Below are positions 1-64,000 of a stretch of 64,000 bases of DNA, in pieces; positions within the stretch are counted from its first letter, which is position 1; the number at the start of each line of letters is the position of its first letter. The stretch is from Microbacterium aerolatum (GTDB lineage Bacteria > Actinomycetota > Actinomycetes > Actinomycetales > Microbacteriaceae): contig NZ_BJUW01000001.1 in the NCBI RefSeq assembly GCF_007988825.1, positions 124,001 through 188,000 of the forward strand, written 5' to 3'. The translations under genes and the position numbers were made by a program. The notes below the pieces were generated by a model. It worked only from the letters and a program-made list of their open reading frames with translations, had not been told where the DNA came from and ran no database searches.

Positions 1-1
1 T

Positions 2-88
2 GTCGTCATCGATGACGTGCCTGCAGACGTCACCGTCGTCGGTGTGCCTGCACGCCAGATCCGATCTAGGCGGGAAGGACGACGATGA
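2..88 (+). CDS. C-terminal end of a hexapeptide (NeuD/LegH-type) acetyltransferase, partial
   Basis: Only the last 28 residues are in the window. They contain VVIDDVPADVTVVGVPAR, which is the typical exit from a left-handed beta-helix acyltransferase (a valine-rich coil followed by GxPAR). The stop codon (86-88) overlaps the ATG of the next gene (85-87) in an ATGA, so the two are translationally coupled. The neighbours are a CBS-nucleotidyltransferase and a CMP-sugar synthetase, so a sialic-acid or legionaminic-acid type N- or O-acetyltransferase is the likeliest identity. That is inferred from context, because the catalytic part lies outside the window. Confidence 0.6.
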   Translation, partial: VVIDDVPADVTVVGVPARQIRSRREGRR

Positions 89-1128
89 CTGCGCACTCTG
101 ATCTGTCCGTGAGCCCGAGCACCAGCATCCGCGACTCCCTCGCGCAGCTCGACCGCAGCCGGCTGCAAGTCGTGTTCGTCGAGGATGCAGCGGGGAAGCT
201 GGTGGGTGCGGTCAGTGACGGCGACATCCGCAGAGGCCTCCTCCGCGGGATCGGTTTGGACGATCGCGTGGAACGGGTGATGAACCCGAATCCGGCGACG
301 GTTCTGCCGACAGCCAGCCAGGAATCGGTCGATGACCTGAAGGCACGGCGAGGCATCCGCGTCGTCGCGGTCGTCGATGACGGCCATATCATCGACGTCA
401 TCGGAGAAGGGGAACGGATCGCAACTCCGCTACCCACGCCAGTCGTTCTGATGGCCGGGGGTCGAGGTCAACGGCTCTATCCGATCACGAAGGACATTCC
501 GAAACCGCTCGTGCCCCTGGGCGACGTGCCCATGATCGACATCATCCTGAGCCGTCTGCACGATCAAGGTTTCCGACGCGTTCATGTGTCAGTGAACCAT
601 CTCGGACATCTCATCGAGGAGCATCTCGGTGACGGCAGCGAACGTGGCCTGGAGATCACTTATCTGCATGAGTCCACACCGCTCGGGACAGCCGGTGCGA
701 TGGCGCAGCTTCGGGGCGAAGTCGAACGTCCCTTCGTGGTGATGAATTCGGATCTGTTGACGGACGTCGACCTGCGGAGGATGCTTGCTGTGCATGAGAG
801 CTCCCAAGCCGCCGCGACGATCGGAGCACGGGAGTATGGATTCGAGATCCCCTTCGGGGTGATCCGACGCGAAGGTCATCGTGTGACCGGTCTCGCGGAG
901 AAGCCCTACCACAGTGAACTGGTCAGTGCAGGTATCTATGTGCTCGATCCCGCGGCGCTGACGCTGCTGGCAAAGGACGAGTACTGCGATATGCCGACCC
1001 TTCTTGCGCGCATGATGGAGAGCGACCGCCTTGTCACGGCGTTCGAGATCCATGAGGAATGGATAGACGTCGGTCGCCCTGAGGACCTGGAGCGCGCCAG
1101 ACTGGCGTGGGAACGGAGCACACGATGA
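85..1128 (+). CDS. ptmE: CBS-domain sugar-1-phosphate nucleotidyltransferase, PtmE-like
   Basis: The protein has 347 residues. The first ~115 form two CBS-like repeats (VGAVSDGDIRRGLL near 40-53, then a weaker second repeat). Residues from ~120 form an NTP-transferase domain with the pyrophosphorylase loop MAGGRGQRLYPITKDIPKPL and a later GTAGAM motif. This CBS plus nucleotidyltransferase layout is that of Campylobacter PtmE, the glucosamine-1-phosphate guanylyltransferase that starts the GDP-linked legionaminic acid pathway. It sits between an acetyltransferase end and a CMP-nonulosonate synthetase and overlaps both by 4 bp (ATGA), which fits that role. The nucleotide (GTP or another) cannot be read from sequence alone. 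A generic mannose-1-phosphate guanylyltransferase-like role remains possible. Confidence 0.72.
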   Translation: MTAHSDLSVSPSTSIRDSLAQLDRSRLQVVFVEDAAGKLVGAVSDGDIRRGLLRGIGLDDRVERVMNPNPATVLPTASQESVDDLKARRGIRVVAVVDDGHIIDVIGEGERIATPLPTPVVLMAGGRGQRLYPITKDIPKPLVPLGDVPMIDIILSRLHDQGFRRVHVSVNHLGHLIEEHLGDGSERGLEITYLHESTPLGTAGAMAQLRGEVERPFVVMNSDLLTDVDLRRMLAVHESSQAAATIGAREYGFEIPFGVIRREGHRVTGLAEKPYHSELVSAGIYVLDPAALTLLAKDEYCDMPTLLARMMESDRLVTAFEIHEEWIDVGRPEDLERARLAWERSTR

Positions 1129-1823
1129 GGATCTGCACGATCACTGTGAGAGGCGGATCGAAAGGCGTCCCGAGGAAGAACCTGCGAGTCGTCGCGGGGA
1201 AGCCGCTGTTCGGGCATTCGGTCGCGCAGGCCGTCGCCACTGGTCTCTTCGATGAGGTCGTTGTCTCGAGCGACTCCGAGGAGATTCTCGCCCTGGCCCC
1301 TGAATTCGGCGCCACGGGAATCGTGCATCGCCCCGCGGAGATGGCGAGCGACACTGCCGGGAAGGTGCCCGCCATCGCGCACGCGGTGAGGATGACGGAG
1401 CAGAGACTGGGTCTGAGTTTCGACGTCTGCGTCGATCTCGACGCCACCAGCCCGTTGCGCACTGTGGACGACATCCGAACCGCGGTCGAGATGTTCGAGG
1501 AGTCCGATGCCGAATCTCTCATCACGGGGGCTGAGGCTCGACGCAATCCCTACTTCAACCTTGTTGAAGAACAGCCAGATGGCACGGTTGCCGTCAGCAA
1601 GAAACCTGACGATGCTGTGCTCCGACGTCAGGATGCACCTCGCTGCTTCGACATGAACGGTTCGATCTACGTCTGGCGACGTGACTCGCTCCTTGAGGGC
1701 CAGGTCGTCTTCTTCCCGTCGACGATTCTGTACGAGATGCCTGCGGAGCGCTCCACCGACGTGGACAGCGAGTTCGACTTCCGCATCGTCGAATGGCTGA
1801 TGGGAACGCGAGATGACCTGTGA
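1125..1823 (+). CDS. neuA: CMP-nonulosonate synthetase (acylneuraminate cytidylyltransferase family)
   Basis: This 232-residue protein should activate a sialic-acid-like sugar with CTP, giving the CMP-sugar donor. It starts close to a nucleotide-binding loop (TVRGGSKGVPRKNLRVVAGK) that is the family signature, although the usual I-x-A-R is here TVRGG. The motif DLDATSPLRTVDDI near residue 105 is the second family signature. ATG 1125 overlaps the previous stop, and a GGAG lies upstream; an in-frame start at 1107 has less support. With the PtmE-like gene next door, legionaminic acid (LegF role) is the more likely substrate than N-acetylneuraminic acid. The sugar itself is inference. Confidence 0.82.
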   Translation: MRICTITVRGGSKGVPRKNLRVVAGKPLFGHSVAQAVATGLFDEVVVSSDSEEILALAPEFGATGIVHRPAEMASDTAGKVPAIAHAVRMTEQRLGLSFDVCVDLDATSPLRTVDDIRTAVEMFEESDAESLITGAEARRNPYFNLVEEQPDGTVAVSKKPDDAVLRRQDAPRCFDMNGSIYVWRRDSLLEGQVVFFPSTILYEMPAERSTDVDSEFDFRIVEWLMGTRDDL

Positions 1824-3277
1824 GTGAGGACTCGAGAGATCTCGAGGCTCGCACATCCGCCGCAGTGCGCGCCATCCTTGATCTGGAGAATGAAGCTCCT
1901 GACGCGCTGCTGGAGATATTGCCCGGCACGACCGTTCCATTCTGGGCGCAAGTTCGTGTGCAGATAGCGTGGGCACTCTCGCAGCAGCAGACGGGTAGCG
2001 TGGCGGTCGCCTCGACTGCTACTTGGTCCCGATGGGGCGAGGCGAAACGCGTCGCCCGTGGATATCTGCCCAGTCGATGGGATGCGGTTCGGCGCGCGAC
2101 ATCCCACGACGTGTGTTTTTATGTTTCCGGCGTCACTCTGTCCGCGACTCAGGGACGTGCTCGCAATTGGCTCGTCGACGACTTCGCAGAAGCGACCAGC
2201 GACGCGGTTGTGGTGCAGCTTCTCCCGCTGCCGTCTTCAGTCGGCCGGCCCGCATTCCGACCAACTCTCACCATGGAGCCTGCGACTGCGCGCTCACGAT
2301 GGCGGGAGAGAGGCACGACCATCGCCCCGGGGTATGAGACAGCAGTGCATTCGCTCCTTGCTGAATACGCAAGGCGACTCGATCAGCCGGATGACGCTTT
2401 CGCGGCAATCGGCCAGCGTGCGCTTCGCAACGAGAAGCTCCGACCGTTTCAACTTGATGAACTACACCGGATGCTGGATCGGATGCGGCCCAGTCTGGTG
2501 TTCTACGACAACGGTTCATACACATACAACGGTGAATCCTTGGGATTGATGAAGGATGCCGGCGCGTACGTGGTGGAGCCGCAACACGGCTGGATCGGGC
2601 CCTCCCACGCCGCGTACAACTTCGGACGAGTCTTCGAGGATCCGTCGCTACGCCGCGCGCTTCCTGACGAGCTTTTGACTTTCGGCGAGTACTGGTCCGA
2701 GTCGATCCGTCACCCCGGACGTGTGACAGCGATCGGGAAGCCACACCTCGAGCGTCAGGCTGCTTCGGCCGAGACGACACGTCCGAAGCAGATTCTCGTG
2801 GTTTCGTCGCGTACCGATCCCGCGCGCACCGATGCATTCGTCGTCGACCTTCATCACGCCGTCGGCGCCGATTGGGCGATCGCCTTTCGGCCGCATCCTG
2901 GCGAACGCGCCGAATCGGCGCGACGCTACCCGAGGCTCTCCTCGACGCCGGGAATTACAATCGACACCGAGCCCGATGTCTACGAGTCGCTGAAACGCAC
3001 GGCCGTTGTCATCGGCGAGGCGAGTACCGTGCTTTTCGAAGCCCGCGCGTTCGGATGCGAAGTGATTCCACGCGAAAGTGCTTTCGCAGAGACTGTGATC
3101 GGCGATGCATTCGGGCCAAGAGTAACCGAGGTGGAAGAGACGGCAACGCGTCTGCAGACGCTGGTCGGTGGTCAGGAGATGGCCGCCGTGTCGGATCCTC
3201 GGATCTGGGCACCGGACGCGGTCGGCACATACACCCGATGGCTTGTTGAGCGGCACCACGAGCGGGTGGTCGAGTGA
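1820..3277 (+). CDS. Putative polysaccharide glycosyltransferase with HP and S/T motifs; candidate nonulosonate transferase
   Basis: The protein has 485 residues, a GTG start overlapping the previous stop (GTGA), and no signal peptide or obvious membrane helix. I do not recognise the family with certainty. The C-terminal half looks like the second Rossmann domain of a GT-B enzyme: FRPHPGE places an HP pair at H359-P360, and GEASTVLFEARAFG places S402-T403 about 43 residues later. Bacterial sialyltransferases carry an HP motif and a downstream S-S/T motif that bind CMP-sugar, and the gene directly follows a CMP-sugar synthetase. TagF/capsule-type glycerophosphotransferases have similar HP and serine motifs, so that alternative is open. 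A central stretch, VEPQHGWIGPSHAAYN (near 253), may be part of the acceptor or catalytic site. Confidence 0.5.
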   Translation: MSEDSRDLEARTSAAVRAILDLENEAPDALLEILPGTTVPFWAQVRVQIAWALSQQQTGSVAVASTATWSRWGEAKRVARGYLPSRWDAVRRATSHDVCFYVSGVTLSATQGRARNWLVDDFAEATSDAVVVQLLPLPSSVGRPAFRPTLTMEPATARSRWRERGTTIAPGYETAVHSLLAEYARRLDQPDDAFAAIGQRALRNEKLRPFQLDELHRMLDRMRPSLVFYDNGSYTYNGESLGLMKDAGAYVVEPQHGWIGPSHAAYNFGRVFEDPSLRRALPDELLTFGEYWSESIRHPGRVTAIGKPHLERQAASAETTRPKQILVVSSRTDPARTDAFVVDLHHAVGADWAIAFRPHPGERAESARRYPRLSSTPGITIDTEPDVYESLKRTAVVIGEASTVLFEARAFGCEVIPRESAFAETVIGDAFGPRVTEVEETATRLQTLVGGQEMAAVSDPRIWAPDAVGTYTRWLVERHHERVVE

Positions 3278-3327
3278 GGAGAGAGGGAAGACACGGTCCG
3301 CATGCCAGGGTTTCAGGATCGCTGACC

Positions 3328-3333
3328 TACAAT
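3328..3333 (+). promoter_or_regulatory. Possible -10 element upstream of the first Wzm gene
   Basis: TACAAT lies 38 bp before the ATG at 3372, in the 94 bp gap after the preceding stop. No convincing -35 sequence is seen 16-18 bp upstream, so this is only a candidate for an internal promoter of the export genes. Confidence 0.3.
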
Positions 3334-3371
3334 GGACTGATCCCGCGACGGCGTCTGTTGTCGCGCGCTGA

Positions 3372-4322
3372 ATGAGTGGGCCCGTGACTGACACCCGAGA
3401 AATATTCGCCGCCATCCCGCGCAGTCACTTCGACACCCCCGGCAAGAGCCGCGGTCTCATCGATGTGATCCGCTGGCGGTATCTGTTGAACCTGCTCGTG
3501 CGCACCGGTGTGACGACCCGCTACCGCAACTCTGTGCTGGGGTGGACATGGTCCTATGTGCGGCCAGCCGCCCAGTTCCTGGTCTTCTGGGTCGTACTGG
3601 GGCTTTTCATGAACCTCGATCGCGGCATCCCGAATTACGCGGTCTACCTGTTTTCCGGGATCGTGGTGATTAACCTCTTCACAGAAGGATTCAAGAACGC
3701 CACGACGTCCATAGTCGGGAATGCGCCCCTCGTACGCAAGGTGTTCCTTCCGCGTCAGCTCTTCGCCGTGTCGGCGGTAGTCGTCGCGTTCGTCCACTTC
3801 CTCCCTCAGGTGGGACTTCTGCTGATCGTCTGCCTTCTCCTGGGGTGGATCACGCACGTGACAATCGTCTCCGTTTTGGCGATTCTCGCTGGCATGCTGA
3901 TCGTGATGACCTTCTCGCTTGGGCTCGGGCTGTTCTTCGGTGCCATCAACGTCCGCTTCCGAGACGCGGAGAACATCGTCGAACTGATGCTCCTGCTTGC
4001 GACGTGGGCATCGCCGGTGCTCTATTCGTGGACCCAAGTGCAGGATGCCGTCGTCGAGACGCTCGGCTGGCCACAATGGCTAGTCGAGATATACCTGTTG
4101 AACCCCATCACGCAGGGCGTGGAACTTTTCCACTACGCGTTCTGGCGCCCGGCGACCGAGGGGATGACCTCGGCGTCCGGCTATGCAGGAGCACAATTGA
4201 TGGACTTGCCGCCTGGGCTCGCGTGGAACACCCTTTGGACGTTCCTCATCGCCGCCGCCACTCTGCTGCTCGGACAGATGGTTTTCCGGCGATTGGAAGG
4301 AAGGTTTGCACAAGACCTATGA
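3372..4322 (+). CDS. wzm: ABC-2 type polysaccharide export permease (Wzm/TagG/KpsM family), first copy
   Basis: This 316-residue protein has about six predicted membrane segments. The N-terminal amphipathic stretch VIRWRYLLNLLVRTGVTTRY leads into GWTWSYVRPAAQFLVFWVV, a pattern typical of ABC-2 polysaccharide permeases. The late VEIYLLNPITQGVELF segment is also a family feature. It should form the membrane channel that moves a lipid-linked glycan out of the cytoplasm, together with the ATPase encoded immediately downstream (ATGA overlap). ATG 3372 has no strong ribosome binding site, and GTG 3384 is a possible alternative start. Its substrate is probably the glycan made by the surrounding sugar genes. 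Confidence 0.85.
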   Translation: MSGPVTDTREIFAAIPRSHFDTPGKSRGLIDVIRWRYLLNLLVRTGVTTRYRNSVLGWTWSYVRPAAQFLVFWVVLGLFMNLDRGIPNYAVYLFSGIVVINLFTEGFKNATTSIVGNAPLVRKVFLPRQLFAVSAVVVAFVHFLPQVGLLLIVCLLLGWITHVTIVSVLAILAGMLIVMTFSLGLGLFFGAINVRFRDAENIVELMLLLATWASPVLYSWTQVQDAVVETLGWPQWLVEIYLLNPITQGVELFHYAFWRPATEGMTSASGYAGAQLMDLPPGLAWNTLWTFLIAAATLLLGQMVFRRLEGRFAQDL

Positions 4323-5056
4323 GTGAGCAGACGGCGATCAGACCCAGCGTCATCATCGACGGCGTGCGCAAACGATTCACGTTGAATCACGCTTTTTCCC
4401 TGAAGGACACGGTCGTGTCGTGGATGAAGCGGCGCAAGCTCACGAGCGAGTTCGAGGCGCTAAAGGGCATCGATCTGGTAGTTGGCGAGGGAGAGTCTCT
4501 GGCGATCCTCGGATTCAACGGATCTGGGAAGTCGACACTGCTCAAGCTCGTCTCAGGTGTAATGGAGCCGGACGAAGGGCAGGTGCTCACAAGAGGGCGG
4601 GTCGCCGGTCTCATCGAGGTCGGGGCGGGGTTCCATCCCGAGCTGTCCGGCCGCGAGAACGTCTTCCTCAACGCTGCGATCCTGGGTATGAAGAAGCATG
4701 AGATCGAGGCACGGTATGACGAGATCGTCGCGTTCAGCGAGATCGAGGCGTTCATCGATCAGGAAGTAAAGCACTATTCGTCCGGCATGTTCATGCGGCT
4801 GGCTTTCTCCGTCGCTATCCACGTCGAGCTCGATGTCTTGCTCGTCGACGAGATCCTCTCGGTCGGCGATGCACCGTTCCGCGAGAAATGTCGGCTGAAG
4901 TTCGAGGAGCTCATCGCGCAGGGGAAAACACTCATCGTGGTCAGTCACGACATGGACATGATCCGCGAGCTGTGCAGCCGCGGAGTCGTGATCAACAAGG
5001 GCGAGCTCATTTATGACGGTGACATCGCGGGCGCAATCGCGCTGGTGGACGCGTGA
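4319..5056 (+). CDS. wzt: Polysaccharide ABC exporter ATPase (Wzt/TagH type), first copy
   Basis: The protein has 245 residues. Walker A is GFNGSGKST, the signature loop is YSSGMFMRLAFSV and Walker B is VLLVDEILSVGD, all in Wzt/TagH-like form. Translation starts at ATG 4319, inside the stop of the permease gene. The length ends after the nucleotide-binding domain, so it lacks the C-terminal carbohydrate-recognition domain found in Wzt proteins that check O-antigen chain ends. It powers export through the preceding permease. The next gene starts at GTG 5053 within its stop codon, so the cluster is co-translated. Confidence 0.88.
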   Translation: MSEQTAIRPSVIIDGVRKRFTLNHAFSLKDTVVSWMKRRKLTSEFEALKGIDLVVGEGESLAILGFNGSGKSTLLKLVSGVMEPDEGQVLTRGRVAGLIEVGAGFHPELSGRENVFLNAAILGMKKHEIEARYDEIVAFSEIEAFIDQEVKHYSSGMFMRLAFSVAIHVELDVLLVDEILSVGDAPFREKCRLKFEELIAQGKTLIVVSHDMDMIRELCSRGVVINKGELIYDGDIAGAIALVDA

Positions 5057-6975
5057 TTGTCGACTGGCTGGCACAGACGCCGGCCCTGGTGGTAGCCGGG
5101 CTCGTTGTATCCGCCCCAGGTCTCTTGGCGCTCTTCGGCGCAGGCCTGCGGGGACTGGCGCTCGGCGCCTTCGCTCCAGTTTTCAGCATCGCAGCGACGG
5201 CGATCGCGGCGTTGGTGTTCGGTCAGGTGGGCTTGCCTTGGTCGCCGTTGACGTGGGTTCTCGCGATGCTGGTCTTCGTAGCGGTCGCGTGGCTCGTCGG
5301 CCGGATGCTCGGACCAGCTCCGACCGAGAGCGCGGACTTGCGTTGGGTGCTCGTGTTCGGGCTCTTCTTAGGAGCGTTGTTCGCAGGATGGCGCCTGATC
5401 TCCTATATCAGCGACCCAGACGGAATCTCGCAGACCAACGACGCGGTGTTCCATATGAACGCGGTCCGCTACATTCTCGAGACCACTGACGCTTCATCAA
5501 TGCACGTGAACGCCGTCATCGGTGGGCGAAGTTTCTACCCCGCTGCCTGGCACGGTGTGACTGCCCTCATCGTCATGGCGACCGGTGTGAGCATTCCCGT
5601 GGCCGCCAACATCTTCACCGTAGTGATCGGGGCCGTCATCTGGCCGCTCGGGATCGCGTGGCTCGCCCGCAGTGTGTTCCGATCCGATGTCGTAGCTGGG
5701 TATGCGGCGGTCCTCGCCAGCGCTCTGCAAGCGTTTCCCTTGCTGATGTTCCAATGGGGTGTGCTGTTTCCGAACGCGCTGTCGACAGCACTTGTGCCAG
5801 CGGCTCTGGCAATGGTCGTTTCAGGTTCGTCGTGGGTACGTGAGAGCGCCCGTTGGGAGGGGTGGGTGCGTCTCGGCCTATTCACGCTCGTCGCGGCGGC
5901 TGCGCTCCTGCTCGCACAGCCGGCGGCCTTCCTGCCGTGGGCTGCGATGAGCGTCGTGTGGTTGTCGTACGCCGTAGTCAAGCATGCTGAGATGCTTGGC
6001 ATAGCCCGAGCACTCATGATCGTCACAGCAGCATGGGTTGTTCTCACGCTCGTTTGGGTCTACCTCGCCCGAGGCACTTCTGGATCGCACTGGCCGCCTT
6101 TCCGGAACAAGTTCGAGGCTCTCTTCGATGTGCTCCTCAACGGTCAGGTGCGGATGCCGATTGCCCTCGCCATCAGCGTGCTGATGCTCGTCGGTCTCGC
6201 TGTCACCATCCGGCGACGTGAGCTGCGCTGGTTCGCCGTGTCTTGGGCTGGCATCTCCCTGCTGTACGTGCTGGTTGCCGCGGTAGGGAACGCATTTGTC
6301 CGGGAGAGCATCTTGGGCGCTTGGTACGCGGATCCGTATCGGATCGCCGCACTCGCTCCGATCGCTGCAATACCGCTTGCCGCGCTGGGACTGGATGCCC
6401 TCATTCATTTTTTCGCACGTCGTTTTGGCAGGAAGGAGCGCGCTTTCGCCGTTGCGTTGGCGGGGCTGTGTGCGTCCGTGGTCGTCATGATCGTCATCGT
6501 GTGCTTCCGTGGAGTCGCCATGCCGGCGTTCCTGGAGGCGACGTTCGACCGCGAGTCACGCTACCTCGCCGCTTCTGATGCCTACCTTAATCCCGACGAA
6601 CGTGCACTTCTGGAAGAGTTGCCCGACCTTGTCGATGAAGACCAGCGCGTCCTTGGGAACCCCTCGACCGGAGCGGGATTCGGGTATGTTCTGAGCGGCC
6701 TCGATGTTTACCCCCGTACATGGTCTCCGCCCAAATCCGACGCGTGGGCGGAGATTGCGGAACGTCTTCGCGAGGCAGGGCAGGAGGACTCCGTCTGCGA
6801 GGCTCTAGAGGTGTACGGCGACCCGGCGTATGTCTTGGATTTCGGTCCGAGCGGCGTTGGACCGGGGAAGTACCCCGCGCCGGGAATGACTGACTTCGAT
6901 GGGCAGGACGGATTCGAGTTGGTTGCGCGCGAGGGTGCCGCGTCTCTCTGGCGTATCACGGCGTGCGCGCGGTGA
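5053..6975 (+). CDS. Large multi-pass membrane protein, DUF6541-like, possible GT-C or polymer-processing role
   Basis: The protein has 640 residues. The first ~490 residues hold at least a dozen hydrophobic segments, and the final ~150 residues form a hydrophilic extracytoplasmic-type domain (EATFDRESRYLAASDAYL onward). The layout, with short loops early and a soluble tail, resembles actinobacterial DUF6541 proteins found next to cell-wall glycosyltransferase genes, and loosely GT-C enzymes. The first external loop contains the acidic and aromatic stretch SDPDGISQTNDAVFHMNAVR (near 115-135), placed where GT-C enzymes keep catalytic acids. Function is not established. The downstream GT2 could make the polyprenyl-phosphate sugar donor it would need. 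Confidence 0.6.
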   Translation: MIVDWLAQTPALVVAGLVVSAPGLLALFGAGLRGLALGAFAPVFSIAATAIAALVFGQVGLPWSPLTWVLAMLVFVAVAWLVGRMLGPAPTESADLRWVLVFGLFLGALFAGWRLISYISDPDGISQTNDAVFHMNAVRYILETTDASSMHVNAVIGGRSFYPAAWHGVTALIVMATGVSIPVAANIFTVVIGAVIWPLGIAWLARSVFRSDVVAGYAAVLASALQAFPLLMFQWGVLFPNALSTALVPAALAMVVSGSSWVRESARWEGWVRLGLFTLVAAAALLLAQPAAFLPWAAMSVVWLSYAVVKHAEMLGIARALMIVTAAWVVLTLVWVYLARGTSGSHWPPFRNKFEALFDVLLNGQVRMPIALAISVLMLVGLAVTIRRRELRWFAVSWAGISLLYVLVAAVGNAFVRESILGAWYADPYRIAALAPIAAIPLAALGLDALIHFFARRFGRKERAFAVALAGLCASVVVMIVIVCFRGVAMPAFLEATFDRESRYLAASDAYLNPDERALLEELPDLVDEDQRVLGNPSTGAGFGYVLSGLDVYPRTWSPPKSDAWAEIAERLREAGQEDSVCEALEVYGDPAYVLDFGPSGVGPGKYPAPGMTDFDGQDGFELVAREGAASLWRITACAR

Positions 6976-6993
6976 CCTCTGAGCGAAGGTCGG

Positions 6994-6999
6994 TAGGAT
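6994..6999 (+). promoter_or_regulatory. Leaderless-type -10 box for the GT2 gene
   Basis: TAGGAT ends 8 nt before ATG 7008. The spacing places the transcription start at or next to the start codon, which supports 7008 over the upstream in-frame GTG codons. No clear -35 is seen. Confidence 0.45.
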
Positions 7000-7007
7000 C
7001 TCAGTCG

Positions 7008-7739
7008 ATGCGCCAGGTTGATCGATCCGTTCTCGTCGTCGTGCCGGCGTTGAACGAAGAGGATTCCGTCGCGGACGTCGTCCGTGACGTCAGCTCAGCG
7101 CTCCCCGGGGCTCGCTGCCTCGTAATCGATGACGGCTCGACGGACCGGACTGGATCTCGAGCGCGCGAGGCGGGGGCCGACGTGCTCACATTGCCGTTCA
7201 ACATCGGCGTCGGGGGAGCGATGCGAGCTGGATTCCGATTCGCGCGCGATCACGGCTTTGATGTCGTCGTGCAGGTGGATGCCGATGGGCAGCACGATCC
7301 GGGAGCGATCCCCGGGCTCATCAAGCTTCTCGGTGAAGCCGATATCGTCATTGGAGCACGATTTGCCGGTGTCGGTGACTACGGTGTCCGCGGACCACGA
7401 CGGTGGGCGATGCGGATCCTCGCCCGGGTGCTCACGCGAGTAGCGCGAACGCCGCTCACCGACGTTACGAGCGGGTTTAAGGCTGCGGGCCCACGCGCTG
7501 TGGAGCTATTCGCTCGAACCTATCCAGCCGAGTACCTCGGTGACACGATCGAGGCGCTTGTGATCGGTGCGCGCGCGGGATTACGGATCCTGCAGCTCCC
7601 GGTCGCAATGCGGCCGCGTCAGGGCGGGGAGCCGTCACACCGGCCGGTCAAAGCAGCGATCTACCTAACACGCGCGATCGCAGCATTCTTGCTCGCCATG
7701 ATGCGACCGCGTCAGCATGCGCAGGGAGTTTCACAGTGA
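7008..7739 (+). CDS. Family 2 glycosyltransferase, polyprenyl-phosphate sugar synthase type
   Basis: The protein has 243 residues in a GT-A fold. VVPALNEEDSVADVV opens the nucleotide-binding domain, VIDDGSTDRTG follows, and VQVDADGQHDP carries the metal-binding acidic motif. This sequence style matches dolichol- or polyprenyl-phosphate mannose/glucose synthases. It lacks the two C-terminal membrane helices of GtrB-like enzymes, and the following small membrane gene may supply the anchor. In-frame GTG codons at 6963 and 6972 are possible starts. ATG 7008 is preferred because it begins directly before the conserved domain and lies 8 nt after a -10-like TAGGAT. Confidence 0.8.
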   Translation: MRQVDRSVLVVVPALNEEDSVADVVRDVSSALPGARCLVIDDGSTDRTGSRAREAGADVLTLPFNIGVGGAMRAGFRFARDHGFDVVVQVDADGQHDPGAIPGLIKLLGEADIVIGARFAGVGDYGVRGPRRWAMRILARVLTRVARTPLTDVTSGFKAAGPRAVELFARTYPAEYLGDTIEALVIGARAGLRILQLPVAMRPRQGGEPSHRPVKAAIYLTRAIAAFLLAMMRPRQHAQGVSQ

Positions 7740-8131
7740 ACGCTGTCACGTATGCCTTCGGGATTGTCGCCGCGGTGCTCGCGCTCATCGCCATTGTCGA
7801 ACTCATGCGGCGTGGCACGCTCCGCGAGCGACACGCCGTCTGGTGGTTCGTCGGTGGCATCCTCGCCCTCGTCATCGCAGTGTTCCCGCAGCTTCTTACC
7901 GCTGCTGCGCGCCTTCTGCGGGTCGAGGTGCCCGCGAACCTAGTGTTCTTCGTGGCCATCGGATTGCTGTTCCTCGTGAGCCTCCAGTACGGCGCAGAGC
8001 TCACTCGCGTGGAGGAGAAGTTGCGTACGCTCGCCGAGCGCGCAGCGTTCCATGAGCGCCGTCTTGTGGAGTTGGAGCGCTGCGTGACGGAAGCCGCCGC
8101 TCGCGACGAAGGCGACGAGGAGGTCCCGTGA
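7736..8131 (+). CDS. Small membrane protein, DUF2304
   Basis: The protein has 131 residues with three hydrophobic segments: one at the N-terminus, one around WWFVGGILALVIAVFPQ, and one around VFFVAIGLLFLVSLQ. A charged, coiled-coil-prone tail (TRVEEKLRTLAERAAFHERR) follows. This matches DUF2304, a family regularly encoded straight after GT2 polyprenyl-phosphate sugar synthases. It overlaps the GT2 stop (GTGA) and is overlapped in turn by the next GTG at 8128. A role as membrane partner or anchor of the GT2 is inferred. Confidence 0.78.
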   Translation: MNAVTYAFGIVAAVLALIAIVELMRRGTLRERHAVWWFVGGILALVIAVFPQLLTAAARLLRVEVPANLVFFVAIGLLFLVSLQYGAELTRVEEKLRTLAERAAFHERRLVELERCVTEAAARDEGDEEVP

Positions 8132-9363
8132 CCGCGCCCCGGCTCCTTATCGCCTCTCGCTTGTATCCGCCCGAGGTGAGCGCCGGATCGTTCCGGCTGG
8201 GAGCGCTGGGCCGTGCGCTCGCCAGAGCGGGTGCCTCGGTGCGGGTTCTCACCACGGTGCCACCCGCGCACGCGCCGGCGGGACAGAATGAGCGGGACGT
8301 CGATGTGCGACGTTGGCCAGTGCTTCGCGACTCCGGCGGCAATGTGCGCGGCTACGTCCAGTACCTGAGCTTCGACGCTCCGCTTCTTCTGCGCATGCTC
8401 TTCACCCGCTACGACGTCGCTGTGGCGGAATCGCCGCCGACGACGGGTCTTGTCGTCGGGATCGCGAGCGCATTGCGGCGCCGTCCGTTCGCGTACTACG
8501 CCGCCGATGTCTGGACCGACGGGGTCATTTCGATGGGTGCGCCGCGATTCGTGGTGAGCGTTATGCGTATGATCGAGCGGGCTGTGCTCCGACGCGCACG
8601 CACAGTCATCTCGGTATCGGACGAGGTGACTGAACGACTACTGGTGCTCGACGCAGATCCGGCGCGCATCGCCACTGTAGGCAACGGCATTGACACAGAT
8701 ATCTTCTCGCCGGACGTGGAGCCGATTGCCGACGCGGGGCGCTACCTGATTTACACCGGGACGATGTCGGAGTGGCAACAGCCGGAGATCTTCATCCACG
8801 CGTTCGCCAGGATCGCGGCCGACTACCCTGATGTCCGCCTTAAGTTCTTTGGCCAAGGAGTCGTCGAAGCGAGTCTCCGGCGAATCGCGGAGGACATCCT
8901 GCCGGGGCGGGTCGACTTTGGCGGAGTCGTCAGTCCGCAGCTGTCGGCGCGCTGGATCCGCGGAGCAGCGGCATCGCTGGTGAGCATCGTGCCCGGAATC
9001 GGCTATGACTTCGCTCGGCCGACGAAGACGTACGCTGCGGCCGCTGTTGGCACTCCGGTGCTGTTCGCCGGTCCGGCTACGGGCGCGCGCTTGGTGCGCG
9101 ACGGCGGACTTGGACGAGCCGTGACGTTCGACGTTGACGCGGTCGCCGCCGGCATGCTGGACCTGCTGGCGGAGGAGGCCAACGGGACATGCATGCGGCT
9201 CCGGCCTGAACGTGCATCCTGGGCACGCGCTCACGTCTCACTCCACGCCGTCGCCGATCGTGCGGTCGCGGCGATCGCTCAGGCAACCGGCGAGTGGGCG
9301 ACTAAGCTGGTCTCCGGTTCCGCCGACCTCGACTCGGAGCCAGAAAGCCGATCCAGTGACTGA
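8128..9363 (+). CDS. Family 4 glycosyltransferase
   Basis: The protein has 411 residues in a GT-B fold. The N-terminal domain opens with LLIASRLYPPEVSAGSFRLG, a common GT4 beginning with an acceptor-side glycine loop. The C-terminal domain has VGNGIDTDIFSP and then YTGTMSEWQQPE at its start, with a later PTKTYAAAAVGTPV in place of the usual E-x7-E helix. It would transfer a nucleotide-activated sugar to a lipid-linked intermediate in the cytoplasm. The start is GTG 8128, overlapping the DUF2304 stop. Donor and linkage cannot be told from sequence. Confidence 0.8.
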   Translation: MTAPRLLIASRLYPPEVSAGSFRLGALGRALARAGASVRVLTTVPPAHAPAGQNERDVDVRRWPVLRDSGGNVRGYVQYLSFDAPLLLRMLFTRYDVAVAESPPTTGLVVGIASALRRRPFAYYAADVWTDGVISMGAPRFVVSVMRMIERAVLRRARTVISVSDEVTERLLVLDADPARIATVGNGIDTDIFSPDVEPIADAGRYLIYTGTMSEWQQPEIFIHAFARIAADYPDVRLKFFGQGVVEASLRRIAEDILPGRVDFGGVVSPQLSARWIRGAAASLVSIVPGIGYDFARPTKTYAAAAVGTPVLFAGPATGARLVRDGGLGRAVTFDVDAVAAGMLDLLAEEANGTCMRLRPERASWARAHVSLHAVADRAVAAIAQATGEWATKLVSGSADLDSEPESRSSD

Positions 9364-9967
9364 GAATTCCCGCGTGCGGATCGTTGATTCCGCTGATGTT
9401 TCGCCCGATGCCGTCATCGGCGACGGCTCCTCAATTTGGCATCTCGCGCAGGTGCGTGAAGGCGTGCAGATGGGGCAGAACTGCATCGTTGGACGCGGCG
9501 CTTACGTTGGTACCGGCGTCACGATGGGCGACAACTGCAAAGTGCAGAACTACGCGCTTGTGTACGAACCAGCGAAGCTCGCCGACGGCGTATTCATCGG
9601 CCCTGCCGTAGTGCTCACCAACGACACCTACCCGCGCGCCATCAACGCGGACGGCACGCTGAAGAGCGCCCACGATTGGGAACCGGTCGGCGTGACGATC
9701 GAGCGAGGTGCATCGATCGGTGCGCGTGCCACTTGCGTTGCGCCGGTGACGATCGGTGCATGGGCGACGGTCGCTGCGGGCGCTGTCGTCGTGAAGAATG
9801 TCCCCGCACACGCGTTGGTCGTGGGCGTTCCGGCCCGGCGCATCGGGTGGGTCGGCGAAGCAGGCGTCCCCCTGACACCCGATGAAACACCAAACGTCTG
9901 GGTCTGCCCGATCACGGGCGATCGGTACATCGAATCTGCAGGCACTCTGAGCAAGGAGACCGTGTGA
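9356..9967 (+). CDS. wbpD: WbpD-type N-acetyltransferase (left-handed beta-helix)
   Basis: The protein has 203 residues, most of them hexapeptide repeats ([LIV]-G-x4), for example IGDGSSIWHLAQVREGV and IGARATCVAPVTIGAWATV. In the Wbp pathway this enzyme acetylates the 3-amino group of UDP-GlcNAc3NA to give UDP-GlcNAc(3NAc)A. The C-terminal tail VWVCPITGDRYIES is a feature of many WbpD/WlbB relatives. The start is GTG 9356, overlapping the GT4 stop; a longer upstream reading would only repeat the end of that gene in another frame. It lies directly before WbpE- and WbpB-like genes, with GTGA overlap, so function within that trio is strongly suggested. Confidence 0.85.
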   Translation: MTENSRVRIVDSADVSPDAVIGDGSSIWHLAQVREGVQMGQNCIVGRGAYVGTGVTMGDNCKVQNYALVYEPAKLADGVFIGPAVVLTNDTYPRAINADGTLKSAHDWEPVGVTIERGASIGARATCVAPVTIGAWATVAAGAVVVKNVPAHALVVGVPARRIGWVGEAGVPLTPDETPNVWVCPITGDRYIESAGTLSKETV

Positions 9968-11061
9968 GTGAGTTCATTGCCCCCGCTAAGCCGATCATTG
10001 GTGATGAGGAGCGTGAGGCGGTTGACCGTGTGATGCGCAGCGGGATGGTGGCGCAGGGCCCGGAGGTTGCGGCGTTTGAGACCGAGTTCTCGGCGCATTT
10101 CGTGCCGGGTCGTCCGTCTGTTGCGGTGAATTCGGGTACGGCCGGGCTGCATTTGGGTTTGTTAGCGGCGGGTGTGGGGGCGGGGGATGAGGTCATTGTT
10201 CCGTCGTTCACGTTCGCCGCGACGGGGAACTCTGTCGCGTTGACCGGTGCGACACCGGTGTTCGTCGATATTGAGCCGGAGACGTTCAGCCTGGATCCCG
10301 AGGCGGTAGCTGCGGCGATCACCCCGTCGACGAAGGGCATCCTGCCGGTGCACCTGTATGGGCACCCGGCGCGGATGCGGGAGCTGGAGGCCCTCGCCGC
10401 TGCGCGGGGCGTGGCACTGTACGAAGACGCCGCGCAGGCGCACGGTGCGTCCCTCGACGGTCGACCGGTCGGCTCATTCGGCGAGTTCGCGATGTTCAGC
10501 CTGTATCCGACGAAGAACATGACGAGCGGTGAGGGCGGCATGGTCACCACCGCGACGGAAGAGATCGCCCGTCGGGTGCGGTTGCTGCGTAATCAGGGCA
10601 TGGAGCGGCAGTACGAGAACGAGGTGATCGGGTTCAACGCCCGGATGACGGACATTCATGCCGCGATCGGGCGTGTGCAGTTGACGAAGGTCGACGCGTG
10701 GACCGCGCAGCGGCAGGCGAATGCGGCATTCCTGGACGCGAACCTGGAGGGTGTTGTGGTGCCGCCGGTTGCCGAGGGAGCGGTGCATGTGTATCACCAG
10801 TACACGATCCGTGTGCCGGAAGATCGGGACGGGTTCGTCGCCGCGCTCAAGAGCGAACATCAGGTCGGTGCCGGGGTGTATTACCCGATCCCGAATCACC
10901 GTCTCCCCTCGTTGACTCACTTCGCGCCGGGGCTGGATCTGCCCGAGACCGAACGCGCCGCCCGTGAGGTCGCGTCGCTCCCGGTGCACCCGTCGCTGTC
11001 CCAGCACGATCTGGAACGGATCGTCACTGCCGTGAACATCGTCGCGGGAGCGGGCGCCTGA
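9964..11061 (+). CDS. wbpE: PLP-dependent sugar aminotransferase, WbpE-type (DegT/DnrJ/EryC1/StrS)
   Basis: The protein has 365 residues. The Schiff-base lysine is K184 in SLYPTKNMTSGEGG, and YEDAAQAHGA supplies the PLP-binding aspartate. GTAGLHLGLLA near residue 60 is the phosphate-binding region. In P. aeruginosa and Bordetella the equivalent enzyme (WbpE/WlbC) converts UDP-3-keto-GlcNAcA to UDP-GlcNAc3NA using glutamate. The oxidoreductase that makes the ketone is encoded next, overlapping by 1 bp. The product feeds the acetyltransferase upstream. Other DegT enzymes act on different keto-sugars, so the assignment rests on the trio. Confidence 0.87.
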   Translation: MSEFIAPAKPIIGDEEREAVDRVMRSGMVAQGPEVAAFETEFSAHFVPGRPSVAVNSGTAGLHLGLLAAGVGAGDEVIVPSFTFAATGNSVALTGATPVFVDIEPETFSLDPEAVAAAITPSTKGILPVHLYGHPARMRELEALAAARGVALYEDAAQAHGASLDGRPVGSFGEFAMFSLYPTKNMTSGEGGMVTTATEEIARRVRLLRNQGMERQYENEVIGFNARMTDIHAAIGRVQLTKVDAWTAQRQANAAFLDANLEGVVVPPVAEGAVHVYHQYTIRVPEDRDGFVAALKSEHQVGAGVYYPIPNHRLPSLTHFAPGLDLPETERAAREVASLPVHPSLSQHDLERIVTAVNIVAGAGA

Positions 11062-12050
11062 TGGCCGAGGTGCTGCGCGCCGGACTGCTCGGTGTCGGGA
11101 TGATGGGCCGTCACCACGCCCGGGTGCTGCGGGAGCTGGACGGTGTGGAGCTGGTCGCGATCGCCGACCCGGGCGGAGACCCGCACGCCGTCGCCGGCGA
11201 CCTGCAGATCCTCCCCGATATTGATGCGCTGATCGGGGCGGGGATCGACATCGCGGTCGTGGCGGTGCCGACCCGGTTCCATGAGGACGCCGCGTTGAAG
11301 CTGGCCGCCGCCGGGGTGCACACCCTGGTCGAAAAGCCCATCGCGCACACGCTCGAGGCCGGGCAGCGGATGGTCGACGCGTTCGCTGCTGCCGGGCTGG
11401 TCGGTGCGGTCGGGCATATCGAACGGTTCAACCCGGCGTTACAGGAAGCACGCCGCCGCATCGAAGCCGGCGAGTTGGGGGCGGTGTATCAGGTCGCGAC
11501 GCGCCGGCAGGGCACCTTCCCAGCCCGGATCGCTGACGTCGGTGTCGCGAAAGACCTCGCTTCCCACGATGTGGACCTCACCGCCTGGGTAGTCCAGTCC
11601 GATTATGAGCGGGTGTTTGCGCAGACCGCGTTCAAGTCCGGACGCGAGTACGAGGACATGATCACCATCACCGGACGGACGAAGTCCGGGGTGATCGTGA
11701 ACAACATCGTCAACTGGCTCTCCCCAATGAAGGAGCGTGTCACGGTCGTCACGGGGGAGAAGGGGGCGTTCGTCGCCGACACCGGAACGGGCGATCTGAC
11801 CTTCTACGCCAACGGCACCATCCCCTTGGAATGGGAATCCGTCTCCTCGTTCCGTGGCGTCTCCGAAGGCGACGTCACCCGGTACGCGTTCGCGAAGCGC
11901 GAACCCCTTCGCGTCGAACACGAGAACTTCCGCGACGCCGTCCTCGGACAGGACACCGACGTCGTCACCATGGAACAAGGTCAACGCACCCTCACCGTCG
12001 TCGAAGCCGCACTCCAATCGGCCCGCGCGGGCGATTCCGTCGTGATCTGA
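11061..12050 (+). CDS. wbpB: Gfo/Idh/MocA-family UDP-sugar 3-dehydrogenase, WbpB-type
   Basis: The protein has 329 residues. An N-terminal Rossmann domain carries LLGVGMMGRHHARVL and then VEKPIAHTLEAG, the EKP motif that holds the family's catalytic lysine. A substrate domain follows with GHIERFNPAL and KDLASHDVDL. In the WbpB/WlbA role it oxidises UDP-GlcNAcA at C3, with its NADH recycled through 2-oxoglutarate made by the partner aminotransferase. Start ATG 11061 shares a base with the WbpE stop. The ABC flippase follows after 5 bp, so the block looks like part of one transcription unit. Confidence 0.87.
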   Translation: MAEVLRAGLLGVGMMGRHHARVLRELDGVELVAIADPGGDPHAVAGDLQILPDIDALIGAGIDIAVVAVPTRFHEDAALKLAAAGVHTLVEKPIAHTLEAGQRMVDAFAAAGLVGAVGHIERFNPALQEARRRIEAGELGAVYQVATRRQGTFPARIADVGVAKDLASHDVDLTAWVVQSDYERVFAQTAFKSGREYEDMITITGRTKSGVIVNNIVNWLSPMKERVTVVTGEKGAFVADTGTGDLTFYANGTIPLEWESVSSFRGVSEGDVTRYAFAKREPLRVEHENFRDAVLGQDTDVVTMEQGQRTLTVVEAALQSARAGDSVVI

Positions 12051-12055
12051 GACCC

Positions 12056-13840
12056 ATGCTGCACATCTCTCGGACGCTCCGCCGACTATTGCCGTTTCTG
12101 CCCTCGTCGGCGCGGACGTTCCTCATCATTTTCGGCATCGTCTCGGCACTGCTAGCGATCGTCGATGTCGTGGCGCTGATGCTGCTCGCGCTGGCACTCG
12201 CCAGCACGGTGGCAGGTACCGGGGCGAGCCTCCCGCTGATCGGATCGATCCCGCAGGATCAGATCCTGTGGCTGATCCTCGTGCTCGCCGCGGTCGTTGT
12301 CGCAAAGTCCGCTGCGAACGTGTGGCTCCAGTGGATTGCGACGCGTCGGTTCGCGTCGTACGAGCTGTCGGTCGGGCAGGAGCTGTTCGGCGCGTACATC
12401 CGCTCCTCGTGGACGGATCGGATTTCGCGCAACAGCGCCCAGATCGTGCAGATGTCAGACACCGGCATCGCCAGTGTCATCGCGGGATTCCTCCTGCCGG
12501 TCACCACGCTCCCCGGTCTCGTAGTGACATCCGTCGGAGTCTTCGTCGTAATCGTCGTCTCACAGCCGCTCACCGCGCTCGTCACCATCGTGTACCTCGG
12601 CGGCATCGCGATGCTGCAGTACTTCGTGCTGAGCGGTAAAACTCGTCAGGCCGCCCGCGTAGCGCGAGATTCCTCGCTGCGTGTCGCAGCGCTGATCTCC
12701 GGCATGGTTGCGTCGCTGAAGGAGATCACGCTCCGCGACAAGGCGGGCGAGGTCAGCGAAATTGTTGGGCAGACCAGGGCACGTACCGCGCAGGCGCGTG
12801 CTAACTCGAGCTTCCTCTCTGCCGTGCCGCGATTCATCTTCGACGCGGCGATCATTGGCGGCTTCATCGTTGTTGGCGGCGCGGCGTTCCTCACGAACAA
12901 CGGGGACATGGCAGCAACCATTTCTGCCGTCGCACTGTTCGGAATCGCCGGATTCCGTCTGGTGCCTTCGCTCACCGGTTTCCAGTCGGTGATCACGCGC
13001 ACCATCACGTCGGCCCCGTACGTTGATACCGTGATCGCCGATATCGAGGCGTCTAAGCGGTTTCTCGCCGGCCGGGAGGTGCTCGGCAAGGAGCCGTTGC
13101 CCAGCGAGCCTAAGGTTCTGGATCTCGATGGAGTTGGGTTCGTCTTCCCCGGCAGTGACGTGCCCGCCGTGCAGGAGGTGTCGGTGCGAATCCCCCTGGG
13201 AAGCACCGTGGGTATCGCCGGCGCATCCGGAGCAGGCAAATCGACGCTCGTCGATCTCCTGTTGGGCCTGCTTACCCCGACAGCCGGTGCGATCCGGGTC
13301 GATGGTCGACCGCTTGAGGACGTGCTCGGCGCGTGGCGCAGCCACGTCGGATACGTGCCGCAGGAGGTCACCCTCTTCGATGGGACCATCGCACAGAACA
13401 TCGCGCTGTCGTGGGGGGCAGACTTCGATCGCGTACGCGTCGAGGATGCGGCGCGTCGAGCCCAGCTCTGGAGCGTGATCGAGACGCGAGCCGAGGGCCT
13501 CGAGACCCGAGTGGGAGAGCGCGGGATAAGCCTGTCAGGTGGGCAGCGACAGCGTCTGGGGATCGCCCGCGCGCTCTACAACGACCCGCTCGTCCTGGTG
13601 CTCGACGAGGCTACGAGCGCTCTCGATACCAAGACTGAAGCGGACGTGGCCGATGCGATCCGTGATCTGCGAGGCGACGTCACGGTGATCGCGGTCGCGC
13701 ATCGCCTCAGCACGATCCGCGATTCTGATCAGATCCTCTTCATGCAGGACGGCACGGTTGCGGCGCAGGGCACTTTCGATCAGGTCGTGGCGGAGAATCC
13801 CGCGTTCGCTCATCAGGCACGACTCGCAGGCCTCGCGTGA
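12056..13840 (+). CDS. ABC transporter, fused permease and ATPase (PglK-like flippase)
   Basis: The protein has 594 residues. About six membrane helices span residues 20-330, and an ATPase domain follows with GASGAGKST (Walker A), LSGGQRQRLGIARAL (signature), VLVLDEATSALD (Walker B) and AVAHRLST (switch histidine). This half-transporter layout is that of PglK, which flips lipid-linked oligosaccharides in N-glycosylation, and of MsbA-like exporters. No Wzx-type flippase gene is present in the window, so this is the natural candidate to flip repeat units of the acidic glycan. ATG 12056 follows the WbpB stop by 5 bp; no ribosome binding site is obvious. Confidence 0.82.
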   Translation: MLHISRTLRRLLPFLPSSARTFLIIFGIVSALLAIVDVVALMLLALALASTVAGTGASLPLIGSIPQDQILWLILVLAAVVVAKSAANVWLQWIATRRFASYELSVGQELFGAYIRSSWTDRISRNSAQIVQMSDTGIASVIAGFLLPVTTLPGLVVTSVGVFVVIVVSQPLTALVTIVYLGGIAMLQYFVLSGKTRQAARVARDSSLRVAALISGMVASLKEITLRDKAGEVSEIVGQTRARTAQARANSSFLSAVPRFIFDAAIIGGFIVVGGAAFLTNNGDMAATISAVALFGIAGFRLVPSLTGFQSVITRTITSAPYVDTVIADIEASKRFLAGREVLGKEPLPSEPKVLDLDGVGFVFPGSDVPAVQEVSVRIPLGSTVGIAGASGAGKSTLVDLLLGLLTPTAGAIRVDGRPLEDVLGAWRSHVGYVPQEVTLFDGTIAQNIALSWGADFDRVRVEDAARRAQLWSVIETRAEGLETRVGERGISLSGGQRQRLGIARALYNDPLVLVLDEATSALDTKTEADVADAIRDLRGDVTVIAVAHRLSTIRDSDQILFMQDGTVAAQGTFDQVVAENPAFAHQARLAGLA

Positions 13841-13853
13841 AGACAACGAGACG

Positions 13854-15071
13854 ATGACACTGCGCACCAAGACGATCCGCGCAGTACGCGCCATGCTCGG
13901 GCTGTTCCCCGATCACGTGCTTGGGCGAATCCTGCCCGGCTCACTGGGCTGGGACGGGGCGCTGCCGGTCGCCACCGCGCCGGACTCCGAGATCCGGCTG
14001 TTCGTTGAGCCCGTCAACTCTGCCGGCCAGGGCTATCTCTGGGCACGTGCGGCGGAGCGAGTTTCTGGGGTGCGAGCCGTCAACCTCACCACGTCCAACG
14101 CGGCCACAGCTCGATTCGGCTTTCCATCCGACGTCTCCGTACCTGAGGGCGCTTACCTCTTCGCGGCAGGGTGGCAGCGTCGTCAGCGGCGTGCAGTCGA
14201 GTCGGGTTTTTCACACGTGCTGCTGGAGTCCGGCCGGTTCCTGTTCGGCACTGATCCGGCAAACAGTCCACTCGAGGTGGCTAGGCGCACCGCAGAGAGC
14301 GGAGTCGATATTGCGCTGGTGTGGCACGGATCTGATATCCGGTTGCCGAGTGCTCACGCGCAGTGGGAACGTGATTCGCCGTTTGGAGCGAGGGGCTCTT
14401 ATCCGCCTGAATCAACACAACGCCTCGAGGAGAATGCTCGCGCGACGAGACGCATGGTCGAGGAATCGCAGTTTCCCGTGTTCGTTTCCACGCCCGGGTT
14501 GCTCGACGTTCCGCGGTCCCGATGGTTGCCGGTCGTGGTGGAGCCGGCGAAGTGGCACAGTGCGCGAGTGCCTCTCGCCGCTGGCGTTCCCGTCGTCGCC
14601 TATGTTCCGAGTAGTACTCCGCTCAAAGGCGACGCGCAGATCGACACACAACTTACCGGGCTCGAGGCAGAGGGCCTCATCGTGTATCGCAGGTTGGAGG
14701 GTATACCCGCTCACCGTATGCCAGCGGTCTACGGAGAGGCGGATATCGTGTTGGATCAGTTCCGTCTCGGGGACTACGGTGTGGCGGCATGCGAGGCGAT
14801 GGCTGCAGGGCGGCTGGTCCTCGGTCACGTTCATGATGATGTTCGCGCTGCGGTGCAGCGCGAAACCGGAGCCGAGCTGCCGATCGTTGAGACTCGGTTC
14901 AACGAGGTCGGTGTCCGCATCCGCCAGATCATCGACAATCCGCACGAATGGGTCTCGAAGGCCCACGCTGGGGTTGCCTTCGTGGACCTAGTGCACGACG
15001 GCAAGTACTCTGCGCATGTGCTGGCAGATTTCCTCTTGTCCGGCCAAGACCGGTCGTCCGGAACGCGCTGA
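13854..15071 (+). CDS. Putative GT-B glycosyltransferase, unusual N-terminal half
   Basis: The protein has 405 residues. The C-terminal third has the features of a GT-B nucleotide-sugar domain: VVAYVPSSTPLKGD at a beta-alpha start, then ADIVLDQFRLGDYGVAACEA and AMAAGRLVLG, which resembles the GT4 E-x7-E helix. The N-terminal half (VEPVNSAGQGYLWARAAERV and onward) does not look like a standard GT4 opening. A conserved-looking VWHGSDIRLP is present near residue 160. The gene begins 13 bp after the flippase stop. A glycosyltransferase of the surface-polysaccharide type is likely, but the exact family is not recognised. Confidence 0.62.
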   Translation: MTLRTKTIRAVRAMLGLFPDHVLGRILPGSLGWDGALPVATAPDSEIRLFVEPVNSAGQGYLWARAAERVSGVRAVNLTTSNAATARFGFPSDVSVPEGAYLFAAGWQRRQRRAVESGFSHVLLESGRFLFGTDPANSPLEVARRTAESGVDIALVWHGSDIRLPSAHAQWERDSPFGARGSYPPESTQRLEENARATRRMVEESQFPVFVSTPGLLDVPRSRWLPVVVEPAKWHSARVPLAAGVPVVAYVPSSTPLKGDAQIDTQLTGLEAEGLIVYRRLEGIPAHRMPAVYGEADIVLDQFRLGDYGVAACEAMAAGRLVLGHVHDDVRAAVQRETGAELPIVETRFNEVGVRIRQIIDNPHEWVSKAHAGVAFVDLVHDGKYSAHVLADFLLSGQDRSSGTR

Positions 15072-15143
15072 TAACGTTCCTGATGTCTGTGAAACTTTTT
15101 CAACCGCTTCGCCGACCCATCGACATCCCCCTGGAGTTGAACT

Positions 15144-16307
15144 GTGACCGACACCCCGCGCCCGCGGATCCTCTGCATCTCCTTCTCCGATATCCGCTCG
15201 GACGCGCGTGTCCTGCGCCAGCTCGAGGTTCTCACCGGCCACGGGGACGTCACGACGCTCTCATACGGCGAACGCCCGGATGCTGCCGTTGATCACATCG
15301 AGATCGACCGAGCGCTACCTTCGCTTCCCCAAACGATCCCCGGAGTCCTCAAGCTCGCGTTACGCCGGTTTCGGTCGGTCGCGTTGGATGCGCCGGCGGT
15401 GAAGGCCGCGCGCGCGGCGCTCGGAACCCGCGAGTTCGACATCGTCGTGGCGAACGAGGCGCGGGCGCTCCCACTGGCAGTACTTGTCCACGGTTCTCCA
15501 CGTATTTGGTGCGACCTGCATGAGTGGGCGCCAGCAGAACGTTCGCACGTACTCTCGTGGCGTCTGCTCGTCGCCCCCTTTATGAATTGGGTGTGCCGCA
15601 CCTACCTTCCCGAGGTCGACGCGGCCACGACCGTAAACGCGTCGATCGCCGCGTTGTATGAGGAGCAGTACGGTGTCCCGACCGAGATCGTACGCAACGC
15701 GATCGCCTATCTGCCGGACCTGTCGCCATCGCTGGTGGCGCCGGAGTGCATTCGCCTGGTTCACAGCGGGGGAGCGGTGCCGGGACGAAACATCGAAGCG
15801 ATCATCGATGCTGTCGACCTGCTCGGCGACGGCTACACGCTCGATCTGTACCTGATCCCGTCGCGCCAAGCAGAGCAGTACTGGCGCAAACTCAACGAGC
15901 GCATCGAGGCCAGCCCGCGCACGGCGCTGCATCCGGCGGTCTCCCCGACTGAGCTACCGAAGACGCTCAATTCTTACGATCTGGGCGTCTATCTGCTGCC
16001 GCCGCATACTCCGAATCACCGACTCATGCTTCCGAACAAGTTCTTCGATTTCGTTCAGGGGCGGCTCGGCTTCGTCTTCGGCCCGTCGGTCGAGACCGAT
16101 CGGCTTATCCGCGAGCACGACCTCGGCGTGATCGCGGATGGCTACACGGCCGAAGACCTTGCTGATGCGATCCGACGGCTGTCCACCGACGATGTGCGCC
16201 GGTTCAAGCAGAAAACCGACGACGTCGCCGAACTCCTTTCATCGGAATCCGATGTTGCGGTTGAACACGGAGTGATTGCGCGGCTCATTGCGCAGGGCGC
16301 GTCCTGA
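15144..16307 (+). CDS. Glycosyltransferase, GT-B (family 4-like)
   Basis: The protein has 387 residues. It starts with ILCISFSDIRSDARVLRQLE, a typical opening for wall-polysaccharide GT4 enzymes where S-D-x-R-V is followed by the acceptor helix. A later WCDLHEWAPAERSH (near residue 130) and LVHSGGAVPGRNIEAIIDAV mark the two domains, and LMLPNKFFDFVQGRLG is at the nucleotide-sugar site. The GTG start has CTGGAG nine bases upstream. It lies 72 bp after the previous gene, with no clear terminator or promoter between them, and converges on the minus-strand gene ending 3 bp later. Confidence 0.72.
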   Translation: MTDTPRPRILCISFSDIRSDARVLRQLEVLTGHGDVTTLSYGERPDAAVDHIEIDRALPSLPQTIPGVLKLALRRFRSVALDAPAVKAARAALGTREFDIVVANEARALPLAVLVHGSPRIWCDLHEWAPAERSHVLSWRLLVAPFMNWVCRTYLPEVDAATTVNASIAALYEEQYGVPTEIVRNAIAYLPDLSPSLVAPECIRLVHSGGAVPGRNIEAIIDAVDLLGDGYTLDLYLIPSRQAEQYWRKLNERIEASPRTALHPAVSPTELPKTLNSYDLGVYLLPPHTPNHRLMLPNKFFDFVQGRLGFVFGPSVETDRLIREHDLGVIADGYTAEDLADAIRRLSTDDVRRFKQKTDDVAELLSSESDVAVEHGVIARLIAQGAS

Positions 16308-16310
16308 TGC

Positions 16311-16760
16311 TCAGGTCCTTGACCACGCTCCACGCCCGCTCGTGAGTAACGCGCGGGCGGGCGCAAGCCCGAACACACCGCGAGCGTTCGATGGTGCCCA
16401 GCGCCGCAATCCAATCCATGACGCCAGCACGGCATCGCGCTCCAATGCGACGACGAGGTCCGCGCGTGCGATCGCAGTCCGAAACTCCGGGTTTCGGCGT
16501 GCACGAGCGGCGAATCGGTACCCGCCATCGATCGGTAGGACGCGCAGGAGATTGCGGCCGATGACCGATCGTTCGAGTATTGAAATCCACCGACCTGTCG
16601 CTCCGAGAGCCCGCTGTCCCAAGAGAATCTCGGTTGCGTCTTGTGAGAAATCACTTTTCAATGCGGTGATCAGAATGGTGGTGTCGTTCTCGTCGTCTAG
16701 GGGCAGAGAATCGATCGCTGCGGCGAATGAGCCGGATGGGCTGAGAAGGACAACAATCAT
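16311..16760 (-). CDS. Small protein of unknown function, Rossmann-like
   Basis: The protein has 149 residues and I do not recognise it. It starts with a hydrophobic beta strand (MIVVLLSPSGSFAAAIDSL) and has RADLVVALERDAVLASW near residue 97, a pattern seen in the N-terminal half of GT-B glycosyltransferases. No membrane segment is clear. Evidence that it is real: its ATG overlaps the stop of the upstream GT4 gene as ATGA, and the reading frame is kept to a stop only 3 bp from the convergent gene. It may be a partner or a remnant of a glycosyltransferase. Confidence 0.55.
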   Translation of the reverse strand: MIVVLLSPSGSFAAAIDSLPLDDENDTTILITALKSDFSQDATEILLGQRALGATGRWISILERSVIGRNLLRVLPIDGGYRFAARARRNPEFRTAIARADLVVALERDAVLASWIGLRRWAPSNARGVFGLAPARALLTSGRGAWSRT

Positions 16761-18097
16761 CGGGTTCCCCTCGCATCACGCGGTTGAGTGTTGACGCGCG
16801 AAGTCCAGGATTGGATCCGCGGTGCCAACTGTGCTGTGCGGGAGTACCGCGCAGCGAACGCACGCGCGTCGCGTTGATCGGCCTCCGAACGTTTTTGCGC
16901 GTCTTCGGCGGTAGCGATGAAGGCGTCAGCGATCGCTTCTGCCGTCATGGCCGAGACCCCGCGCCACCCGGGATACTCAGCGAGGGTGCGCGAGGTCTCA
17001 TTCTCGGGGTCGTGGACCGAGATGATGGGAAGTCCGGTTGACGCGTACTCGTAGACCTTGCCGCCTGTGATGAACCGTCCTGCGCCAAACGTCAGCACAA
17101 GAGCATCAAAGGTTGCATAAGTCCGTGCGATCTCCCCGCGGCCGACCGGCCCGAGATAGCGGATCCCGTTCTCGGCGAATTCATCCATCGAGCGCACCAT
17201 ATTCGCGCCGGGGACGCCGAGATGGTTGAGGTAGCCGTAGAGATCCATGCGAGCAGCCCGAACCAGCGCGCTTCGCCGTCTGGCAAGCGCCCAGCCCGAG
17301 ACCAGCTCCTGCATCGGTACGGCGGCTGAGATCGTACCTATGTACCCGAAGGTGAGACCTTCTCCATCCGGCCGGGACCGCGGAGGGAACACCAATTCCT
17401 CGTCGTAGCCGTTCTCGACGACCAGGAAGCGTGCAGCGGCATCGGGATACTGCTGCGCGTACCAATCCCTGATCGGCTGATTCACAAACCATACCTCTGC
17501 CGCGTCACCGATCAGCTTGCGCTCCCAGGCGCCCGCGCGACTACCTGGATCGACAGTTCGTCGTCCCGAATAGATATCGACCGACCACGCATCTCGGTGG
17601 TCCATGACCGCTGGTACGCCGAATTCGGTGCTCAGTATGTATCCGGGCACGAAGTCCACGTTGGGGTTCGCAGTGCCAATCGTCAGATCAACAGGATGAT
17701 CACGATGAATTCGGACCGCCGCTTCCTCCAACGCGGGGCGCCAACCGCCGTAGGCGCGCTCAGGAAAGGAGCGTTGCTCCCTCCGGGCTTGAAGGACGTT
17801 CCAAACCTCGGGCGCGTGTGCCCGCAACCATGACCAGTCGCGGAGGTCATTGGTGAAGGCGCCCGAGTGGAACGGAATACGGACTATCCTGATCGACGGG
17901 TCGACGCGGGCCTCGAGCGTGAGATCGACGCCAGTAGACATCTCGAAGACCTCGCGCGGCACGGTGAGCACGGTCACGTCCCACCCTGCCGCAGCGAATG
18001 CGTTCGCCGTTGCCCATGCGCGATACACGCCGCTTCCGCGGGATGGGGGGTACCCCCACGCCACGTACAGCAGGTGCGGTCGTCGGTCGTCGGTCAC
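16757..18097 (-). CDS. Family 4 glycosyltransferase
   Basis: The protein has 446 residues in a GT-B fold. LLYVAWGYPPSRGSGVYRAW is the N-terminal strand and loop, with a glycine-rich acceptor turn. MDHRDAWSVDIYSGRR near residue 175 is typical of GT4 wall enzymes. The C-terminal domain has FGYIGTISAAVPMQ, and then GGKVYEYASTGLPIISV, which contains the conserved E-x-A-S-x-G-P-I pattern at the sugar nucleotide site. The GTG start at 18097 overlaps the stop of the truncated acyltransferase (GTGA). The upstream reading-frame extension is antisense to nothing conserved and was not used. Confidence 0.8.
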   Translation of the reverse strand: MTDDRRPHLLYVAWGYPPSRGSGVYRAWATANAFAAAGWDVTVLTVPREVFEMSTGVDLTLEARVDPSIRIVRIPFHSGAFTNDLRDWSWLRAHAPEVWNVLQARREQRSFPERAYGGWRPALEEAAVRIHRDHPVDLTIGTANPNVDFVPGYILSTEFGVPAVMDHRDAWSVDIYSGRRTVDPGSRAGAWERKLIGDAAEVWFVNQPIRDWYAQQYPDAAARFLVVENGYDEELVFPPRSRPDGEGLTFGYIGTISAAVPMQELVSGWALARRRSALVRAARMDLYGYLNHLGVPGANMVRSMDEFAENGIRYLGPVGRGEIARTYATFDALVLTFGAGRFITGGKVYEYASTGLPIISVHDPENETSRTLAEYPGWRGVSAMTAEAIADAFIATAEDAQKRSEADQRDARAFAARYSRTAQLAPRIQSWTSRVNTQPRDARGTR

Positions 18098-18555
18098 TTG
18101 ATCTCCTGTCCGGTTCGTACCCGAGCGCTGGCATCGTTCACGATCGCGCGTCGACTGATGCGGCGCGCGACGAAGTTGTTCTGGCTCAAAACGAGCACCG
18201 CGACGTCCATCGGCTTGACCCAGCTCTGCGCAGGGTTGGGGGACAAGCTGTAGAAGACCGGGATCGCCGCGAGAAGCGTCACTATATGCAGGGGGTAGAT
18301 CCTTGCGAAACGGCGCCAATAGAAGGTCCCGATCCCGACGGACGGCTGCCAGGACCAAGTCAAGACGAAGCCGGACAGAATGAAGAAGAATGCAACGCCG
18401 AAGTTGCCGTAACGGGCGAGTTCGCCGACGACGCCCGGAAGCGGCACAATGTTGCGCACGTGGAAGAAGAATACGGCGAGAGCGGCCCACCACCGGAGGC
18501 TGGTCAGGGAATCCAACCGGGGTGTGCCCGTAGCGTGCACGGGTGCGCTGACCAT
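18094..18555 (-). pseudogene. Truncated OafA-type acyltransferase (acyltransferase 3 family)
   Basis: The coding stretch is only 153 residues, against about 350-400 for a complete acyltransferase 3 enzyme. The N-terminal part is good: LDSLTSLRWWAALAVFFFHV holds the catalytic-type histidine, and GNFGVAFFFILSGFVLTWSW and FYWRRFARIYPLHIV are the next family motifs. After about residue 120 the sequence turns hydrophilic (NNFVARRISRRAIVND) and stops. The remaining helices of the family are missing, and no continuation was found in other frames because the next gene starts at once. It probably no longer acetylates glycans; a short functional variant cannot be ruled out. Confidence 0.65.
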
Positions 18556-18563
18556 AGTCCCTC

Positions 18564-18569
18564 ATTCTA
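18564..18569 (-). promoter_or_regulatory. Leaderless-type -10 box for the truncated acyltransferase operon
   Basis: On the minus strand TAGAAT lies 8 nt before the ATG at 18555. It faces the divergent box at 18598 in a 56 bp intergenic region. Confidence 0.4.
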
Positions 18570-18597
18570 GAGGCCAGGCCTGCGCGTGCACGCCGCA

Positions 18598-18603
18598 TAG
18601 ACT
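18598..18603 (+). promoter_or_regulatory. Leaderless-type -10 box for the 2-epimerase gene
   Basis: TAGACT ends 8 nt before the GTG at 18612, with no ribosome binding site in between. The same hexamer lies before the genes at 19732, 22174 and 38067. Confidence 0.5.
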
Positions 18604-18611
18604 GTGGTTCC

Positions 18612-19682
18612 GTGAAGATCGTCAGTGTCGTGGGCGCCCGTCCCCAGTTCGTCAAACTCGCTCCTATCCACAAGGCGGCGCTTGCCGCTGGGGTGGAACA
18701 TGTCATCGTGCATACCGGACAGCACTACGACCCGATGCTTTCCGACGTCTTCTTCGAGGACCTCGGCATCGGCGCTCCCGACGTGCACCTCGGCGTCGGC
18801 AGCGGCTCCCACGGAGTCCAGACCGGTGCCATGCTTGCGGCACTCGACGCGGTGTTCGATGAGCACCGTCCGGACTGGGTTCTCGTCTACGGCGACACGA
18901 ACTCCACCGTCGCGGCGGCGCTGAGCGCGGTAAAGATGCACATCCCGGTCGCGCATCTCGAAGCCGGCTTGCGTAGCTTCAATCGTCGGATGCCTGAAGA
19001 GCACAACCGCGTCATGACGGACCACGCGTCGGACCTGCTGCTCGCTCCCACCCAGGTCGCCGTTGACCACCTCGCCACTGAGGGCTTGGCTGCCCGTACG
19101 GTGCTCGTGGGTGATGTCATGACCGATGTGCTCTTCGAGGTGCGCGACCAGGTCGCGGGCGCGCCTTCGGTGCTTCTGGGGGAGTTGGGCCTCGGGAGCG
19201 GGGAATACTATCTCGCGACGATCCATAGGGCTGAGAACACCGACGACCCTGCCCGGCTGCGAGAGGTGGCGGCGGGCCTGGCGGGTCTGGATAAGCCTGT
19301 CGTGCTCCTCGCGCACCCGCGCGTGGTGGCGAAAGCGGCGTCGCACGGCATCGAACTCACGCAGGGTTCTCTCGTCGCCCGCGCGCCGTTGGCCTATGCG
19401 GACTTGATCGCCGCAGCACTTTCGAGCGCGGGTGTTGTCACCGACTCGGGCGGTTTGCAGAAGGAAGCATTCCTGCTCGGCGTTCCATGCACCACGGTTC
19501 GGACTGAGACCGAGTGGGTGGAGACGATTCAGCTGGGATGGAACGTGCTGGCCAACAGCGCGGAGGAGATCGCCGCGGCGGTGACCCGCCCGCACCCGAA
19601 CGAGACCGATGCCGCACCGTACGGTGACGGCCACGCGGCGGAGCGCGTGATCCAGGAACTGATCCGGGCCGCTGGGGACTGA
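18612..19682 (+). CDS. wecB: UDP-N-acetylglucosamine 2-epimerase (non-hydrolysing), WecB/WbpI type
   Basis: The protein has 356 residues. The opening KIVSVVGARPQFVKLAPIHK is the classic family start, with HTGQHYDPMLSDVFF, EAGLRSFNRRMPEEHNR and VTDSGGLQKEAFLLGVPC in the right order for a full-length enzyme. It equilibrates the C2 configuration of UDP-GlcNAc, or of UDP-GlcNAc3NAcA if it acts as WbpI. The dehydrogenase gene follows after 49 bp, with its own promoter-like box. GTG 18612 is preceded by TAGACT, not a ribosome binding site. Which substrate it uses (WecB or WbpI role) is not decidable here. Confidence 0.9.
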   Translation: MKIVSVVGARPQFVKLAPIHKAALAAGVEHVIVHTGQHYDPMLSDVFFEDLGIGAPDVHLGVGSGSHGVQTGAMLAALDAVFDEHRPDWVLVYGDTNSTVAAALSAVKMHIPVAHLEAGLRSFNRRMPEEHNRVMTDHASDLLLAPTQVAVDHLATEGLAARTVLVGDVMTDVLFEVRDQVAGAPSVLLGELGLGSGEYYLATIHRAENTDDPARLREVAAGLAGLDKPVVLLAHPRVVAKAASHGIELTQGSLVARAPLAYADLIAAALSSAGVVTDSGGLQKEAFLLGVPCTTVRTETEWVETIQLGWNVLANSAEEIAAAVTRPHPNETDAAPYGDGHAAERVIQELIRAAGD

Positions 19683-19718
19683 GAGCGAACCTGAGCGTCG
19701 AGGGGGATCCTCGCCCCG

Positions 19719-19724
19719 TAGACT
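19719..19724 (+). promoter_or_regulatory. Leaderless-type -10 box for the UDP-sugar dehydrogenase gene
   Basis: TAGACT ends 7 nt before ATG 19732. No clear -35 is present, and there is no Shine-Dalgarno sequence upstream of the ATG. Confidence 0.5.
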
Positions 19725-19731
19725 GGTTTTC

Positions 19732-22163
<2,432 letters not shown>

Positions 22164-22173
22164 ACTCGGAACC

Positions 22174-22971
22174 GTGAGTCACGCTGCTGTCGGGGCGCCG
22201 GGAACGCCCCGGCGGTATCTGCATTCGTTGTGGCTGCTCTCAGCCCGCGACCTCAAGGTCCGCTACGCGACGAGCTTCCTCGGCTACCTCTGGTCGGTAC
22301 TCGACCCGCTGGTCATGAGCGCGATCTACTGGTTCGTCTTCACCCAGGTGTTCCAGCGCGACCGTATCGGTGAGCAGCCCTACATCGTCTTCCTGATCAG
22401 CGCGCTGCTGCCCTGGGTGTGGTTCAACTCCTCGGTCTCCGACTTCACCAAGGCGTTCAAGAAGGATTCTCGCCTGGTGCGGTCGACGAACATCCCGCGC
22501 TCGATCTGGGTCAACCGCATCGTGCTGAGCAAGGGCATGGAGTTCCTCTTCTCCCTGCCGGTGCTGGCGCTCTTCGCGATCTTCTCGCCTGGCGCGCACT
22601 TCGGCTGGGGCATCCTCTGGTTCCCCGTGGCGGTCGTCGTGCAAGTGATCCTGCTCACCGGCCTCGGGATGCTGGTCGCGCCGCTGTGCGCTCTGTACGC
22701 GGATCTCGAACGCACCACCGGTCTCATCCTGCGCGCGCTCTTCTACGCGACGCCGATCATCTACAGCGTCTCGGATCTGCCGGGCCCGTTCGAGACGATC
22801 GGTGCCTTCAATCCGCTCGCCGGCATCTTCACCCTCTACCGCATGGCGTTCTTCCCCGATCAATGGCACACGTGGACGGTGCTCATCGGCGTCGCCATGA
22901 GTCTCATGATCTTCGCCCTGGGCTGGTGGGTGTTCCGCGCCCTCGAGCGCCCGGTTCTGAAGGAGCTGTGA
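22174..22971 (+). CDS. wzm: ABC-2 type polysaccharide export permease (Wzm family), second copy
   Basis: The protein has 265 residues with about six membrane segments. LWLLSARDLKVRYATSFLGYLWSVLDP is the amphipathic entry region of ABC-2 polysaccharide permeases, and IGAFNPLAGIFTLYR matches the late conserved loop. The context (glf before, Wzt and galactofuranosyltransferases after) parallels the mycobacterial galactan exporter genes Rv3783/Rv3781. It should move a lipid-linked galactan across the membrane. The GTG start at 22174 was chosen because it is preceded by TAGACT at leaderless spacing; upstream in-frame starts lie inside glf. Confidence 0.87.
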   Translation: MSHAAVGAPGTPRRYLHSLWLLSARDLKVRYATSFLGYLWSVLDPLVMSAIYWFVFTQVFQRDRIGEQPYIVFLISALLPWVWFNSSVSDFTKAFKKDSRLVRSTNIPRSIWVNRIVLSKGMEFLFSLPVLALFAIFSPGAHFGWGILWFPVAVVVQVILLTGLGMLVAPLCALYADLERTTGLILRALFYATPIIYSVSDLPGPFETIGAFNPLAGIFTLYRMAFFPDQWHTWTVLIGVAMSLMIFALGWWVFRALERPVLKEL

Positions 22972-23711
22972 TGCAGGAAGCAGCGATCGAAGTCCAGGGA
23001 CTCGGCGTCCATTTTCGGCGCAACAGACGAGGGCGCCGCAGTTTCAAGGACATGTTCGCCGGCGCGTCCAGGCGCAGCCGTCCCGGCGAGTTCTGGGCGC
23101 TGCGAGACGTCTCCTTCACTGTGCAGCCGGGGGAGTCGATCGGAGTCGTCGGGCGTAACGGGCAGGGCAAGTCGACACTGCTTCGGCTGGTCGCCGGGGT
23201 GCTGCTGCCGGACGAGGGATCAGTGGCCGTCAACGGGGGAGTCGCACCGCTGATCGAATTGACCGGCGGCTTCGTCGGCGACCTCACCGTCCGTGAGAAC
23301 GTTCGCCTGACGGCCGGGCTGCATGGGATGTCGAAAGCGGAGGTCGCCAGTCGCTACGACGACATGATCGCCTTCGCCGAGCTCGAAGAGTTCCAGGAGA
23401 CCCCGTACAAGCACCTCTCCAACGGGATGAAGGTGCGCCTGGCCTTCTCTGTCGTGTCGCAGCTCAACGAGCCGATCCTCCTCGTCGACGAGGTGCTCGC
23501 CGTCGGGGACAAGGCCTTCCGCGACAAGTGCTACCAGCGCATCGACGAGCTGCTCGCCGAGGGTCGCACGCTGTTCTTCGTCAGCCACAACGAGCGAGAC
23601 CTGCGCCGGTTCTGCAAGCGCGGTCTCTATCTCAACAAGGGCTCGCTCGTGCTGGATGCCGGGATCAACGAGGTGCTGGACCGCTACAACGCCGACTCCG
23701 GCACGAGGTAG
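22971..23711 (+). CDS. wzt: Polysaccharide ABC exporter ATPase (Wzt family), second copy
   Basis: The protein has 246 residues. Walker A is GRNGQGKST, the signature is LSNGMKVRLAFSV and Walker B is ILLVDEVLAVGD. The switch motif is FFVSHNERDLRRF. ATG 22971 shares its A with the TGA stop of the permease, so the pair is coupled. As with the first copy, there is no C-terminal carbohydrate-binding domain. Residue patterns differ from the first copy throughout, so it is a paralogue rather than a recent duplicate. The gene converges with the minus-strand operon ending 4 bp away. Confidence 0.88.
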   Translation: MQEAAIEVQGLGVHFRRNRRGRRSFKDMFAGASRRSRPGEFWALRDVSFTVQPGESIGVVGRNGQGKSTLLRLVAGVLLPDEGSVAVNGGVAPLIELTGGFVGDLTVRENVRLTAGLHGMSKAEVASRYDDMIAFAELEEFQETPYKHLSNGMKVRLAFSVVSQLNEPILLVDEVLAVGDKAFRDKCYQRIDELLAEGRTLFFVSHNERDLRRFCKRGLYLNKGSLVLDAGINEVLDRYNADSGTR

Positions 23712-23715
23712 CGGC

Positions 23716-24309
23716 TCAGAGCCCGACCAGGGCGCGCACCTTCTGCAACGCGCTACCTGCGGCGTCCAGAGGCGCTTGGAGGTCCGTGCCGTTGTCGTAC
23801 GCGGCGCGGAGCTCGCCGAGCTTCGAGGCATACTGCGACACCGCGTCACTCCAATCGTCGGAGATCGAGCTGGGCGCCGGTGTGTCCGACAACGCGGCTG
23901 CGTCGTTCTGCAGCGAGTCGACGATCTGCGCGCCCAGATCCATGTTGTCCTTGACCAGCTGCAAGCCTCGAGTGGCGTCATCCAGTCGCGGCTGGACCTG
24001 CCCCCTGAATGTGTCGAGGTCGGGGTCAGGCACCGGCGGCTGGGTCGGCGCGGGCTCCGTGGTCGGAGTCGGCGCGGACGTCGCGGTCGCTGTCGGGCTC
24101 GGCGTGGAGGTGGGTGTCGTCGTCGCGGACGCGCTCGGACTCGTCGTCGGTGCGGGCTCGCCGTCTCGCGGGATCAGGAAGAACAGCAGAACGCCGATGA
24201 TCGCCAGGGCGAGCGCCGAGAGCCCGACGATCAGCCAGATCCGCCCCTTGTTGCTCTTCTTCTCCTCGGGGAAGATCCATTCGGGTCGCGGCTGCTGTTC
24301 GTCGCTCAT
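23716..24309 (-). CDS. Membrane-anchored protein with Pro/Thr/Ser linker, unknown function
   Basis: The protein has 197 residues from ATG 24309 (GTG 24312 is an alternative). A cytoplasmic tail of about 24 residues is followed by one membrane helix (WLIVGLSALALAIIGVLLFF). Next comes a low-complexity Pro/Thr/Ser/Ala linker of about 45 residues and a helical C-terminal domain (RGQVQPRLDDATRGLQLVKD onward) that is probably outside the cell. I do not recognise the outer domain. The gene follows the GlfT1-like gene with a one-base overlap in the same operon, so it may work in galactan export, anchoring or sensing. The linker composition is typical of wall-spanning stalks. Confidence 0.65.
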   Translation of the reverse strand: MSDEQQPRPEWIFPEEKKSNKGRIWLIVGLSALALAIIGVLLFFLIPRDGEPAPTTSPSASATTTPTSTPSPTATATSAPTPTTEPAPTQPPVPDPDLDTFRGQVQPRLDDATRGLQLVKDNMDLGAQIVDSLQNDAAALSDTPAPSSISDDWSDAVSQYASKLGELRAAYDNGTDLQAPLDAAGSALQKVRALVGL

Positions 24310-25262
24310 CACTGCTCCAATGCCGGCATGGGTCGCCAGCTACGATCGCGGGCGGCCTTGCCGCCATCGCGGATGCCTCGGAACAGATTACTGGTGCCCC
24401 GCACGGTTCTCTCGACGAACACGAGTCGGATGAGTTCTTTGAAGAACGTCGCCGTGGTGCCGAGGCCGAAGAGCACCGGGTTGTAGACACCATGCACACG
24501 GTAGTAGTGCTTGATGAACGCCCGATTGCGCATGATGTAGTACCGGTATGCGTTGCTGGACGCGTTCATGTGGCGCACTCCCATGTCCCACTGCTTGATC
24601 TCGCGAGTGCGGCGCAGGACGAACTCGTTCACGATCACCGCCGTCGTGAGGCGCGACGCGAGCCAGCCGTACATCTGGTCATCCCAGTAGATGAAGAAGC
24701 GAGGGTCGGGCAGCCCGATCTGCGCCACTATCGAGCGGTGGATGAACATGCCCTCGAAGCATCCGCTGTTCATCTCCTTGAAGCCGGATTCGTCGAATCC
24801 GGCCGGCGCGAACGGAATCGGGATGCCCATGCGCTCGGCGATCCGGTACTGCCAGTAGAACTCGCTGCCGTCGTAGTCGTAGCGTCGGCCCTGGATGCTC
24901 TTGAAGCGAGGGGTCCATTTGCCCATCTTCGCGAGGCCGTCGGGGATGACCTCGACGTCGTCGTCCATCATCCAGATCCACTCGCTGCCGAGCTCGTATG
25001 CCGTGCGCATACCCTCGCTGAATCCGCCGGATCCGCCGGTGTTCGTCTCGAGCCTGCGGTACACGATCTCCGTGCCGATGCCGTCGCGGAACGACTCCAC
25101 GACGTCGGTGGTGTCGTCGGCCGATGCGTTGTCGATGATGACGACGCGGCCCGGCTTGGGATCCATCGCGCTGATGCTCGCGAGCAGTCCGGAGAGCAGG
25201 TGCGAACGGTTGAACGTGACGATGACGATCGCCGCTGAGGCCGGATCGAACACCGCGGTCAT
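24309..25262 (-). CDS. glfT1: Galactofuranosyltransferase, GlfT1-like (GT2)
   Basis: The protein has 317 residues in a GT-A fold: AIVIVTFNRSHLLSGLLASI opens it and VVIIDNASADDTTDVV follows. ETNTGGSGGFSEGM and WIWMMDDDVEV provide the donor loop and the DDD metal site, and FFIYWDDQMYGWLASRL is a later WDD motif. These are the motifs of the GlfT1/GlfT2 class, and mycobacterial GlfT1 adds the first Galf units to the linker. Neighbours include UDP-galactofuranose mutase, a Wzm/Wzt exporter and a longer GlfT2-like enzyme. The stop of the upstream GlfT2 overlaps its ATG by 4 bp. The role as initiator is inferred from order and length. Confidence 0.78.
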   Translation of the reverse strand: MTAVFDPASAAIVIVTFNRSHLLSGLLASISAMDPKPGRVVIIDNASADDTTDVVESFRDGIGTEIVYRRLETNTGGSGGFSEGMRTAYELGSEWIWMMDDDVEVIPDGLAKMGKWTPRFKSIQGRRYDYDGSEFYWQYRIAERMGIPIPFAPAGFDESGFKEMNSGCFEGMFIHRSIVAQIGLPDPRFFIYWDDQMYGWLASRLTTAVIVNEFVLRRTREIKQWDMGVRHMNASSNAYRYYIMRNRAFIKHYYRVHGVYNPVLFGLGTTATFFKELIRLVFVERTVRGTSNLFRGIRDGGKAARDRSWRPMPALEQ

Positions 25263-27169
25263 GCCTGCTCCTCGAAGATCTTCTGCCAGGATTCGGGCGA
25301 GACCATTTCAGGCAGCGCCTGACGATACCGACGCTGCAGTTCGGGCCACCGCCGCTGCAGTTCGGCGTGGAGTCGCAGCGTGTCGCGCAGCATCCGGCGA
25401 TACTTCTTGCGATCGCGCGTGTAGATGTTCTTGCCGGAGCCGTCGGCCGCGCTGACGAGCGCGCTGTCGAACGAGGGTACGCGCCACCAGTGAGCGTCCT
25501 CCTTGCCGAACTCGACCTCGGGCCGTTCGACGTTCGCCGGATCCGGCTTGTGCACCCAGTGGGCGATGAGAGTCACGAGCGTGAACCAGCGCAGCTTCAG
25601 ACCGCTCGGGCTGTCGAACTCGTGTCGGGACGTCTGCTTGTACACCCGGCGTCCGAAGCGCGAATGGAGCACCGCCGAAGGGTCGCGGTGAACGACCGTC
25701 TCCGGATAGACCGCGGCCAAGGCGCGTGCGTCGGGCATGGCCGTACTGATGTTCTTCGCCATGTGAGCAGGACCGGACAGCACATCGCGCAGTGCCCGCG
25801 CACGCAATTCGACGGGGTAGTACTGCATCATCATCAGGTGCTTCAGGTCCGCACGACGGCTGTGTCTGATCAGTCGCCCGCCACGCAGTGCGTTCGAGTG
25901 CAGCAGCCCTGCGACGATCCGGTTGCGGGCGTGGAAGTACGCCTGCCAGTCGATGGTGTCGTCCTTGTTCACCCAGGAAACGTGCCAGAGTGCGACCCCC
26001 GGCATGGAGACCGTCGGGAAGCCGGCTTCGCCGGCGCGCAGGCAGAACTCCGCATCGTCCCACTTGATGAAGGCAGGGAGGGAGAGACCGACCTCGCGGA
26101 TCGCATCCAGCGGGATCAGGCACATCCACCAGCCGTTGTAGTCGGCATCCATGCGCATGTGCAACAGTGTCGACTGACGGAGGTTCGATGCACCGAAGTC
26201 GTGCGGCATCTCGTCCTGATATAGATTGCGCCACATGAACGGCGACTCGTCCACGACCTCGGCCCAGCCGTGCAGTTTGGGCCGGTCGAGCAGGTCGAAC
26301 ATGTGACCGCCGACGAGGACGGGCGACGTCGCATACTGACCGAACACGATCGAGCGACGCAGCGACTCCGGCTCCAGTCGCACGTCGTCGTCCAGCAGCT
26401 GGACGAAGTCGCTCTCCGGGCGCTGAAGCGTCTCGTGCATCGCCCGGGCGAACCCGCCGGAACCGCCGAGGTTGGGCTGACGGATCACCTGCAGCGTGTC
26501 ACCGAGCGCTTCGGCGACCTCGCCATAGCCGTCCTGATCGGCCACGAGCTGCGTGCCCTGATCCACGAGGAAGATGCGGTCGACGAACTCGAGCGCGTCG
26601 GGAGATGCCGCCAAGGCCTGCAGCGTCTCGACGCAGTAGTCGGGCTTGTTGTACGTGGTGATGCCGAGCGACGCCTTGCCGGTACGGGCCGGTTCCTGCT
26701 CGGTCGTCCACTGGGCGCCCTCGAGCACTGCCTGCTTGTCTTCGGCGACGACGTCGAACCAGATCCAGCCGCCGTCGCTGTACTGCGTCAGCTCGAGATC
26801 GAAGGCCGTGGTCGCCTCGCCCGTCACCTCACGCGTGTCGACGCGCTGCCGCACTCCAGAACCGTTGGAGCGATACACGAGGATCGTCGCCGGCCCAGTC
26901 GTACGCACCGTGAGCCGCACCTGCCGCACGCTGGTCCAGTGCTGCCAGTACGACGCGGGGAACGCGTTGAAGTACGTGCCGAGTGAGACGCGGCGACCGG
27001 AGACGATCCGGGCGCGATGGCGCCCGAGGATGTTGCCGAGCTGAGCGCGGTTCGAGACGCGCACCGGCTTCTCATCGATGACCGACCATGTTTCGGGATC
27101 GGCATACAGCGGGAGCAGATCAGGGTCGCGATCGAGGGGGAAGACGACATTCTGAAGGACGTGTGACAC
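25259..27169 (-). CDS. glfT2: Polymerising galactofuranosyltransferase, GlfT2-like
   Basis: The protein has 636 residues, essentially the length of mycobacterial GlfT2. An N-terminal beta-sandwich (about 1-160) precedes the GT-A domain, which opens with SLGITTYNKPDYCVETLQAL. The donor loop is NLGGSGGFARAM, the metal site is QLLDDDVRLEP, and FIKWDDAEFCLRAGEAG and WHVSWVNKDDTIDWQAYFHAR follow. The C-terminal helical domain is also present. GlfT2 builds galactan chains by adding galactofuranose with alternating linkages. The start is GTG 27169, with TAGGCT six nt upstream, which gives it a separate promoter from the gene upstream. Confidence 0.88.
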   Translation of the reverse strand: MSHVLQNVVFPLDRDPDLLPLYADPETWSVIDEKPVRVSNRAQLGNILGRHRARIVSGRRVSLGTYFNAFPASYWQHWTSVRQVRLTVRTTGPATILVYRSNGSGVRQRVDTREVTGEATTAFDLELTQYSDGGWIWFDVVAEDKQAVLEGAQWTTEQEPARTGKASLGITTYNKPDYCVETLQALAASPDALEFVDRIFLVDQGTQLVADQDGYGEVAEALGDTLQVIRQPNLGGSGGFARAMHETLQRPESDFVQLLDDDVRLEPESLRRSIVFGQYATSPVLVGGHMFDLLDRPKLHGWAEVVDESPFMWRNLYQDEMPHDFGASNLRQSTLLHMRMDADYNGWWMCLIPLDAIREVGLSLPAFIKWDDAEFCLRAGEAGFPTVSMPGVALWHVSWVNKDDTIDWQAYFHARNRIVAGLLHSNALRGGRLIRHSRRADLKHLMMMQYYPVELRARALRDVLSGPAHMAKNISTAMPDARALAAVYPETVVHRDPSAVLHSRFGRRVYKQTSRHEFDSPSGLKLRWFTLVTLIAHWVHKPDPANVERPEVEFGKEDAHWWRVPSFDSALVSAADGSGKNIYTRDRKKYRRMLRDTLRLHAELQRRWPELQRRYRQALPEMVSPESWQKIFEEQA

Positions 27170-27175
27170 CCGGAC

Positions 27176-27181
27176 AGCCTA
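27176..27181 (-). promoter_or_regulatory. Leaderless-type -10 box for the GlfT2-like gene
   Basis: On the minus strand TAGGCT ends 6 nt before GTG 27169. It lies in the 36 bp gap after the upstream gene's stop at 27206. Confidence 0.5.
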
Positions 27182-27205
27182 CCTGCCGCACATGTGGATC
27201 CCCGG

Positions 27206-28507
27206 TCACTCCTGCGCGCGCAGCGTCGGGATGACACCGGTGTTGGCCGCATCGATGCTCTCCCGCCACGAACGCGACTGCCCGGCGCGCAGCGCGCACA
27301 GCACGAGCATGAACCAGCCGGCGCCGGCGAGCGTGAAGCTCTCGAACATCGAGTCGACCGCGAGGGTCACCAGCACGAGCGGCGTCCACGCGTAGACCAC
27401 GGATCGCCGTGCGCTCGCCACGAGCCACGACCGGACCAGCGCGACTCCGCCCAGCAGGAGGAACAGCAGCAGGCCGACGATCCCGAGCTGCAGCAGCACG
27501 TCGAAGTATGCGTTCAGCGCCGTCTCGTGACGGTCGTCCAGCAGATAGTTGATGTACGTGAAGGGGTACTCACCGCGCTGCCACGGCCCGAACCAGCCCC
27601 AGCCCTGGAGCGGCTTGACCGCCACGAAATCGAGGATCTGGTTCCACAGGTCCGCGCGGGTGGAGAAGTCGGAGCCCGCGCCCATCCACGCGATGATCTG
27701 GTGCCGAAACACGAAGGCCACCCCGAGTGCCGCGGCGACCAGCGCTCCCAGCATCCACTGCACGAAGTTGCGGCGCCGGGACGGTGTATGGCGCACGATG
27801 GTGAGGGCCAGCGTCACGACGCCGACGGCGAAGGCGAGCACGAGCACGGTCGGCGACGCCGACAGGAGCGCGAGGAAACCTGCCAGCCCGATCGAGGGAA
27901 TGGCGATGGGAGCGGCCAGCGACTGCGTGCGCCACTCGATCACGAACGTGATCAGTGCGATGACGGCGATGAACCCGAGCATGTTGCGGGTGCCGAACAG
28001 GCCCTGGATCGGACCGCCGATCGCCAGGTTCCCCTCCACGTCGAGGAACAGGATCGGAACGTCCAGCAGGATGCCGGACAGGATCTCGACCCCGAGCGAC
28101 AGGGCGAGCATGACGCGAAGCGTGTCGCCGATCGCCCGCACGGTCTGGAGCGTGTCGCGGATGTGTCCGATCGTGATCGCCAGCAGCGCGAAGCCCAGCA
28201 GCCAGAGCCAGCCCGTGAACGTATCGGCCCTGTCCGTCGTCCACAGGATGCTGATCAGCGCGAGCAGCAGGAACATCAGCAGCGACGTCGGCGCGATGCG
28301 CAGCAGCGAGAGTTCCTCGCGTCGCACGAACAGGATCGCGACGCCCAGGATGCCGAGGATCATGATGATCGTCGCGAACGTCATGGCCGACGTCATCCGC
28401 TCGATCGCGAAGGAGCCGAACGTGGCGCCGAGTGCGGTGAGCGTGTAGGCGCGCGCCATCTCGACGGAGCCGAGCAGCCGGCTGAGGCGAGCCTGGGAGG
28501 TGGTCAC
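27206..28507 (-). CDS. O-antigen polymerase/ligase-type membrane protein
   Basis: The protein has 433 residues with about 11-12 hydrophobic segments. A central periplasmic-type loop contains LFGTRNMLGF and, later, FSTRADLWNQILDFVAVKPLQGWGWFGPW. The second has the R-x4-W and G-x-G-W pattern of the Wzy/WaaL superfamily. The N-terminal ATG overlaps the stop of a second protein of the same family (ATGA at 28504-28507), so two related enzymes are produced together. Roles could be polymerisation of repeat units or transfer to a wall acceptor. Which is the polymerase and which the ligase is unknown. Confidence 0.75.
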   Translation of the reverse strand: MTTSQARLSRLLGSVEMARAYTLTALGATFGSFAIERMTSAMTFATIIMILGILGVAILFVRREELSLLRIAPTSLLMFLLLALISILWTTDRADTFTGWLWLLGFALLAITIGHIRDTLQTVRAIGDTLRVMLALSLGVEILSGILLDVPILFLDVEGNLAIGGPIQGLFGTRNMLGFIAVIALITFVIEWRTQSLAAPIAIPSIGLAGFLALLSASPTVLVLAFAVGVVTLALTIVRHTPSRRRNFVQWMLGALVAAALGVAFVFRHQIIAWMGAGSDFSTRADLWNQILDFVAVKPLQGWGWFGPWQRGEYPFTYINYLLDDRHETALNAYFDVLLQLGIVGLLLFLLLGGVALVRSWLVASARRSVVYAWTPLVLVTLAVDSMFESFTLAGAGWFMLVLCALRAGQSRSWRESIDAANTGVIPTLRAQE

Positions 28508-29925
28508 GGGATGCGCCGAGCCTCGCGGCCGCGATCGGTGACGCGGGCTTTCTCGCTGAGCCCCACGCCGATCAGCGGCACGGCCTTGATCTTGAATGAG
28601 AACAGCACCAGCAGCATCCAGCCCCAGAGCATGATCGGCGTCGACTCGGCGAGTCCCTGGACGAGCAGGACGACGGTGAACAGGGCGGGCAGCAGGGTCA
28701 GCGGCGAGTAGGGGCGGTCGGCACGCAGATCCCAGCGCGGGCGATCAGCAGCGAAGAACCACGACCGCCACAGCAGGCTGAGGTATGCGGCGGCCATCAG
28801 GACGACACCGAGCACCCCGAGCTGCATGAGCACGTCGAGCCACATGTTGTGGGCGTGGAACACCGTGATCCCGTGGTCGACGATCCATTGGTCGAACGCG
28901 GGATCGGTCGGGATCCAGGGGCTCGAGAAGCCGTTGCCGAAGATCGGATGCTGCGCGGCACGCTCCAGCACCTTGGTCCAGACGAGGTCGGTGCGGCCCG
29001 TGAGATCGGCCCCGCGACCCAGCGCGGTGAACAGCGGCTCCCTGAAGACGACGAGCGCGACGATGGCCACGGCGACGATCCCGCCGCAGATCGCATAGAT
29101 GCGTGTCCTCCCGCCCGGGGTGCGCGTGCGCCGGATGAGGATGGCCACCAGAAGCACGACGGCCGCGGCGAGGGCGCACAGGTACGCGGTCGCCGACGAC
29201 GCGCGGAACATCAGATACGCCGCGAGCAGTGTCCAGAGTGCATGTGTGACGCGCCAGCGCGCACGCATCGCGATCTGGATGCCGAACGTGATGATCGCGA
29301 ACAGGCAGATGATCGCGAGCATGTTCGAGTTTCCGACGATGCCCTGGATGCGGCCGCCGTCGAGGAGGTTCTCGCGAACCCAGTACCAGTGCGGATCGAC
29401 ATCCCCTACGGGGAGTGTCACGAAGTTCGGCAGCAGCGGATGCTGGAGCACCACGGCGACCAGCAGTTCCAGCGCGAGCGACAGCCCGACGATCCATTTG
29501 AAGGCCGCGGCGAGCGAGCGCACGATCTCATGCCAGCTCAGTGCGTGGGCGAGCAGCAGCGCGTTCACGGTCACCGCGCCGAGGAGCGTCCAGGTGATCA
29601 GGGTGGGCAGTCGCCACTGCGACCACGCCACCGAGACCAGCGCGAGCACGACGTACCCGAGCGCCGCCCACGGCAGGCGTCGCCATGCGAACGGCTGCGG
29701 CTGGTTCTTCGCGATCAGGGGGATGCCGATTCCCAGGGCCGCGAGCAGGAAGACGACCATCACGGCACCCGCGCCGTACGGCCCCACCAGGTTGTACACG
29801 GCAGAGTGCGCGAAGACGGCGAACAGCACCAGGGTCGCATAACCGCGCAGCAGCAGATGCCCCGTCGACTCGCGCTCCGGCGCGGTGGGCGGGGCTGCCA
29901 CGGGATGCTTCGTGTACTGCGCCAT
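28504..29925 (-). CDS. O-antigen polymerase/ligase-type membrane protein, second copy
   Basis: The protein has 473 residues with 11-12 hydrophobic segments. Its loops include RIQGIVGNSNMLAII, and LTGRTDLVWTKVLERAAQHP followed by IFGNGFSSPW. These match the R-x-L-W and G-x-G pattern of its neighbour. A HAHNMWLDVLMQLGVLG segment is the conserved histidine helix of the WaaL/Wzy group. The start was set at ATG 29925, which has TAGCCT seven nt upstream; a longer reading to ~30021 would run across the promoter region. The two copies are diverged in sequence, so the duplication is old. Confidence 0.78.
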   Translation of the reverse strand: MAQYTKHPVAAPPTAPERESTGHLLLRGYATLVLFAVFAHSAVYNLVGPYGAGAVMVVFLLAALGIGIPLIAKNQPQPFAWRRLPWAALGYVVLALVSVAWSQWRLPTLITWTLLGAVTVNALLLAHALSWHEIVRSLAAAFKWIVGLSLALELLVAVVLQHPLLPNFVTLPVGDVDPHWYWVRENLLDGGRIQGIVGNSNMLAIICLFAIITFGIQIAMRARWRVTHALWTLLAAYLMFRASSATAYLCALAAAVVLLVAILIRRTRTPGGRTRIYAICGGIVAVAIVALVVFREPLFTALGRGADLTGRTDLVWTKVLERAAQHPIFGNGFSSPWIPTDPAFDQWIVDHGITVFHAHNMWLDVLMQLGVLGVVLMAAAYLSLLWRSWFFAADRPRWDLRADRPYSPLTLLPALFTVVLLVQGLAESTPIMLWGWMLLVLFSFKIKAVPLIGVGLSEKARVTDRGREARRIP

Positions 29926-29932
29926 CGGAATC

Positions 29933-29938
29933 AGGCTA
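29933..29938 (-). promoter_or_regulatory. Leaderless-type -10 box for the polymerase/ligase operon
   Basis: On the minus strand TAGCCT ends 7 nt before ATG 29925. It faces away from the manA promoter box 70 bp distant. Confidence 0.45.
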
Positions 29939-30007
29939 CCGCGCGGAGCCCCGCATACCCCTGTCCCGCTGCGGACATGCCGGACAGGGGCTGTCGCAGG
30001 GCATCGG

Positions 30008-30013
30008 TACGCT
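30008..30013 (+). promoter_or_regulatory. Leaderless-type -10 box for manA
   Basis: TACGCT ends 6 nt before ATG 30020. There is no ribosome binding site before this ATG, which supports a leaderless start and the choice of 30020 over longer readings. Confidence 0.45.
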
Positions 30014-30019
30014 GGGCCC

Positions 30020-31147
30020 ATGCTGCTGAGCCTGTCGAACGCCCCCCGTGACTACGCCTGGGGATCTCCCACTCTTCTCGCCGCATTGGAGGGGCGAGAA
30101 CCGTCGGGCGCCCCGGAGGCCGAGGTCTGGTTCGGCGACCACCCCGGGGACCCCGCCGACGTCGAGGACGGCACGACGCTGGATGCCGTGACCGGCGGCA
30201 CGCTCCCGTACCTGCTGAAGCTGCTCGCCGCCGCAGACCCGCTCTCGATCCAGGTGCACCCCACCGTCGCACAGGCACGCGACGGCTGGGCTCGCGAGGC
30301 CGGACTCGCGAGCGACGATCCGCACCGCAACTACCGGGACGCCAATCACAAGCCCGAGCTGATCGTCGCCCTCAGCGATCGCTTCGAGGCGCTCGGTGGC
30401 CTCCGACCGGTGGCCGACAGCCTGCGGCTGATCGAAGCGCTCGGATCGTCGCGCGGCGTCACGGCGCTGCGCGAGCGCCTGAGCGGCGAAGGCGACGTGC
30501 TGCGCGACGCCATCGCCTGGCTGCTCTCGGGAACCGCCCAGCCGGAGGTCGACGAGATCATCGCCGCGGTTTCGAGTGCGACCTCGGATGAGTTCGCCGC
30601 CGAGCTGGATGCCGTGCGGGCGATCGCGGAGCGCAACCCAGGGGATCCGGGTGTCGTGGTGGCTCTGCTGATGAACTTCATCGTCCTGCGCCGCGGTGAG
30701 GGCATCTTCCTGCGCGCAGGACTTCTGCATGCCTACGTCTCGGGGCTGGGCGTGGAGATCATGGCCGCGAGCGACAACGTCCTGCGCGGAGGCCTCACGC
30801 CCAAGCACATCGACGTGCCGGAGCTGCTGTCCGTGCTCGACACGACCCCTGGAACCGTGCCGGTGCTTCGCCCGGCGGACTCGGGATCGGTGACGTCGTA
30901 TCCGGTCGAGGTGACCGACTTCGCGCTGCGCCGCGTCGCGCTCGACGGGACGCCGGTCACGATCGACGCGGCGGGGCCGACGATCGTGCTGGGCACAGGC
31001 GGAGACGTGAGCATCGAAGGTGCGGATGCCGTCGCACGAGCGCTCCCCGTCGGCAAAGCGGTCTTCGCCACGGCGGACGAGACGCAGCTGGTCCTCTCCG
31101 GAAGGGGAGAGGCTTTCGTGGCGCAGCCGGGATCAGTCGTCGAATAA
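30020..31147 (+). CDS. manA: Mannose-6-phosphate isomerase, class I
   Basis: The protein has 375 residues. Zinc and active-site motifs are IQVHPTVAQARDGWA (QVHP), YRDANHKPELIVALSDRFEAL (NHKPE) and RAGLLHAYVSGLGVEIMAASDNVLRGGLT, where H-A-Y and SDNVLR-GLTPK are the signature. It interconverts fructose-6-phosphate and mannose-6-phosphate, feeding GDP-mannose for glycans. In mycobacteria manA lies near whiB2 and DUF3499, as it does here, so this is a conserved neighbourhood. It is transcribed divergently from the polymerase/ligase genes. Confidence 0.93.
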   Translation: MLLSLSNAPRDYAWGSPTLLAALEGREPSGAPEAEVWFGDHPGDPADVEDGTTLDAVTGGTLPYLLKLLAAADPLSIQVHPTVAQARDGWAREAGLASDDPHRNYRDANHKPELIVALSDRFEALGGLRPVADSLRLIEALGSSRGVTALRERLSGEGDVLRDAIAWLLSGTAQPEVDEIIAAVSSATSDEFAAELDAVRAIAERNPGDPGVVVALLMNFIVLRRGEGIFLRAGLLHAYVSGLGVEIMAASDNVLRGGLTPKHIDVPELLSVLDTTPGTVPVLRPADSGSVTSYPVEVTDFALRRVALDGTPVTIDAAGPTIVLGTGGDVSIEGADAVARALPVGKAVFATADETQLVLSGRGEAFVAQPGSVVE

Positions 31148-31163
31148 AGCTTCGAAGCACCTC

Positions 31164-31193
31164 TTGACAAGGTTCGTTCATATGTTCTAAACT
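31164..31193 (+). promoter_or_regulatory. Strong promoter with leaderless start for the HNH gene
   Basis: A perfect -35 TTGACA (31164-31169) is followed by 18 bp and TAAACT (31188-31193), with the ATG 6 nt later at 31200. It is the best sigma-70-like promoter in the window. Confidence 0.75.
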
Positions 31194-31199
31194 GGATGC

Positions 31200-32576
31200 A
31201 TGCCAACGTTGACAGCCTCAGCTCCGCCTGACAGGGCTGAGCGACGCATGTCCGAGTGGCTGGAACTTCAGGCCGAGAAGGCGCGGTTGCATGCGCGTGA
31301 GGCCGAGTTGCTGTGCGCGGCGTTCGGCGAGGCGCTGGATGAGCGGGAGTCGCGCGTCGGCGCTGACGACATGCGTGACATCCCGATTCGTTCTCTGACC
31401 GCCGAGTACAGCGCGGCCGGGCGTATCTCGTCACGGACCATGGAGTCAGCGATGTGGAACGCGCATGTGCTGGTGTCGGAGTTCCCGGTGACGTTCCAGG
31501 CGCTTCAGGATGCGCGGATCAGCCCGACGCATGCGCGCATCATCACGGACGCCGGCGCCAGGATCGATGACCAGGAGAAGCGGTTCGCCTACGAGCTCGC
31601 CGCGGTCGATTATGCGTCGGGGGAGAGTCCGAACCGTGTCCGTTCGGTGACGCGGATGCTGGCGGCAAAGCATGGTGATGTGAAGTTCGAGGAGCAGCGC
31701 AAGGCAGCGCATGACCACCGGGCGGCATGGATCGATGACTTCGACGACGGTTCGGCCCTGATACACATCCTCACCTCGTCGGTGCTCGCGCACGCGGCGA
31801 TGGATCGTGCGAGTCAGCTGGCCCGGTTGGCGAAGGATCCGCACTCTTCTGAGCGCACCCCGGTACTCGGCGAGGTCGAGAAGCACCCGGCGACGATCGA
31901 GGACGAGGACCTCATCCCGGAAGAGCTCGTGCTCGGGCCCGACGGGCTCGGCGCGGACGGCGAGTCGCTGGCGGATGCCCCGCACGATGACCCCCGGACG
32001 ATGGATCAGGCTCGGGTCGACGTCATGATCGACCTGCTGCTCGCCGCGGCGGCCGAGAGCGTCGCCGCATCCGGTGCTGAGGCGATCAGGGGACGGGTGC
32101 AGGTCACGCTTCCCGCTGCGGTACTCGCCGGAGCGTCGGATGCTCCGGCCGACCTGGCCGGATGCGGCCCGGTCGATGCGGATCTCATCCGTGAGATCGC
32201 CGGACTGTCTCCCGGATGGGATCGGTTGTATATCGACGAGTGCTCCGGGATGGTCACGGCGACCGACCGGTACCGGCCGACGGCCGAGATGCGCCGGTAT
32301 CTGCGCGCCCGTGATGGGCGGTGCCGGTTCCCAGGGTGTGCGGCATCGGTTTTGCGCTGCGATCTCGACCACACCGAGGAATACAGCAGGGGCGGCGTGA
32401 CCGCATGCGGCAACCTCGGTCATCTGTGCCGACGGCACCACTCCCTCAAACATCCCGACGTCGACTCGAAGCACAGGTGGCGCGCCCGACAACTCCCCGG
32501 CGGGCGTATCGAATGGACCAGCCCGCACGGTCGGGTCTTCGTCGACCACCCCCAGCCACGCGTCCACTTCACCTGA
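31200..32576 (+). CDS. DUF222 / 13E12-type HNH endonuclease-domain protein
   Basis: The protein has 458 residues. The first ~300 form the helical DUF222 region, and the C-terminus holds an HNH domain: RCRFPGCAASVLRCDLDHTE, then GGVTACGNLGHLCRRHHSL. The paired cysteines (C-x4-C, later C-x3-H) would bind zinc, and the D-H pair with the final H is the nuclease site. Such genes are present in many copies in Microbacteriaceae and mycobacteria, with no settled role. It sits between manA and whiB2, which are close together in mycobacteria, so it is probably an insertion. No repeats flank it. Confidence 0.85.
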   Translation: MPTLTASAPPDRAERRMSEWLELQAEKARLHAREAELLCAAFGEALDERESRVGADDMRDIPIRSLTAEYSAAGRISSRTMESAMWNAHVLVSEFPVTFQALQDARISPTHARIITDAGARIDDQEKRFAYELAAVDYASGESPNRVRSVTRMLAAKHGDVKFEEQRKAAHDHRAAWIDDFDDGSALIHILTSSVLAHAAMDRASQLARLAKDPHSSERTPVLGEVEKHPATIEDEDLIPEELVLGPDGLGADGESLADAPHDDPRTMDQARVDVMIDLLLAAAAESVAASGAEAIRGRVQVTLPAAVLAGASDAPADLAGCGPVDADLIREIAGLSPGWDRLYIDECSGMVTATDRYRPTAEMRRYLRARDGRCRFPGCAASVLRCDLDHTEEYSRGGVTACGNLGHLCRRHHSLKHPDVDSKHRWRARQLPGGRIEWTSPHGRVFVDHPQPRVHFT

Positions 32577-32669
32577 TCGCGATGGCGCTCGCGCAAAGCG
32601 ATCTGACGCGACACGCCGATGACACGCCGTGAACTTTCAATATCCGCTTGAGGGTTTACGATCTGCGAC

Positions 32670-32700
32670 TTGACCGGATCGAATGACACGGGTGTAATTA
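32670..32700 (+). promoter_or_regulatory. Possible whiB2 promoter
   Basis: TTGACC (32670-32675) is followed after 18-19 bp by GTAATT/TAATTA (32694-32700). The 171 bp before whiB2 holds nothing else recognisable, and the leader to ATG 32748 is about 40 nt, which differs from the leaderless genes nearby. Confidence 0.35.
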
Positions 32701-32747
32701 GTGATGCACGGCCCAGCGGGGGGCAATATAAGGGCAAGGAGAACGAT

Positions 32748-33068
32748 ATGACGGGTTACCGTTCCGACGTTCCCGAGAACTGGTTTGTCGATCCGGTCAA
32801 TCTCGGGGTTCCCGGGGTCAGGCGACCCGATCATGACGAAGACACCGCGCTCGCGTGGCAGACCGATGCGCTCTGCTCTCAGACCGACCCTGAGGCGTTC
32901 TTCCCCGAGAAGGGCGGCTCCACCCGCGATGCCAAGCGCATCTGCTCGTCGTGCGATGTCCGCGGTGAATGCCTGGAGTACGCGCTCAACAACGACGAGC
33001 GTTTCGGCATCTGGGGCGGGCTCAGCGAGCGCGAGCGTCGCAAGCTCAAGCGCCAGGCCGCGGGCTGA
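32748..33068 (+). CDS. whiB2: WhiB-family iron-sulfur regulator, WhiB2/WhmD type
   Basis: The protein has 106 residues. Four conserved cysteines, in ALCSQTDPEAFFPEKGGS and RICSSCDVRGECLEYAL, form the [4Fe-4S] cluster site (C-x28-C-x2-C-x5-C style). The turn FGIWGGLSERERRKL gives the basic C-terminal DNA-binding helix. The PEAFFPEKGGSTRDAKRIC region is characteristic of WhiB2/WhmD, an essential septation regulator in mycobacteria and Streptomyces (WhiB). ATG 32748 has a good ribosome binding site AAGGAG (32736-32741) six nt upstream, so longer readings are rejected. Confidence 0.9.
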   Translation: MTGYRSDVPENWFVDPVNLGVPGVRRPDHDEDTALAWQTDALCSQTDPEAFFPEKGGSTRDAKRICSSCDVRGECLEYALNNDERFGIWGGLSERERRKLKRQAAG

Positions 33069-33129
33069 CGGCTCGCATAGCTTCCCGGCCACGCCGAGTG
33101 CGCTGACGACGGCGAGCGGACCCAGAGCA

Positions 33130-33135
33130 TAGGCT
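33130..33135 (+). promoter_or_regulatory. Leaderless-type -10 box for the large GT2 gene
   Basis: TAGGCT lies 9 nt before ATG 33145, and no ribosome binding site is seen between them. Confidence 0.35.
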
Positions 33136-33144
33136 GACCAGGCC

Positions 33145-36100
33145 ATGCCAACCCGAGTCCATGCCATCATCGTCGCGCGTCCAGGCCCTTCATCTCGTGC
33201 GCAACTGCTGCGAACACTCGATGCGCTGACGCTGCAGACTCAGCGCCCCGACGCCGTCACTCTGGTCGTCTGCGGGGACGGCACCGCCGCCAGGGAGAGC
33301 GACGCCGTCGCACGCATCGTCGAGGGCATCATCGAGGCTCGCAGCAGCACGTCGTTCGCCGCGGCCGTGAGGCTGGCGATGCCCCGCGTCGCCGAGGGGG
33401 CGGCCGTATGGCTGCTCGCGCAGGACTCCGCGCCGCACCCGCACGCGCTCGCCCAGCTCGCCGGGGCACTCGAACGATCTCCATCCGCGGCGATCGCCGC
33501 GCCCAAGCTCGTCGACGTCGACAACGAGAGAGAGCTCGTCTCGCTCGGAGTGACCATGACGAGGCTCGGCCGTTCCGTCGACCTCGTCGCGGGGGAGCTC
33601 GACCAGAATCAGCACGACGGGCGCGACGACGCGCTCGGCGCGGACATCCGCGGAATGCTCGTCCGCGGCGAAGTGCGCGAGCGCCTCCTTCCCGACCCCG
33701 CACTCGCAGGAGCCGACGAAGGCCTCGACCTGGGCGTGCGCGCGCGACTGGGCGGCGGCCGCGTCGCCCTCGCCCCGAACGCACGCATCTCCGTGAGCCC
33801 GGACGGCCCCGCGGCGCTGCCACAGGGCGCGGCGCAGCGGGCGTACGTCACGCGTGTCGCTCAACTGCATCGCCGCCTCGCCTACGCGCCGGCACCGGTG
33901 GTCCCGCTGCACTGGCTGACCCTGCTGCCGCTGGCACTGTGGCGCACGATCGTGCACCTGATCGGCAAGCGCCCTGCCGCCGTCCTCCCCGAATGGGGAG
34001 CAGCCTTCGCGGAGATGGTGAAGTTCGGCGGGGTGGCCCGGTCTCGGCGCGGCATCCGCGCTTTGCGGACAGCGTCATGGGCGAGCATCGCACCGCTGCG
34101 CATCACTCGCGGACAGCTGCGCCGCCGGCTCGATGACGGTCACGGCAGCGAGGGCGGGGCGGTCAGCGAGCTCAACTTCTTCTCCGGCGGCGGTGCCTGG
34201 GCCGTCCTCGGCGCGCTCGTCGTCAGCGCTGCGGCCTTCACGTCCCTGCTCGCGTGGCCCGCGATCGGCGGAGGCGCGCTGCTTCCGCTGCGCGACACCG
34301 TCGCAGCACTGTGGGAGGACGCCGCCTGGGGGCAGCGCGGCCTCGGCATCGACCTGATCGGCCCCGCCGACCCGTTCGCCGGCGTGATCGCCGTGATCGG
34401 ATCGATGTGGCCGGCAGCGCCCTCGTTCGCCATGGTGCTGCTCTGGCTGGCGGCGCTTCCGCTCGCCGTTCTGGGCGGCTGGTTCGCCGCCACGCGCCTC
34501 ACCGACCGCGGTGGCCTGCGCATCTTCGGCGGCGTCGCCTGGGCCCTCGCGCCGACCTTCCTCACCGCCCTGATCGAGGGGCGTCCGGCCGCGGTGCTGC
34601 TGCACCTGCTGCTGCCCTGGCTGTTCCACGCGGCCGTCGTGGCCCACCGGTCCTGGGGCGCCGCGGGGGCGGCATCCATCATCCTCGCCGCGGTGCTGGC
34701 GTGCGCGCCGTCGCTCGCGCCCGCCATCGCGCTGCTGTGGCTGCTCGCTCTGATCGTCGTCCTCTCGCGCGCCTGGTTCCACGGCGCCGTTCGACTGCTG
34801 TGGCTGCTCGTCCCGACGGCCGCGGTCTTCGCACCGCTGATCCTGAGGCAGGTCCAGCGCGGCGACCTCTGGGCCGTCTTCGCCGATCCGGGATTCCCGT
34901 GGGCCGGGCCCCAGGTCGCTGCCGACGCCATGGGGCGCCTCCTGCTGGCATCCGGATTCCCGACGGCCGACCTCGCAGGCTGGGCCGATGTCTTCGGCCC
35001 CGCTGTCGCCGCGTGGGCGCCGCTGCTGATCGTGCCCGTCGCCCTGCTCGCTCTCGCCGCGGCGGTCGCGCCGCGCTGGGGCGCCGGCATCACCCTTCTC
35101 GGCGTGGCCATGACCGGTCTCGCGACCGCCTTCATGGCCGTCGGCGTGATCGTCACCTTCGCACAGGGAGTGCCGGTCGAGATCTGGCCCGGCACCGGGC
35201 TCAGTCTTGCCTGGGTGGGACTGGTCGGCGCGGCCATCGTGACGCTCGATACGGCGATCACCATGCCGGGGCTGCGCGTCGCGGCCGTCACCGTCGCAGG
35301 ACTGTCGCTCGCGGTCTGCGCGGTTCCCGCGCTGACAGCACTGCATGCCGAGCGCGCGGTGCTCACCAACGGACCCGACAGCACCCTTCCCGCCTATGTC
35401 GCCGCCGAGGCGCGCGGCGACCGCGAGATCTCCACGCTCGTCCTCACGCCGCAGAATGACGGCGGTCTCGCGGTCGAGGTCGTGTGGGGAGCATCCGCGA
35501 CGCTCGGGGCACAGACCACCCTGCAGAGCACCGCGACAGAGCCGCCCGGCACCGACGCCAGCGCACTCGCCGTCGATCTGCTCTCGGCGCGCACCTTCGA
35601 TGCGCCCAGCGAGCTCGCCGCCCTCGGCATCCACTTCGTACTGCTGGATCAGGTCGACGGCGACGAATCCGACGTCGCACGCGCGTTCCGCATCGAAGCC
35701 GTCACGGCGCTGGATCAGCGCGCGGGCTTCGTGAAGGTCGGGGAGACCGACAAGGGCGTGCTGTGGCGGCTGAATGCGGAGCCCCGCGAGCGTGCGGAAC
35801 TCACCAGCGCGCAGGCGGGTACGGGACACACGGTCACGACCGTGATCCTCATCGTGCTGTTCGCGGCACTTCTGCTTGCGATCCCCACGAGGGCGTCCCG
35901 TCGCGCCGCGCGTGCTCAGTCACGCATCGTCGGTCGCTCGCCGGAGGAGCCGATCGTGCTCCCATCCCGCACGGAGCATCCGATCGTGCACGGCGAGGAC
36001 GAAGAGCCGACTGAGGACGAAGAGCCGGCCGAGGACGAAGAGCAGGCCGAGGACGAAGAGCCGGCAGAAGACGAAGAGCCGGCAGAAGACGAAGAGCCGG

Positions 36101-36243
36101 AAGAAGACGGCGACGCCGGTGAGGCCCCGGAGCACGACGACGCGATCGAGCCACCGGAACAGGACCAGCCCGACGAGCCGGAGCAGAACGCCTCTGACCT
36201 GCCACCCGAAGAGAACGCCGACGATCAGGAGAAGGACCGATGA
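33145..36243 (+). CDS. Large family 2 glycosyltransferase with membrane domain and acidic tail
   Basis: The protein has 1032 residues. The N-terminal ~240 form a GT2-like domain (HAIIVARPGPSSRAQLLRTL), but the usual DxD is replaced by LLAQDSAPHPHALA, so catalysis is uncertain. Residues ~345-730 hold about 12 hydrophobic segments, then a soluble outer domain (~730-900) and a last helix (TVTTVILIVLFAALLLAIPT). The final ~70 residues are acidic, with EDEEPA repeats. In actinobacteria this protein type is encoded with whiB2, DUF5719 and DUF3499 near manA. A role in wall glycan assembly is likely but not proven. Its stop overlaps the next ATG (ATGA). Confidence 0.72.
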   Translation: MPTRVHAIIVARPGPSSRAQLLRTLDALTLQTQRPDAVTLVVCGDGTAARESDAVARIVEGIIEARSSTSFAAAVRLAMPRVAEGAAVWLLAQDSAPHPHALAQLAGALERSPSAAIAAPKLVDVDNERELVSLGVTMTRLGRSVDLVAGELDQNQHDGRDDALGADIRGMLVRGEVRERLLPDPALAGADEGLDLGVRARLGGGRVALAPNARISVSPDGPAALPQGAAQRAYVTRVAQLHRRLAYAPAPVVPLHWLTLLPLALWRTIVHLIGKRPAAVLPEWGAAFAEMVKFGGVARSRRGIRALRTASWASIAPLRITRGQLRRRLDDGHGSEGGAVSELNFFSGGGAWAVLGALVVSAAAFTSLLAWPAIGGGALLPLRDTVAALWEDAAWGQRGLGIDLIGPADPFAGVIAVIGSMWPAAPSFAMVLLWLAALPLAVLGGWFAATRLTDRGGLRIFGGVAWALAPTFLTALIEGRPAAVLLHLLLPWLFHAAVVAHRSWGAAGAASIILAAVLACAPSLAPAIALLWLLALIVVLSRAWFHGAVRLLWLLVPTAAVFAPLILRQVQRGDLWAVFADPGFPWAGPQVAADAMGRLLLASGFPTADLAGWADVFGPAVAAWAPLLIVPVALLALAAAVAPRWGAGITLLGVAMTGLATAFMAVGVIVTFAQGVPVEIWPGTGLSLAWVGLVGAAIVTLDTAITMPGLRVAAVTVAGLSLAVCAVPALTALHAERAVLTNGPDSTLPAYVAAEARGDREISTLVLTPQNDGGLAVEVVWGASATLGAQTTLQSTATEPPGTDASALAVDLLSARTFDAPSELAALGIHFVLLDQVDGDESDVARAFRIEAVTALDQRAGFVKVGETDKGVLWRLNAEPRERAELTSAQAGTGHTVTTVILIVLFAALLLAIPTRASRRAARAQSRIVGRSPEEPIVLPSRTEHPIVHGEDEEPTEDEEPAEDEEQAEDEEPAEDEEPAEDEEPEEDGDAGEAPEHDDAIEPPEQDQPDEPEQNASDLPPEENADDQEKDR
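35995..36102 (+). repeat. Six tandem 18-bp repeats encoding EDEEPA-type hexapeptides
   Basis: Six consecutive 18-nt units read as EDEEPT, EDEEPA, EDEEQA, EDEEPA, EDEEPA and EDEEPE at the C-terminus of the large GT2 protein. Units differ by a few synonymous or single-residue changes, so copy number probably varies by slippage. The tail is cytoplasmic by topology if the last helix exits inward. Confidence 0.9.
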
Positions 36244-37610
36244 CTCAGAATCGTGCGGTCCGGGTCGTCGCGACCGGAGCCCGGCTGCTGGTCGGAGTCG
36301 CCGTCGTCGTGGGGTGCGTCCTGGGCGTCTCGGCCGCCGTCGCGCTGCCATGGCCGGAGATCGCACGCGAGCCCGCGCAGGTCGCCGTGACTCCGACCCC
36401 GGGAGATACGACCCTGGTGTGCACCGGCGACTTCCGCGCGGTGGGCCGAAACGCCGAGAATGCGGCGCAGCAGGTATCGGCCGGCACCCCCGACTTCACG
36501 GTGGACAGCAGCGGGCCCCGCGAGAGTTCCGAACTCGTCTCCGCCGACCTCCCCGACACCCCCGGTCCCCAGCGTCTGGTGGGCAGCGCCGAACGCGGCG
36601 AAGCGGCGCTGATCGCGGCGGCCGAATCGATCTCCCTCGAGTCGACCGATCTCTCCGGGCTCGCCGCAGCTCCGTGCCGTGAGACGCGCACCGAGTCCTG
36701 GCTCGTCGGCGGCACAGTGCAGACCGGCACCAACGACCTGATCATCCTGTCCAACCCCGGTGACGTCACCGCCACCGCGACCCTCGTCGTGTACGGAATC
36801 GACCAGACCGCGACGACCACGCTGATCCCCGCCGGCACGCAGCTGTCCGTGCCGCTCGCCTCGATCGCGGCGGGCGCCCAGGAGCCTATCGTCCGGATCA
36901 CGGCCGCGGGTGCGCCGGTCAGAGCCGTCCTGCAGTCGTCGCTGATCCGAACCCTCGACCCATCCGGCATCGACCTGCAGGACAGCGCCCCTGCGCCCAG
37001 GAGCGAACTGTCGTTCGCCGGCGTCCAGGTCGTGAGCAAGAGCGAGGACACCGGACTCACCGTCATGCGCCTGATGGCGACCGATCAGGCGACCAGAGCG
37101 CGCATCACCGTGCGCTCCGGCGGCGCCGAGGTGCAGCAGTTCAACGTGCCGCTCGAAGCGACCACCCCCACGGAGGTGAGCGTCGACGGGCTGGACGCCG
37201 GTGTCTACAGCATCGAGATCGACGCGGACGCGCCGCTCGTCGGTGCCGTCAGGCAGACGACCGGGGTCGGGCCAGGCAGCGACTTCGCGTGGACTCCTGC
37301 GGCGGAGGCCATTCGCGGCGAGATCCTCGTGGCGGTGCCGAACGGCCCGGGCCCCCGCCTCCACCTCGTGAACACGCAGGACGCCGACGCGAAGGTGACG
37401 CTGACACCCGCCGACGGCGGCGACGGCGAAGAGATCTTCGTCCCCGCTCATGGCGACGCAGTCGCGGATGTCTCGGCCGACACCGCGTACTCGCTCTCGA
37501 CGGATCAGCAGATCCAGGCGGCGGTGACGCTCTCCGGTACGGATGAGCTGGCCGGCTGGCCGCTCTCGCCGGGCACCGCGGCGCAGCCGCCGATCATCGT
37601 CTACCCCTGA
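36240..37610 (+). CDS. DUF5719 family secreted or membrane-anchored protein
   Basis: The protein has 456 residues. An N-terminal hydrophobic segment (LLVGVAVVVGCVLGVSAAVAL, about residues 16-36) acts as signal or anchor, and the rest is Ala/Thr/Val-rich with beta-strand character, for example SWLVGGTVQTGTNDLIILSN. It has a low number of cysteines (two in the mature part: LVCTGDF and APCRETR), likely forming a disulfide. The family is found downstream of the large GT2 in actinobacteria. Function is unknown; an accessory role outside the membrane for the GT2 is inferred from the ATGA overlap. Confidence 0.75.
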   Translation: MTQNRAVRVVATGARLLVGVAVVVGCVLGVSAAVALPWPEIAREPAQVAVTPTPGDTTLVCTGDFRAVGRNAENAAQQVSAGTPDFTVDSSGPRESSELVSADLPDTPGPQRLVGSAERGEAALIAAAESISLESTDLSGLAAAPCRETRTESWLVGGTVQTGTNDLIILSNPGDVTATATLVVYGIDQTATTTLIPAGTQLSVPLASIAAGAQEPIVRITAAGAPVRAVLQSSLIRTLDPSGIDLQDSAPAPRSELSFAGVQVVSKSEDTGLTVMRLMATDQATRARITVRSGGAEVQQFNVPLEATTPTEVSVDGLDAGVYSIEIDADAPLVGAVRQTTGVGPGSDFAWTPAAEAIRGEILVAVPNGPGPRLHLVNTQDADAKVTLTPADGGDGEEIFVPAHGDAVADVSADTAYSLSTDQQIQAAVTLSGTDELAGWPLSPGTAAQPPIIVYP

Positions 37611-37638
37611 TCCTTCGCTCGCTGAGCCGTTCGAAGCG

Positions 37639-38067
37639 TCAGGGCCCGTCGGGGCCGAACTCCCACGGGTCCTTGCCCACGTACTCCGCCGCCGCGCGGA
37701 AGACGGCGCTCTCGATCGCGATCCGGCGATGGATGCCGTCGTCGTGGCCGGGCGGGAGCAGACGCTCGATCGGAATCCGGAACAGCACGATGCGGCGTTC
37801 GTCGCGGTCGATGCGCCAGCGAGGGATGCCGTCGGCATCCGCCTTCTGCGGCAGCCCGCCGATCTCGAAGCGCACTTCCTCGAGCTCCGGCCAAGTGCCG
37901 CGCAGGAATTCCACTGCCGTGCCGATGGTCACGTCGAAGCGATCGATGCGGCCGTCCAGCGGCGGCAGGGGAGGCCGCACGACCTCACTGCGTCCGAGAC
38001 GCCCGTGGCGGCCGTGTCGTGCGCCACGACGGGGCGCAGCGGCGCGTTCGGTACGGCGACGGGGCAT
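37639..38067 (-). CDS. Metallopeptidase-family (zincin-like) protein lacking HExxH
   Basis: The protein has 142 residues. The N-terminus is very basic (RRRTERAAAPRRGARHGRH). The region RFDVTIGTAVEFLRGTWPEL and then VRFEIGGLP and RRIVLFRIPIERL match the actinobacterial metallopeptidase family. In true members a HExxH helix follows; here the matching helix reads HRRIAIESAVFRAAAEYVG, with no HExxH, so it is probably catalytically inactive. The mycobacterial counterpart beside DUF3499 also appears to have lost the motif. It is divergent from DUF3499 and has a leaderless-type box. Confidence 0.7.
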   Translation of the reverse strand: MPRRRTERAAAPRRGARHGRHGRLGRSEVVRPPLPPLDGRIDRFDVTIGTAVEFLRGTWPELEEVRFEIGGLPQKADADGIPRWRIDRDERRIVLFRIPIERLLPPGHDDGIHRRIAIESAVFRAAAEYVGKDPWEFGPDGP

Positions 38068-38073
38068 GACGAA

Positions 38074-38079
38074 AGTCTA
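38074..38079 (-). promoter_or_regulatory. Leaderless-type -10 box for the zincin-like gene
   Basis: On the minus strand TAGACT ends 6 nt before ATG 38067. Confidence 0.45.
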
Positions 38080-38120
38080 GGTGCTCCGCGCGGCATCCGG
38101 GTGTGGCTGGCGCTGCGGCC

Positions 38121-38126
38121 TACGCT
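38121..38126 (+). promoter_or_regulatory. Leaderless-type -10 box for the DUF3499 gene
   Basis: TACGCT ends 7 nt before ATG 38134, giving a second divergent promoter in the same 66 bp region. Confidence 0.45.
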
Positions 38127-38133
38127 GACAGAG

Positions 38134-38340
38134 ATGGACGGAAGACTCTGCTCTAAGGTGACCTGCGCACGCGAGGCCGTGGCGACGCTGACGTTCGATT
38201 ACGGCGATCAGATGGCGGCTCTCGGGCCGCTCGGCGGCACGGATCACCCGCACGCGCATGATCTGTGCGCGCAGCACGCGGACCGACTCTCGGTCCCCGC
38301 CGGATGGATCGTCGTCCGGCACGAGGCGCTGCGGGCCTGA
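38134..38340 (+). CDS. DUF3499 family small protein
   Basis: The protein has 68 residues. Cysteine and histidine pairs (GRLCSKVTCAREAVATL, then HAHDLCAQHADRL) suggest a small zinc-ribbon fold. ATLTFDYGDQMAALGPL is the family core. In mycobacteria the homologue is encoded beside the zincin-like gene and manB, the same neighbourhood as here. The ATG at 38134 is chosen because it begins the conserved stretch and has a TACGCT box 7 nt upstream. Function is unknown. Confidence 0.8.
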   Translation: MDGRLCSKVTCAREAVATLTFDYGDQMAALGPLGGTDHPHAHDLCAQHADRLSVPAGWIVVRHEALRA

Positions 38341-38343
38341 GGG

Positions 38344-39153
38344 CTACACGCCGACGCGGCGTCCGGTGAGCCGCTCGGCTCTCGCGTCCGCGATCGCCAG
38401 CGCCCGACGCTCGCGCTGACGTCGCAGCACGGTGATCGCGATCAGTAGCTGCTCGGGGTGCGCCGCGGGCTGGGGTGAGATGTAGACGGCGGACTCCGCC
38501 ACCAGGTCCTGCGCGACCCGAGCCCGTGCCGGCGGCGACATGCGTGCGGCGTGCTGCAGGAACTGCGAGATGCGCCGGGCGAGACGGTCCGGCATCCGCG
38601 CCACATCCGCGATCTGCGCCCAGCCTGCCAGCGCAGGCGGCATCACAGCGGCGAGCGGGACGAGTTTCGGGGTGCGCACCCGCTGACTGTAAGTGCCCGC
38701 CACCAGGTCGCCCAGTCGCTGGGAGCGCGCGGTGAAGGCGCCCGACAGCATCGCCACCGCACCGAAGGTCATGTAGATCTCCAGCACGCCGATCAGGGCG
38801 CGGATGAACGCATGCCGGAACCCGGCCGCCCCGCCGTCGAGGCGCACGATCCGCCCGCCCACGGCGAGCTTGCCGAGACTGCGTCCGCGGAGGGCGAGCT
38901 CGACGACGATCGGCACGACGACGAAGCACACCACCATCGCCGCGATGCTGAGGATGCCGTCGATCGAGGTGTCGACGATGCCGGCGAACAGCAGCCACGT
39001 CCGCAGCCACAGGAACAGCAGGAACAGCACCCACCCGACGATCATGTCGATCAGGGCGCCGAGCGCGCGCATGAAGAACCCGAGCGGCTGCACATCGATG
39101 GCGACCGCTTCGCCGGAGAGCACCTCGTCGGCGGTGTCGATCGGCGTGGACAT
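38344..39153 (-). CDS. RDD-family membrane protein
   Basis: The protein has 269 residues. GFFMRALGALIDMIVGWVLFLL gives the R-x3-x-D start of the RDD domain, with a second helix at DGILSIAAMVVCFVVVPIVV and a third near GVLEIYMTFGAVAML. The basic turn LALRGRSLGKLAVGGRIV is typical of the family. The C-terminal ~90 residues are soluble and basic. The function of RDD proteins is mostly unknown; several affect transport or membrane stress. It is divergent from the SpoIIM-like gene with start codons close enough to overlap (CATG), which points to a shared promoter region. Confidence 0.85.
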   Translation of the reverse strand: MSTPIDTADEVLSGEAVAIDVQPLGFFMRALGALIDMIVGWVLFLLFLWLRTWLLFAGIVDTSIDGILSIAAMVVCFVVVPIVVELALRGRSLGKLAVGGRIVRLDGGAAGFRHAFIRALIGVLEIYMTFGAVAMLSGAFTARSQRLGDLVAGTYSQRVRTPKLVPLAAVMPPALAGWAQIADVARMPDRLARRISQFLQHAARMSPPARARVAQDLVAESAVYISPQPAAHPEQLLIAITVLRRQRERRALAIADARAERLTGRRVGV

Positions 39154-39156
39154 GAG

Positions 39157-39163
39157 TACAGTA
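39157..39163. promoter_or_regulatory. Palindromic -10 region shared by divergent RDD and SpoIIM-like genes
   Basis: TACAGTA reads TACTGTA on the other strand, so a TAnnnT -10 box is available in both directions. Plus spacing to GTG 39170 is 7 nt, and minus spacing to ATG 39153 is 4 nt. Confidence 0.45.
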
Positions 39164-39169
39164 AATCAG

Positions 39170-40162
39170 GTGGATGCCGATGCTCTCGCCGATGCGCGCC
39201 GCGCGGAATGGGATCGCCTCGGCGAACTCAGCCGGTCGCGTCTGGACGGCGACGGTGTCGACGAGCTGATCGTGCGGTACCGCGCGGCATCCGCGGATCT
39301 CGCCGAGCTGAAGACCTCGGTGGGCGACTCGCCGCAGGGGGCGTACGTGTCGTCCGTGCTGTCGAAGGCGCGGCTGCGTCTGACGGGTGCTTCCGACAGC
39401 ATCCTCACGCAGATCGCGCGGTTCTTCGCCGATCAGCTGCCTGCAGCACTGTACCGGCTGCGCTGGACGACGCTGGTGATCGCGCTCGTGTTCATCGCGA
39501 TCACGGCCGGTGTCGGCGCGTGGATAGCCTCCGACCCTGCGCTGGTGGCGACGCTCGGGCCCGCCGATTTCCTCCAGCAGTACGCCGACGAGAGCTTCAC
39601 CGAGTACTACACCGAGAACCCGGCGGCAGTCTTCGCCGGAATGGTCTGGACCAACAACGCCTGGATCGCCGCGCAGTGCGTGCTGTTCGGGGTGACGGGC
39701 ATCTGGCCCGTCTACGTGATCGTGCAGAACGCCTTCGGGCTCGGCGTCTCCGCCGCCGTGATGGCCGCGCACGATCGCCTGGACGTCATGGTGCTTTACA
39801 TCCTGCCGCACGGGATGCTCGAGCTGACCAGCATCTTCGTCGCCGCCGCAGCCGGCCTGCACCTGTTCTGGGCGTGGGTCGCACCGGGGCATCGCATCCG
39901 AGGCGCTGCGCTCGCCCAGGAGGGCAGAGCGCTGGCGACCGTCGCGATAGGACTCGTGTTCGCGCTGTTCCTGTCAGGCCTCGTCGAAGGATTCGTCACC
40001 GGCTGGTCGTTGCCGTGGCCCGTGAAGATCGGGATCGGCGGTGCGGCGCTCGCGGTCTTCCTCGTCTACATGCTGCTGGTCGGCGGTCGCGCGTACCGTC
40101 GCGGTGAGCGCGGGGACCTCCTCGAGTACGAAGCCGGCACCCCGCAGCTCACCGCGGGTTGA
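39170..40162 (+). CDS. Stage II sporulation protein M-like membrane protein (DUF95)
   Basis: The protein has 330 residues. It opens with DADALADARRAEWDRLGEL, a start common to actinobacterial SpoIIM-like proteins, and later has five or six membrane helices. VWTNNAWIAAQCVLFGVTGIWP and VLYILPHGMLELTSIFVAAAAG are the conserved core. The organism is not expected to sporulate, and these proteins are encoded next to RDD genes in many actinobacteria. GTG 39170 is preferred because of a TACAGT box 7 nt upstream. ATG 39152 is an alternative that would overlap the RDD start codon. The stop is directly followed by the aquaporin stop on the other strand. Confidence 0.82.
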   Translation: MDADALADARRAEWDRLGELSRSRLDGDGVDELIVRYRAASADLAELKTSVGDSPQGAYVSSVLSKARLRLTGASDSILTQIARFFADQLPAALYRLRWTTLVIALVFIAITAGVGAWIASDPALVATLGPADFLQQYADESFTEYYTENPAAVFAGMVWTNNAWIAAQCVLFGVTGIWPVYVIVQNAFGLGVSAAVMAAHDRLDVMVLYILPHGMLELTSIFVAAAAGLHLFWAWVAPGHRIRGAALAQEGRALATVAIGLVFALFLSGLVEGFVTGWSLPWPVKIGIGGAALAVFLVYMLLVGGRAYRRGERGDLLEYEAGTPQLTAG

Positions 40163-40927
40163 TCAGAACTTCTGCGTACCGTCCAGCAGCGTCTTGTACG
40201 CCAGGCCGGCGATCATCGCCCCGACGATCGGGAACACGATGAACACCCACAGCTGCGACAGCGGGCCGACCCCGCCGTAGACGGCCGCCGCGATCGAGCG
40301 GGCCGGATTCACCGACGTGTTGTCGACCGGGATGCTGATCAGGTGGATGAGGGTCAGCGTGAGACCGATCGCGAGGCCGGCGAAGGGCGTGGGGCGCAGC
40401 TTGTGCGTCGTGCCGAGGATCACGAACAGGAACATCGCCGTCAGGACGATCTCGACGATGATGGCGGCCCACATACCGAAGCCGCCGGGGGAGTGCTCGC
40501 CCCAGCCGTTGCTGGCGAAGCCGGCATCCTGAGCACCGGTGAGCCAGCCGTCCGGACCGAACAATCCGATGAGCACGAGGATCGTGCTGGCGACCACGCC
40601 GCCGACGACCTGCGAGATGATGTAGCCGGGTACCTCACGCCACGGGAGCCGGCCTGCGGCCGCGACCCCGAGCGTGACGGCGGGGTTGAAGTGGCCGCCG
40701 GAGACGGGGCCGAAGGCGTATGCGCCCACGACGACCGTCAGGCCGAACGCGAGTGCGACCGCCACGTAGACGGCCGAGCCTGAGCCCGGGTCGGTGAAGT
40801 GGTTGGACGCGAACAGCGCGGTGCCGACGCCGCCGAGGACCAGCAGGAAGGTGCCGAGCGCCTCAGCGGTGAGTTTTGCGCCAGTGGATGGGACCGGAGC
40901 CGCGGCTTCGGCGAGCGTTTCGCTCAT
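40163..40927 (-). CDS. aqpZ: Aquaporin Z-type water channel (MIP family)
   Basis: The protein has 254 residues and six membrane helices. The two NPA half-helices are GGHFNPAVTLG and TSVNPARSI. The filter arginine follows the second NPA (NPAR), as in water-selective channels. The length and the TAEALGTFLLVLGGVG start match AqpZ. An AGAGGG ribosome binding site lies before the ATG at 40927. It is separated from katA by a strong hairpin (40982-41013), so it has an independent promoter not identified here. Confidence 0.92.
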   Translation of the reverse strand: MSETLAEAAAPVPSTGAKLTAEALGTFLLVLGGVGTALFASNHFTDPGSGSAVYVAVALAFGLTVVVGAYAFGPVSGGHFNPAVTLGVAAAGRLPWREVPGYIISQVVGGVVASTILVLIGLFGPDGWLTGAQDAGFASNGWGEHSPGGFGMWAAIIVEIVLTAMFLFVILGTTHKLRPTPFAGLAIGLTLTLIHLISIPVDNTSVNPARSIAAAVYGGVGPLSQLWVFIVFPIVGAMIAGLAYKTLLDGTQKF

Positions 40928-40981
40928 GGGATTCCCTCTCGTCGGTTCGATTCGAAGCGATCGAATTCACCGCACATGATA

Positions 40982-41013
40982 GTGGGGTCGGATGCCGAAG
41001 CATCCGACCCCAC
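40982..41013 (-). terminator. Terminator hairpin downstream of katA
   Basis: A perfect 14-bp stem (40982-40995 with 41000-41013) encloses a four-base loop, which reads TTCG on the minus strand, a stable tetraloop. The stem is 21 bp past the katA stop. The T-tract is weak, so it may be of a factor-assisted or tailless type. Confidence 0.75.
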
Positions 41014-41034
41014 GCGGGAATGTTCGTCAGGCGA

Positions 41035-42531
41035 TCAGTCGCCGACTCCGACCGGCTCCGGCTCGCCGACGGGGAGACCTGCCAGAGCACGGACGTCGTC
41101 CGCGAGCTGCTGGTCGACCTGGCCCCAGTACCAGAAGAAGCGCTCCTGGATGGCGGGAACCGTCAGCGCGTTGTACTGACCGGTGAGGGTCTCGACGAAG
41201 CGCTGGCGCTCTTCGGCGCTGAAGACGTCGTTGATCAGCGTGCGAGCCTGGCCGAAGTCGTCGTCCTCCGAGTGCAGGGTCGCAGCCGAGCGCACGAGTG
41301 CGCCGTCGTTCTCCCAGCTCGCCTCGACACCGCGCTGCGGGTCGGCCTGCGGGCCGCCGGCGACACCGTACGAGTTCGGGGTGTAGACCCGGTGCTCTGC
41401 GGTGTTGTAGTGGTACTGCATGTTGCCCTCGTGCATGTAGTTGCTCGTGTGGGCGGCGTGCGGCTGGTTGACCGGCAGCTGGTTGTAGTTCGTGCCGATG
41501 CGGTAGCGCTGCGCGTCCGGGTAGGAGAACACGCGGGCCATCAGCATCTTGTCGGGCGAGATGCCGGTCCCGGGAACCTGGTTGCCGGGCGAGAAGGCAG
41601 CCTGCTCGATCTCGGCGAAGAAGTTCTGCGGGTTGCGGTTCAGCGTGAACGTGCCGACCTTGATGCGCGGGTAGTCCTTCTTCGACCAGGTCTTGGTCAG
41701 GTCGAACGGGTTGAAGCGGTAGGTCTTGGCCTCTTCGTAGGGCATGACCTGGACGTAGACGTCCCAGGACGGGTTCTCTCCACGCTCGATCGCCTCGTAC
41801 AGGTCGCGGCGGTAGTAGTCGGCGTCCTCACCGGCGATGCGCTCGGCCTCGTCGGCGAACATCGGCTCGACGCCCTGCTGAGTCAGGAAGTGGTACTGCA
41901 CCCAGAAGCGCTCACCGGCCTCGTTGACCCACTGGTAGGTGTGCGAGCCGTAGCCGTTCATGTGACGCCACGAGCGCGGCAGGCCGCGGTCGCCCATGAC
42001 GTAGCTGACCTGGTGGGCCGACTCGGGGGAGAGGGTCCAGAAGTCCCACTGCATGTCGGCGTCGCGCAGGCCGGAGCCGGTCAGGCGCTTCTGCGAGTGG
42101 ATGAAGTCGGGGAACTTCATGCCGTCGCGCAGGAAGAACGTCGGGGTGTTGTTGCCGACGATGTCGAGGTTGCCCTCGGTGGTGTAGAAGCGCAGCGAGA
42201 AGCCGCGGACGTCGCGCCAGGTGTCGGGGGAGCCCTGCTCGCCGGCGACCGAGGAGAAGCGGATCAGCGTCTCGCTCTTCGCGCCGGGCTGGAAGACGGA
42301 AGCGCGGGTGTACTGCGAGACGTCCTCGGTGACGACGAACTCACCGAACGCTCCGCCGCCCTTGGCGTGCGGGTTGCGCTCCGGCACGCGCTCGCGGTTG
42401 AAGGAGGCGAGCTTCTCGACCAGGTAGCGGTCGTGGAGGGCGGTGATGCCGTCGGGACCGGAGGTCAGCGAGTGTGCATCGCTGGCGACCGGGGTTCCAG
42501 TCTGGGTGGTAGTGAAAGCGTTGTCTGTCAT
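41035..42531 (-). CDS. katA: Monofunctional haem catalase
   Basis: The protein has 498 residues. The catalytic histidine is H55 ([11 protein letters not shown]), the distal asparagine is N127 ([10 protein letters not shown]) and the proximal haem ligand is Y337 ([11 protein letters not shown]). It decomposes hydrogen peroxide to water and oxygen in the cytoplasm. It is a small-subunit (clade 3-like) enzyme by length. The start is ATG 42531, one base after the Fur-like gene's TGA (42533-42535), so the pair is co-transcribed and coupled. Peroxide control by that regulator is expected. Confidence 0.96.
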
Positions 42532-42532
42532 T

Positions 42533-42970
42533 TCACTTGTTCCTTTCGCAATCGGAGCAGATGGCTCGGTAGGTCACAGAGGCTTCGATGATCCGCATCC
42601 CGTGGTCGTGGGACGGATGCAGGCAGGGTGCTTCGCCGGTGGCGCAGGCGACGTCTTCGACGCGGCCGCACTCGACGCACTGCAGATGGTGGTGGTTGTC
42701 GAACTCGTCCTGCACCTCGTAGAGCGCGCTGCCGGCGTCGGGCAGGCTCACCCGGCGAACGATGCCGGCGCCCGTGAGGTCGCCGAGGATGCCGTGGACG
42801 GTGGGCAGTGCCAGGCCGCTCAGCGTCTCGCGCAGGGAGGAGAACACGGTGTCCGCCGATGCGTGCGGGTGGACGGCGAGGGCTTCGAGAACCGCGACGC
42901 GCTGCACCGTGACGCGCAGGCCAGCGGCGCGCAGGCGCTCGGTGGCTTCGGGGGGCGCGGCGGTGGTCAT
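42533..42970 (-). CDS. furA: Fur-family peroxide/iron regulator paired with katA
   Basis: The protein has 145 residues. The winged-helix part includes [20 protein letters not shown] and [34 protein letters not shown] then has HHH-x-C-x2-C, and the tail has a second CSDC, giving the zinc site of Fur/PerR proteins. A gene of this type beside a catalase is generally PerR/FurA-like, sensing peroxide and controlling both itself and the catalase. The start is ATG 42970, chosen because of the -10-like box 7 nt upstream and the palindrome next to it. Metal at the sensing site is not known. Confidence 0.88.
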
Positions 42971-42977
42971 GGCATCG

Positions 42978-42983
42978 AGCCTA
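42978..42983 (-). promoter_or_regulatory. Leaderless-type -10 box for fur-katA
   Basis: On the minus strand TAGGCT ends 7 nt before ATG 42970. A TTGTGA (43001-43006 on plus) is 17 bp upstream as a -35. Confidence 0.6.
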
Positions 42984-42986
42984 CCC

Positions 42987-43009
42987 TTTTTCTGAATCAT
43001 TCACAAAAA
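42987..43009. promoter_or_regulatory. Fur-box-like palindromic operator of fur-katA
   Basis: Two 11-base arms (42987-42997 and 42999-43009) surround one central C. They match as an inverted repeat at all but one position, with the core TGAATCATTCA. The site covers the -35 and the spacer of the promoter at 42978, so binding would block RNA polymerase. Confidence 0.75.
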
Positions 43010-43034
43010 GGAATCGGTCAGGTCTAGATCGGAT

Positions 43035-44342
43035 CTACAGCCGCCCGGCCGCCTTCAGCTCGAGGTATCGGTCGGCGATCTTCGGCGGCAGACTCTCCGG
43101 ATCGGCGGCGATCGCCTCGCCGCCCGCGCGGCGGATGGCGTCGGCCACATTCTCCGCATCACGCAGCGTGCGCTCGGCTGCTGCGGCGAGATAGATGTCC
43201 TCGCGGGAATCGCGCTTCGTCGCCAGCGTCCCGACCGCGTCATCGGTCACCGATCCCACCAGCACCGTCGTGGCGCGCGATGGGTTCGGGAATGCGCCGA
43301 GGAAGCTGCGCGCGGACTCCGCGGCATCCTGGGCGGTGAGCACGACGACCAGTGAGGGGCGCGTCGTCAGCGTGCGGATCGCGGCGAACGCTCCGCCCCA
43401 GTCCGTGTCGACCAGGCGCGCGTGCACCGGCGCCATCGCATCGGTGATCGCTTGCAGCAGTCCCGGCCCGTCGACACCGGTCACCCGTCCCCGCACGACC
43501 CGGTCGTACATCAGCAGGTGCACGTGGTCGCCGGCGCGTGACGCGAGAGCAGCCAGCAGCAACGACGCCTCGAGCGCGGCATCCAGTCGTGTGCCGTCGC
43601 CGACGCGAGCGGCCGCGGTCCGTCCCGTGTCGATGACGATGACGACGTGCCTGTCGCGCTCCGGACGCCAGGTGCGCAGCATCGTGGTGCCGGCGCGTGC
43701 CGTCGCGCGCCAGTCGATCGAGCGCACGTCGTCGCCCCGCACGTATTCGCGCAGGGAATCGAACTCGGTGCCCTGGCCGCGCACCTGGATGCTGGTGTTG
43801 CCGTCCAGCTCGCGCAGCCTGGCCAGGCGGGAGGGCAGATGCTTGCGCGAGGCGAACGCCGGCAGTACCCGGATGGCGCCCCGCACGTCGTGCCGTGCCT
43901 GCCGCCCGCCGAGCCCCAGCGGACCGCGGGAGCGGACGAAGACGAACTCGCTCACGAGCTCGCCCCGGCGCCGCGGAAGCAGAGGAATCGTCACGCGGCG
44001 TCGCTCATCTGGCGGCACCACGATGCTCAGCCGTTCGGCGCTCGCCCCCGCGGTCGGCTGCCAGGCGTCGCGGACCAGCGCGTGCAGCGTGCGCGCACCG
44101 TGATTGTGCAGGGCGACCGAGGCGTCGATCGGCTCATCCATGCGCGCACGCGCCGGCACCCGCCTGGTCAACGTGATCTGCCGCGCGCTCGCCGCGAGCG
44201 CAACGTCGATCGCCAGCAGGATGCCGCACAGCACCAGCCAGCCCGCGACCGCGACCCACACCGGGACACCGGCCATGGCGAGAGCCACGACCGGGACGAC
44301 CCCGAGTCCGATGAGCAGGGCGAGGCGACCGGAGACGAACAC
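43035..44342 (-). CDS. DUF58 domain protein (MoxR-associated)
   Basis: The protein has 435 residues. Two N-terminal helices (LALLIGLGVVPVVALAMAG and WVAVAGWLVLCGILLAID) precede the DUF58 domain, with YVRGDDVRSIDWRATARAG as its core motif. A von Willebrand-like fold follows (HVVIVIDTGRTAAARVGDG). It starts at GTG 44342, directly after the MoxR stop (TAA at 44343-44345), so the two are a unit, probably acting together in a MoxR-type chaperone complex. The substrate is unknown. Confidence 0.85.
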   Translation of the reverse strand: MFVSGRLALLIGLGVVPVVALAMAGVPVWVAVAGWLVLCGILLAIDVALAASARQITLTRRVPARARMDEPIDASVALHNHGARTLHALVRDAWQPTAGASAERLSIVVPPDERRRVTIPLLPRRRGELVSEFVFVRSRGPLGLGGRQARHDVRGAIRVLPAFASRKHLPSRLARLRELDGNTSIQVRGQGTEFDSLREYVRGDDVRSIDWRATARAGTTMLRTWRPERDRHVVIVIDTGRTAAARVGDGTRLDAALEASLLLAALASRAGDHVHLLMYDRVVRGRVTGVDGPGLLQAITDAMAPVHARLVDTDWGGAFAAIRTLTTRPSLVVVLTAQDAAESARSFLGAFPNPSRATTVLVGSVTDDAVGTLATKRDSREDIYLAAAAERTLRDAENVADAIRRAGGEAIAADPESLPPKIADRYLELKAAGRL

Positions 44343-45317
44343 TTAGATCGGCACCCGCGTCTGCTGGATCACCGAGGCGAGCACAGCATCCGCCGACACG
44401 CCCTCCATCTCGGCATCCGGACGCAGCTGCAGCCGGTGCCGCCACACCGGCACCAGCATCGTCTGCACGTGATCCGGGGTGACCGCCGATGAACCGTTCA
44501 GCCAGGCCCAGGCCTTCGCGGCGGCCAGCAGCGCGGTCGACGCGCGCGGGCTCGCGCCCAGCAGCACGGACGGCGACTGGCGGGTGGCGCGGGCGAGGTC
44601 GACGACGTACCCGAGCACCTCGTCGGTGACCTCGACGCGGGCCGCGGCATCCTGAGCGGCGCGGATCTCATCCGCCGTGACGGTCGGCTCGACGCCGGTG
44701 AGCGCACGCGGCGAGAACCCGCCGGCGTGCAGCCGCAGCACGGTGACCTCCGCATCGCGCTCGGGCATCCCGACGACCAGCTTCATGAGGAACCGGTCCA
44801 GCTGCGCCTCCGGCAGCGAGTAGGTGCCCTCGTGCTCGATCGGGTTCTGCGTGGCTGCGACGAGGAAGGGATCGGGCAGGTCGCGGCTGGCGCCGTCGGC
44901 CGACACCTGACGCTCTTCCATGGCCTCCAGCAGCGCCGCCTGGGTCTTCGGGGGCGTGCGGTTGATCTCGTCAGCGAGCAGGATGTTGGTGAACACCGGT
45001 CCCTGACGGAACTCGAACTCGCCGGTGCGCGCGTCGTACACGAGCGAGCCGGTCACATCTCCCGGCATGAGGTCGGGGGTGAACTGGACGCGCTTGGTGT
45101 CCAGGCCCAGCGCGCGGGCGAAGGCCCGGACCACGAGAGTCTTGGCGACGCCGGGAACGCCTTCCAGGAGCACGTGGCCGCGCGAGAGCAGGCAGACCAG
45201 GAGCCCGGTGACGGTGCCGGCCTGTCCGATGACGGCCTTGTCGACCTCGGCGCGCACGCGGTGCATGGCCTGACGCAGCTGCGCCTCGTCTGTTTCGGTC
45301 GTGGTTGTGTCGGTCAC
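44343..45317 (-). CDS. moxR: MoxR-family AAA+ ATPase
   Basis: The protein has 324 residues. Walker A is GVPGVAKT, Walker B is LLADEINRTPPKTQAALLEAM, and sensor 1 is VAATQNPIEHEGTYSLPEAQLDRF. The C-terminal small domain ends the protein. MoxR proteins act as chaperone-like ATPases that activate partner complexes, often with DUF58 and von Willebrand proteins, which fits this operon. GTG 45317 is the start, overlapping the upstream stop, with AAGGAA as a ribosome binding site. Its partners are the DUF4350, DUF4129 and DUF58 proteins. Confidence 0.9.
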   Translation of the reverse strand: MTDTTTTETDEAQLRQAMHRVRAEVDKAVIGQAGTVTGLLVCLLSRGHVLLEGVPGVAKTLVVRAFARALGLDTKRVQFTPDLMPGDVTGSLVYDARTGEFEFRQGPVFTNILLADEINRTPPKTQAALLEAMEERQVSADGASRDLPDPFLVAATQNPIEHEGTYSLPEAQLDRFLMKLVVGMPERDAEVTVLRLHAGGFSPRALTGVEPTVTADEIRAAQDAAARVEVTDEVLGYVVDLARATRQSPSVLLGASPRASTALLAAAKAWAWLNGSSAVTPDHVQTMLVPVWRHRLQLRPDAEMEGVSADAVLASVIQQTRVPI

Positions 45318-46507
45318 TCTGTGTTCCTTTCCACGTGGACGGCGGTGTCGACGGCCGCCTCGAGTTCTGCCAGTCGGCGAGCGGTGTCGACGAGCTCGGC
45401 GTCCGTCCCCGGCAGCGGGCCGTCGAGAAGCTGGTGAAGCGAGCCGCGCGGGATGCGCAGCCGGTCGGATGCCGCGTCCGCGATCTCCGCGGCCGTCGAA
45501 CGGGCTGTCAGCCCCAGGCGTGCGGCGAGGCGGCGCAGTGAGCCGTCGCGCAGAGCGGCGGCGGCATGGGCTGCGTCGCCGGCCTTCGCGGTGAGACGGG
45601 CCCGGCCGTGCATGGTCTCGGAGGCTCGCACCGTGACCGGCAGGGTCTCTGTCACGAGCGGTCCGAATCGCTGGCCGCGCGAGATGCCCGCGACGATGCC
45701 CGCCAGCAGCAGGAGCAGGATGGCCGGGGTCACCCACTCCGGCGTGAGCGTGGCGAGGGTGTCGGGGGACTGCGCCTCGAGGTCGCTGTCGGCCAACGAC
45801 GGCACGTACCAGACCACGTGACCGGTCTGACCGAGCAGCGCGAGGCCCAGTGCGGCGTTGCCGTTCTCGGCGAGATGCTCGTTGCCGAACAGCCGCACGC
45901 CCTCGATCAGCGCCGTGAGGTCGCCTGTGCGATCGTCCACCAGCAGGCCGGCGGCCCCGTCGCTCTGGAAGCATCCGGTGACGCCGTCGGCGGGGGAGAA
46001 GAAGCGATCGGGCTGCACGGCGCCGACGTTCGCGAACTCCGACAGGTCGCATCGTGCGTCCAACGCGCCGGATGTCGGCGGGGCGGCGTTCTCGCCGAGG
46101 TCGAGCAGTCGCAGCAGACGGGAGGCGCTGGAGAGGAACACGGTGCGGTCCGCCGGCTCGATCAGTGCCTCTACGGCCTCGTCGGACAGGGAGAACGGGT
46201 CGGCCATCACCAGAGTGCTGTCGTCGCGGATCGCGGCGATCGCGTCCGTCCTGGTGCGCGTGACGGTGATCTCGACGCCCTGATCGCGCATCAGTTCGGC
46301 GAGGGCGAGCGTTCCGGAACCCTTGGCGCTCTCCGGGTCGAGGGCTCCGCGGGAATCGGGTGCGCCGAAGCTCAGCGCGCCGATCAGCAGCGCGAAGACG
46401 ATCACCGCCGCCGCGATCGCCAGCCAGCCGAGGGCGGAGCGCAGCCGCCCCTTCTCGCGTACCGCCGTGCCGATCGCTGCCGTGCTGGTCGCCGCCGTGC
46501 CCGTCAC
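45314..46507 (-). CDS. DUF4350 domain membrane protein
   Basis: The protein has 397 residues. One N-terminal helix (SALGWLAIAAAVIVFALLIG) leads to a large extracytoplasmic domain. A second helix (VTPAILLLLLAGIVAGISRG, about residue 265) leads to a cytoplasmic helical tail. The sequence VMADPFSLSDEAVEALI and the ELMRDQGVEITVTRT start of the outer domain match DUF4350. The start is GTG 46507, which overlaps the DUF4129 stop. The family is encoded with MoxR and DUF4129 in actinobacteria. Function is unknown. Confidence 0.78.
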   Translation of the reverse strand: MTGTAATSTAAIGTAVREKGRLRSALGWLAIAAAVIVFALLIGALSFGAPDSRGALDPESAKGSGTLALAELMRDQGVEITVTRTRTDAIAAIRDDSTLVMADPFSLSDEAVEALIEPADRTVFLSSASRLLRLLDLGENAAPPTSGALDARCDLSEFANVGAVQPDRFFSPADGVTGCFQSDGAAGLLVDDRTGDLTALIEGVRLFGNEHLAENGNAALGLALLGQTGHVVWYVPSLADSDLEAQSPDTLATLTPEWVTPAILLLLLAGIVAGISRGQRFGPLVTETLPVTVRASETMHGRARLTAKAGDAAHAAAALRDGSLRRLAARLGLTARSTAAEIADAASDRLRIPRGSLHQLLDGPLPGTDAELVDTARRLAELEAAVDTAVHVERNTE

Positions 46508-47163
46508 GAGGTCACCGCCGCGGGCTCGCGTCCGGCGACAGGACGCGTCGTCGAGACCAGGTCGTCGGTCGCGGCGAGGTCTCGGTAGCTCTGTTCGGTG
46601 GCGGGGTGGCGCAGATAGCGCACCTGGTCGAAGGTTCCGGCCGCCGCGGTCAGTTCGACGTGATGGGCGGCGAGGGCCGAGGCGGCCTCGCGCGCGATCG
46701 CCTGCGCGGTCGCGCCGGGGGCCGGGTCGATGATGTCGCGCTCGAGCAGACCGCGTGCGAGTGCGCGGAACCGGAGCACTGTGGCAGTGTCCCAATCGCC
46801 GTCACGAGCCCTGCGCTCGGCCTCAGCGCGGAGCTGAGCGGCGGTGCGGTCGTCGCGCTCGCCGAGGAGATCGACGCCGCGGCGCTTCACACGGCGCGCT
46901 GCGCGCGGCCGGCCCCACAGGATCAGCACGGTGATGAGTGCCGCGACGATCACGACGGCGACGATCACGAGCGCCGTGCTGCCCACCTGCTGCCCGGTGT
47001 CAGGCGAGAAGAGTCCGTTGATGAACTCGGCGACATCCTCCGCGAGGTAGTCGAACCAGGTCGGCTTCGCGTCCGCGTAGCGTGGATTCTGCAGTTCCTC
47101 CTCGGCCCAGCGGCGTGCTTCGTCGCCGTCCGGGGCGTAGGGATCGGCCGTGAGAGGGATCAT
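46504..47163 (-). CDS. DUF4129 domain membrane protein
   Basis: The protein has 219 residues. One membrane helix (STALVIVAVVIVAALITVLILW, about 65-87) separates a short outer part from a cytoplasmic domain with the DUF4129 core ALARGLLERDIIDPAPGATA followed by AREAASALAAH and a basic stretch. The start is ATG 47163, overlapping the preceding stop (ATGA). DUF4129 proteins are often linked to transglutaminase or MoxR systems. Here it is the second gene of a MoxR operon and probably interacts with MoxR or DUF58. Confidence 0.83.
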   Translation of the reverse strand: MIPLTADPYAPDGDEARRWAEEELQNPRYADAKPTWFDYLAEDVAEFINGLFSPDTGQQVGSTALVIVAVVIVAALITVLILWGRPRAARRVKRRGVDLLGERDDRTAAQLRAEAERRARDGDWDTATVLRFRALARGLLERDIIDPAPGATAQAIAREAASALAAHHVELTAAAGTFDQVRYLRHPATEQSYRDLAATDDLVSTTRPVAGREPAAVTS

Positions 47164-48434
47164 GCTCCGCCGGATCCGGGCGCTGCCCACGGACCCTGGT
47201 CGGCCGGCGACGCCGGCGACGCCGGTGGCGACGTCGGGGATGCCGGTGGCGGCGGAGGAGGAGCGGCCTGTGTCGCAGGAGCCGGGTACTGCCCCCAGCC
47301 CACAGGCGGCGCGGCATACGCCGGTGCGGGCTTCGGCGGCGGGGCGCTGCTCACGGCGCGCGCAGGATCGACGGCGAAGGGATCGCCGAGCTGCTCCGGC
47401 GTCGCGCCGAGCTCGCGGCGCTCCAGATGGCGGATCAGGCTGTGGTCGAGTCCCTCGTACCGCATCCGGCAGTCGAGGTAGATGAAGACGGCTGCGGCGC
47501 ACTGGACGACGATGGCGACGGCCTGGAGCACGTACACCAGCAGTTGCGGCGCGACGGTGGCGATGAGGATGCCGGCGATCTCGGCGGCATCGTTGCCGCT
47601 GGTGGGGGCGATGACGGGAACGAAGAGCGAGCCGAGCAGCGAAAGGGGAAAGCTCACGATGCTGACGGCGGCGCTCATGATGATGTTGATGAGGAAGATC
47701 ACGGCGAACGTGTTCCAGAACCGTCCGCGGGTCAGACGCCACGACCGCACCAGCGCCGTGCGGAGCCGAGCCCGCTCGAGGACGAGCACCGAGGGCACCA
47801 GCAGCAGCTTGGTGCTCAGCCACACCCACAGCGGGATCGCGGCGAGCACGAGGAGGATGCCGATCACCACCGAGAGCGCGACGCCTCCGGCCGAGCCGTC
47901 GGCACCGGCGGTCACGCCCAGGACGATGATGCCGCCGATCACGAGGACGAGCACGATCCCCGCGAGAGCCTGCAGGACGCTCCATCCGACCAGAAGCCAG
48001 AACGAGGGCCGCATGATCTGCCACAGCCGGCCGAGCGTCGGCTTCTCGCCGAGGGCGGCGTGGCCGATGTCTGCGGCGACCACGCCCTGTATGACCGCCG
48101 TGAAAGCGAGGCTCACGAAACCCATGACCAGGACCACGAGGCCGTTGATCGCGATGGTTCCCCACATCACCGGATAGAAATCGGGGTTGCTCGGGGAGAG
48201 CGACTCCAGCCGCACGAAGCTGAAGAGTGCGACGCCTCCGACCACCACGAGCGTGATCACGGCGACGACCAGCTGCACGACGATCGCGAAGCCGAACAGC
48301 ACCTTGGGGTTGTGGCGGAGAGCGGCGAAGGGCTTCGCCAGCAGTGCTCCGAAGGTGAGCGGGTGAAGCGGGATGAGTCCTGGCCTGACGGCCGGCGTCC
48401 AGGATGCTGTGTTCATCTGACTCCCCGCGCTCAT
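47160..48434 (-). CDS. Multi-pass membrane protein with GPDPase-membrane-type domain
   Basis: The protein has 424 residues. About six to eight hydrophobic segments occupy residues 45-330, and a Pro/Ala/Ser-rich tail of about 80 residues ends it. The pattern GVVAADIGHAALGEKPTLGRLW and RLTRGRFWNTFAVIFLINIIM match the glycerophosphoryl diester phosphodiesterase membrane domain. No phosphodiesterase domain is present. The start is ATG 48434 with GGAGGGAG upstream; an in-frame start at 48470 lacks a ribosome binding site. It heads the MoxR operon. Function unknown. Confidence 0.75.
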   Translation of the reverse strand: MSAGSQMNTASWTPAVRPGLIPLHPLTFGALLAKPFAALRHNPKVLFGFAIVVQLVVAVITLVVVGGVALFSFVRLESLSPSNPDFYPVMWGTIAINGLVVLVMGFVSLAFTAVIQGVVAADIGHAALGEKPTLGRLWQIMRPSFWLLVGWSVLQALAGIVLVLVIGGIIVLGVTAGADGSAGGVALSVVIGILLVLAAIPLWVWLSTKLLLVPSVLVLERARLRTALVRSWRLTRGRFWNTFAVIFLINIIMSAAVSIVSFPLSLLGSLFVPVIAPTSGNDAAEIAGILIATVAPQLLVYVLQAVAIVVQCAAAVFIYLDCRMRYEGLDHSLIRHLERRELGATPEQLGDPFAVDPARAVSSAPPPKPAPAYAAPPVGWGQYPAPATQAAPPPPPPASPTSPPASPASPADQGPWAAPGSGGA

Positions 48435-48607
48435 CGAGCTCCCTCCGAACGTGCAGAACCATCGTGTCATACCCGAGGGCGCATACCGGGAACGCGCGAA
48501 GGCGCTACCGTGATCGAAATGTTGTCATGAAGTACGCTGAACATGACTGCGTCCAGCCTTCACCCGAACGGCGGCGCGCCTGGGTAGAAAGATGGGGCTG
48601 GGATCAG

Positions 48608-49291
48608 ATGACCTCACGGATCCTCGTGGTCGATGATGACACCGCGCTCGCCGAGATGATCGGAATCGTATTGCGCACCGAGGGCTTCGAGCCCGTCTTC
48701 TGCGCCGACGGTGCGAAGGCCGTCGAGGAGTGGCGCACGCAGCATCCGGATCTGGTGCTGCTGGATCTCATGCTCCCTGGCATGGACGGCATCGAGATCT
48801 GCACGCGGATCCGCGCGGAATCCGGCATCCCGATCATCATGCTCACAGCACGCGGCGACACCGCCGACGTGGTCCGGGGGCTCGAGGTCGGCGCGGACGA
48901 CTACATGGTCAAGCCGTTCAACCCGAAGGAGCTCGTGGCGCGCATCCGCACCCGCCTGCGCCCCGTAACCCAGGCGACCAGCGAGATCCTGCGCATCGGC
49001 GATCTCGTGGTCGACGTCGACGCGCACGAGGTGCGGCGCGGCACGACGCCGATCCCGCTCACGCCGCTCGAGTTCCAGCTGCTCGTCGCCCTGGCATCCA
49101 AGCCCCAGCAGGTGTTCTCGCGCGAGATGCTGCTCGAGCAGGTGTGGGGATACCACTACAAGGCGGACACGCGACTGGTCAACGTGCACGTGCAGCGGCT
49201 ACGCGCCAAGGTGGAGCTCGACCCGGACGCGCCGAAGATCGTCATGACGGTCCGCGGCGTCGGATACCGGGCCGGCAGCGTCAGCAGTTAG
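48608..49291 (+). CDS. mtrA: DNA-binding response regulator MtrA
   Basis: The protein has 227 residues. The phosphoacceptor is D53 (LVLLDLMLPGMDG), the acidic pocket is D9-D11, and the switch residues are T80 and K102 (VKPF). A C-terminal OmpR/PhoB winged helix has the recognition region YKADTRLVNVHVQRLRAKVE. MtrAB is conserved in actinobacteria and governs cell-wall homeostasis and cell division. ATG 48608 is selected because the protein begins here in homologues. The intergenic 48435-48607 is divergent from the MoxR operon and has no clear promoter that I could assign. Confidence 0.94.
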   Translation: MTSRILVVDDDTALAEMIGIVLRTEGFEPVFCADGAKAVEEWRTQHPDLVLLDLMLPGMDGIEICTRIRAESGIPIIMLTARGDTADVVRGLEVGADDYMVKPFNPKELVARIRTRLRPVTQATSEILRIGDLVVDVDAHEVRRGTTPIPLTPLEFQLLVALASKPQQVFSREMLLEQVWGYHYKADTRLVNVHVQRLRAKVELDPDAPKIVMTVRGVGYRAGSVSS

Positions 49292-49303
49292 GTACCAGAG
49301 CCG

Positions 49304-50992
49304 ATGAGTGCGACCACCGCGCTGTGGCGCGACTGGCGAAGCTGGCCGGAGGCGGTCACGACGCTCTGGCGCCGCTCGCTGCGGTTCCGCACCATCACCA
49401 TCACCCTGCTGCTGACGTCCTTCGCGATCTTCGTCACCAGCGTGATCATGGCGCTCGTGATCCAGAACAACCTCTTCGAATCCCGCCGCGATGAGGTGCT
49501 CTCCGATGCGCTGCGAGCTGTGGCGGAGGCGCAGAAGAGGGTCGACTCCGCCGAGGTGACCGACAACCCCTCCGGCCTTCGGGCGCTGTGGGGCGACGTG
49601 CAGGAGACGATCCCGCGGGCGTCCTCGTCCTCGCGCGTCATCGCGCTCCAGATCGACGAGATCCCCGTCGGCAGCGGGGTCCGCGGATTCCTCACGGATC
49701 CGAGCCTGAGCGAGGACGCGATCAGCGCGGGCCTCCGTGAGCGCGTGGTCTCCTTCCCCGATCGGCAGTCGTGGCAGTCGATCGCCATCCCCATGGGCGA
49801 CGGATCGGTCGCGCCCGGCATCGTCGTCGGCCAGCAGCTGTTCCTTCCCGGCATCGGCGCGTTCCAGGTGTACATCGCCTACGACCTCGCCGACGCGCAG
49901 CAGACGCTGCAGTTCGTGCAGAGCACGCTGTGGGCGGCCGGCTTCGTACTCATCGCGATCGTCGCGGGAATCTCCTGGATCGTGCTGCGCCTGGTCTCGA
50001 AACCGATCATCGAGGCATCCGAGACCAGCGCGCGCCTCGCGGCAGGCGATCTCGAGGTGCGGCTGCCGGTGCACGGCGAGGACGAGCTGGCCACCCTCGC
50101 GCAGTCGTTCAACGCGATGGCGGACAGCATCGAGTCGCAGATCAAGGAGCTCGGCGAGCTCTCGCTCGTGCAGCAGCGCTTCGTGTCAGATGTGTCGCAC
50201 GAGCTGCGGACGCCTCTGACCACCATTCGGCTCGCCGCCGACATGCTCAACGACCAGCGCGATCAGTTCGATGCGACCACGAGCCGCACCACGGAGCTGC
50301 TGCACACACAGGTGCAGCGCTTCGAGACGCTGCTCAGCGATCTTCTCGAGATCAGCCGCTACGACGCAGGATCCGTGCAGCTCGAGCTGGAGGCGACCAG
50401 CCTCGCAGAGCTCGCGGAGGACATCATCGACCAGATGCGGCCGCTGGCGGAGGGGCGAGGGTCGGAGCTGCGGCTGGTCGCGCCGGGAGGCTACTCACCG
50501 GTGGACATGGACGCGCGCCGTGTGCGCAGGGTGCTGCGCAACCTCATCGGCAACGCGATCGAGCACGGCGAGGGGCATCCGATCGTCATCACCGTCGACA
50601 GCAACCAGTACGCCGTCGCCGTCGGCGTGCGCGACTTCGGGCTCGGCATGAGTCCCGCTGACGCCGAGCGGGTCTTCGACCGCTTCTGGCGCGCGGACCC
50701 TTCACGTCAGCGGACCATCGGCGGCACGGGACTCGGACTCTCGATCGCACTCGGCGATGCCAAGCTGCACGGCGGGACGCTCGCGGTCTGGTCCGAGCTG
50801 GCGGTGGGAACCAACTTCGTGCTCACCATCCCACGCAGCCACGACCACGCGGACGGCTCGTCGCCGGTGCCGCTGGAGCCGCAGGAGAACGTCGCCGACG
50901 TCAACGGGATGACGCAGCCGATTCAGCTGACCGAGCTGCGCGAGGTGTACTTCACCGACTCGATTCCCACAGCCACCGGAGACGACTCATGA
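49304..50992 (+). CDS. mtrB: Sensor histidine kinase MtrB
   Basis: The protein has 562 residues. One helix (near 30-53) and another (near 210-230) flank an outer sensor domain. HAMP (WIVLRLVSKPIIEASETSARL) follows. The phosphorylated histidine is H299 in DVSHELRTPLTTIR. The ATPase domain has NLIGNAIEHG (N-box), RDFGLGMS (G1) and GGTGLGLSIALG (G2). It sits 12 bp after mtrA. MtrB phosphorylates MtrA and its activity is modulated by the lipoprotein LpqB encoded next. Confidence 0.94.
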   Translation: MSATTALWRDWRSWPEAVTTLWRRSLRFRTITITLLLTSFAIFVTSVIMALVIQNNLFESRRDEVLSDALRAVAEAQKRVDSAEVTDNPSGLRALWGDVQETIPRASSSSRVIALQIDEIPVGSGVRGFLTDPSLSEDAISAGLRERVVSFPDRQSWQSIAIPMGDGSVAPGIVVGQQLFLPGIGAFQVYIAYDLADAQQTLQFVQSTLWAAGFVLIAIVAGISWIVLRLVSKPIIEASETSARLAAGDLEVRLPVHGEDELATLAQSFNAMADSIESQIKELGELSLVQQRFVSDVSHELRTPLTTIRLAADMLNDQRDQFDATTSRTTELLHTQVQRFETLLSDLLEISRYDAGSVQLELEATSLAELAEDIIDQMRPLAEGRGSELRLVAPGGYSPVDMDARRVRRVLRNLIGNAIEHGEGHPIVITVDSNQYAVAVGVRDFGLGMSPADAERVFDRFWRADPSRQRTIGGTGLGLSIALGDAKLHGGTLAVWSELAVGTNFVLTIPRSHDHADGSSPVPLEPQENVADVNGMTQPIQLTELREVYFTDSIPTATGDDS

Positions 50993-52707
50993 CCCGCCGC
51001 AGGCACCGCAGTCTCGCCGTCCTCGCGCTCGCCGCGTTCATGGCGGTGCTCACCGGGTGCACGAGCCTGCCCGTCTCGGGCGAGGTCAACGTCGGGCTCG
51101 CCCTGGACGAGGCCGACCTCGATCCGGACATCAGCCAGATCGCCGCGCGGCCGCTCGCCGGAGCGAGCCCCGGCGAGATCGTCGAGGGCTTCCTGGATGC
51201 CGCCCTGACCCCGGACAACGGCTGGGCGATCGCGCGGGAGTTCCTCAGCCCCGAGCTGGCGGCCACGTGGCGCCCGAGCGAGAGCGTCACGATCGACTCG
51301 GGCGCCGGTGCCCGCGAGTTCACCGTGGACCTGGATGAGGAGGGCGATGCCGCGGTCTCCGGTGACGTGCGGGTGCTGCTGGATCACCAGGTGGCGCGCG
51401 TCGACGAGGACGGCGCTTACGCCGAGCTCCCCGGCGACGCCTCGGTCGCGGCGTTCAAGGTCGCGCGCAACGAGGACGGGGAGTGGCGCATCACGGCGGC
51501 CGCCGACGGCATCGTGCTGGATGCCGAGGCGTTCCCGCAGGTCTTCCGCCGGTACTCGCTGCAGTACTTCGACCAGAGCTGGACCCATCTGGTGCCGGAC
51601 CTCAGGTGGTATCCGCGCCGTCAGACGATCGCGACGACGCTCACGCAGTCGCTGTTGAGCGGAGAGCCCAGCGAATGGCTCGCGCCCGCGGTGCGCAGCG
51701 CGTTCCCGGGCGACGTCGCCCTCGCGAGTGACTCGGTCCCGATCAGCCCCGAGAAGGTGGCGACGGTGGAACTGACCGCCGCCGCGGCGACGCTGGATGC
51801 CACGCAGTTGTCCCGCATGCGCACGCAGCTCGAGGCCACACTGCGACCCGCAGGCGTCACCGAGGCGCGGCTCCTCGTGAACGGCCGCGACCTCGACGCC
51901 GGACGCACCGTCGTCGACGCAGGGCGTCAGGAGACGAGCCCCGTCGTGCTGACCGGGAACGAGTTCGGCGCGTACGTCGGCGACGAGATCGTGCCCGTGG
52001 ACGGGATCAGCGATGAGATCGTGGCGCTCGCGCCGAGCGTCACGTCCATCGACGTGGCGGCGGACGACGCGCGGGCGGCGGTGAAACTCGACTCCGGCCT
52101 GGTGTACACGGTCTCGGACGGCAGGCGCGACGAGCTCGACGGCAGGCCCGGACTGATCGCACCGTCAATGGATCCCTACGGATACACCTGGTCGGTGCCC
52201 TCCGCGTCGCCGCATGCTGTGAAGGCGTGGCGCCCCGAGGTCACCGGCGTCGACGTCGTCGGTGCGTTCCCCGAGGCCTCCTCCATCGCACAGCTCCGCG
52301 TCGCGGCCGACGGCGTGCGTGCCGCGGCGGTCGTCACGATCGGCAGCCAGCGCTGGATCGTGCTCTCGGCGATCGTGCGCGACGAGGCGGCGGAGCCGGT
52401 CGAGTTCGGCCCGATGCATATGGTCGCGCAGGTCGAGGGGGCGGTGCTCGGGATGTCCTGGGTCGGCGGGGACTCTCTCGCCGTGCTCGTCGACGATGCG
52501 CAGGCCCGGCTGGTGCTCACGCAGGACGTCGGCGGGCCGGGCACCTATGCTGCGGCGCCGACCGGCGCGCAGGCGCTCTCCGGTGGCCGCACCAGTGCCG
52601 CCGTACGCATCCTCGACGAGGACGGCGTGCTGTTCGCCCAGCGCGGCACGACCTGGCAGATGGGGCTGTCCGACGTGCTCGTGCTCGGCACGCACGCGGG
52701 TCAGTAG
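50989..52707 (+). CDS. lpqB: Lipoprotein LpqB (GerMN/beta-propeller)
   Basis: The protein has 572 residues. The signal peptide ends in a lipobox (VLTGC, C24 lipidated). The N-terminal part has a GerMN-like region (QTIATTLTQSLLSGEPSEWL), and the C-terminal ~300 form a beta-propeller-like repeat region. LpqB sits outside the membrane and interacts with MtrB to tune MtrA phosphorylation. The ATG overlaps the MtrB stop by 4 bp, so all three are one unit. The length matches the family. Confidence 0.93.
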   Translation: MTRRRHRSLAVLALAAFMAVLTGCTSLPVSGEVNVGLALDEADLDPDISQIAARPLAGASPGEIVEGFLDAALTPDNGWAIAREFLSPELAATWRPSESVTIDSGAGAREFTVDLDEEGDAAVSGDVRVLLDHQVARVDEDGAYAELPGDASVAAFKVARNEDGEWRITAAADGIVLDAEAFPQVFRRYSLQYFDQSWTHLVPDLRWYPRRQTIATTLTQSLLSGEPSEWLAPAVRSAFPGDVALASDSVPISPEKVATVELTAAAATLDATQLSRMRTQLEATLRPAGVTEARLLVNGRDLDAGRTVVDAGRQETSPVVLTGNEFGAYVGDEIVPVDGISDEIVALAPSVTSIDVAADDARAAVKLDSGLVYTVSDGRRDELDGRPGLIAPSMDPYGYTWSVPSASPHAVKAWRPEVTGVDVVGAFPEASSIAQLRVAADGVRAAAVVTIGSQRWIVLSAIVRDEAAEPVEFGPMHMVAQVEGAVLGMSWVGGDSLAVLVDDAQARLVLTQDVGGPGTYAAAPTGAQALSGGRTSAAVRILDEDGVLFAQRGTTWQMGLSDVLVLGTHAGQ

Positions 52708-52793
52708 CCGCACTCGTTCTGCACAGCCGCCCCGCGTGCACAGATGGTGCCGGTGGGGCACCGCGACATCGCGATGAGGGCCAGGATCGGCTC

Positions 52794-53453
52794 ATGGTCG
52801 ACTGGACGGTCCTGGCGGACGAGATCGCGGCCTTCGTGCTGTCCGGATGCTGCGCAGGATGCGACGCGCCGGGAACCCTGCTGTGCGACGACTGCCGAGC
52901 GGAGCTCGTCGCGCGTCCGGTGCACCTCGAGACCCCCGCCGGGATGCCGGTGCTCGCGGCGCTGCCGTTCCGAGGCGTCGCCGCCCGATGCCTGCGACGG
53001 GTGAAGGAGGACGGCGAGACCCTGCTGGCCCGTCCGCTCGGTGCCGCTCTCGCCGAGGCCGCAGCTCTCGTGCTCGCCGATCACCCGGAGGCCCTCACCG
53101 TTCCGGTGCCGACGGGCACGGCGGCGTTCCGGCGCCGCGGCTACCGGGTGCCGGAACTACTGATGCGCAGAGCGGGTCTTGCCACGGTGCGGATGCTGAC
53201 GCAGACGCGGCGCACCGCAGACCAGCGGGAACTCGACATCCTGCAGCGCAGGCAGAACGTCGAAGGCAGCATGCGCGCGCGACACGCCCGGGCCACCCGC
53301 GACGTGGTGCTGTTCGACGACGTCGTGACGACCGGCGCAACCCTCGATGAGGGAGCCCGCGCGCTCACGGCGGCGGGATTCCGGGTGTGCGGGGCGGTGG
53401 CGCTCGCCGCGACTCCGAAGCGCACAGAGTCACGGGAAACACATCATGAATGA
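52794..53453 (+). CDS. ComF-family phosphoribosyltransferase-like protein
   Basis: The protein has 219 residues. An N-terminal zinc-binding-type region (GCCAGCDAPGTLLCDDCRAEL) is followed by the phosphoribosyltransferase domain with VPVPTGTAAFRRRGYR and the PRPP loop DVVLFDDVVTTGATL. ComF proteins act in DNA uptake or in unknown nucleotide-related roles; no other competence genes are in the window. It follows lpqB by 86 bp, as in many actinobacteria. Start ATG 52794 has only a weak AGGA upstream. Confidence 0.87.
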   Translation: MVDWTVLADEIAAFVLSGCCAGCDAPGTLLCDDCRAELVARPVHLETPAGMPVLAALPFRGVAARCLRRVKEDGETLLARPLGAALAEAAALVLADHPEALTVPVPTGTAAFRRRGYRVPELLMRRAGLATVRMLTQTRRTADQRELDILQRRQNVEGSMRARHARATRDVVLFDDVVTTGATLDEGARALTAAGFRVCGAVALAATPKRTESRETHHE

Positions 53454-53547
53454 CTCGTGACTTCCGGGGAAACGAGGGCTACGGTAGGGGGACACAAGGC
53501 GACCACGGTCCGCCCTTGGCCGGGAGGACCGGGACAAGGAGGCAGCA

Positions 53548-54207
53548 ATGGAAACAAGCATCGTTGGCGTCGGAGTGGGTATCACTGATCGCTTCCGAAC
53601 CGTTGTCGAAGAGAAGATCGCCCGTGTTCAGCAGCTCGCCTCGCGGGCGCAGCGGCTGGATATCAAGGTCACGCATCGCGCCTACCGCGCAGGTCGCGTC
53701 CCGGACGAGACCGTCGAGCTCACCCTTGTGGGCAAGGGCCCCGTCGTCCGCGCGGAGGCCGTCGACGGAGACAAGTTCGTCGCCCTCGATCTCGCCGTCG
53801 ACAAGATGGCCGAACAGCTCCGGCGCGCCAAGGAGAAGCGCGTGGACGGCCGACAGCACCCGCGCGGCGCGCATTACGAGAAGGGCAGCGGCTCCATCGA
53901 GGGCATCGACGTGCAGCCCGCATCCGTCGACGTGCTCCAGGCCGTCGCCACCGGAGCCATCCCGACCCAGAGCGAAGAGGCCGAGGAGTACTCGCCCGTC
54001 GTCATTCGGACCAAGAATTTCGACCCAGAGTGGATGACCGTCGAGGAGGCGGTCGACCGGATGGAACTCGTCGGCCACGACTTCTTCCTGTTCGTCGACG
54101 CCCGCACGGATCACCCGAGTGTCGTCTACCGCCGCAAGGGCTGGGACTACGGCGTCATCTCACTGACCACCCAGGCATCGCCCGAGGAGGCAGCCCTGGC
54201 GTCCTGA
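53548..54207 (+). CDS. hpf: Long-form ribosome hibernation promoting factor
   Basis: The protein has 219 residues. The N-terminal ~100 form the S30AE domain (METSIVGVGVGITDRFRTVV, basic RQHPRG turn) that binds the small subunit. A linker with an acidic tract (SEEAEEYSPVVIRTKNF) leads to the C-terminal dimerisation domain (EEAVDRMELVGHDFFLFVD). The long form makes 100S ribosome dimers. AAGGAGG (53536-53542), five nt before ATG 53548, is an excellent ribosome binding site. The gene is ended by the strong hairpin at 54212. Confidence 0.95.
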   Translation: METSIVGVGVGITDRFRTVVEEKIARVQQLASRAQRLDIKVTHRAYRAGRVPDETVELTLVGKGPVVRAEAVDGDKFVALDLAVDKMAEQLRRAKEKRVDGRQHPRGAHYEKGSGSIEGIDVQPASVDVLQAVATGAIPTQSEEAEEYSPVVIRTKNFDPEWMTVEEAVDRMELVGHDFFLFVDARTDHPSVVYRRKGWDYGVISLTTQASPEEAALAS

Positions 54208-54211
54208 TCTT

Positions 54212-54249
54212 GCGAAAAGGCCCGGCACTGAGGTGCCGGGCCTTTTCGC
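54212..54249 (+). terminator. Intrinsic terminator after hpf, bidirectional
   Basis: A perfect 17-bp stem (54212-54228 with 54233-54249) encloses TGAG. The core is GC-rich, with an A4 tract before and a T4 tract after, so it works for hpf and, on the other strand, for the convergent coiled-coil gene. Confidence 0.92.
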
Positions 54250-54270
54250 TGCCGTGAGTCTGTCCAGACT

Positions 54271-55593
54271 TCAGTCGAAGATGCCGTCCAGGATGCTGCC
54301 GATCACGAGGCCGCCCATGATGCCGCCCATGATGTCGCTGCCGCCGCCGCCGCGGCGTCCGCCGCCCCAGCCGTCGCCGCCCCAACCCTGCTGCTGCGGG
54401 CGGGCCGAGTCGATGTCGCGCTGTGCGAGTTGAAGCGCCTCTGCGGCGAGCTGAGCGACGCGGCGGGACGCCGCCATCGCCTGCTCCCGCGTCTCTTCGG
54501 GGACGATCATCTCGGGGATGTCGATGCGCAGGCGCTCGGCTTCGGCGAAGCGCGTGCGTGCGTCAGCGCCGATCCAGCCGCGGTGCCCGGAGATGAGTCC
54601 GCGGGCGACGCCCAGCTGACGGTCCGCATCGTCCAGCGAGTGCTGCACGTGCGCCACAGTAGGCAGCGGGTTCTGCGCCCGGTAATTCGCCTTGGCAATG
54701 GCGTCGTCCAGGGCGGAGTTGGCCGTGCGGAGCTGCGTGAGCTCGGCGAACGGGTCATTGCGGGTTCCTGCGGGCGAGAGTGCGTCGAGGGCCTGTTCGA
54801 GATCGGTGACGGCCGCCGTCACAGCGGGGATCTTCGGAGCGGTGCGTGCCGCGATGATGTCTCCGCGCGAGTCTGCGACGACCTCGGCGAGCGTGGACTC
54901 TGCGCGCAGCGCCTCGATCTCGAAGTCTTCGACGGCGTCCAGCAGGGCGCTCGCGCGTCGAGTGGCCTCGGTCGCGGTCTCCAGCGCGAGGTTCGCCTCC
55001 TCGTTCTGGCGTGCCGCTCGGCGCCGCTCGGACACCTCTGCGCCATGCGTTGCGAAGGCGATCAGCTGCTCGGCCTCATCGGCGGATGCCGTGATCTGAT
55101 GCATCGCCGACTCTGAGTACCGCGACGTGAGCCGTTCGATCGTCGCACGGGTCTGCGGGATCCGCGCGGTCAGCGCTTCAGCATCCTTGCGCACCTGCGC
55201 GACGACCTGCGGAGCCTGCCGCACGCGGGCGACCGAATCGGCGAGCGCGGCTGTCTTCTCGTCGAGAAGGTCCTCTGCCCAGTCGCACAGCTGCACGATG
55301 CGGGCGTTGCGGGTGCGGAGCTCCTCGTCGGTGTCGGGGATCTCGTCGTGATTGAGCTGGTGCAGCTGGAAGGCCTCGCGCAGGTGGGTCTTGACCGAGT
55401 CCAGCGCGGCCTTCAGATCCTTCGTGAGCGAGATTCCGAGCTCGGCCTCGGCGAACGCGAGCTCGTCGCCCGCTGTGCGGATCCGCTCGTCGGCGGCGAC
55501 GAGCGCCTGCTCTGCGCGACGGGCCAGATCGGCGTCCTGCGCCGCCTGTGCAGCCTCTTGCTCGCGTTTGCGCTTACCCCAGAAACCAGCCAT
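54271..55593 (-). CDS. Cytoplasmic coiled-coil protein with glycine-rich tail, unknown function
   Basis: The protein has 440 residues and no signal peptide. Residues 1-390 are highly helical, with coiled-coil character and many Ala/Glu/Arg (ERIRTAGDELAFAEAELGI). The last ~50 residues are glycine-rich (QQGWGGDGWGGGRRGGGGS) and end in IMGGLVIGSILDGIF. Parts such as ARIPQTRATIERLTSRY resemble the helical region that follows the TPM domain in larger actinobacterial proteins, but the TPM domain and membrane anchor are missing. It could be a phage-shock-like or scaffold protein. The start has TAGGAT six nt upstream. Confidence 0.6.
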   Translation of the reverse strand: MAGFWGKRKREQEAAQAAQDADLARRAEQALVAADERIRTAGDELAFAEAELGISLTKDLKAALDSVKTHLREAFQLHQLNHDEIPDTDEELRTRNARIVQLCDWAEDLLDEKTAALADSVARVRQAPQVVAQVRKDAEALTARIPQTRATIERLTSRYSESAMHQITASADEAEQLIAFATHGAEVSERRRAARQNEEANLALETATEATRRASALLDAVEDFEIEALRAESTLAEVVADSRGDIIAARTAPKIPAVTAAVTDLEQALDALSPAGTRNDPFAELTQLRTANSALDDAIAKANYRAQNPLPTVAHVQHSLDDADRQLGVARGLISGHRGWIGADARTRFAEAERLRIDIPEMIVPEETREQAMAASRRVAQLAAEALQLAQRDIDSARPQQQGWGGDGWGGGRRGGGGSDIMGGIMGGLVIGSILDGIFD

Positions 55594-55599
55594 GGATCG

Positions 55600-55605
55600 A
55601 TCCTA
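55600..55605 (-). promoter_or_regulatory. Leaderless-type -10 box for the coiled-coil gene
   Basis: On the minus strand TAGGAT ends 6 nt before ATG 55593. Confidence 0.45.
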
Positions 55606-55634
55606 CTTTCCGTACGCCATGCGCGCGCTGTGGA

Positions 55635-58502
55635 TCAGGCGATCACCGTGCGGCGGGTGAGCTCAGGCGTGCGTGGCGGGATGAGCCAGGAGACTGCGGC
55701 GATGAGCAGCGGCAGGGCGAACGCCAGGGCAGCCAGGGCAAGCCACGGCACGTCGGAGACGACGAGGTCGCCCCGAGACTGGATCGCGAAGCCGATCGGG
55801 GGCAGGACACCGGCGGCGGCTCCGGCGATCGTGCCGAACCCGGCGATGATGAGACCCTGCCAGAAGCCGATCCGTCTGCGGAGCCCCGGGGTGCCGCCCA
55901 CCGCGGTGAGCGTGGCGTCGTCGGGGCGCCGCTCGAATCGTGCAAGACCGAGCGCGACTGCGGATGCGCCCAGGACGAGGACCGCAACGCCGATGAGGAT
56001 CGGGAACATCCAGAACATGTCGTCGGACGGGCCGCGCTCATAGGACGGCGAGAGAGCCACGTCAGAGGTGCTCAGGAGCGTGGCGTGCGAATAGACGCGG
56101 TCGACGTCATCGATCTCGAGCGGATGCGCGAGAGCAGCCATGACCTTGACCGGTTGGATCACCATCCCGAGCCTGTCGGCGGTCTCGGGAGAGATGACGA
56201 TCGCCAGCGGCTGATCGGACGCATCGATCACGATCGCGTCGATCGCCTGCTGCCACTGCGGTTCCGCGGCGGGAGGCTGCTCGGGCTGGCGCTGCCAGAC
56301 ATTGTCCGGGACACGTCCCTCATATGACTCGCGGGCCGTCCATGACGCGACGTCGATGGTGTCGTCGGTGACCCAGCGTTCATCGGCGACGAGCGCGCTT
56401 CCGGAGCGGAAGGCGCTCAGCTGAGCGGGGGAGAGATCGATGCCGAGAACCGTCGACAGTGCGCCGGGTTCAACCACTGAGATCGGATTCATCGGCCACT
56501 GCCCGGTGTATCGGTACGACATCTCCGTCGTCGGGTCGATCAGGTACTCCTCGGGCATCACTGCGATGATCCAGTGATCCTCGGCCGGAACGTCTTGCGG
56601 CGAGGAGTAGTAACCGGTGTCCGACTGGCTCCGGATGACTCCGACGCTCGTCGCGCCGGCATCCGTGACCAGTTCCAGGGCGGCGTCAGCCGCGTCGTCG
56701 GCCTGCTCGGCGTTCACTGGCATGACGATCCCGTTCCCGTTCGGGTAGAACTCCACGGACAGCGAGCCGACGGGGCCCTGGTAGAACCAGTTCCGATTCG
56801 AGTTGCCCATTTGCATCGCCGACTGCGAGATCGCGAAGACCGCGATGAACACCGTCGCTCCGATCGCCGCGAACGCGGGAACCGTGCGCGAGGCGTTGGC
56901 TGCGGCATCCCGCGATGCCAGGCGCGCGGCGAGTCCGATGCGCGAGAGCACGCGCGAGGCGAGCCAGAGCAGCCAGCGTCCGGAGAGCAGGATGCCGATC
57001 TGCACGAGGATCGGGCCTATCACGATTCCGGATGGCGGGATCACTCGAAGAGGCGAATCGGCCGCCAGCTCCGTGTAGGCGATCGCATTGATCGATGCCA
57101 TCGCCAGAGCGCTCAGGATCGTGAGCCCCACGCCCACGACGAGGATGATCGAGCCCCAGATCGGCCGCGAAGCCTGTGGGGTCTGCGGTCGTCGTGCGCC
57201 TCGCAGTGCGCTCAGCGTGTCGGAGCGCGCGACAGAGCGTGCCGGGATCGCGGCCGATGCCGTTCCCACAAGGACCGAGAAGATCAGGATGCAGGCAAGC
57301 ACCGCCCAAGGGGCATGGAAGCCCCAGTAGCGGGTGCCGGAGCCGTCGTCGGTGAGCCACATCACGAGCGCCGCGAGGCCGACGCCGAGGGCGAGCCCGA
57401 TCACACCTCCGGCGGCTCCGAGAACCGTGCCCTGCAGGACGATGGTCCGCCTGAGGTCTGCGCCGGTTGCTCCGACGCTCGCGGCGACCGCGAGTGATCG
57501 CTGTTGACGTCGAGCCGCGACCGAGAAGGCGGCACCGGCGAGCATGACCACGACGTATGCGGCGAAGAGCCCGGCGGCGCCCAGCATCATGACGTAGCCC
57601 TGCACGGCGCCGTCGCCTGAACTGAACGTCACCCAATCGTCCGACTCCGTCGCCTGCGGCGGATCGAGCACGACCTCGCGCGAGTACGCGACGACCCCCT
57701 GTTCGTTGAGGGCCTGGACATCTCCCCAGCTCAGGGCGTCGTCAGGCAGGAACCACTTCGTCGCGCCGGTCAGGGTGTCGGACTGAAGGAAGAGAGCGGT
57801 CTGCGTCGAGGGCGTGGACACCGCGGTCATCGTCCCCACGACGGTGAAGGTTGCGCTGGACGCGTCGAGCTCGATGTCATCACCGATCGTGATCCCGAAA
57901 CGCTCCAGCCCGGCCGGGGTGACAAGGATCTCATCGGCGGCTGCGGGTATCCGCCCGTCGACGAGATCGAATCGACCTTGGAACCGGGAGTCCCAGACCT
58001 CGCCGTCCCACGCCGGCAGCGACGCCAGGCCTGTCGCTGTCTCCGCCCGGACCTGGCCTTCGGTCACCGCGATCGCTTCGGTTCCGGAGGGGAGCGCGGT
58101 GACGGGATCCGGCAGCGGGTCGCCCTCCGGCATGGTCATCTGATCGTTCTGGAATGGATAACCGTTCCACCCGGGCTCGGTCGGCGACTGCCAGAATCCA
58201 GCATCCGGCACTCCGACCGGCTGCACCCACGCCTCCATCTGACCGAGCTCGGCGCGCACCGACTCCTCGGGCGTCGAGACTGTGCTCCACACGACGACAG
58301 AGAATGCCGCCATCCCGGCGATGGGAAGGGCGATCAGCGTAGCGATCAGGATGCTCGATGAAACCGTGCGCCGCACTTGGCGGCGTGCGAGACGAGAGGC
58401 GACTCGCCACCGGGCGCGGTACGTGCCGGTTCTCCGCTTCGTGCGTGCAGGCGTGGCGGTCGGTCCGGGCCGGCCGCCTCGCTTCTCGAGTGTCGAACTC
58501 AT
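55635..58502 (-). CDS. FtsX-like ABC permease, large
   Basis: The protein has 955 residues. A first helix near residues 50-75 (TVSSSILIATLIALPIAGM) is followed by a long outer domain, and a second FtsX-type block lies near 310-500. A second outer domain and a last FtsX block (LIGVAVLVLGASAVALGLAR and IIAGFGTIAGAAAGV) end it. The domain order (helix, outer, three helices, then repeat) is that of large FtsX/MacB-type permeases. Its ATG overlaps the ATPase stop (ATGA). The partner ATPase and the PadR regulator are encoded just upstream. The transported substrate is unknown; peptide or drug export is the common theme. Confidence 0.88.
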   Translation of the reverse strand: MSSTLEKRGGRPGPTATPARTKRRTGTYRARWRVASRLARRQVRRTVSSSILIATLIALPIAGMAAFSVVVWSTVSTPEESVRAELGQMEAWVQPVGVPDAGFWQSPTEPGWNGYPFQNDQMTMPEGDPLPDPVTALPSGTEAIAVTEGQVRAETATGLASLPAWDGEVWDSRFQGRFDLVDGRIPAAADEILVTPAGLERFGITIGDDIELDASSATFTVVGTMTAVSTPSTQTALFLQSDTLTGATKWFLPDDALSWGDVQALNEQGVVAYSREVVLDPPQATESDDWVTFSSGDGAVQGYVMMLGAAGLFAAYVVVMLAGAAFSVAARRQQRSLAVAASVGATGADLRRTIVLQGTVLGAAGGVIGLALGVGLAALVMWLTDDGSGTRYWGFHAPWAVLACILIFSVLVGTASAAIPARSVARSDTLSALRGARRPQTPQASRPIWGSIILVVGVGLTILSALAMASINAIAYTELAADSPLRVIPPSGIVIGPILVQIGILLSGRWLLWLASRVLSRIGLAARLASRDAAANASRTVPAFAAIGATVFIAVFAISQSAMQMGNSNRNWFYQGPVGSLSVEFYPNGNGIVMPVNAEQADDAADAALELVTDAGATSVGVIRSQSDTGYYSSPQDVPAEDHWIIAVMPEEYLIDPTTEMSYRYTGQWPMNPISVVEPGALSTVLGIDLSPAQLSAFRSGSALVADERWVTDDTIDVASWTARESYEGRVPDNVWQRQPEQPPAAEPQWQQAIDAIVIDASDQPLAIVISPETADRLGMVIQPVKVMAALAHPLEIDDVDRVYSHATLLSTSDVALSPSYERGPSDDMFWMFPILIGVAVLVLGASAVALGLARFERRPDDATLTAVGGTPGLRRRIGFWQGLIIAGFGTIAGAAAGVLPPIGFAIQSRGDLVVSDVPWLALAALAFALPLLIAAVSWLIPPRTPELTRRTVIA

Positions 58503-59221
58503 CGCGCGGTGCCGCTCAAGAGGCTTTCGGCACTTTCATGCCTCGCCTCGTCCACGATGCGCCCGTCGCGCAGGAACACGACACGATCGGCGAACCCCGC
58601 GTGCCGAGCCTCGTGGGTGACGAGGATCCCCGCGGCGCCGGCGTCCACACGCGCTCGCAGCATCCGCAGCACCATCTCGCCGGTGACGGAGTCCAGCGCA
58701 CCGGTCGGCTCGTCGGCGAGGATGAGGCGCCGCCCGCCCACCACGGCGCGGGCGATCGCGACGCGCTGCTGTTGCCCTCCGGAGAGATCGTCGGGGTAGG
58801 AGGCGAGCTTGTCCGCCAGGCCCACGGATGCGAGAGCGTCCTTACCCGCACGACGGGCCACGCGCCCGCGGAAGCCGTCGAGTTCCAGCGGGAGCGTCAC
58901 GTTCTCGAGCGCGGTGAGAGTGGGGATGAGGTTGAAGTCCTGGAAGACGAACCCCAGCGATCGGCGGCGGAGCCTTGCGATCTCGGCGCGGGACTGCTCG
59001 CTGAGGTACGAGCCTTCGATGATCACCTCACCGCCGGTCGGCGTCGCCAGGCCTCCGGCGACCGAGAGCAGCGTCGACTTGCCCGAGCCGGACGCGCCCA
59101 TGATCGCCACGAGCTCGCCCTGCCGGACTTCTAGGTCTACGCCCGACAGTGCCGAGACGGCAGTCGCGCCCTGTCCGTACTGCTGCGTGATGCCGACCAG
59201 CTGCAGAATCGTCTCGGTCAT
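58499..59221 (-). CDS. ABC transporter ATPase, LolD/MacB-type
   Basis: The protein has 240 residues. Walker A is GASGSGKST, the signature is [15 protein letters not shown], Walker B is [12 protein letters not shown], and the switch is [26 protein letters not shown] is the Q-loop typical of the LolD/MacB group that works with FtsX permeases. The start is ATG 59221, overlapping the stop of the PadR gene. It forms an exporter with the FtsX protein encoded next. The expression is probably controlled by PadR. Confidence 0.9.
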
Positions 59222-59820
59222 CTCGCCGTCGCCTCCTGGTTCGCGGGACGCCCGCGCTTCGGGCGCTCTGTCGCGAGTTCGAGTCCCATCGCGTGATCCG
59301 GATGCGGCGCAAGCCGCTGCTCGGTGTGGTCGAGCCAGCGCACCTCGGCCTCGGCGGCGAAGATCATCGAGTCCACCACCAGCGACCACGCGAGCTCTGC
59401 CGAACCTTCGGGGTCGCCGCCGGCGTACTTCGCGCGCTGCATGCTCTGCAGGTGTGAGAGCGACGCGCGTCGCTGCGCCTGGATGACCGCCGTGACATCG
59501 ACTCCGGGAAGGGTGGCGGCCACGGCGAGCTTGATCGCCAGCTCATCGCGGGTCGCCTGCGTGCGGACGACGGGGGAGGAGAGCCACTGCGCGACCTCGG
59601 CGGATCCGGCATCCGTGATCTGCCAGTACACGTGGCCCTGATCGTCAGGTTCCCCGCGCTCGACCAGACCGTCCCGCTCGAGGCGTTCGAGGGTGTTGTA
59701 GATCTGGCCGACGTTCAGTGGCCACGTGGAACCGGTGCGGCGATCGAACTCCGCCCGCAACTGGTAGCCGTAGCAGGGCCCCTGGTCGAGGATGGCGAGC
59801 AGGCTCTGGCGAACGGACAA
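59218..59820 (-). CDS. PadR-family transcriptional regulator with TTG start
   Basis: The protein has 200 residues. The winged helix reads [20 protein letters not shown] and continues with [24 protein letters not shown]; the C-terminal region is a Vir-type helical domain. TTG 59820 is chosen since an AGGAGG lies five nt upstream, and reading further upstream gives unconserved sequence. It heads the operon with the ABC ATPase and FtsX permease. PadR proteins usually repress a neighbouring transporter operon and respond to a small ligand. Confidence 0.85.
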
Positions 59821-59825
59821 TGCGA

Positions 59826-59831
59826 CCTCCT
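59826..59831 (-). promoter_or_regulatory. Ribosome binding site setting a TTG start
   Basis: On the minus strand AGGAGG is five nt before TTG 59820. It is the clearest Shine-Dalgarno near the PadR start and decides for TTG over any ATG. Confidence 0.75.
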
Positions 59832-59845
59832 GAAATGATTGCTGA

Positions 59846-59857
59846 GTAAATATATAC
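59846..59857. promoter_or_regulatory. Possible PadR operator over an AT-rich -10
   Basis: GTAAATATATAC is an imperfect palindrome (GTA-ATAT-TAC with two mismatched positions). It lies between the PadR gene and the secA upstream region and contains the only TATATA-like box there. PadR autorepression is a guess. Confidence 0.3.
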
Positions 59858-60011
59858 ACGGAAATGGTCAGCCGGCACCAGATCCGGCCGCTGCGGCGTG
59901 TTCGTACGCAGACGACGCAAAGGTCACCGGCCGGTAACATGGCGAGGTATGCCCGGCACCGAAGCCCGATCTGGGTGGCTGGGATTGACCCACAAAAGGG
60001 AGATGACTTAA

Positions 60012-62783
<2,772 letters not shown>

Positions 62784-62789
62784 GGCACG

Positions 62790-62829
62790 TTGAGAAAGCC
62801 TGCCGGTGAATGCCGGTAGGCTTTCTCAA
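62790..62829 (+). terminator. SecA terminator hairpin, overlapping the next promoter and start codon
   Basis: Arms 62790-62806 and 62813-62829 pair over 17 bases with one G-U, around a six-base loop. The right arm contains the -10-like TAGGCT (62817-62822) and ends at the A of the aminotransferase ATG (62829). It would act as terminator for secA, though the T-run is short. Confidence 0.7.
62817..62822 (+). promoter_or_regulatory. Leaderless-type -10 box for the aminotransferase
   Basis: TAGGCT ends 6 nt before ATG 62829 and sits inside the right arm of the secA hairpin. Confidence 0.5.
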
Positions 62830-64000
62830 TGACCCAGTCGCGCCACTTCGACCAGTCGTCGAAGCTCAAGAACGTCCTGTACGAGATCCGTGGAAAGGTT
62901 CCGGCAGAGGCGGCGCGCCTGGAGGCCGACGGTCACAGCATCCTCAAGCTCAACACCGGCAATCCGGCCATCTTCGGGTTCGAAGCACCCCACCAGATCG
63001 TGCACGACATGCTGGCCGCGCTGCCGACCGCGCACGGATACAGCGACAGCAAGGGCATCATCTCCGCTCGCCGAGCGGTCGTGAGCCGCTACGAGCAGAC
63101 CCCGGGCTTCCCCTCCTTCGGTCCGGATGACGTGTATCTCGGCAACGGAGTATCCGAGCTCATCACGATGACCATGCAGGCTCTGCTCGACGAGGGCGAC
63201 GAAGTCCTGATCCCGGCTCCCGACTACCCGCTGTGGACGGCGATGACCAGCCTCGCGGACGGCACCCCTGTGCACTACCTCTGCGACGAGCAGAACGGCT
63301 GGGAGCCCGACCTCGAGGACATCCGGTCCAAGGTCACACCGCGCACCAAGGCGATCGTCATCATCAACCCCAACAACCCGACCGGCGCGGTCTACTCGCG
63401 CGAGGTGCTGGAGGGGATGGTGCAGATCGCCCGTGAGAACGAACTGCTGATCCTGTCCGACGAGATCTACGACCGCATCCTGTTCGATGATGCCGTGCAC
63501 ATCCCAACGGCGACGCTCGCGCCGGATCTGCTGTGCCTGACCTTCAACGGGCTCTCCAAGACGTACCGCGTCGCCGGATTCCGGTCGGGCTGGCTGGTCA
63601 TCACGGGCCCGCAGCAGCACGCGAAGGGGTTCCTCGAGGGCATCACGCTGCTCGCCTCCACCCGGCTGTGCCCGAACGTCCCCGCGCAGCACGCGGTGCA
63701 GGCCGCACTCGGCGGCGTGCAGTCGATCGACTCGCTCATCGCGCCGTCCGGGCGTCTGCACGAGCAGCGCGACATCGCCTGGCAGGGACTCGAGTCGATC
63801 CCGGGGGTATCGTGCGTGAAGCCTCAGGGCGCGCTGTACGCGTTTCCGCGTCTGGATCCCGAGGTCCACGAGATCTACGACGACGAGAAGTTCGTCTACG
63901 ACCTGCTGGTCGCCGAGCGGATCCTGCTCGTGCAGGGGACCGGGTTCAACTGGCCCACTCCGGATCACTTCCGCGTCGTGACGTTGCCCGAACCCCGCGT
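62829..64000 (+). CDS. alaA: Class I aminotransferase, alanine/valine type, cut by window end
   Basis: At least 390 residues are in the window, with no stop reached. The PLP lysine is K244 (NGLSKTYRVAGFRSGW), and INPNNPTGAVYSREVLE and SDEIYDRILFDD are family motifs. The start TQSRHFDQSSKLKNVLYEIR, with EIRG and then LNTGNPAIFGFEAP, matches the AlaA group (alanine transaminase). It uses PLP in the cytoplasm to move amino groups between alanine and 2-oxoglutarate. ATG 62829 has no ribosome binding site and sits 6 nt after TAGGCT, so it would be leaderless. The last few dozen bases are missing. Confidence 0.9.
   Translation, partial: MTQSRHFDQSSKLKNVLYEIRGKVPAEAARLEADGHSILKLNTGNPAIFGFEAPHQIVHDMLAALPTAHGYSDSKGIISARRAVVSRYEQTPGFPSFGPDDVYLGNGVSELITMTMQALLDEGDEVLIPAPDYPLWTAMTSLADGTPVHYLCDEQNGWEPDLEDIRSKVTPRTKAIVIINPNNPTGAVYSREVLEGMVQIARENELLILSDEIYDRILFDDAVHIPTATLAPDLLCLTFNGLSKTYRVAGFRSGWLVITGPQQHAKGFLEGITLLASTRLCPNVPAQHAVQAALGGVQSIDSLIAPSGRLHEQRDIAWQGLESIPGVSCVKPQGALYAFPRLDPEVHEIYDDEKFVYDLLVAERILLVQGTGFNWPTPDHFRVVTLPEPR

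Follow-up and report, generated by a model that had tools for sequence, protein, structure and literature searches.

The 485-codon open reading frame at 1820–3277 (+ strand, GTG start), confirmed as a real gene, probably encodes a CMP-nonulosonate transferase, here called Q, a putative member of an undescribed GT-B family with no match among the named families tested. At a probability of roughly 0.6, Q is a glycosyltransferase (GT) that transfers a nonulosonic acid, most likely legionaminic acid (Leg), from its CMP-sugar onto an exported surface or wall polymer. A CMP-nonulosonate transferase had been proposed in the first-pass annotation of the window (the whole stretch of 64,000 nucleotides from Microbacterium aerolatum that was analyzed). 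Co-occurrence with the Leg operon, homologues in pseudaminate (Pse) loci, and a profile that leans towards GT38 and DUF6716 once distant relatives are added speak for that proposal, whereas a missing D/E-D/E-G motif, one genome (G421) with a Leg operon but no Q, and a structure comparison that does not name the donor speak against it.

Q is the last gene of the Leg pathway operon in the Microbacterium genome, with ABC-2 exporter genes downstream:

1–88, + strand: 3' end of a NeuD/LegH-type acetyltransferase gene (reading frame; NCBIfam NeuD_NnaD 201.3 bits, cut-off 160.8), the remainder lying outside the window (L012:19344 onward)
85–1128, + strand: CBS and nucleotidyltransferase gene (Pfam NTP_transferase 2.6e-43, CBS 2.8e-10), presumably PtmE-like
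1125–1823, + strand: CMP-nonulosonate synthetase gene, legF (Pfam CTP_transf_3 3.2e-19; NCBIfam PseF 131.4 bits, below the cut-off of 205.7)
1820–3277, + strand: Q, candidate CMP-nonulosonate transferase, 485 aa
3372–4322, + strand: ABC-2 permease gene, wzm-like (Pfam ABC2_membrane 9.4e-13)
4319–5056, + strand: ABC transporter ATPase gene, wzt-like (Pfam ABC_tran 1.8e-18)

The overlap with a NeuA/LegF-like synthetase gene, already noted in the first-pass annotation, is real: the start of Q and the stop of the synthetase gene share the four bases GTGA, as do the homologue starts in all 16 Microbacterium-type loci checked. Judged by sequence, the operon upstream of Q appears to hold the Leg pathway gene set (LegB, LegC, NeuC/LegG, NeuB/LegI, and NeuD/LegH). 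LegC (493.9 bits against a cut-off of 420) and NeuC_NnaA (364.7 against 235.9) exceed their NCBIfam cut-offs, as NeuD_NnaD does, and LegB (465.2 against 475) and NeuB_NnaB (394.3 against 399.65) fall slightly below theirs. It is because of this pathway that the synthetase gene is labeled legF. The best NCBIfam matches of the wzt-like ATPase include teichoic-acid and galactan exporter ATPases, below cut-off, and the adjacent exporter is the one pointer to a wall polymer as the product.

Co-occurrence provides the best evidence for a CMP-nonulosonate transferase, and Q is associated with the CMP-nonulosonate pathway across genomes. A LegF of 82–100% identity is present in 16 of 366 Microbacterium genomes; Q accompanies it in 15 of these 16, compared with 3 of the 350 genomes without it. 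Those three (G313, G314, and G368), together with two genomes of other genera (G236 and G041), carry a PseI gene 5–19 kb from a divergent Q homologue, which ties these five homologues to Pse genes at the level of the locus. PseI exceeds the equivalog cut-off in G314, G368, G236, and G041, and the first 30 residues of the G313 protein are identical to those of G314. A NeuB-family gene lies within 20 kb of the full-length homologue in 22/22 genomes searched; when distant relatives are included, NeuB is found in 30/30 genomes, on the same contig and within 20 kb in 28. Distant relatives also directly follow legF in G067 and G204, two in tandem, and one adjoins a Leg-type gene cluster in G1023.

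The association has exceptions. G421 has a Leg operon without Q: its legF leads straight into the permease gene, and elsewhere in that genome the wide profile gave no more than a weak match (1.2e-7). True PseI genes are also present without Q in Microbacterium, in G326 and G327 at least. Searches of viral contigs with A4, a 19-row alignment including distant relatives, gave 14 pattern matches and no relative, and searches of plasmids with Q and with L051 gave no match. In a 26-row tree, Leg and Pse labels were not sorted overall (3 changes, with 68 and 67 of 500 shuffles equally low), and only the 16-row Microbacterium Leg branch was clean (support 91/92).

Loci of surface polysaccharides carry several transferases, so linkage alone cannot give the donor. 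Q could be another GT of the same Leg polymer that uses a UDP-, GDP-, or dTDP-sugar, for example to build the acceptor, with the Leg transferase encoded elsewhere. We consider this unlikely. It would accommodate the further GT2- and GT4-like genes in the Q locus, the Q-less Leg operon of G421, and the UDP enzymes present throughout the best fold matches of Q, but Q is translationally coupled to the synthetase and does not sit among the other transferases, and its relatives recur near synthetase or synthase genes in loci of differing arrangement. Moreover, GT4 and NeuC-type epimerase score far below GT38 and DUF6716 with the wide donor-domain profile, GT4 reaching 35.8% with the close one.

The absence of a clear family assignment, as reported in the first-pass annotation, was borne out. 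None of 24,736 Pfam models matched Q at E ≤ 10, including PF20471 (DUF6716), PF04464 (TagF-type), and PF07388, the model of the GT38 family that the annotation had named for comparison; nor did any Pfam model that we take to represent GT52, GT80, or GT42. NCBIfam, PHROGs, and PADLOC gave no match at E ≤ 1. PF07388 reached 19.0 bits against a distant relative (L052:6535-7989), below its cut-off of 23.3. Several weak matches were set aside: two Deg-protease chains in the PDB (E 0.79 and 1.8) and the one PDB match of a 22-row profile (E 0.53) were judged to be chance, and the NCBIfam models surf_polysacc (11/19 A4 rows, best 3.9e-5) and BFO_1060 (4/19 rows, best 6e-6) matched short C-terminal stretches far below cut-off. 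A suspected link between BFO_1060 and the nonulosonate transferases of T. forsythia found nothing in its support, and across 105 genomes of the phylum this model gave one match, below cut-off.

The donor domain was also compared profile against profile with hhalign. With distant rows included, its profile scored 95% against DUF6716 (three rows only), 93% against GT38, 65% against TagF, 12% against NeuC-type epimerase, and 3% against GT4. The close-homologue profile alone placed TagF at the top of the five families (79.7%), followed by DUF6716 (66.6%), GT38 (58.1%), and GT4 (35.8%), and the epimerase profile stayed at 3–12% across comparisons. Given the distant rows, the donor-domain profile thus leans towards DUF6716 and GT38 over TagF. 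The N-terminal half of Q scored 0.1% against GT38 and 0.4% against TagF.

The AlphaFold2 model of Q (mean pLDDT 83.6, pTM 0.84) and its structure matches support a GT-B fold, and the highest 19-residue Kyte-Doolittle mean is 1.18, with no strongly hydrophobic segment, in agreement with the soluble GT-B-like protein first described. Comparison with sialyltransferase structures gave a GT38 match and left the donor class undecided: predicted structure does not separate the donor classes or single out CMP enzymes. For the whole model, epimerases, MurG, polysialyltransferase (PST), and TarL all lie within ∼1 Z of each other, with GT38 MhPST (5wcn) at Z 14.9 (rmsd 4.0 over 286 residues) and TarL (8va1) at Z 14.7. 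With the donor domain alone, no GT38 chain is among the best 50 matches listed, and Foldseek with this domain found GT38 5wcn (E 2.4e-3) and KpsC 8fux (E 2.2e-3). GT52 and GT80 chains are missing among the structure matches listed, which excludes nothing.

UDP-GlcNAc 2-epimerases rank at or near the top of the fold match lists, and Epimerase_2 matches 2 of 22 homologues weakly (best E 0.093). Together with the existence of a Leg operon without Q, these matches would suit a non-transferase with a GT-B fold, either epimerase-like or a non-catalytic accessory of the synthetase or exporter. This is very improbable: a NeuC-type epimerase gene is already present in the operon (364.7 bits, over the cut-off), the epimerase profile attains just the scores given above, and 49 columns show no variation across 22 sequences. 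Many of these columns are predicted to fall in the loops bordering the cleft, contrary to what a degenerate partner would show.

A TagF/TagB-type enzyme transferring polyol phosphate from a CDP-polyol is also quite improbable, although several observations point to it. In addition to the score of the close-homologue profile, the profile that includes distant rows aligns QHG of Q with the HG(T/V)P region of TagF, TarL matches the whole model, and TagF 3l7k, at rank 44 among the best 50 donor-domain matches listed (Z 10.9, rmsd 2.9 over 130 residues), has the highest identity of those 50 (21%). TagF/TagB/TarL proteins share the GT-B fold with Q, and their donor domain has R-x-H-P-like and S-S/T-like positions, as the first-pass annotation had cautioned for glycerophosphotransferases. 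That annotation had named a best match to TagF-type enzymes as the result that would overturn its reading; Pfam gave no such match, whereas the close profile did. PF04464 misses Q at E ≤ 10 although it finds two proteins encoded elsewhere in that genome (273.8 and 154.9 bits), TagF falls behind DUF6716 and GT38 once distant rows are added, and the context of Q is one of CMP-sugar and not CDP-polyol genes, with no TagD-like motif in the ORFs of G000:C1:90001-105500, the sole stretch scanned.

SpsB of Bacillus subtilis, compared by description only, speaks for the TagF-type reading and against ours. This TagB-like protein adjoins Leg pathway genes and has HP motifs, as Q does, and differs in having a DEG motif; Leg was still on the spore after its deletion, and SpsB is thus not required for Leg transfer (PMC7439481). 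This kind of argument has therefore failed before.

The motifs supporting a CMP-nonulosonate transferase were evaluated in A2, an alignment of Q with 21 homologues, and in A4:

2576–2599, + strand: E253–G260 (EPQHGWIG loop), proposed site of the catalytic base
2894–2899, + strand: H359-P360 (HP motif), 22/22 in A2 and 19/19 in A4
2975–2977, + strand: D386, proposed ribose-binding acid by analogy with MhPST E323, 22/22 in A2 and 13/19 in A4
3023–3028, + strand: S402-T403 (S-S/T motif), both 22/22 in A2, 18/19 and 17/19 in A4

H359-P360 and S402-T403 thus occupy the residues first assigned to them. Such dipeptides are easily found by chance, but the invariance of these two, even in homologues sharing as little as 32% identity with Q, makes them more than chance. 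HP occurs twice in Q, at 298 and 359, with H359 conserved in 22/22 A2 sequences compared with 12/22 for H298. S402-T403 conforms to the S-S/T motif in sequence, and its binding of phosphate is putative. The 16 residues from D386 to S402 equal the spacing of E323 and S339 in MhPST (PMC5517516). D386 is changed in 6/19 A4 rows, which counts against our reading.

In GT38, GT52, and GT80, the HP motif goes with a D/E-D/E-G motif (PMC2169525), and a scan of the whole Q sequence found no [DE][DE]G. D230-N231-G232 lies 129 residues from HP, a distance resembling those in NmB-polyST (125) and MhPST (138), and for that reason was weighed as a possible substitute; it was dropped as a family-wide base because column 230 varies (D in 18, E in 2, and Q in 2 of 22 A2 sequences; V in 6/19 A4 rows). 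In the EPQHGWIG loop, E253, Q255, H256, G257, and W258 are each 22/22 in A2, and E253, Q255, and G257 are 19/19 in A4 (H256 17/19).

From these observations, we propose that the synthetase encoded just before Q makes the CMP-sugar, from which Q would take the nonulosonic acid, most likely a legionaminic acid, for attachment to a polymer of the surface or wall that is probably lipid-linked and cytoplasmic at that stage; the modified polymer would leave the cell through the exporter whose two genes follow Q. By analogy with GT38, the C-terminal domain would bind CMP, its phosphate contacted by H359 and S402-T403 and its ribose by D386. The base, in lieu of the missing D/E-D/E-G, may be a residue of the E253-P-Q-H256-G loop, and transfer may proceed by direct displacement. 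Divergent homologues in pseudaminate synthase loci would use CMP-Pse.

Among known systems, GT38 polysialyltransferases (PF07388; MhPST, 5wcn) resemble Q in their GT-B fold, HP and S-T motifs, ribose-acid-to-serine spacing, whole-model match, and donor-domain profile, whereas Q differs in having no PF07388 match, no D/E-D/E-G, and an unrelated-scoring N-terminal half. DUF6716 proteins (PF20471), putative GTs that give the highest donor-domain score, are encoded next to NeuA/NeuB-type genes in the same genome (C6), whereas Q has no PF20471 match; the name DUF6716 was not found in the open-access literature searched. In T. forsythia, knock-outs show that GtfS (445 aa) and TFUB4_00887 (442 aa) are needed for Pse and Leg residues; by description only, both are of soluble size and share the HP motif with Q, but have D/E-D/E-G (PMC6388019). 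KpsC-type β-Kdo transferases (GT107) and WbbB (GT99) use a CMP-ulosonate donor, as proposed for Q, and have an HP motif; they are retaining, with a QXXXD nucleophile (PMC10148158). KpsC matches the Q donor domain in Foldseek, whereas Q has no Pfam match at all.

More tentatively, as a proposition almost evenly poised and tilting slightly to doubt, Q would represent a new Actinomycetota GT family of CMP-nonulosonate transferases using Leg in the Microbacterium clade and Pse in other branches, with an E-x-Q-H-G base loop and a donor domain resembling those of GT38 and DUF6716. Known legionaminic acid transferases are few: a 2019 review states that, save for the T. forsythia enzymes, literature and databases then offered no Leg transferase predictions (PMC6388019), and Maf4 was proposed as a putative one in a later paper (PMC9298399). 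No report of legionaminic acid in Microbacterium was found in the open-access literature searched. If our reading is true, this soluble, Leg-operon-linked candidate would be a testable Leg transferase, its homologues in Pse loci would form a natural set for studying donor specificity, and some Microbacterium would carry Leg in their surface polymers.

For Q, the 485-residue product of an open reading frame at window positions 1820–3277, the likeliest reading is a transferase for CMP-legionaminate that belongs to a GT-B family not yet described. Genomic association carries most of the weight, and we infer the identities of donor, acceptor and catalytic base. As the first-pass annotation had it, Q overlaps a synthetase gene: its start falls within the synthetase stop, with four bases common to both, an overlap kept in 16/16 related loci checked (the window's included). 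The legionaminic acid (Leg) locus, part of a Microbacterium genome, is arranged as follows.

Upstream of Q, mostly beyond the window (locus L012): legB, legC, NeuC-type epimerase, NeuB-type synthase, NeuD-type acetyltransferase and CBS-nucleotidyltransferase
1125–1823: synthetase gene
1820–3277, plus strand: Q
Downstream of Q: ABC-2 permease, ABC ATPase and DUF6541 protein (the last at 5053–6975, E 4.7e-149, after the exporter genes)

Among the upstream products, LegC, NeuC_NnaA and NeuD_NnaD exceed their NCBIfam cut-offs, and LegB and NeuB_NnaB fall slightly below theirs. The synthetase scores 131.4 bits against NCBIfam PseF, below the cut-off of 205.7; its Leg label therefore depends on the pathway. 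The DUF6541 gene follows exporter genes in all 14 Microbacterium Leg loci having enough sequence, and occurs too in G314 and G368, in their pseudaminic acid (Pse) loci. Two neighbouring TagF-type proteins (L146, G000:C1:101708-104202; PF04464, 154.9 and 273.8 bits) are encoded some 20 kb before the window begins. At locus L041 (genome G546), legF and ptmE are each broken into two open frames, which may reflect a frameshift or an assembly error in both; Q is still open.

Q was present in 18 of 366 Microbacterium genomes, in 7 of 299 genomes sampled from the family (three as short, distant matches) and in 2 of 296 sampled from the class (a short match in one of them), and the wider profile A4 was positive in 5 of 296 genomes of the phylum. 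LegF (82–100% identity) occurs in 16 of the 366 Microbacterium genomes, 15 of which carry Q. The other three Q-positive Microbacterium genomes (G313, G314 and G368) and two from other genera (G236 and G041) have a PseI gene 5–19 kb from Q; PseI exceeds the equivalog cut-off in G314, G368, G236 and G041, and the G313 synthase has the same first 30 residues as that of G314. NeuB was found in 30/30 genomes carrying either Q or a distant relative versus 32/50 Q-negative Microbacterium genomes. Ten NeuB proteins from the latter share 31–36% identity with the window operon's LegI, and two of them (G326 and G327) are true PseI, so a Pse synthase also exists without Q. NeuB lay on the same contig, ≤20 kb from Q or its relative, in 28 of the 30 genomes, the exceptions being G691, where the contig bearing Q spans 10.6 kb, and G1164, whose match is weak (6.1e-9) and near which no NeuB- or synthetase-like genes were found. 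Full-length homologues were NeuB-linked in 22/22 genomes, as was Q in M. murale (L006), outside the 30-genome set.

Gene arrangements vary. Two genomes (G067 and G204) have two tandem distant relatives directly after legF; in G081 a distant relative abuts NeuB; in G1023 one adjoins a cluster matching legF, legI, legB, legC, legH and legG; G1032 and G1039 have weak relatives next to NeuB- and synthetase-like genes; and G111 carries a complete Leg operon 10–17 kb from Q. Given this variety, simple hitch-hiking within a single operon becomes less likely, with the caveat that every one of these is a surface-polysaccharide locus, in which any transferase might turn up.

On the genomic side, the chief argument against Q being the indispensable Leg transferase comes from G421 (L127), which retains legB, legC, legG, legI, ptmE and legF at 72–90% identity and lacks Q; at 9110–9940, legF leads straight into the permease gene (85.8%). 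The best A4 match elsewhere in that genome was a single one at 1.2e-7. Either another enzyme transfers Leg in G421 or Leg is used differently there. This operon amounts to a natural deletion. A second Microbacterium, G448, has a more diverged Leg-like cluster (L128; legF 44–45%) without Q; a neighbouring 361-residue protein (8568–9650) matches A4 weakly (1.8e-5) and no Pfam model.

Neighbourhood-type reasoning has held in one published case and failed in another. In Tannerella forsythia, knock-outs of GtfS and TFUB4_00887 are described as losing the Pse and the Leg residue (PMC6388019). SpsB of B. subtilis, a TagB-like protein that has HP and DEG motifs and is encoded in the Leg locus, is presented as the obvious candidate, yet Leg stayed on the spore after spsB deletion, for which its authors consider compensation by another enzyme possible (PMC7439481). 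Neighbourhood plus HP thus predicts, not reliably, and we put the transferase reading of Q at about 0.62.

At the thresholds applied, Q had no counterpart among Pfam, NCBIfam, PHROGs and PADLOC families, and it matched nothing meaningful among PDB sequences. The suggested GT-B character is upheld as a predicted fold: an AlphaFold2 model from 11 sequences (mean pLDDT 83.6, pTM 0.84) retrieved GT-B enzymes. The GT38 polysialyltransferase MhPST (5wcn; Z 14.9, rmsd 4.0 over 286) was among the matches of the whole model, alongside UDP-GlcNAc 2-epimerases, which reached Z 15.7, MurG (15.4) and TarL (8va1; 14.7, rmsd 6.1 over 301); these lie too near one another for a ranking. The donor domain folded by itself (pLDDT 79.8) gave a comparable mixture. 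Residues ~1–95 (window 1820–2104) are modelled as mostly helical, with low confidence at 61–69; E23, P27, W42 and R46 are invariant in this extension, which distant relatives (L050–L053) share in outline, with a similar W-P-x-x-R stretch.

Profile comparison left the choice between GT38 and TagF-type glycerophosphotransferases, which the first-pass annotation had seen as the competing assignment, divided. With the A4 donor domain, hhalign gave DUF6716 95.0% (3 rows), GT38 93.1% (12 rows), TagF 65.1% (19 rows), NeuC-type epimerase 11.8% and GT4 2.8% (22 rows each); A2, the close profile, ranked them TagF (79.7), DUF6716 (66.6), GT38 (58.1), GT4 (35.8) and epimerase (3.3). The GT38, TagF and DUF6716 profiles score <1% against one another, so these thin profiles overlook true GT-B kinship and the family order indicates a leaning rather than an outcome. 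The GT38 match is limited to the HP...S-T block and the TagF match extends further; the N-terminal half matches neither (0.1% and 0.4%).

The HP and S-S/T motifs first noticed in Q alone proved conserved. In A2 (Q and 21 homologues, 32–69% identity), H359, P360, D386, S402, T403, E407, E253, Q255, H256, G257 and W258 are each present in 22/22 rows; in A4, which combines thirteen A2 rows with six distant sequences, H359, P360, E253, Q255, G257 and E407 are in 19/19, S402 in 18, T403 and H256 in 17 and D386 in 13. MhPST is described as binding the CMP phosphate through H291, S339 and T340 and the ribose through E323, with E153 as proposed base (PMC5517516). The proposed ribose acid of Q lies 16 residues before the serine, as in MhPST; the HP histidine lies 43 before it, versus 48. 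Unlike GT38, GT52 and GT80, where D/E-D/E-G is reported to accompany HP (PMC2169525), Q lacks that motif; the motifs it has stand, and membership of those families is not established by them. The original proposal of a CMP-nonulosonate transferase has partial support: co-occurrence with LegF and NeuB genes speaks in favour, and the missing D/E-D/E-G motif and the Q-less operon of G421 speak against.

The same genome has a second nonulosonic acid cluster (L129, G000:C6:4852-10928, minus strand), which contains:

GT2-like gene, identified by reading
GT38 protein (PF07388; 66.7 bits, cut-off 23.3)
Synthetase fused to a KDN-9-phosphatase-like domain (104.9 bits, cut-off 180)
NeuB-type synthase (261 bits, cut-off 399.65)
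DUF6716 protein (400.8 bits)

It resembles a cluster for Kdn (teichulosonic acid), and we take its gene contents to agree with those of SCO4873–SCO4882 in Streptomyces coelicolor. The latter is described as that species' teichulosonic acid cluster (PMC13011467). This lineage accordingly uses a recognisable GT38 in its second cluster, and Q holds the corresponding place in the Leg cluster.
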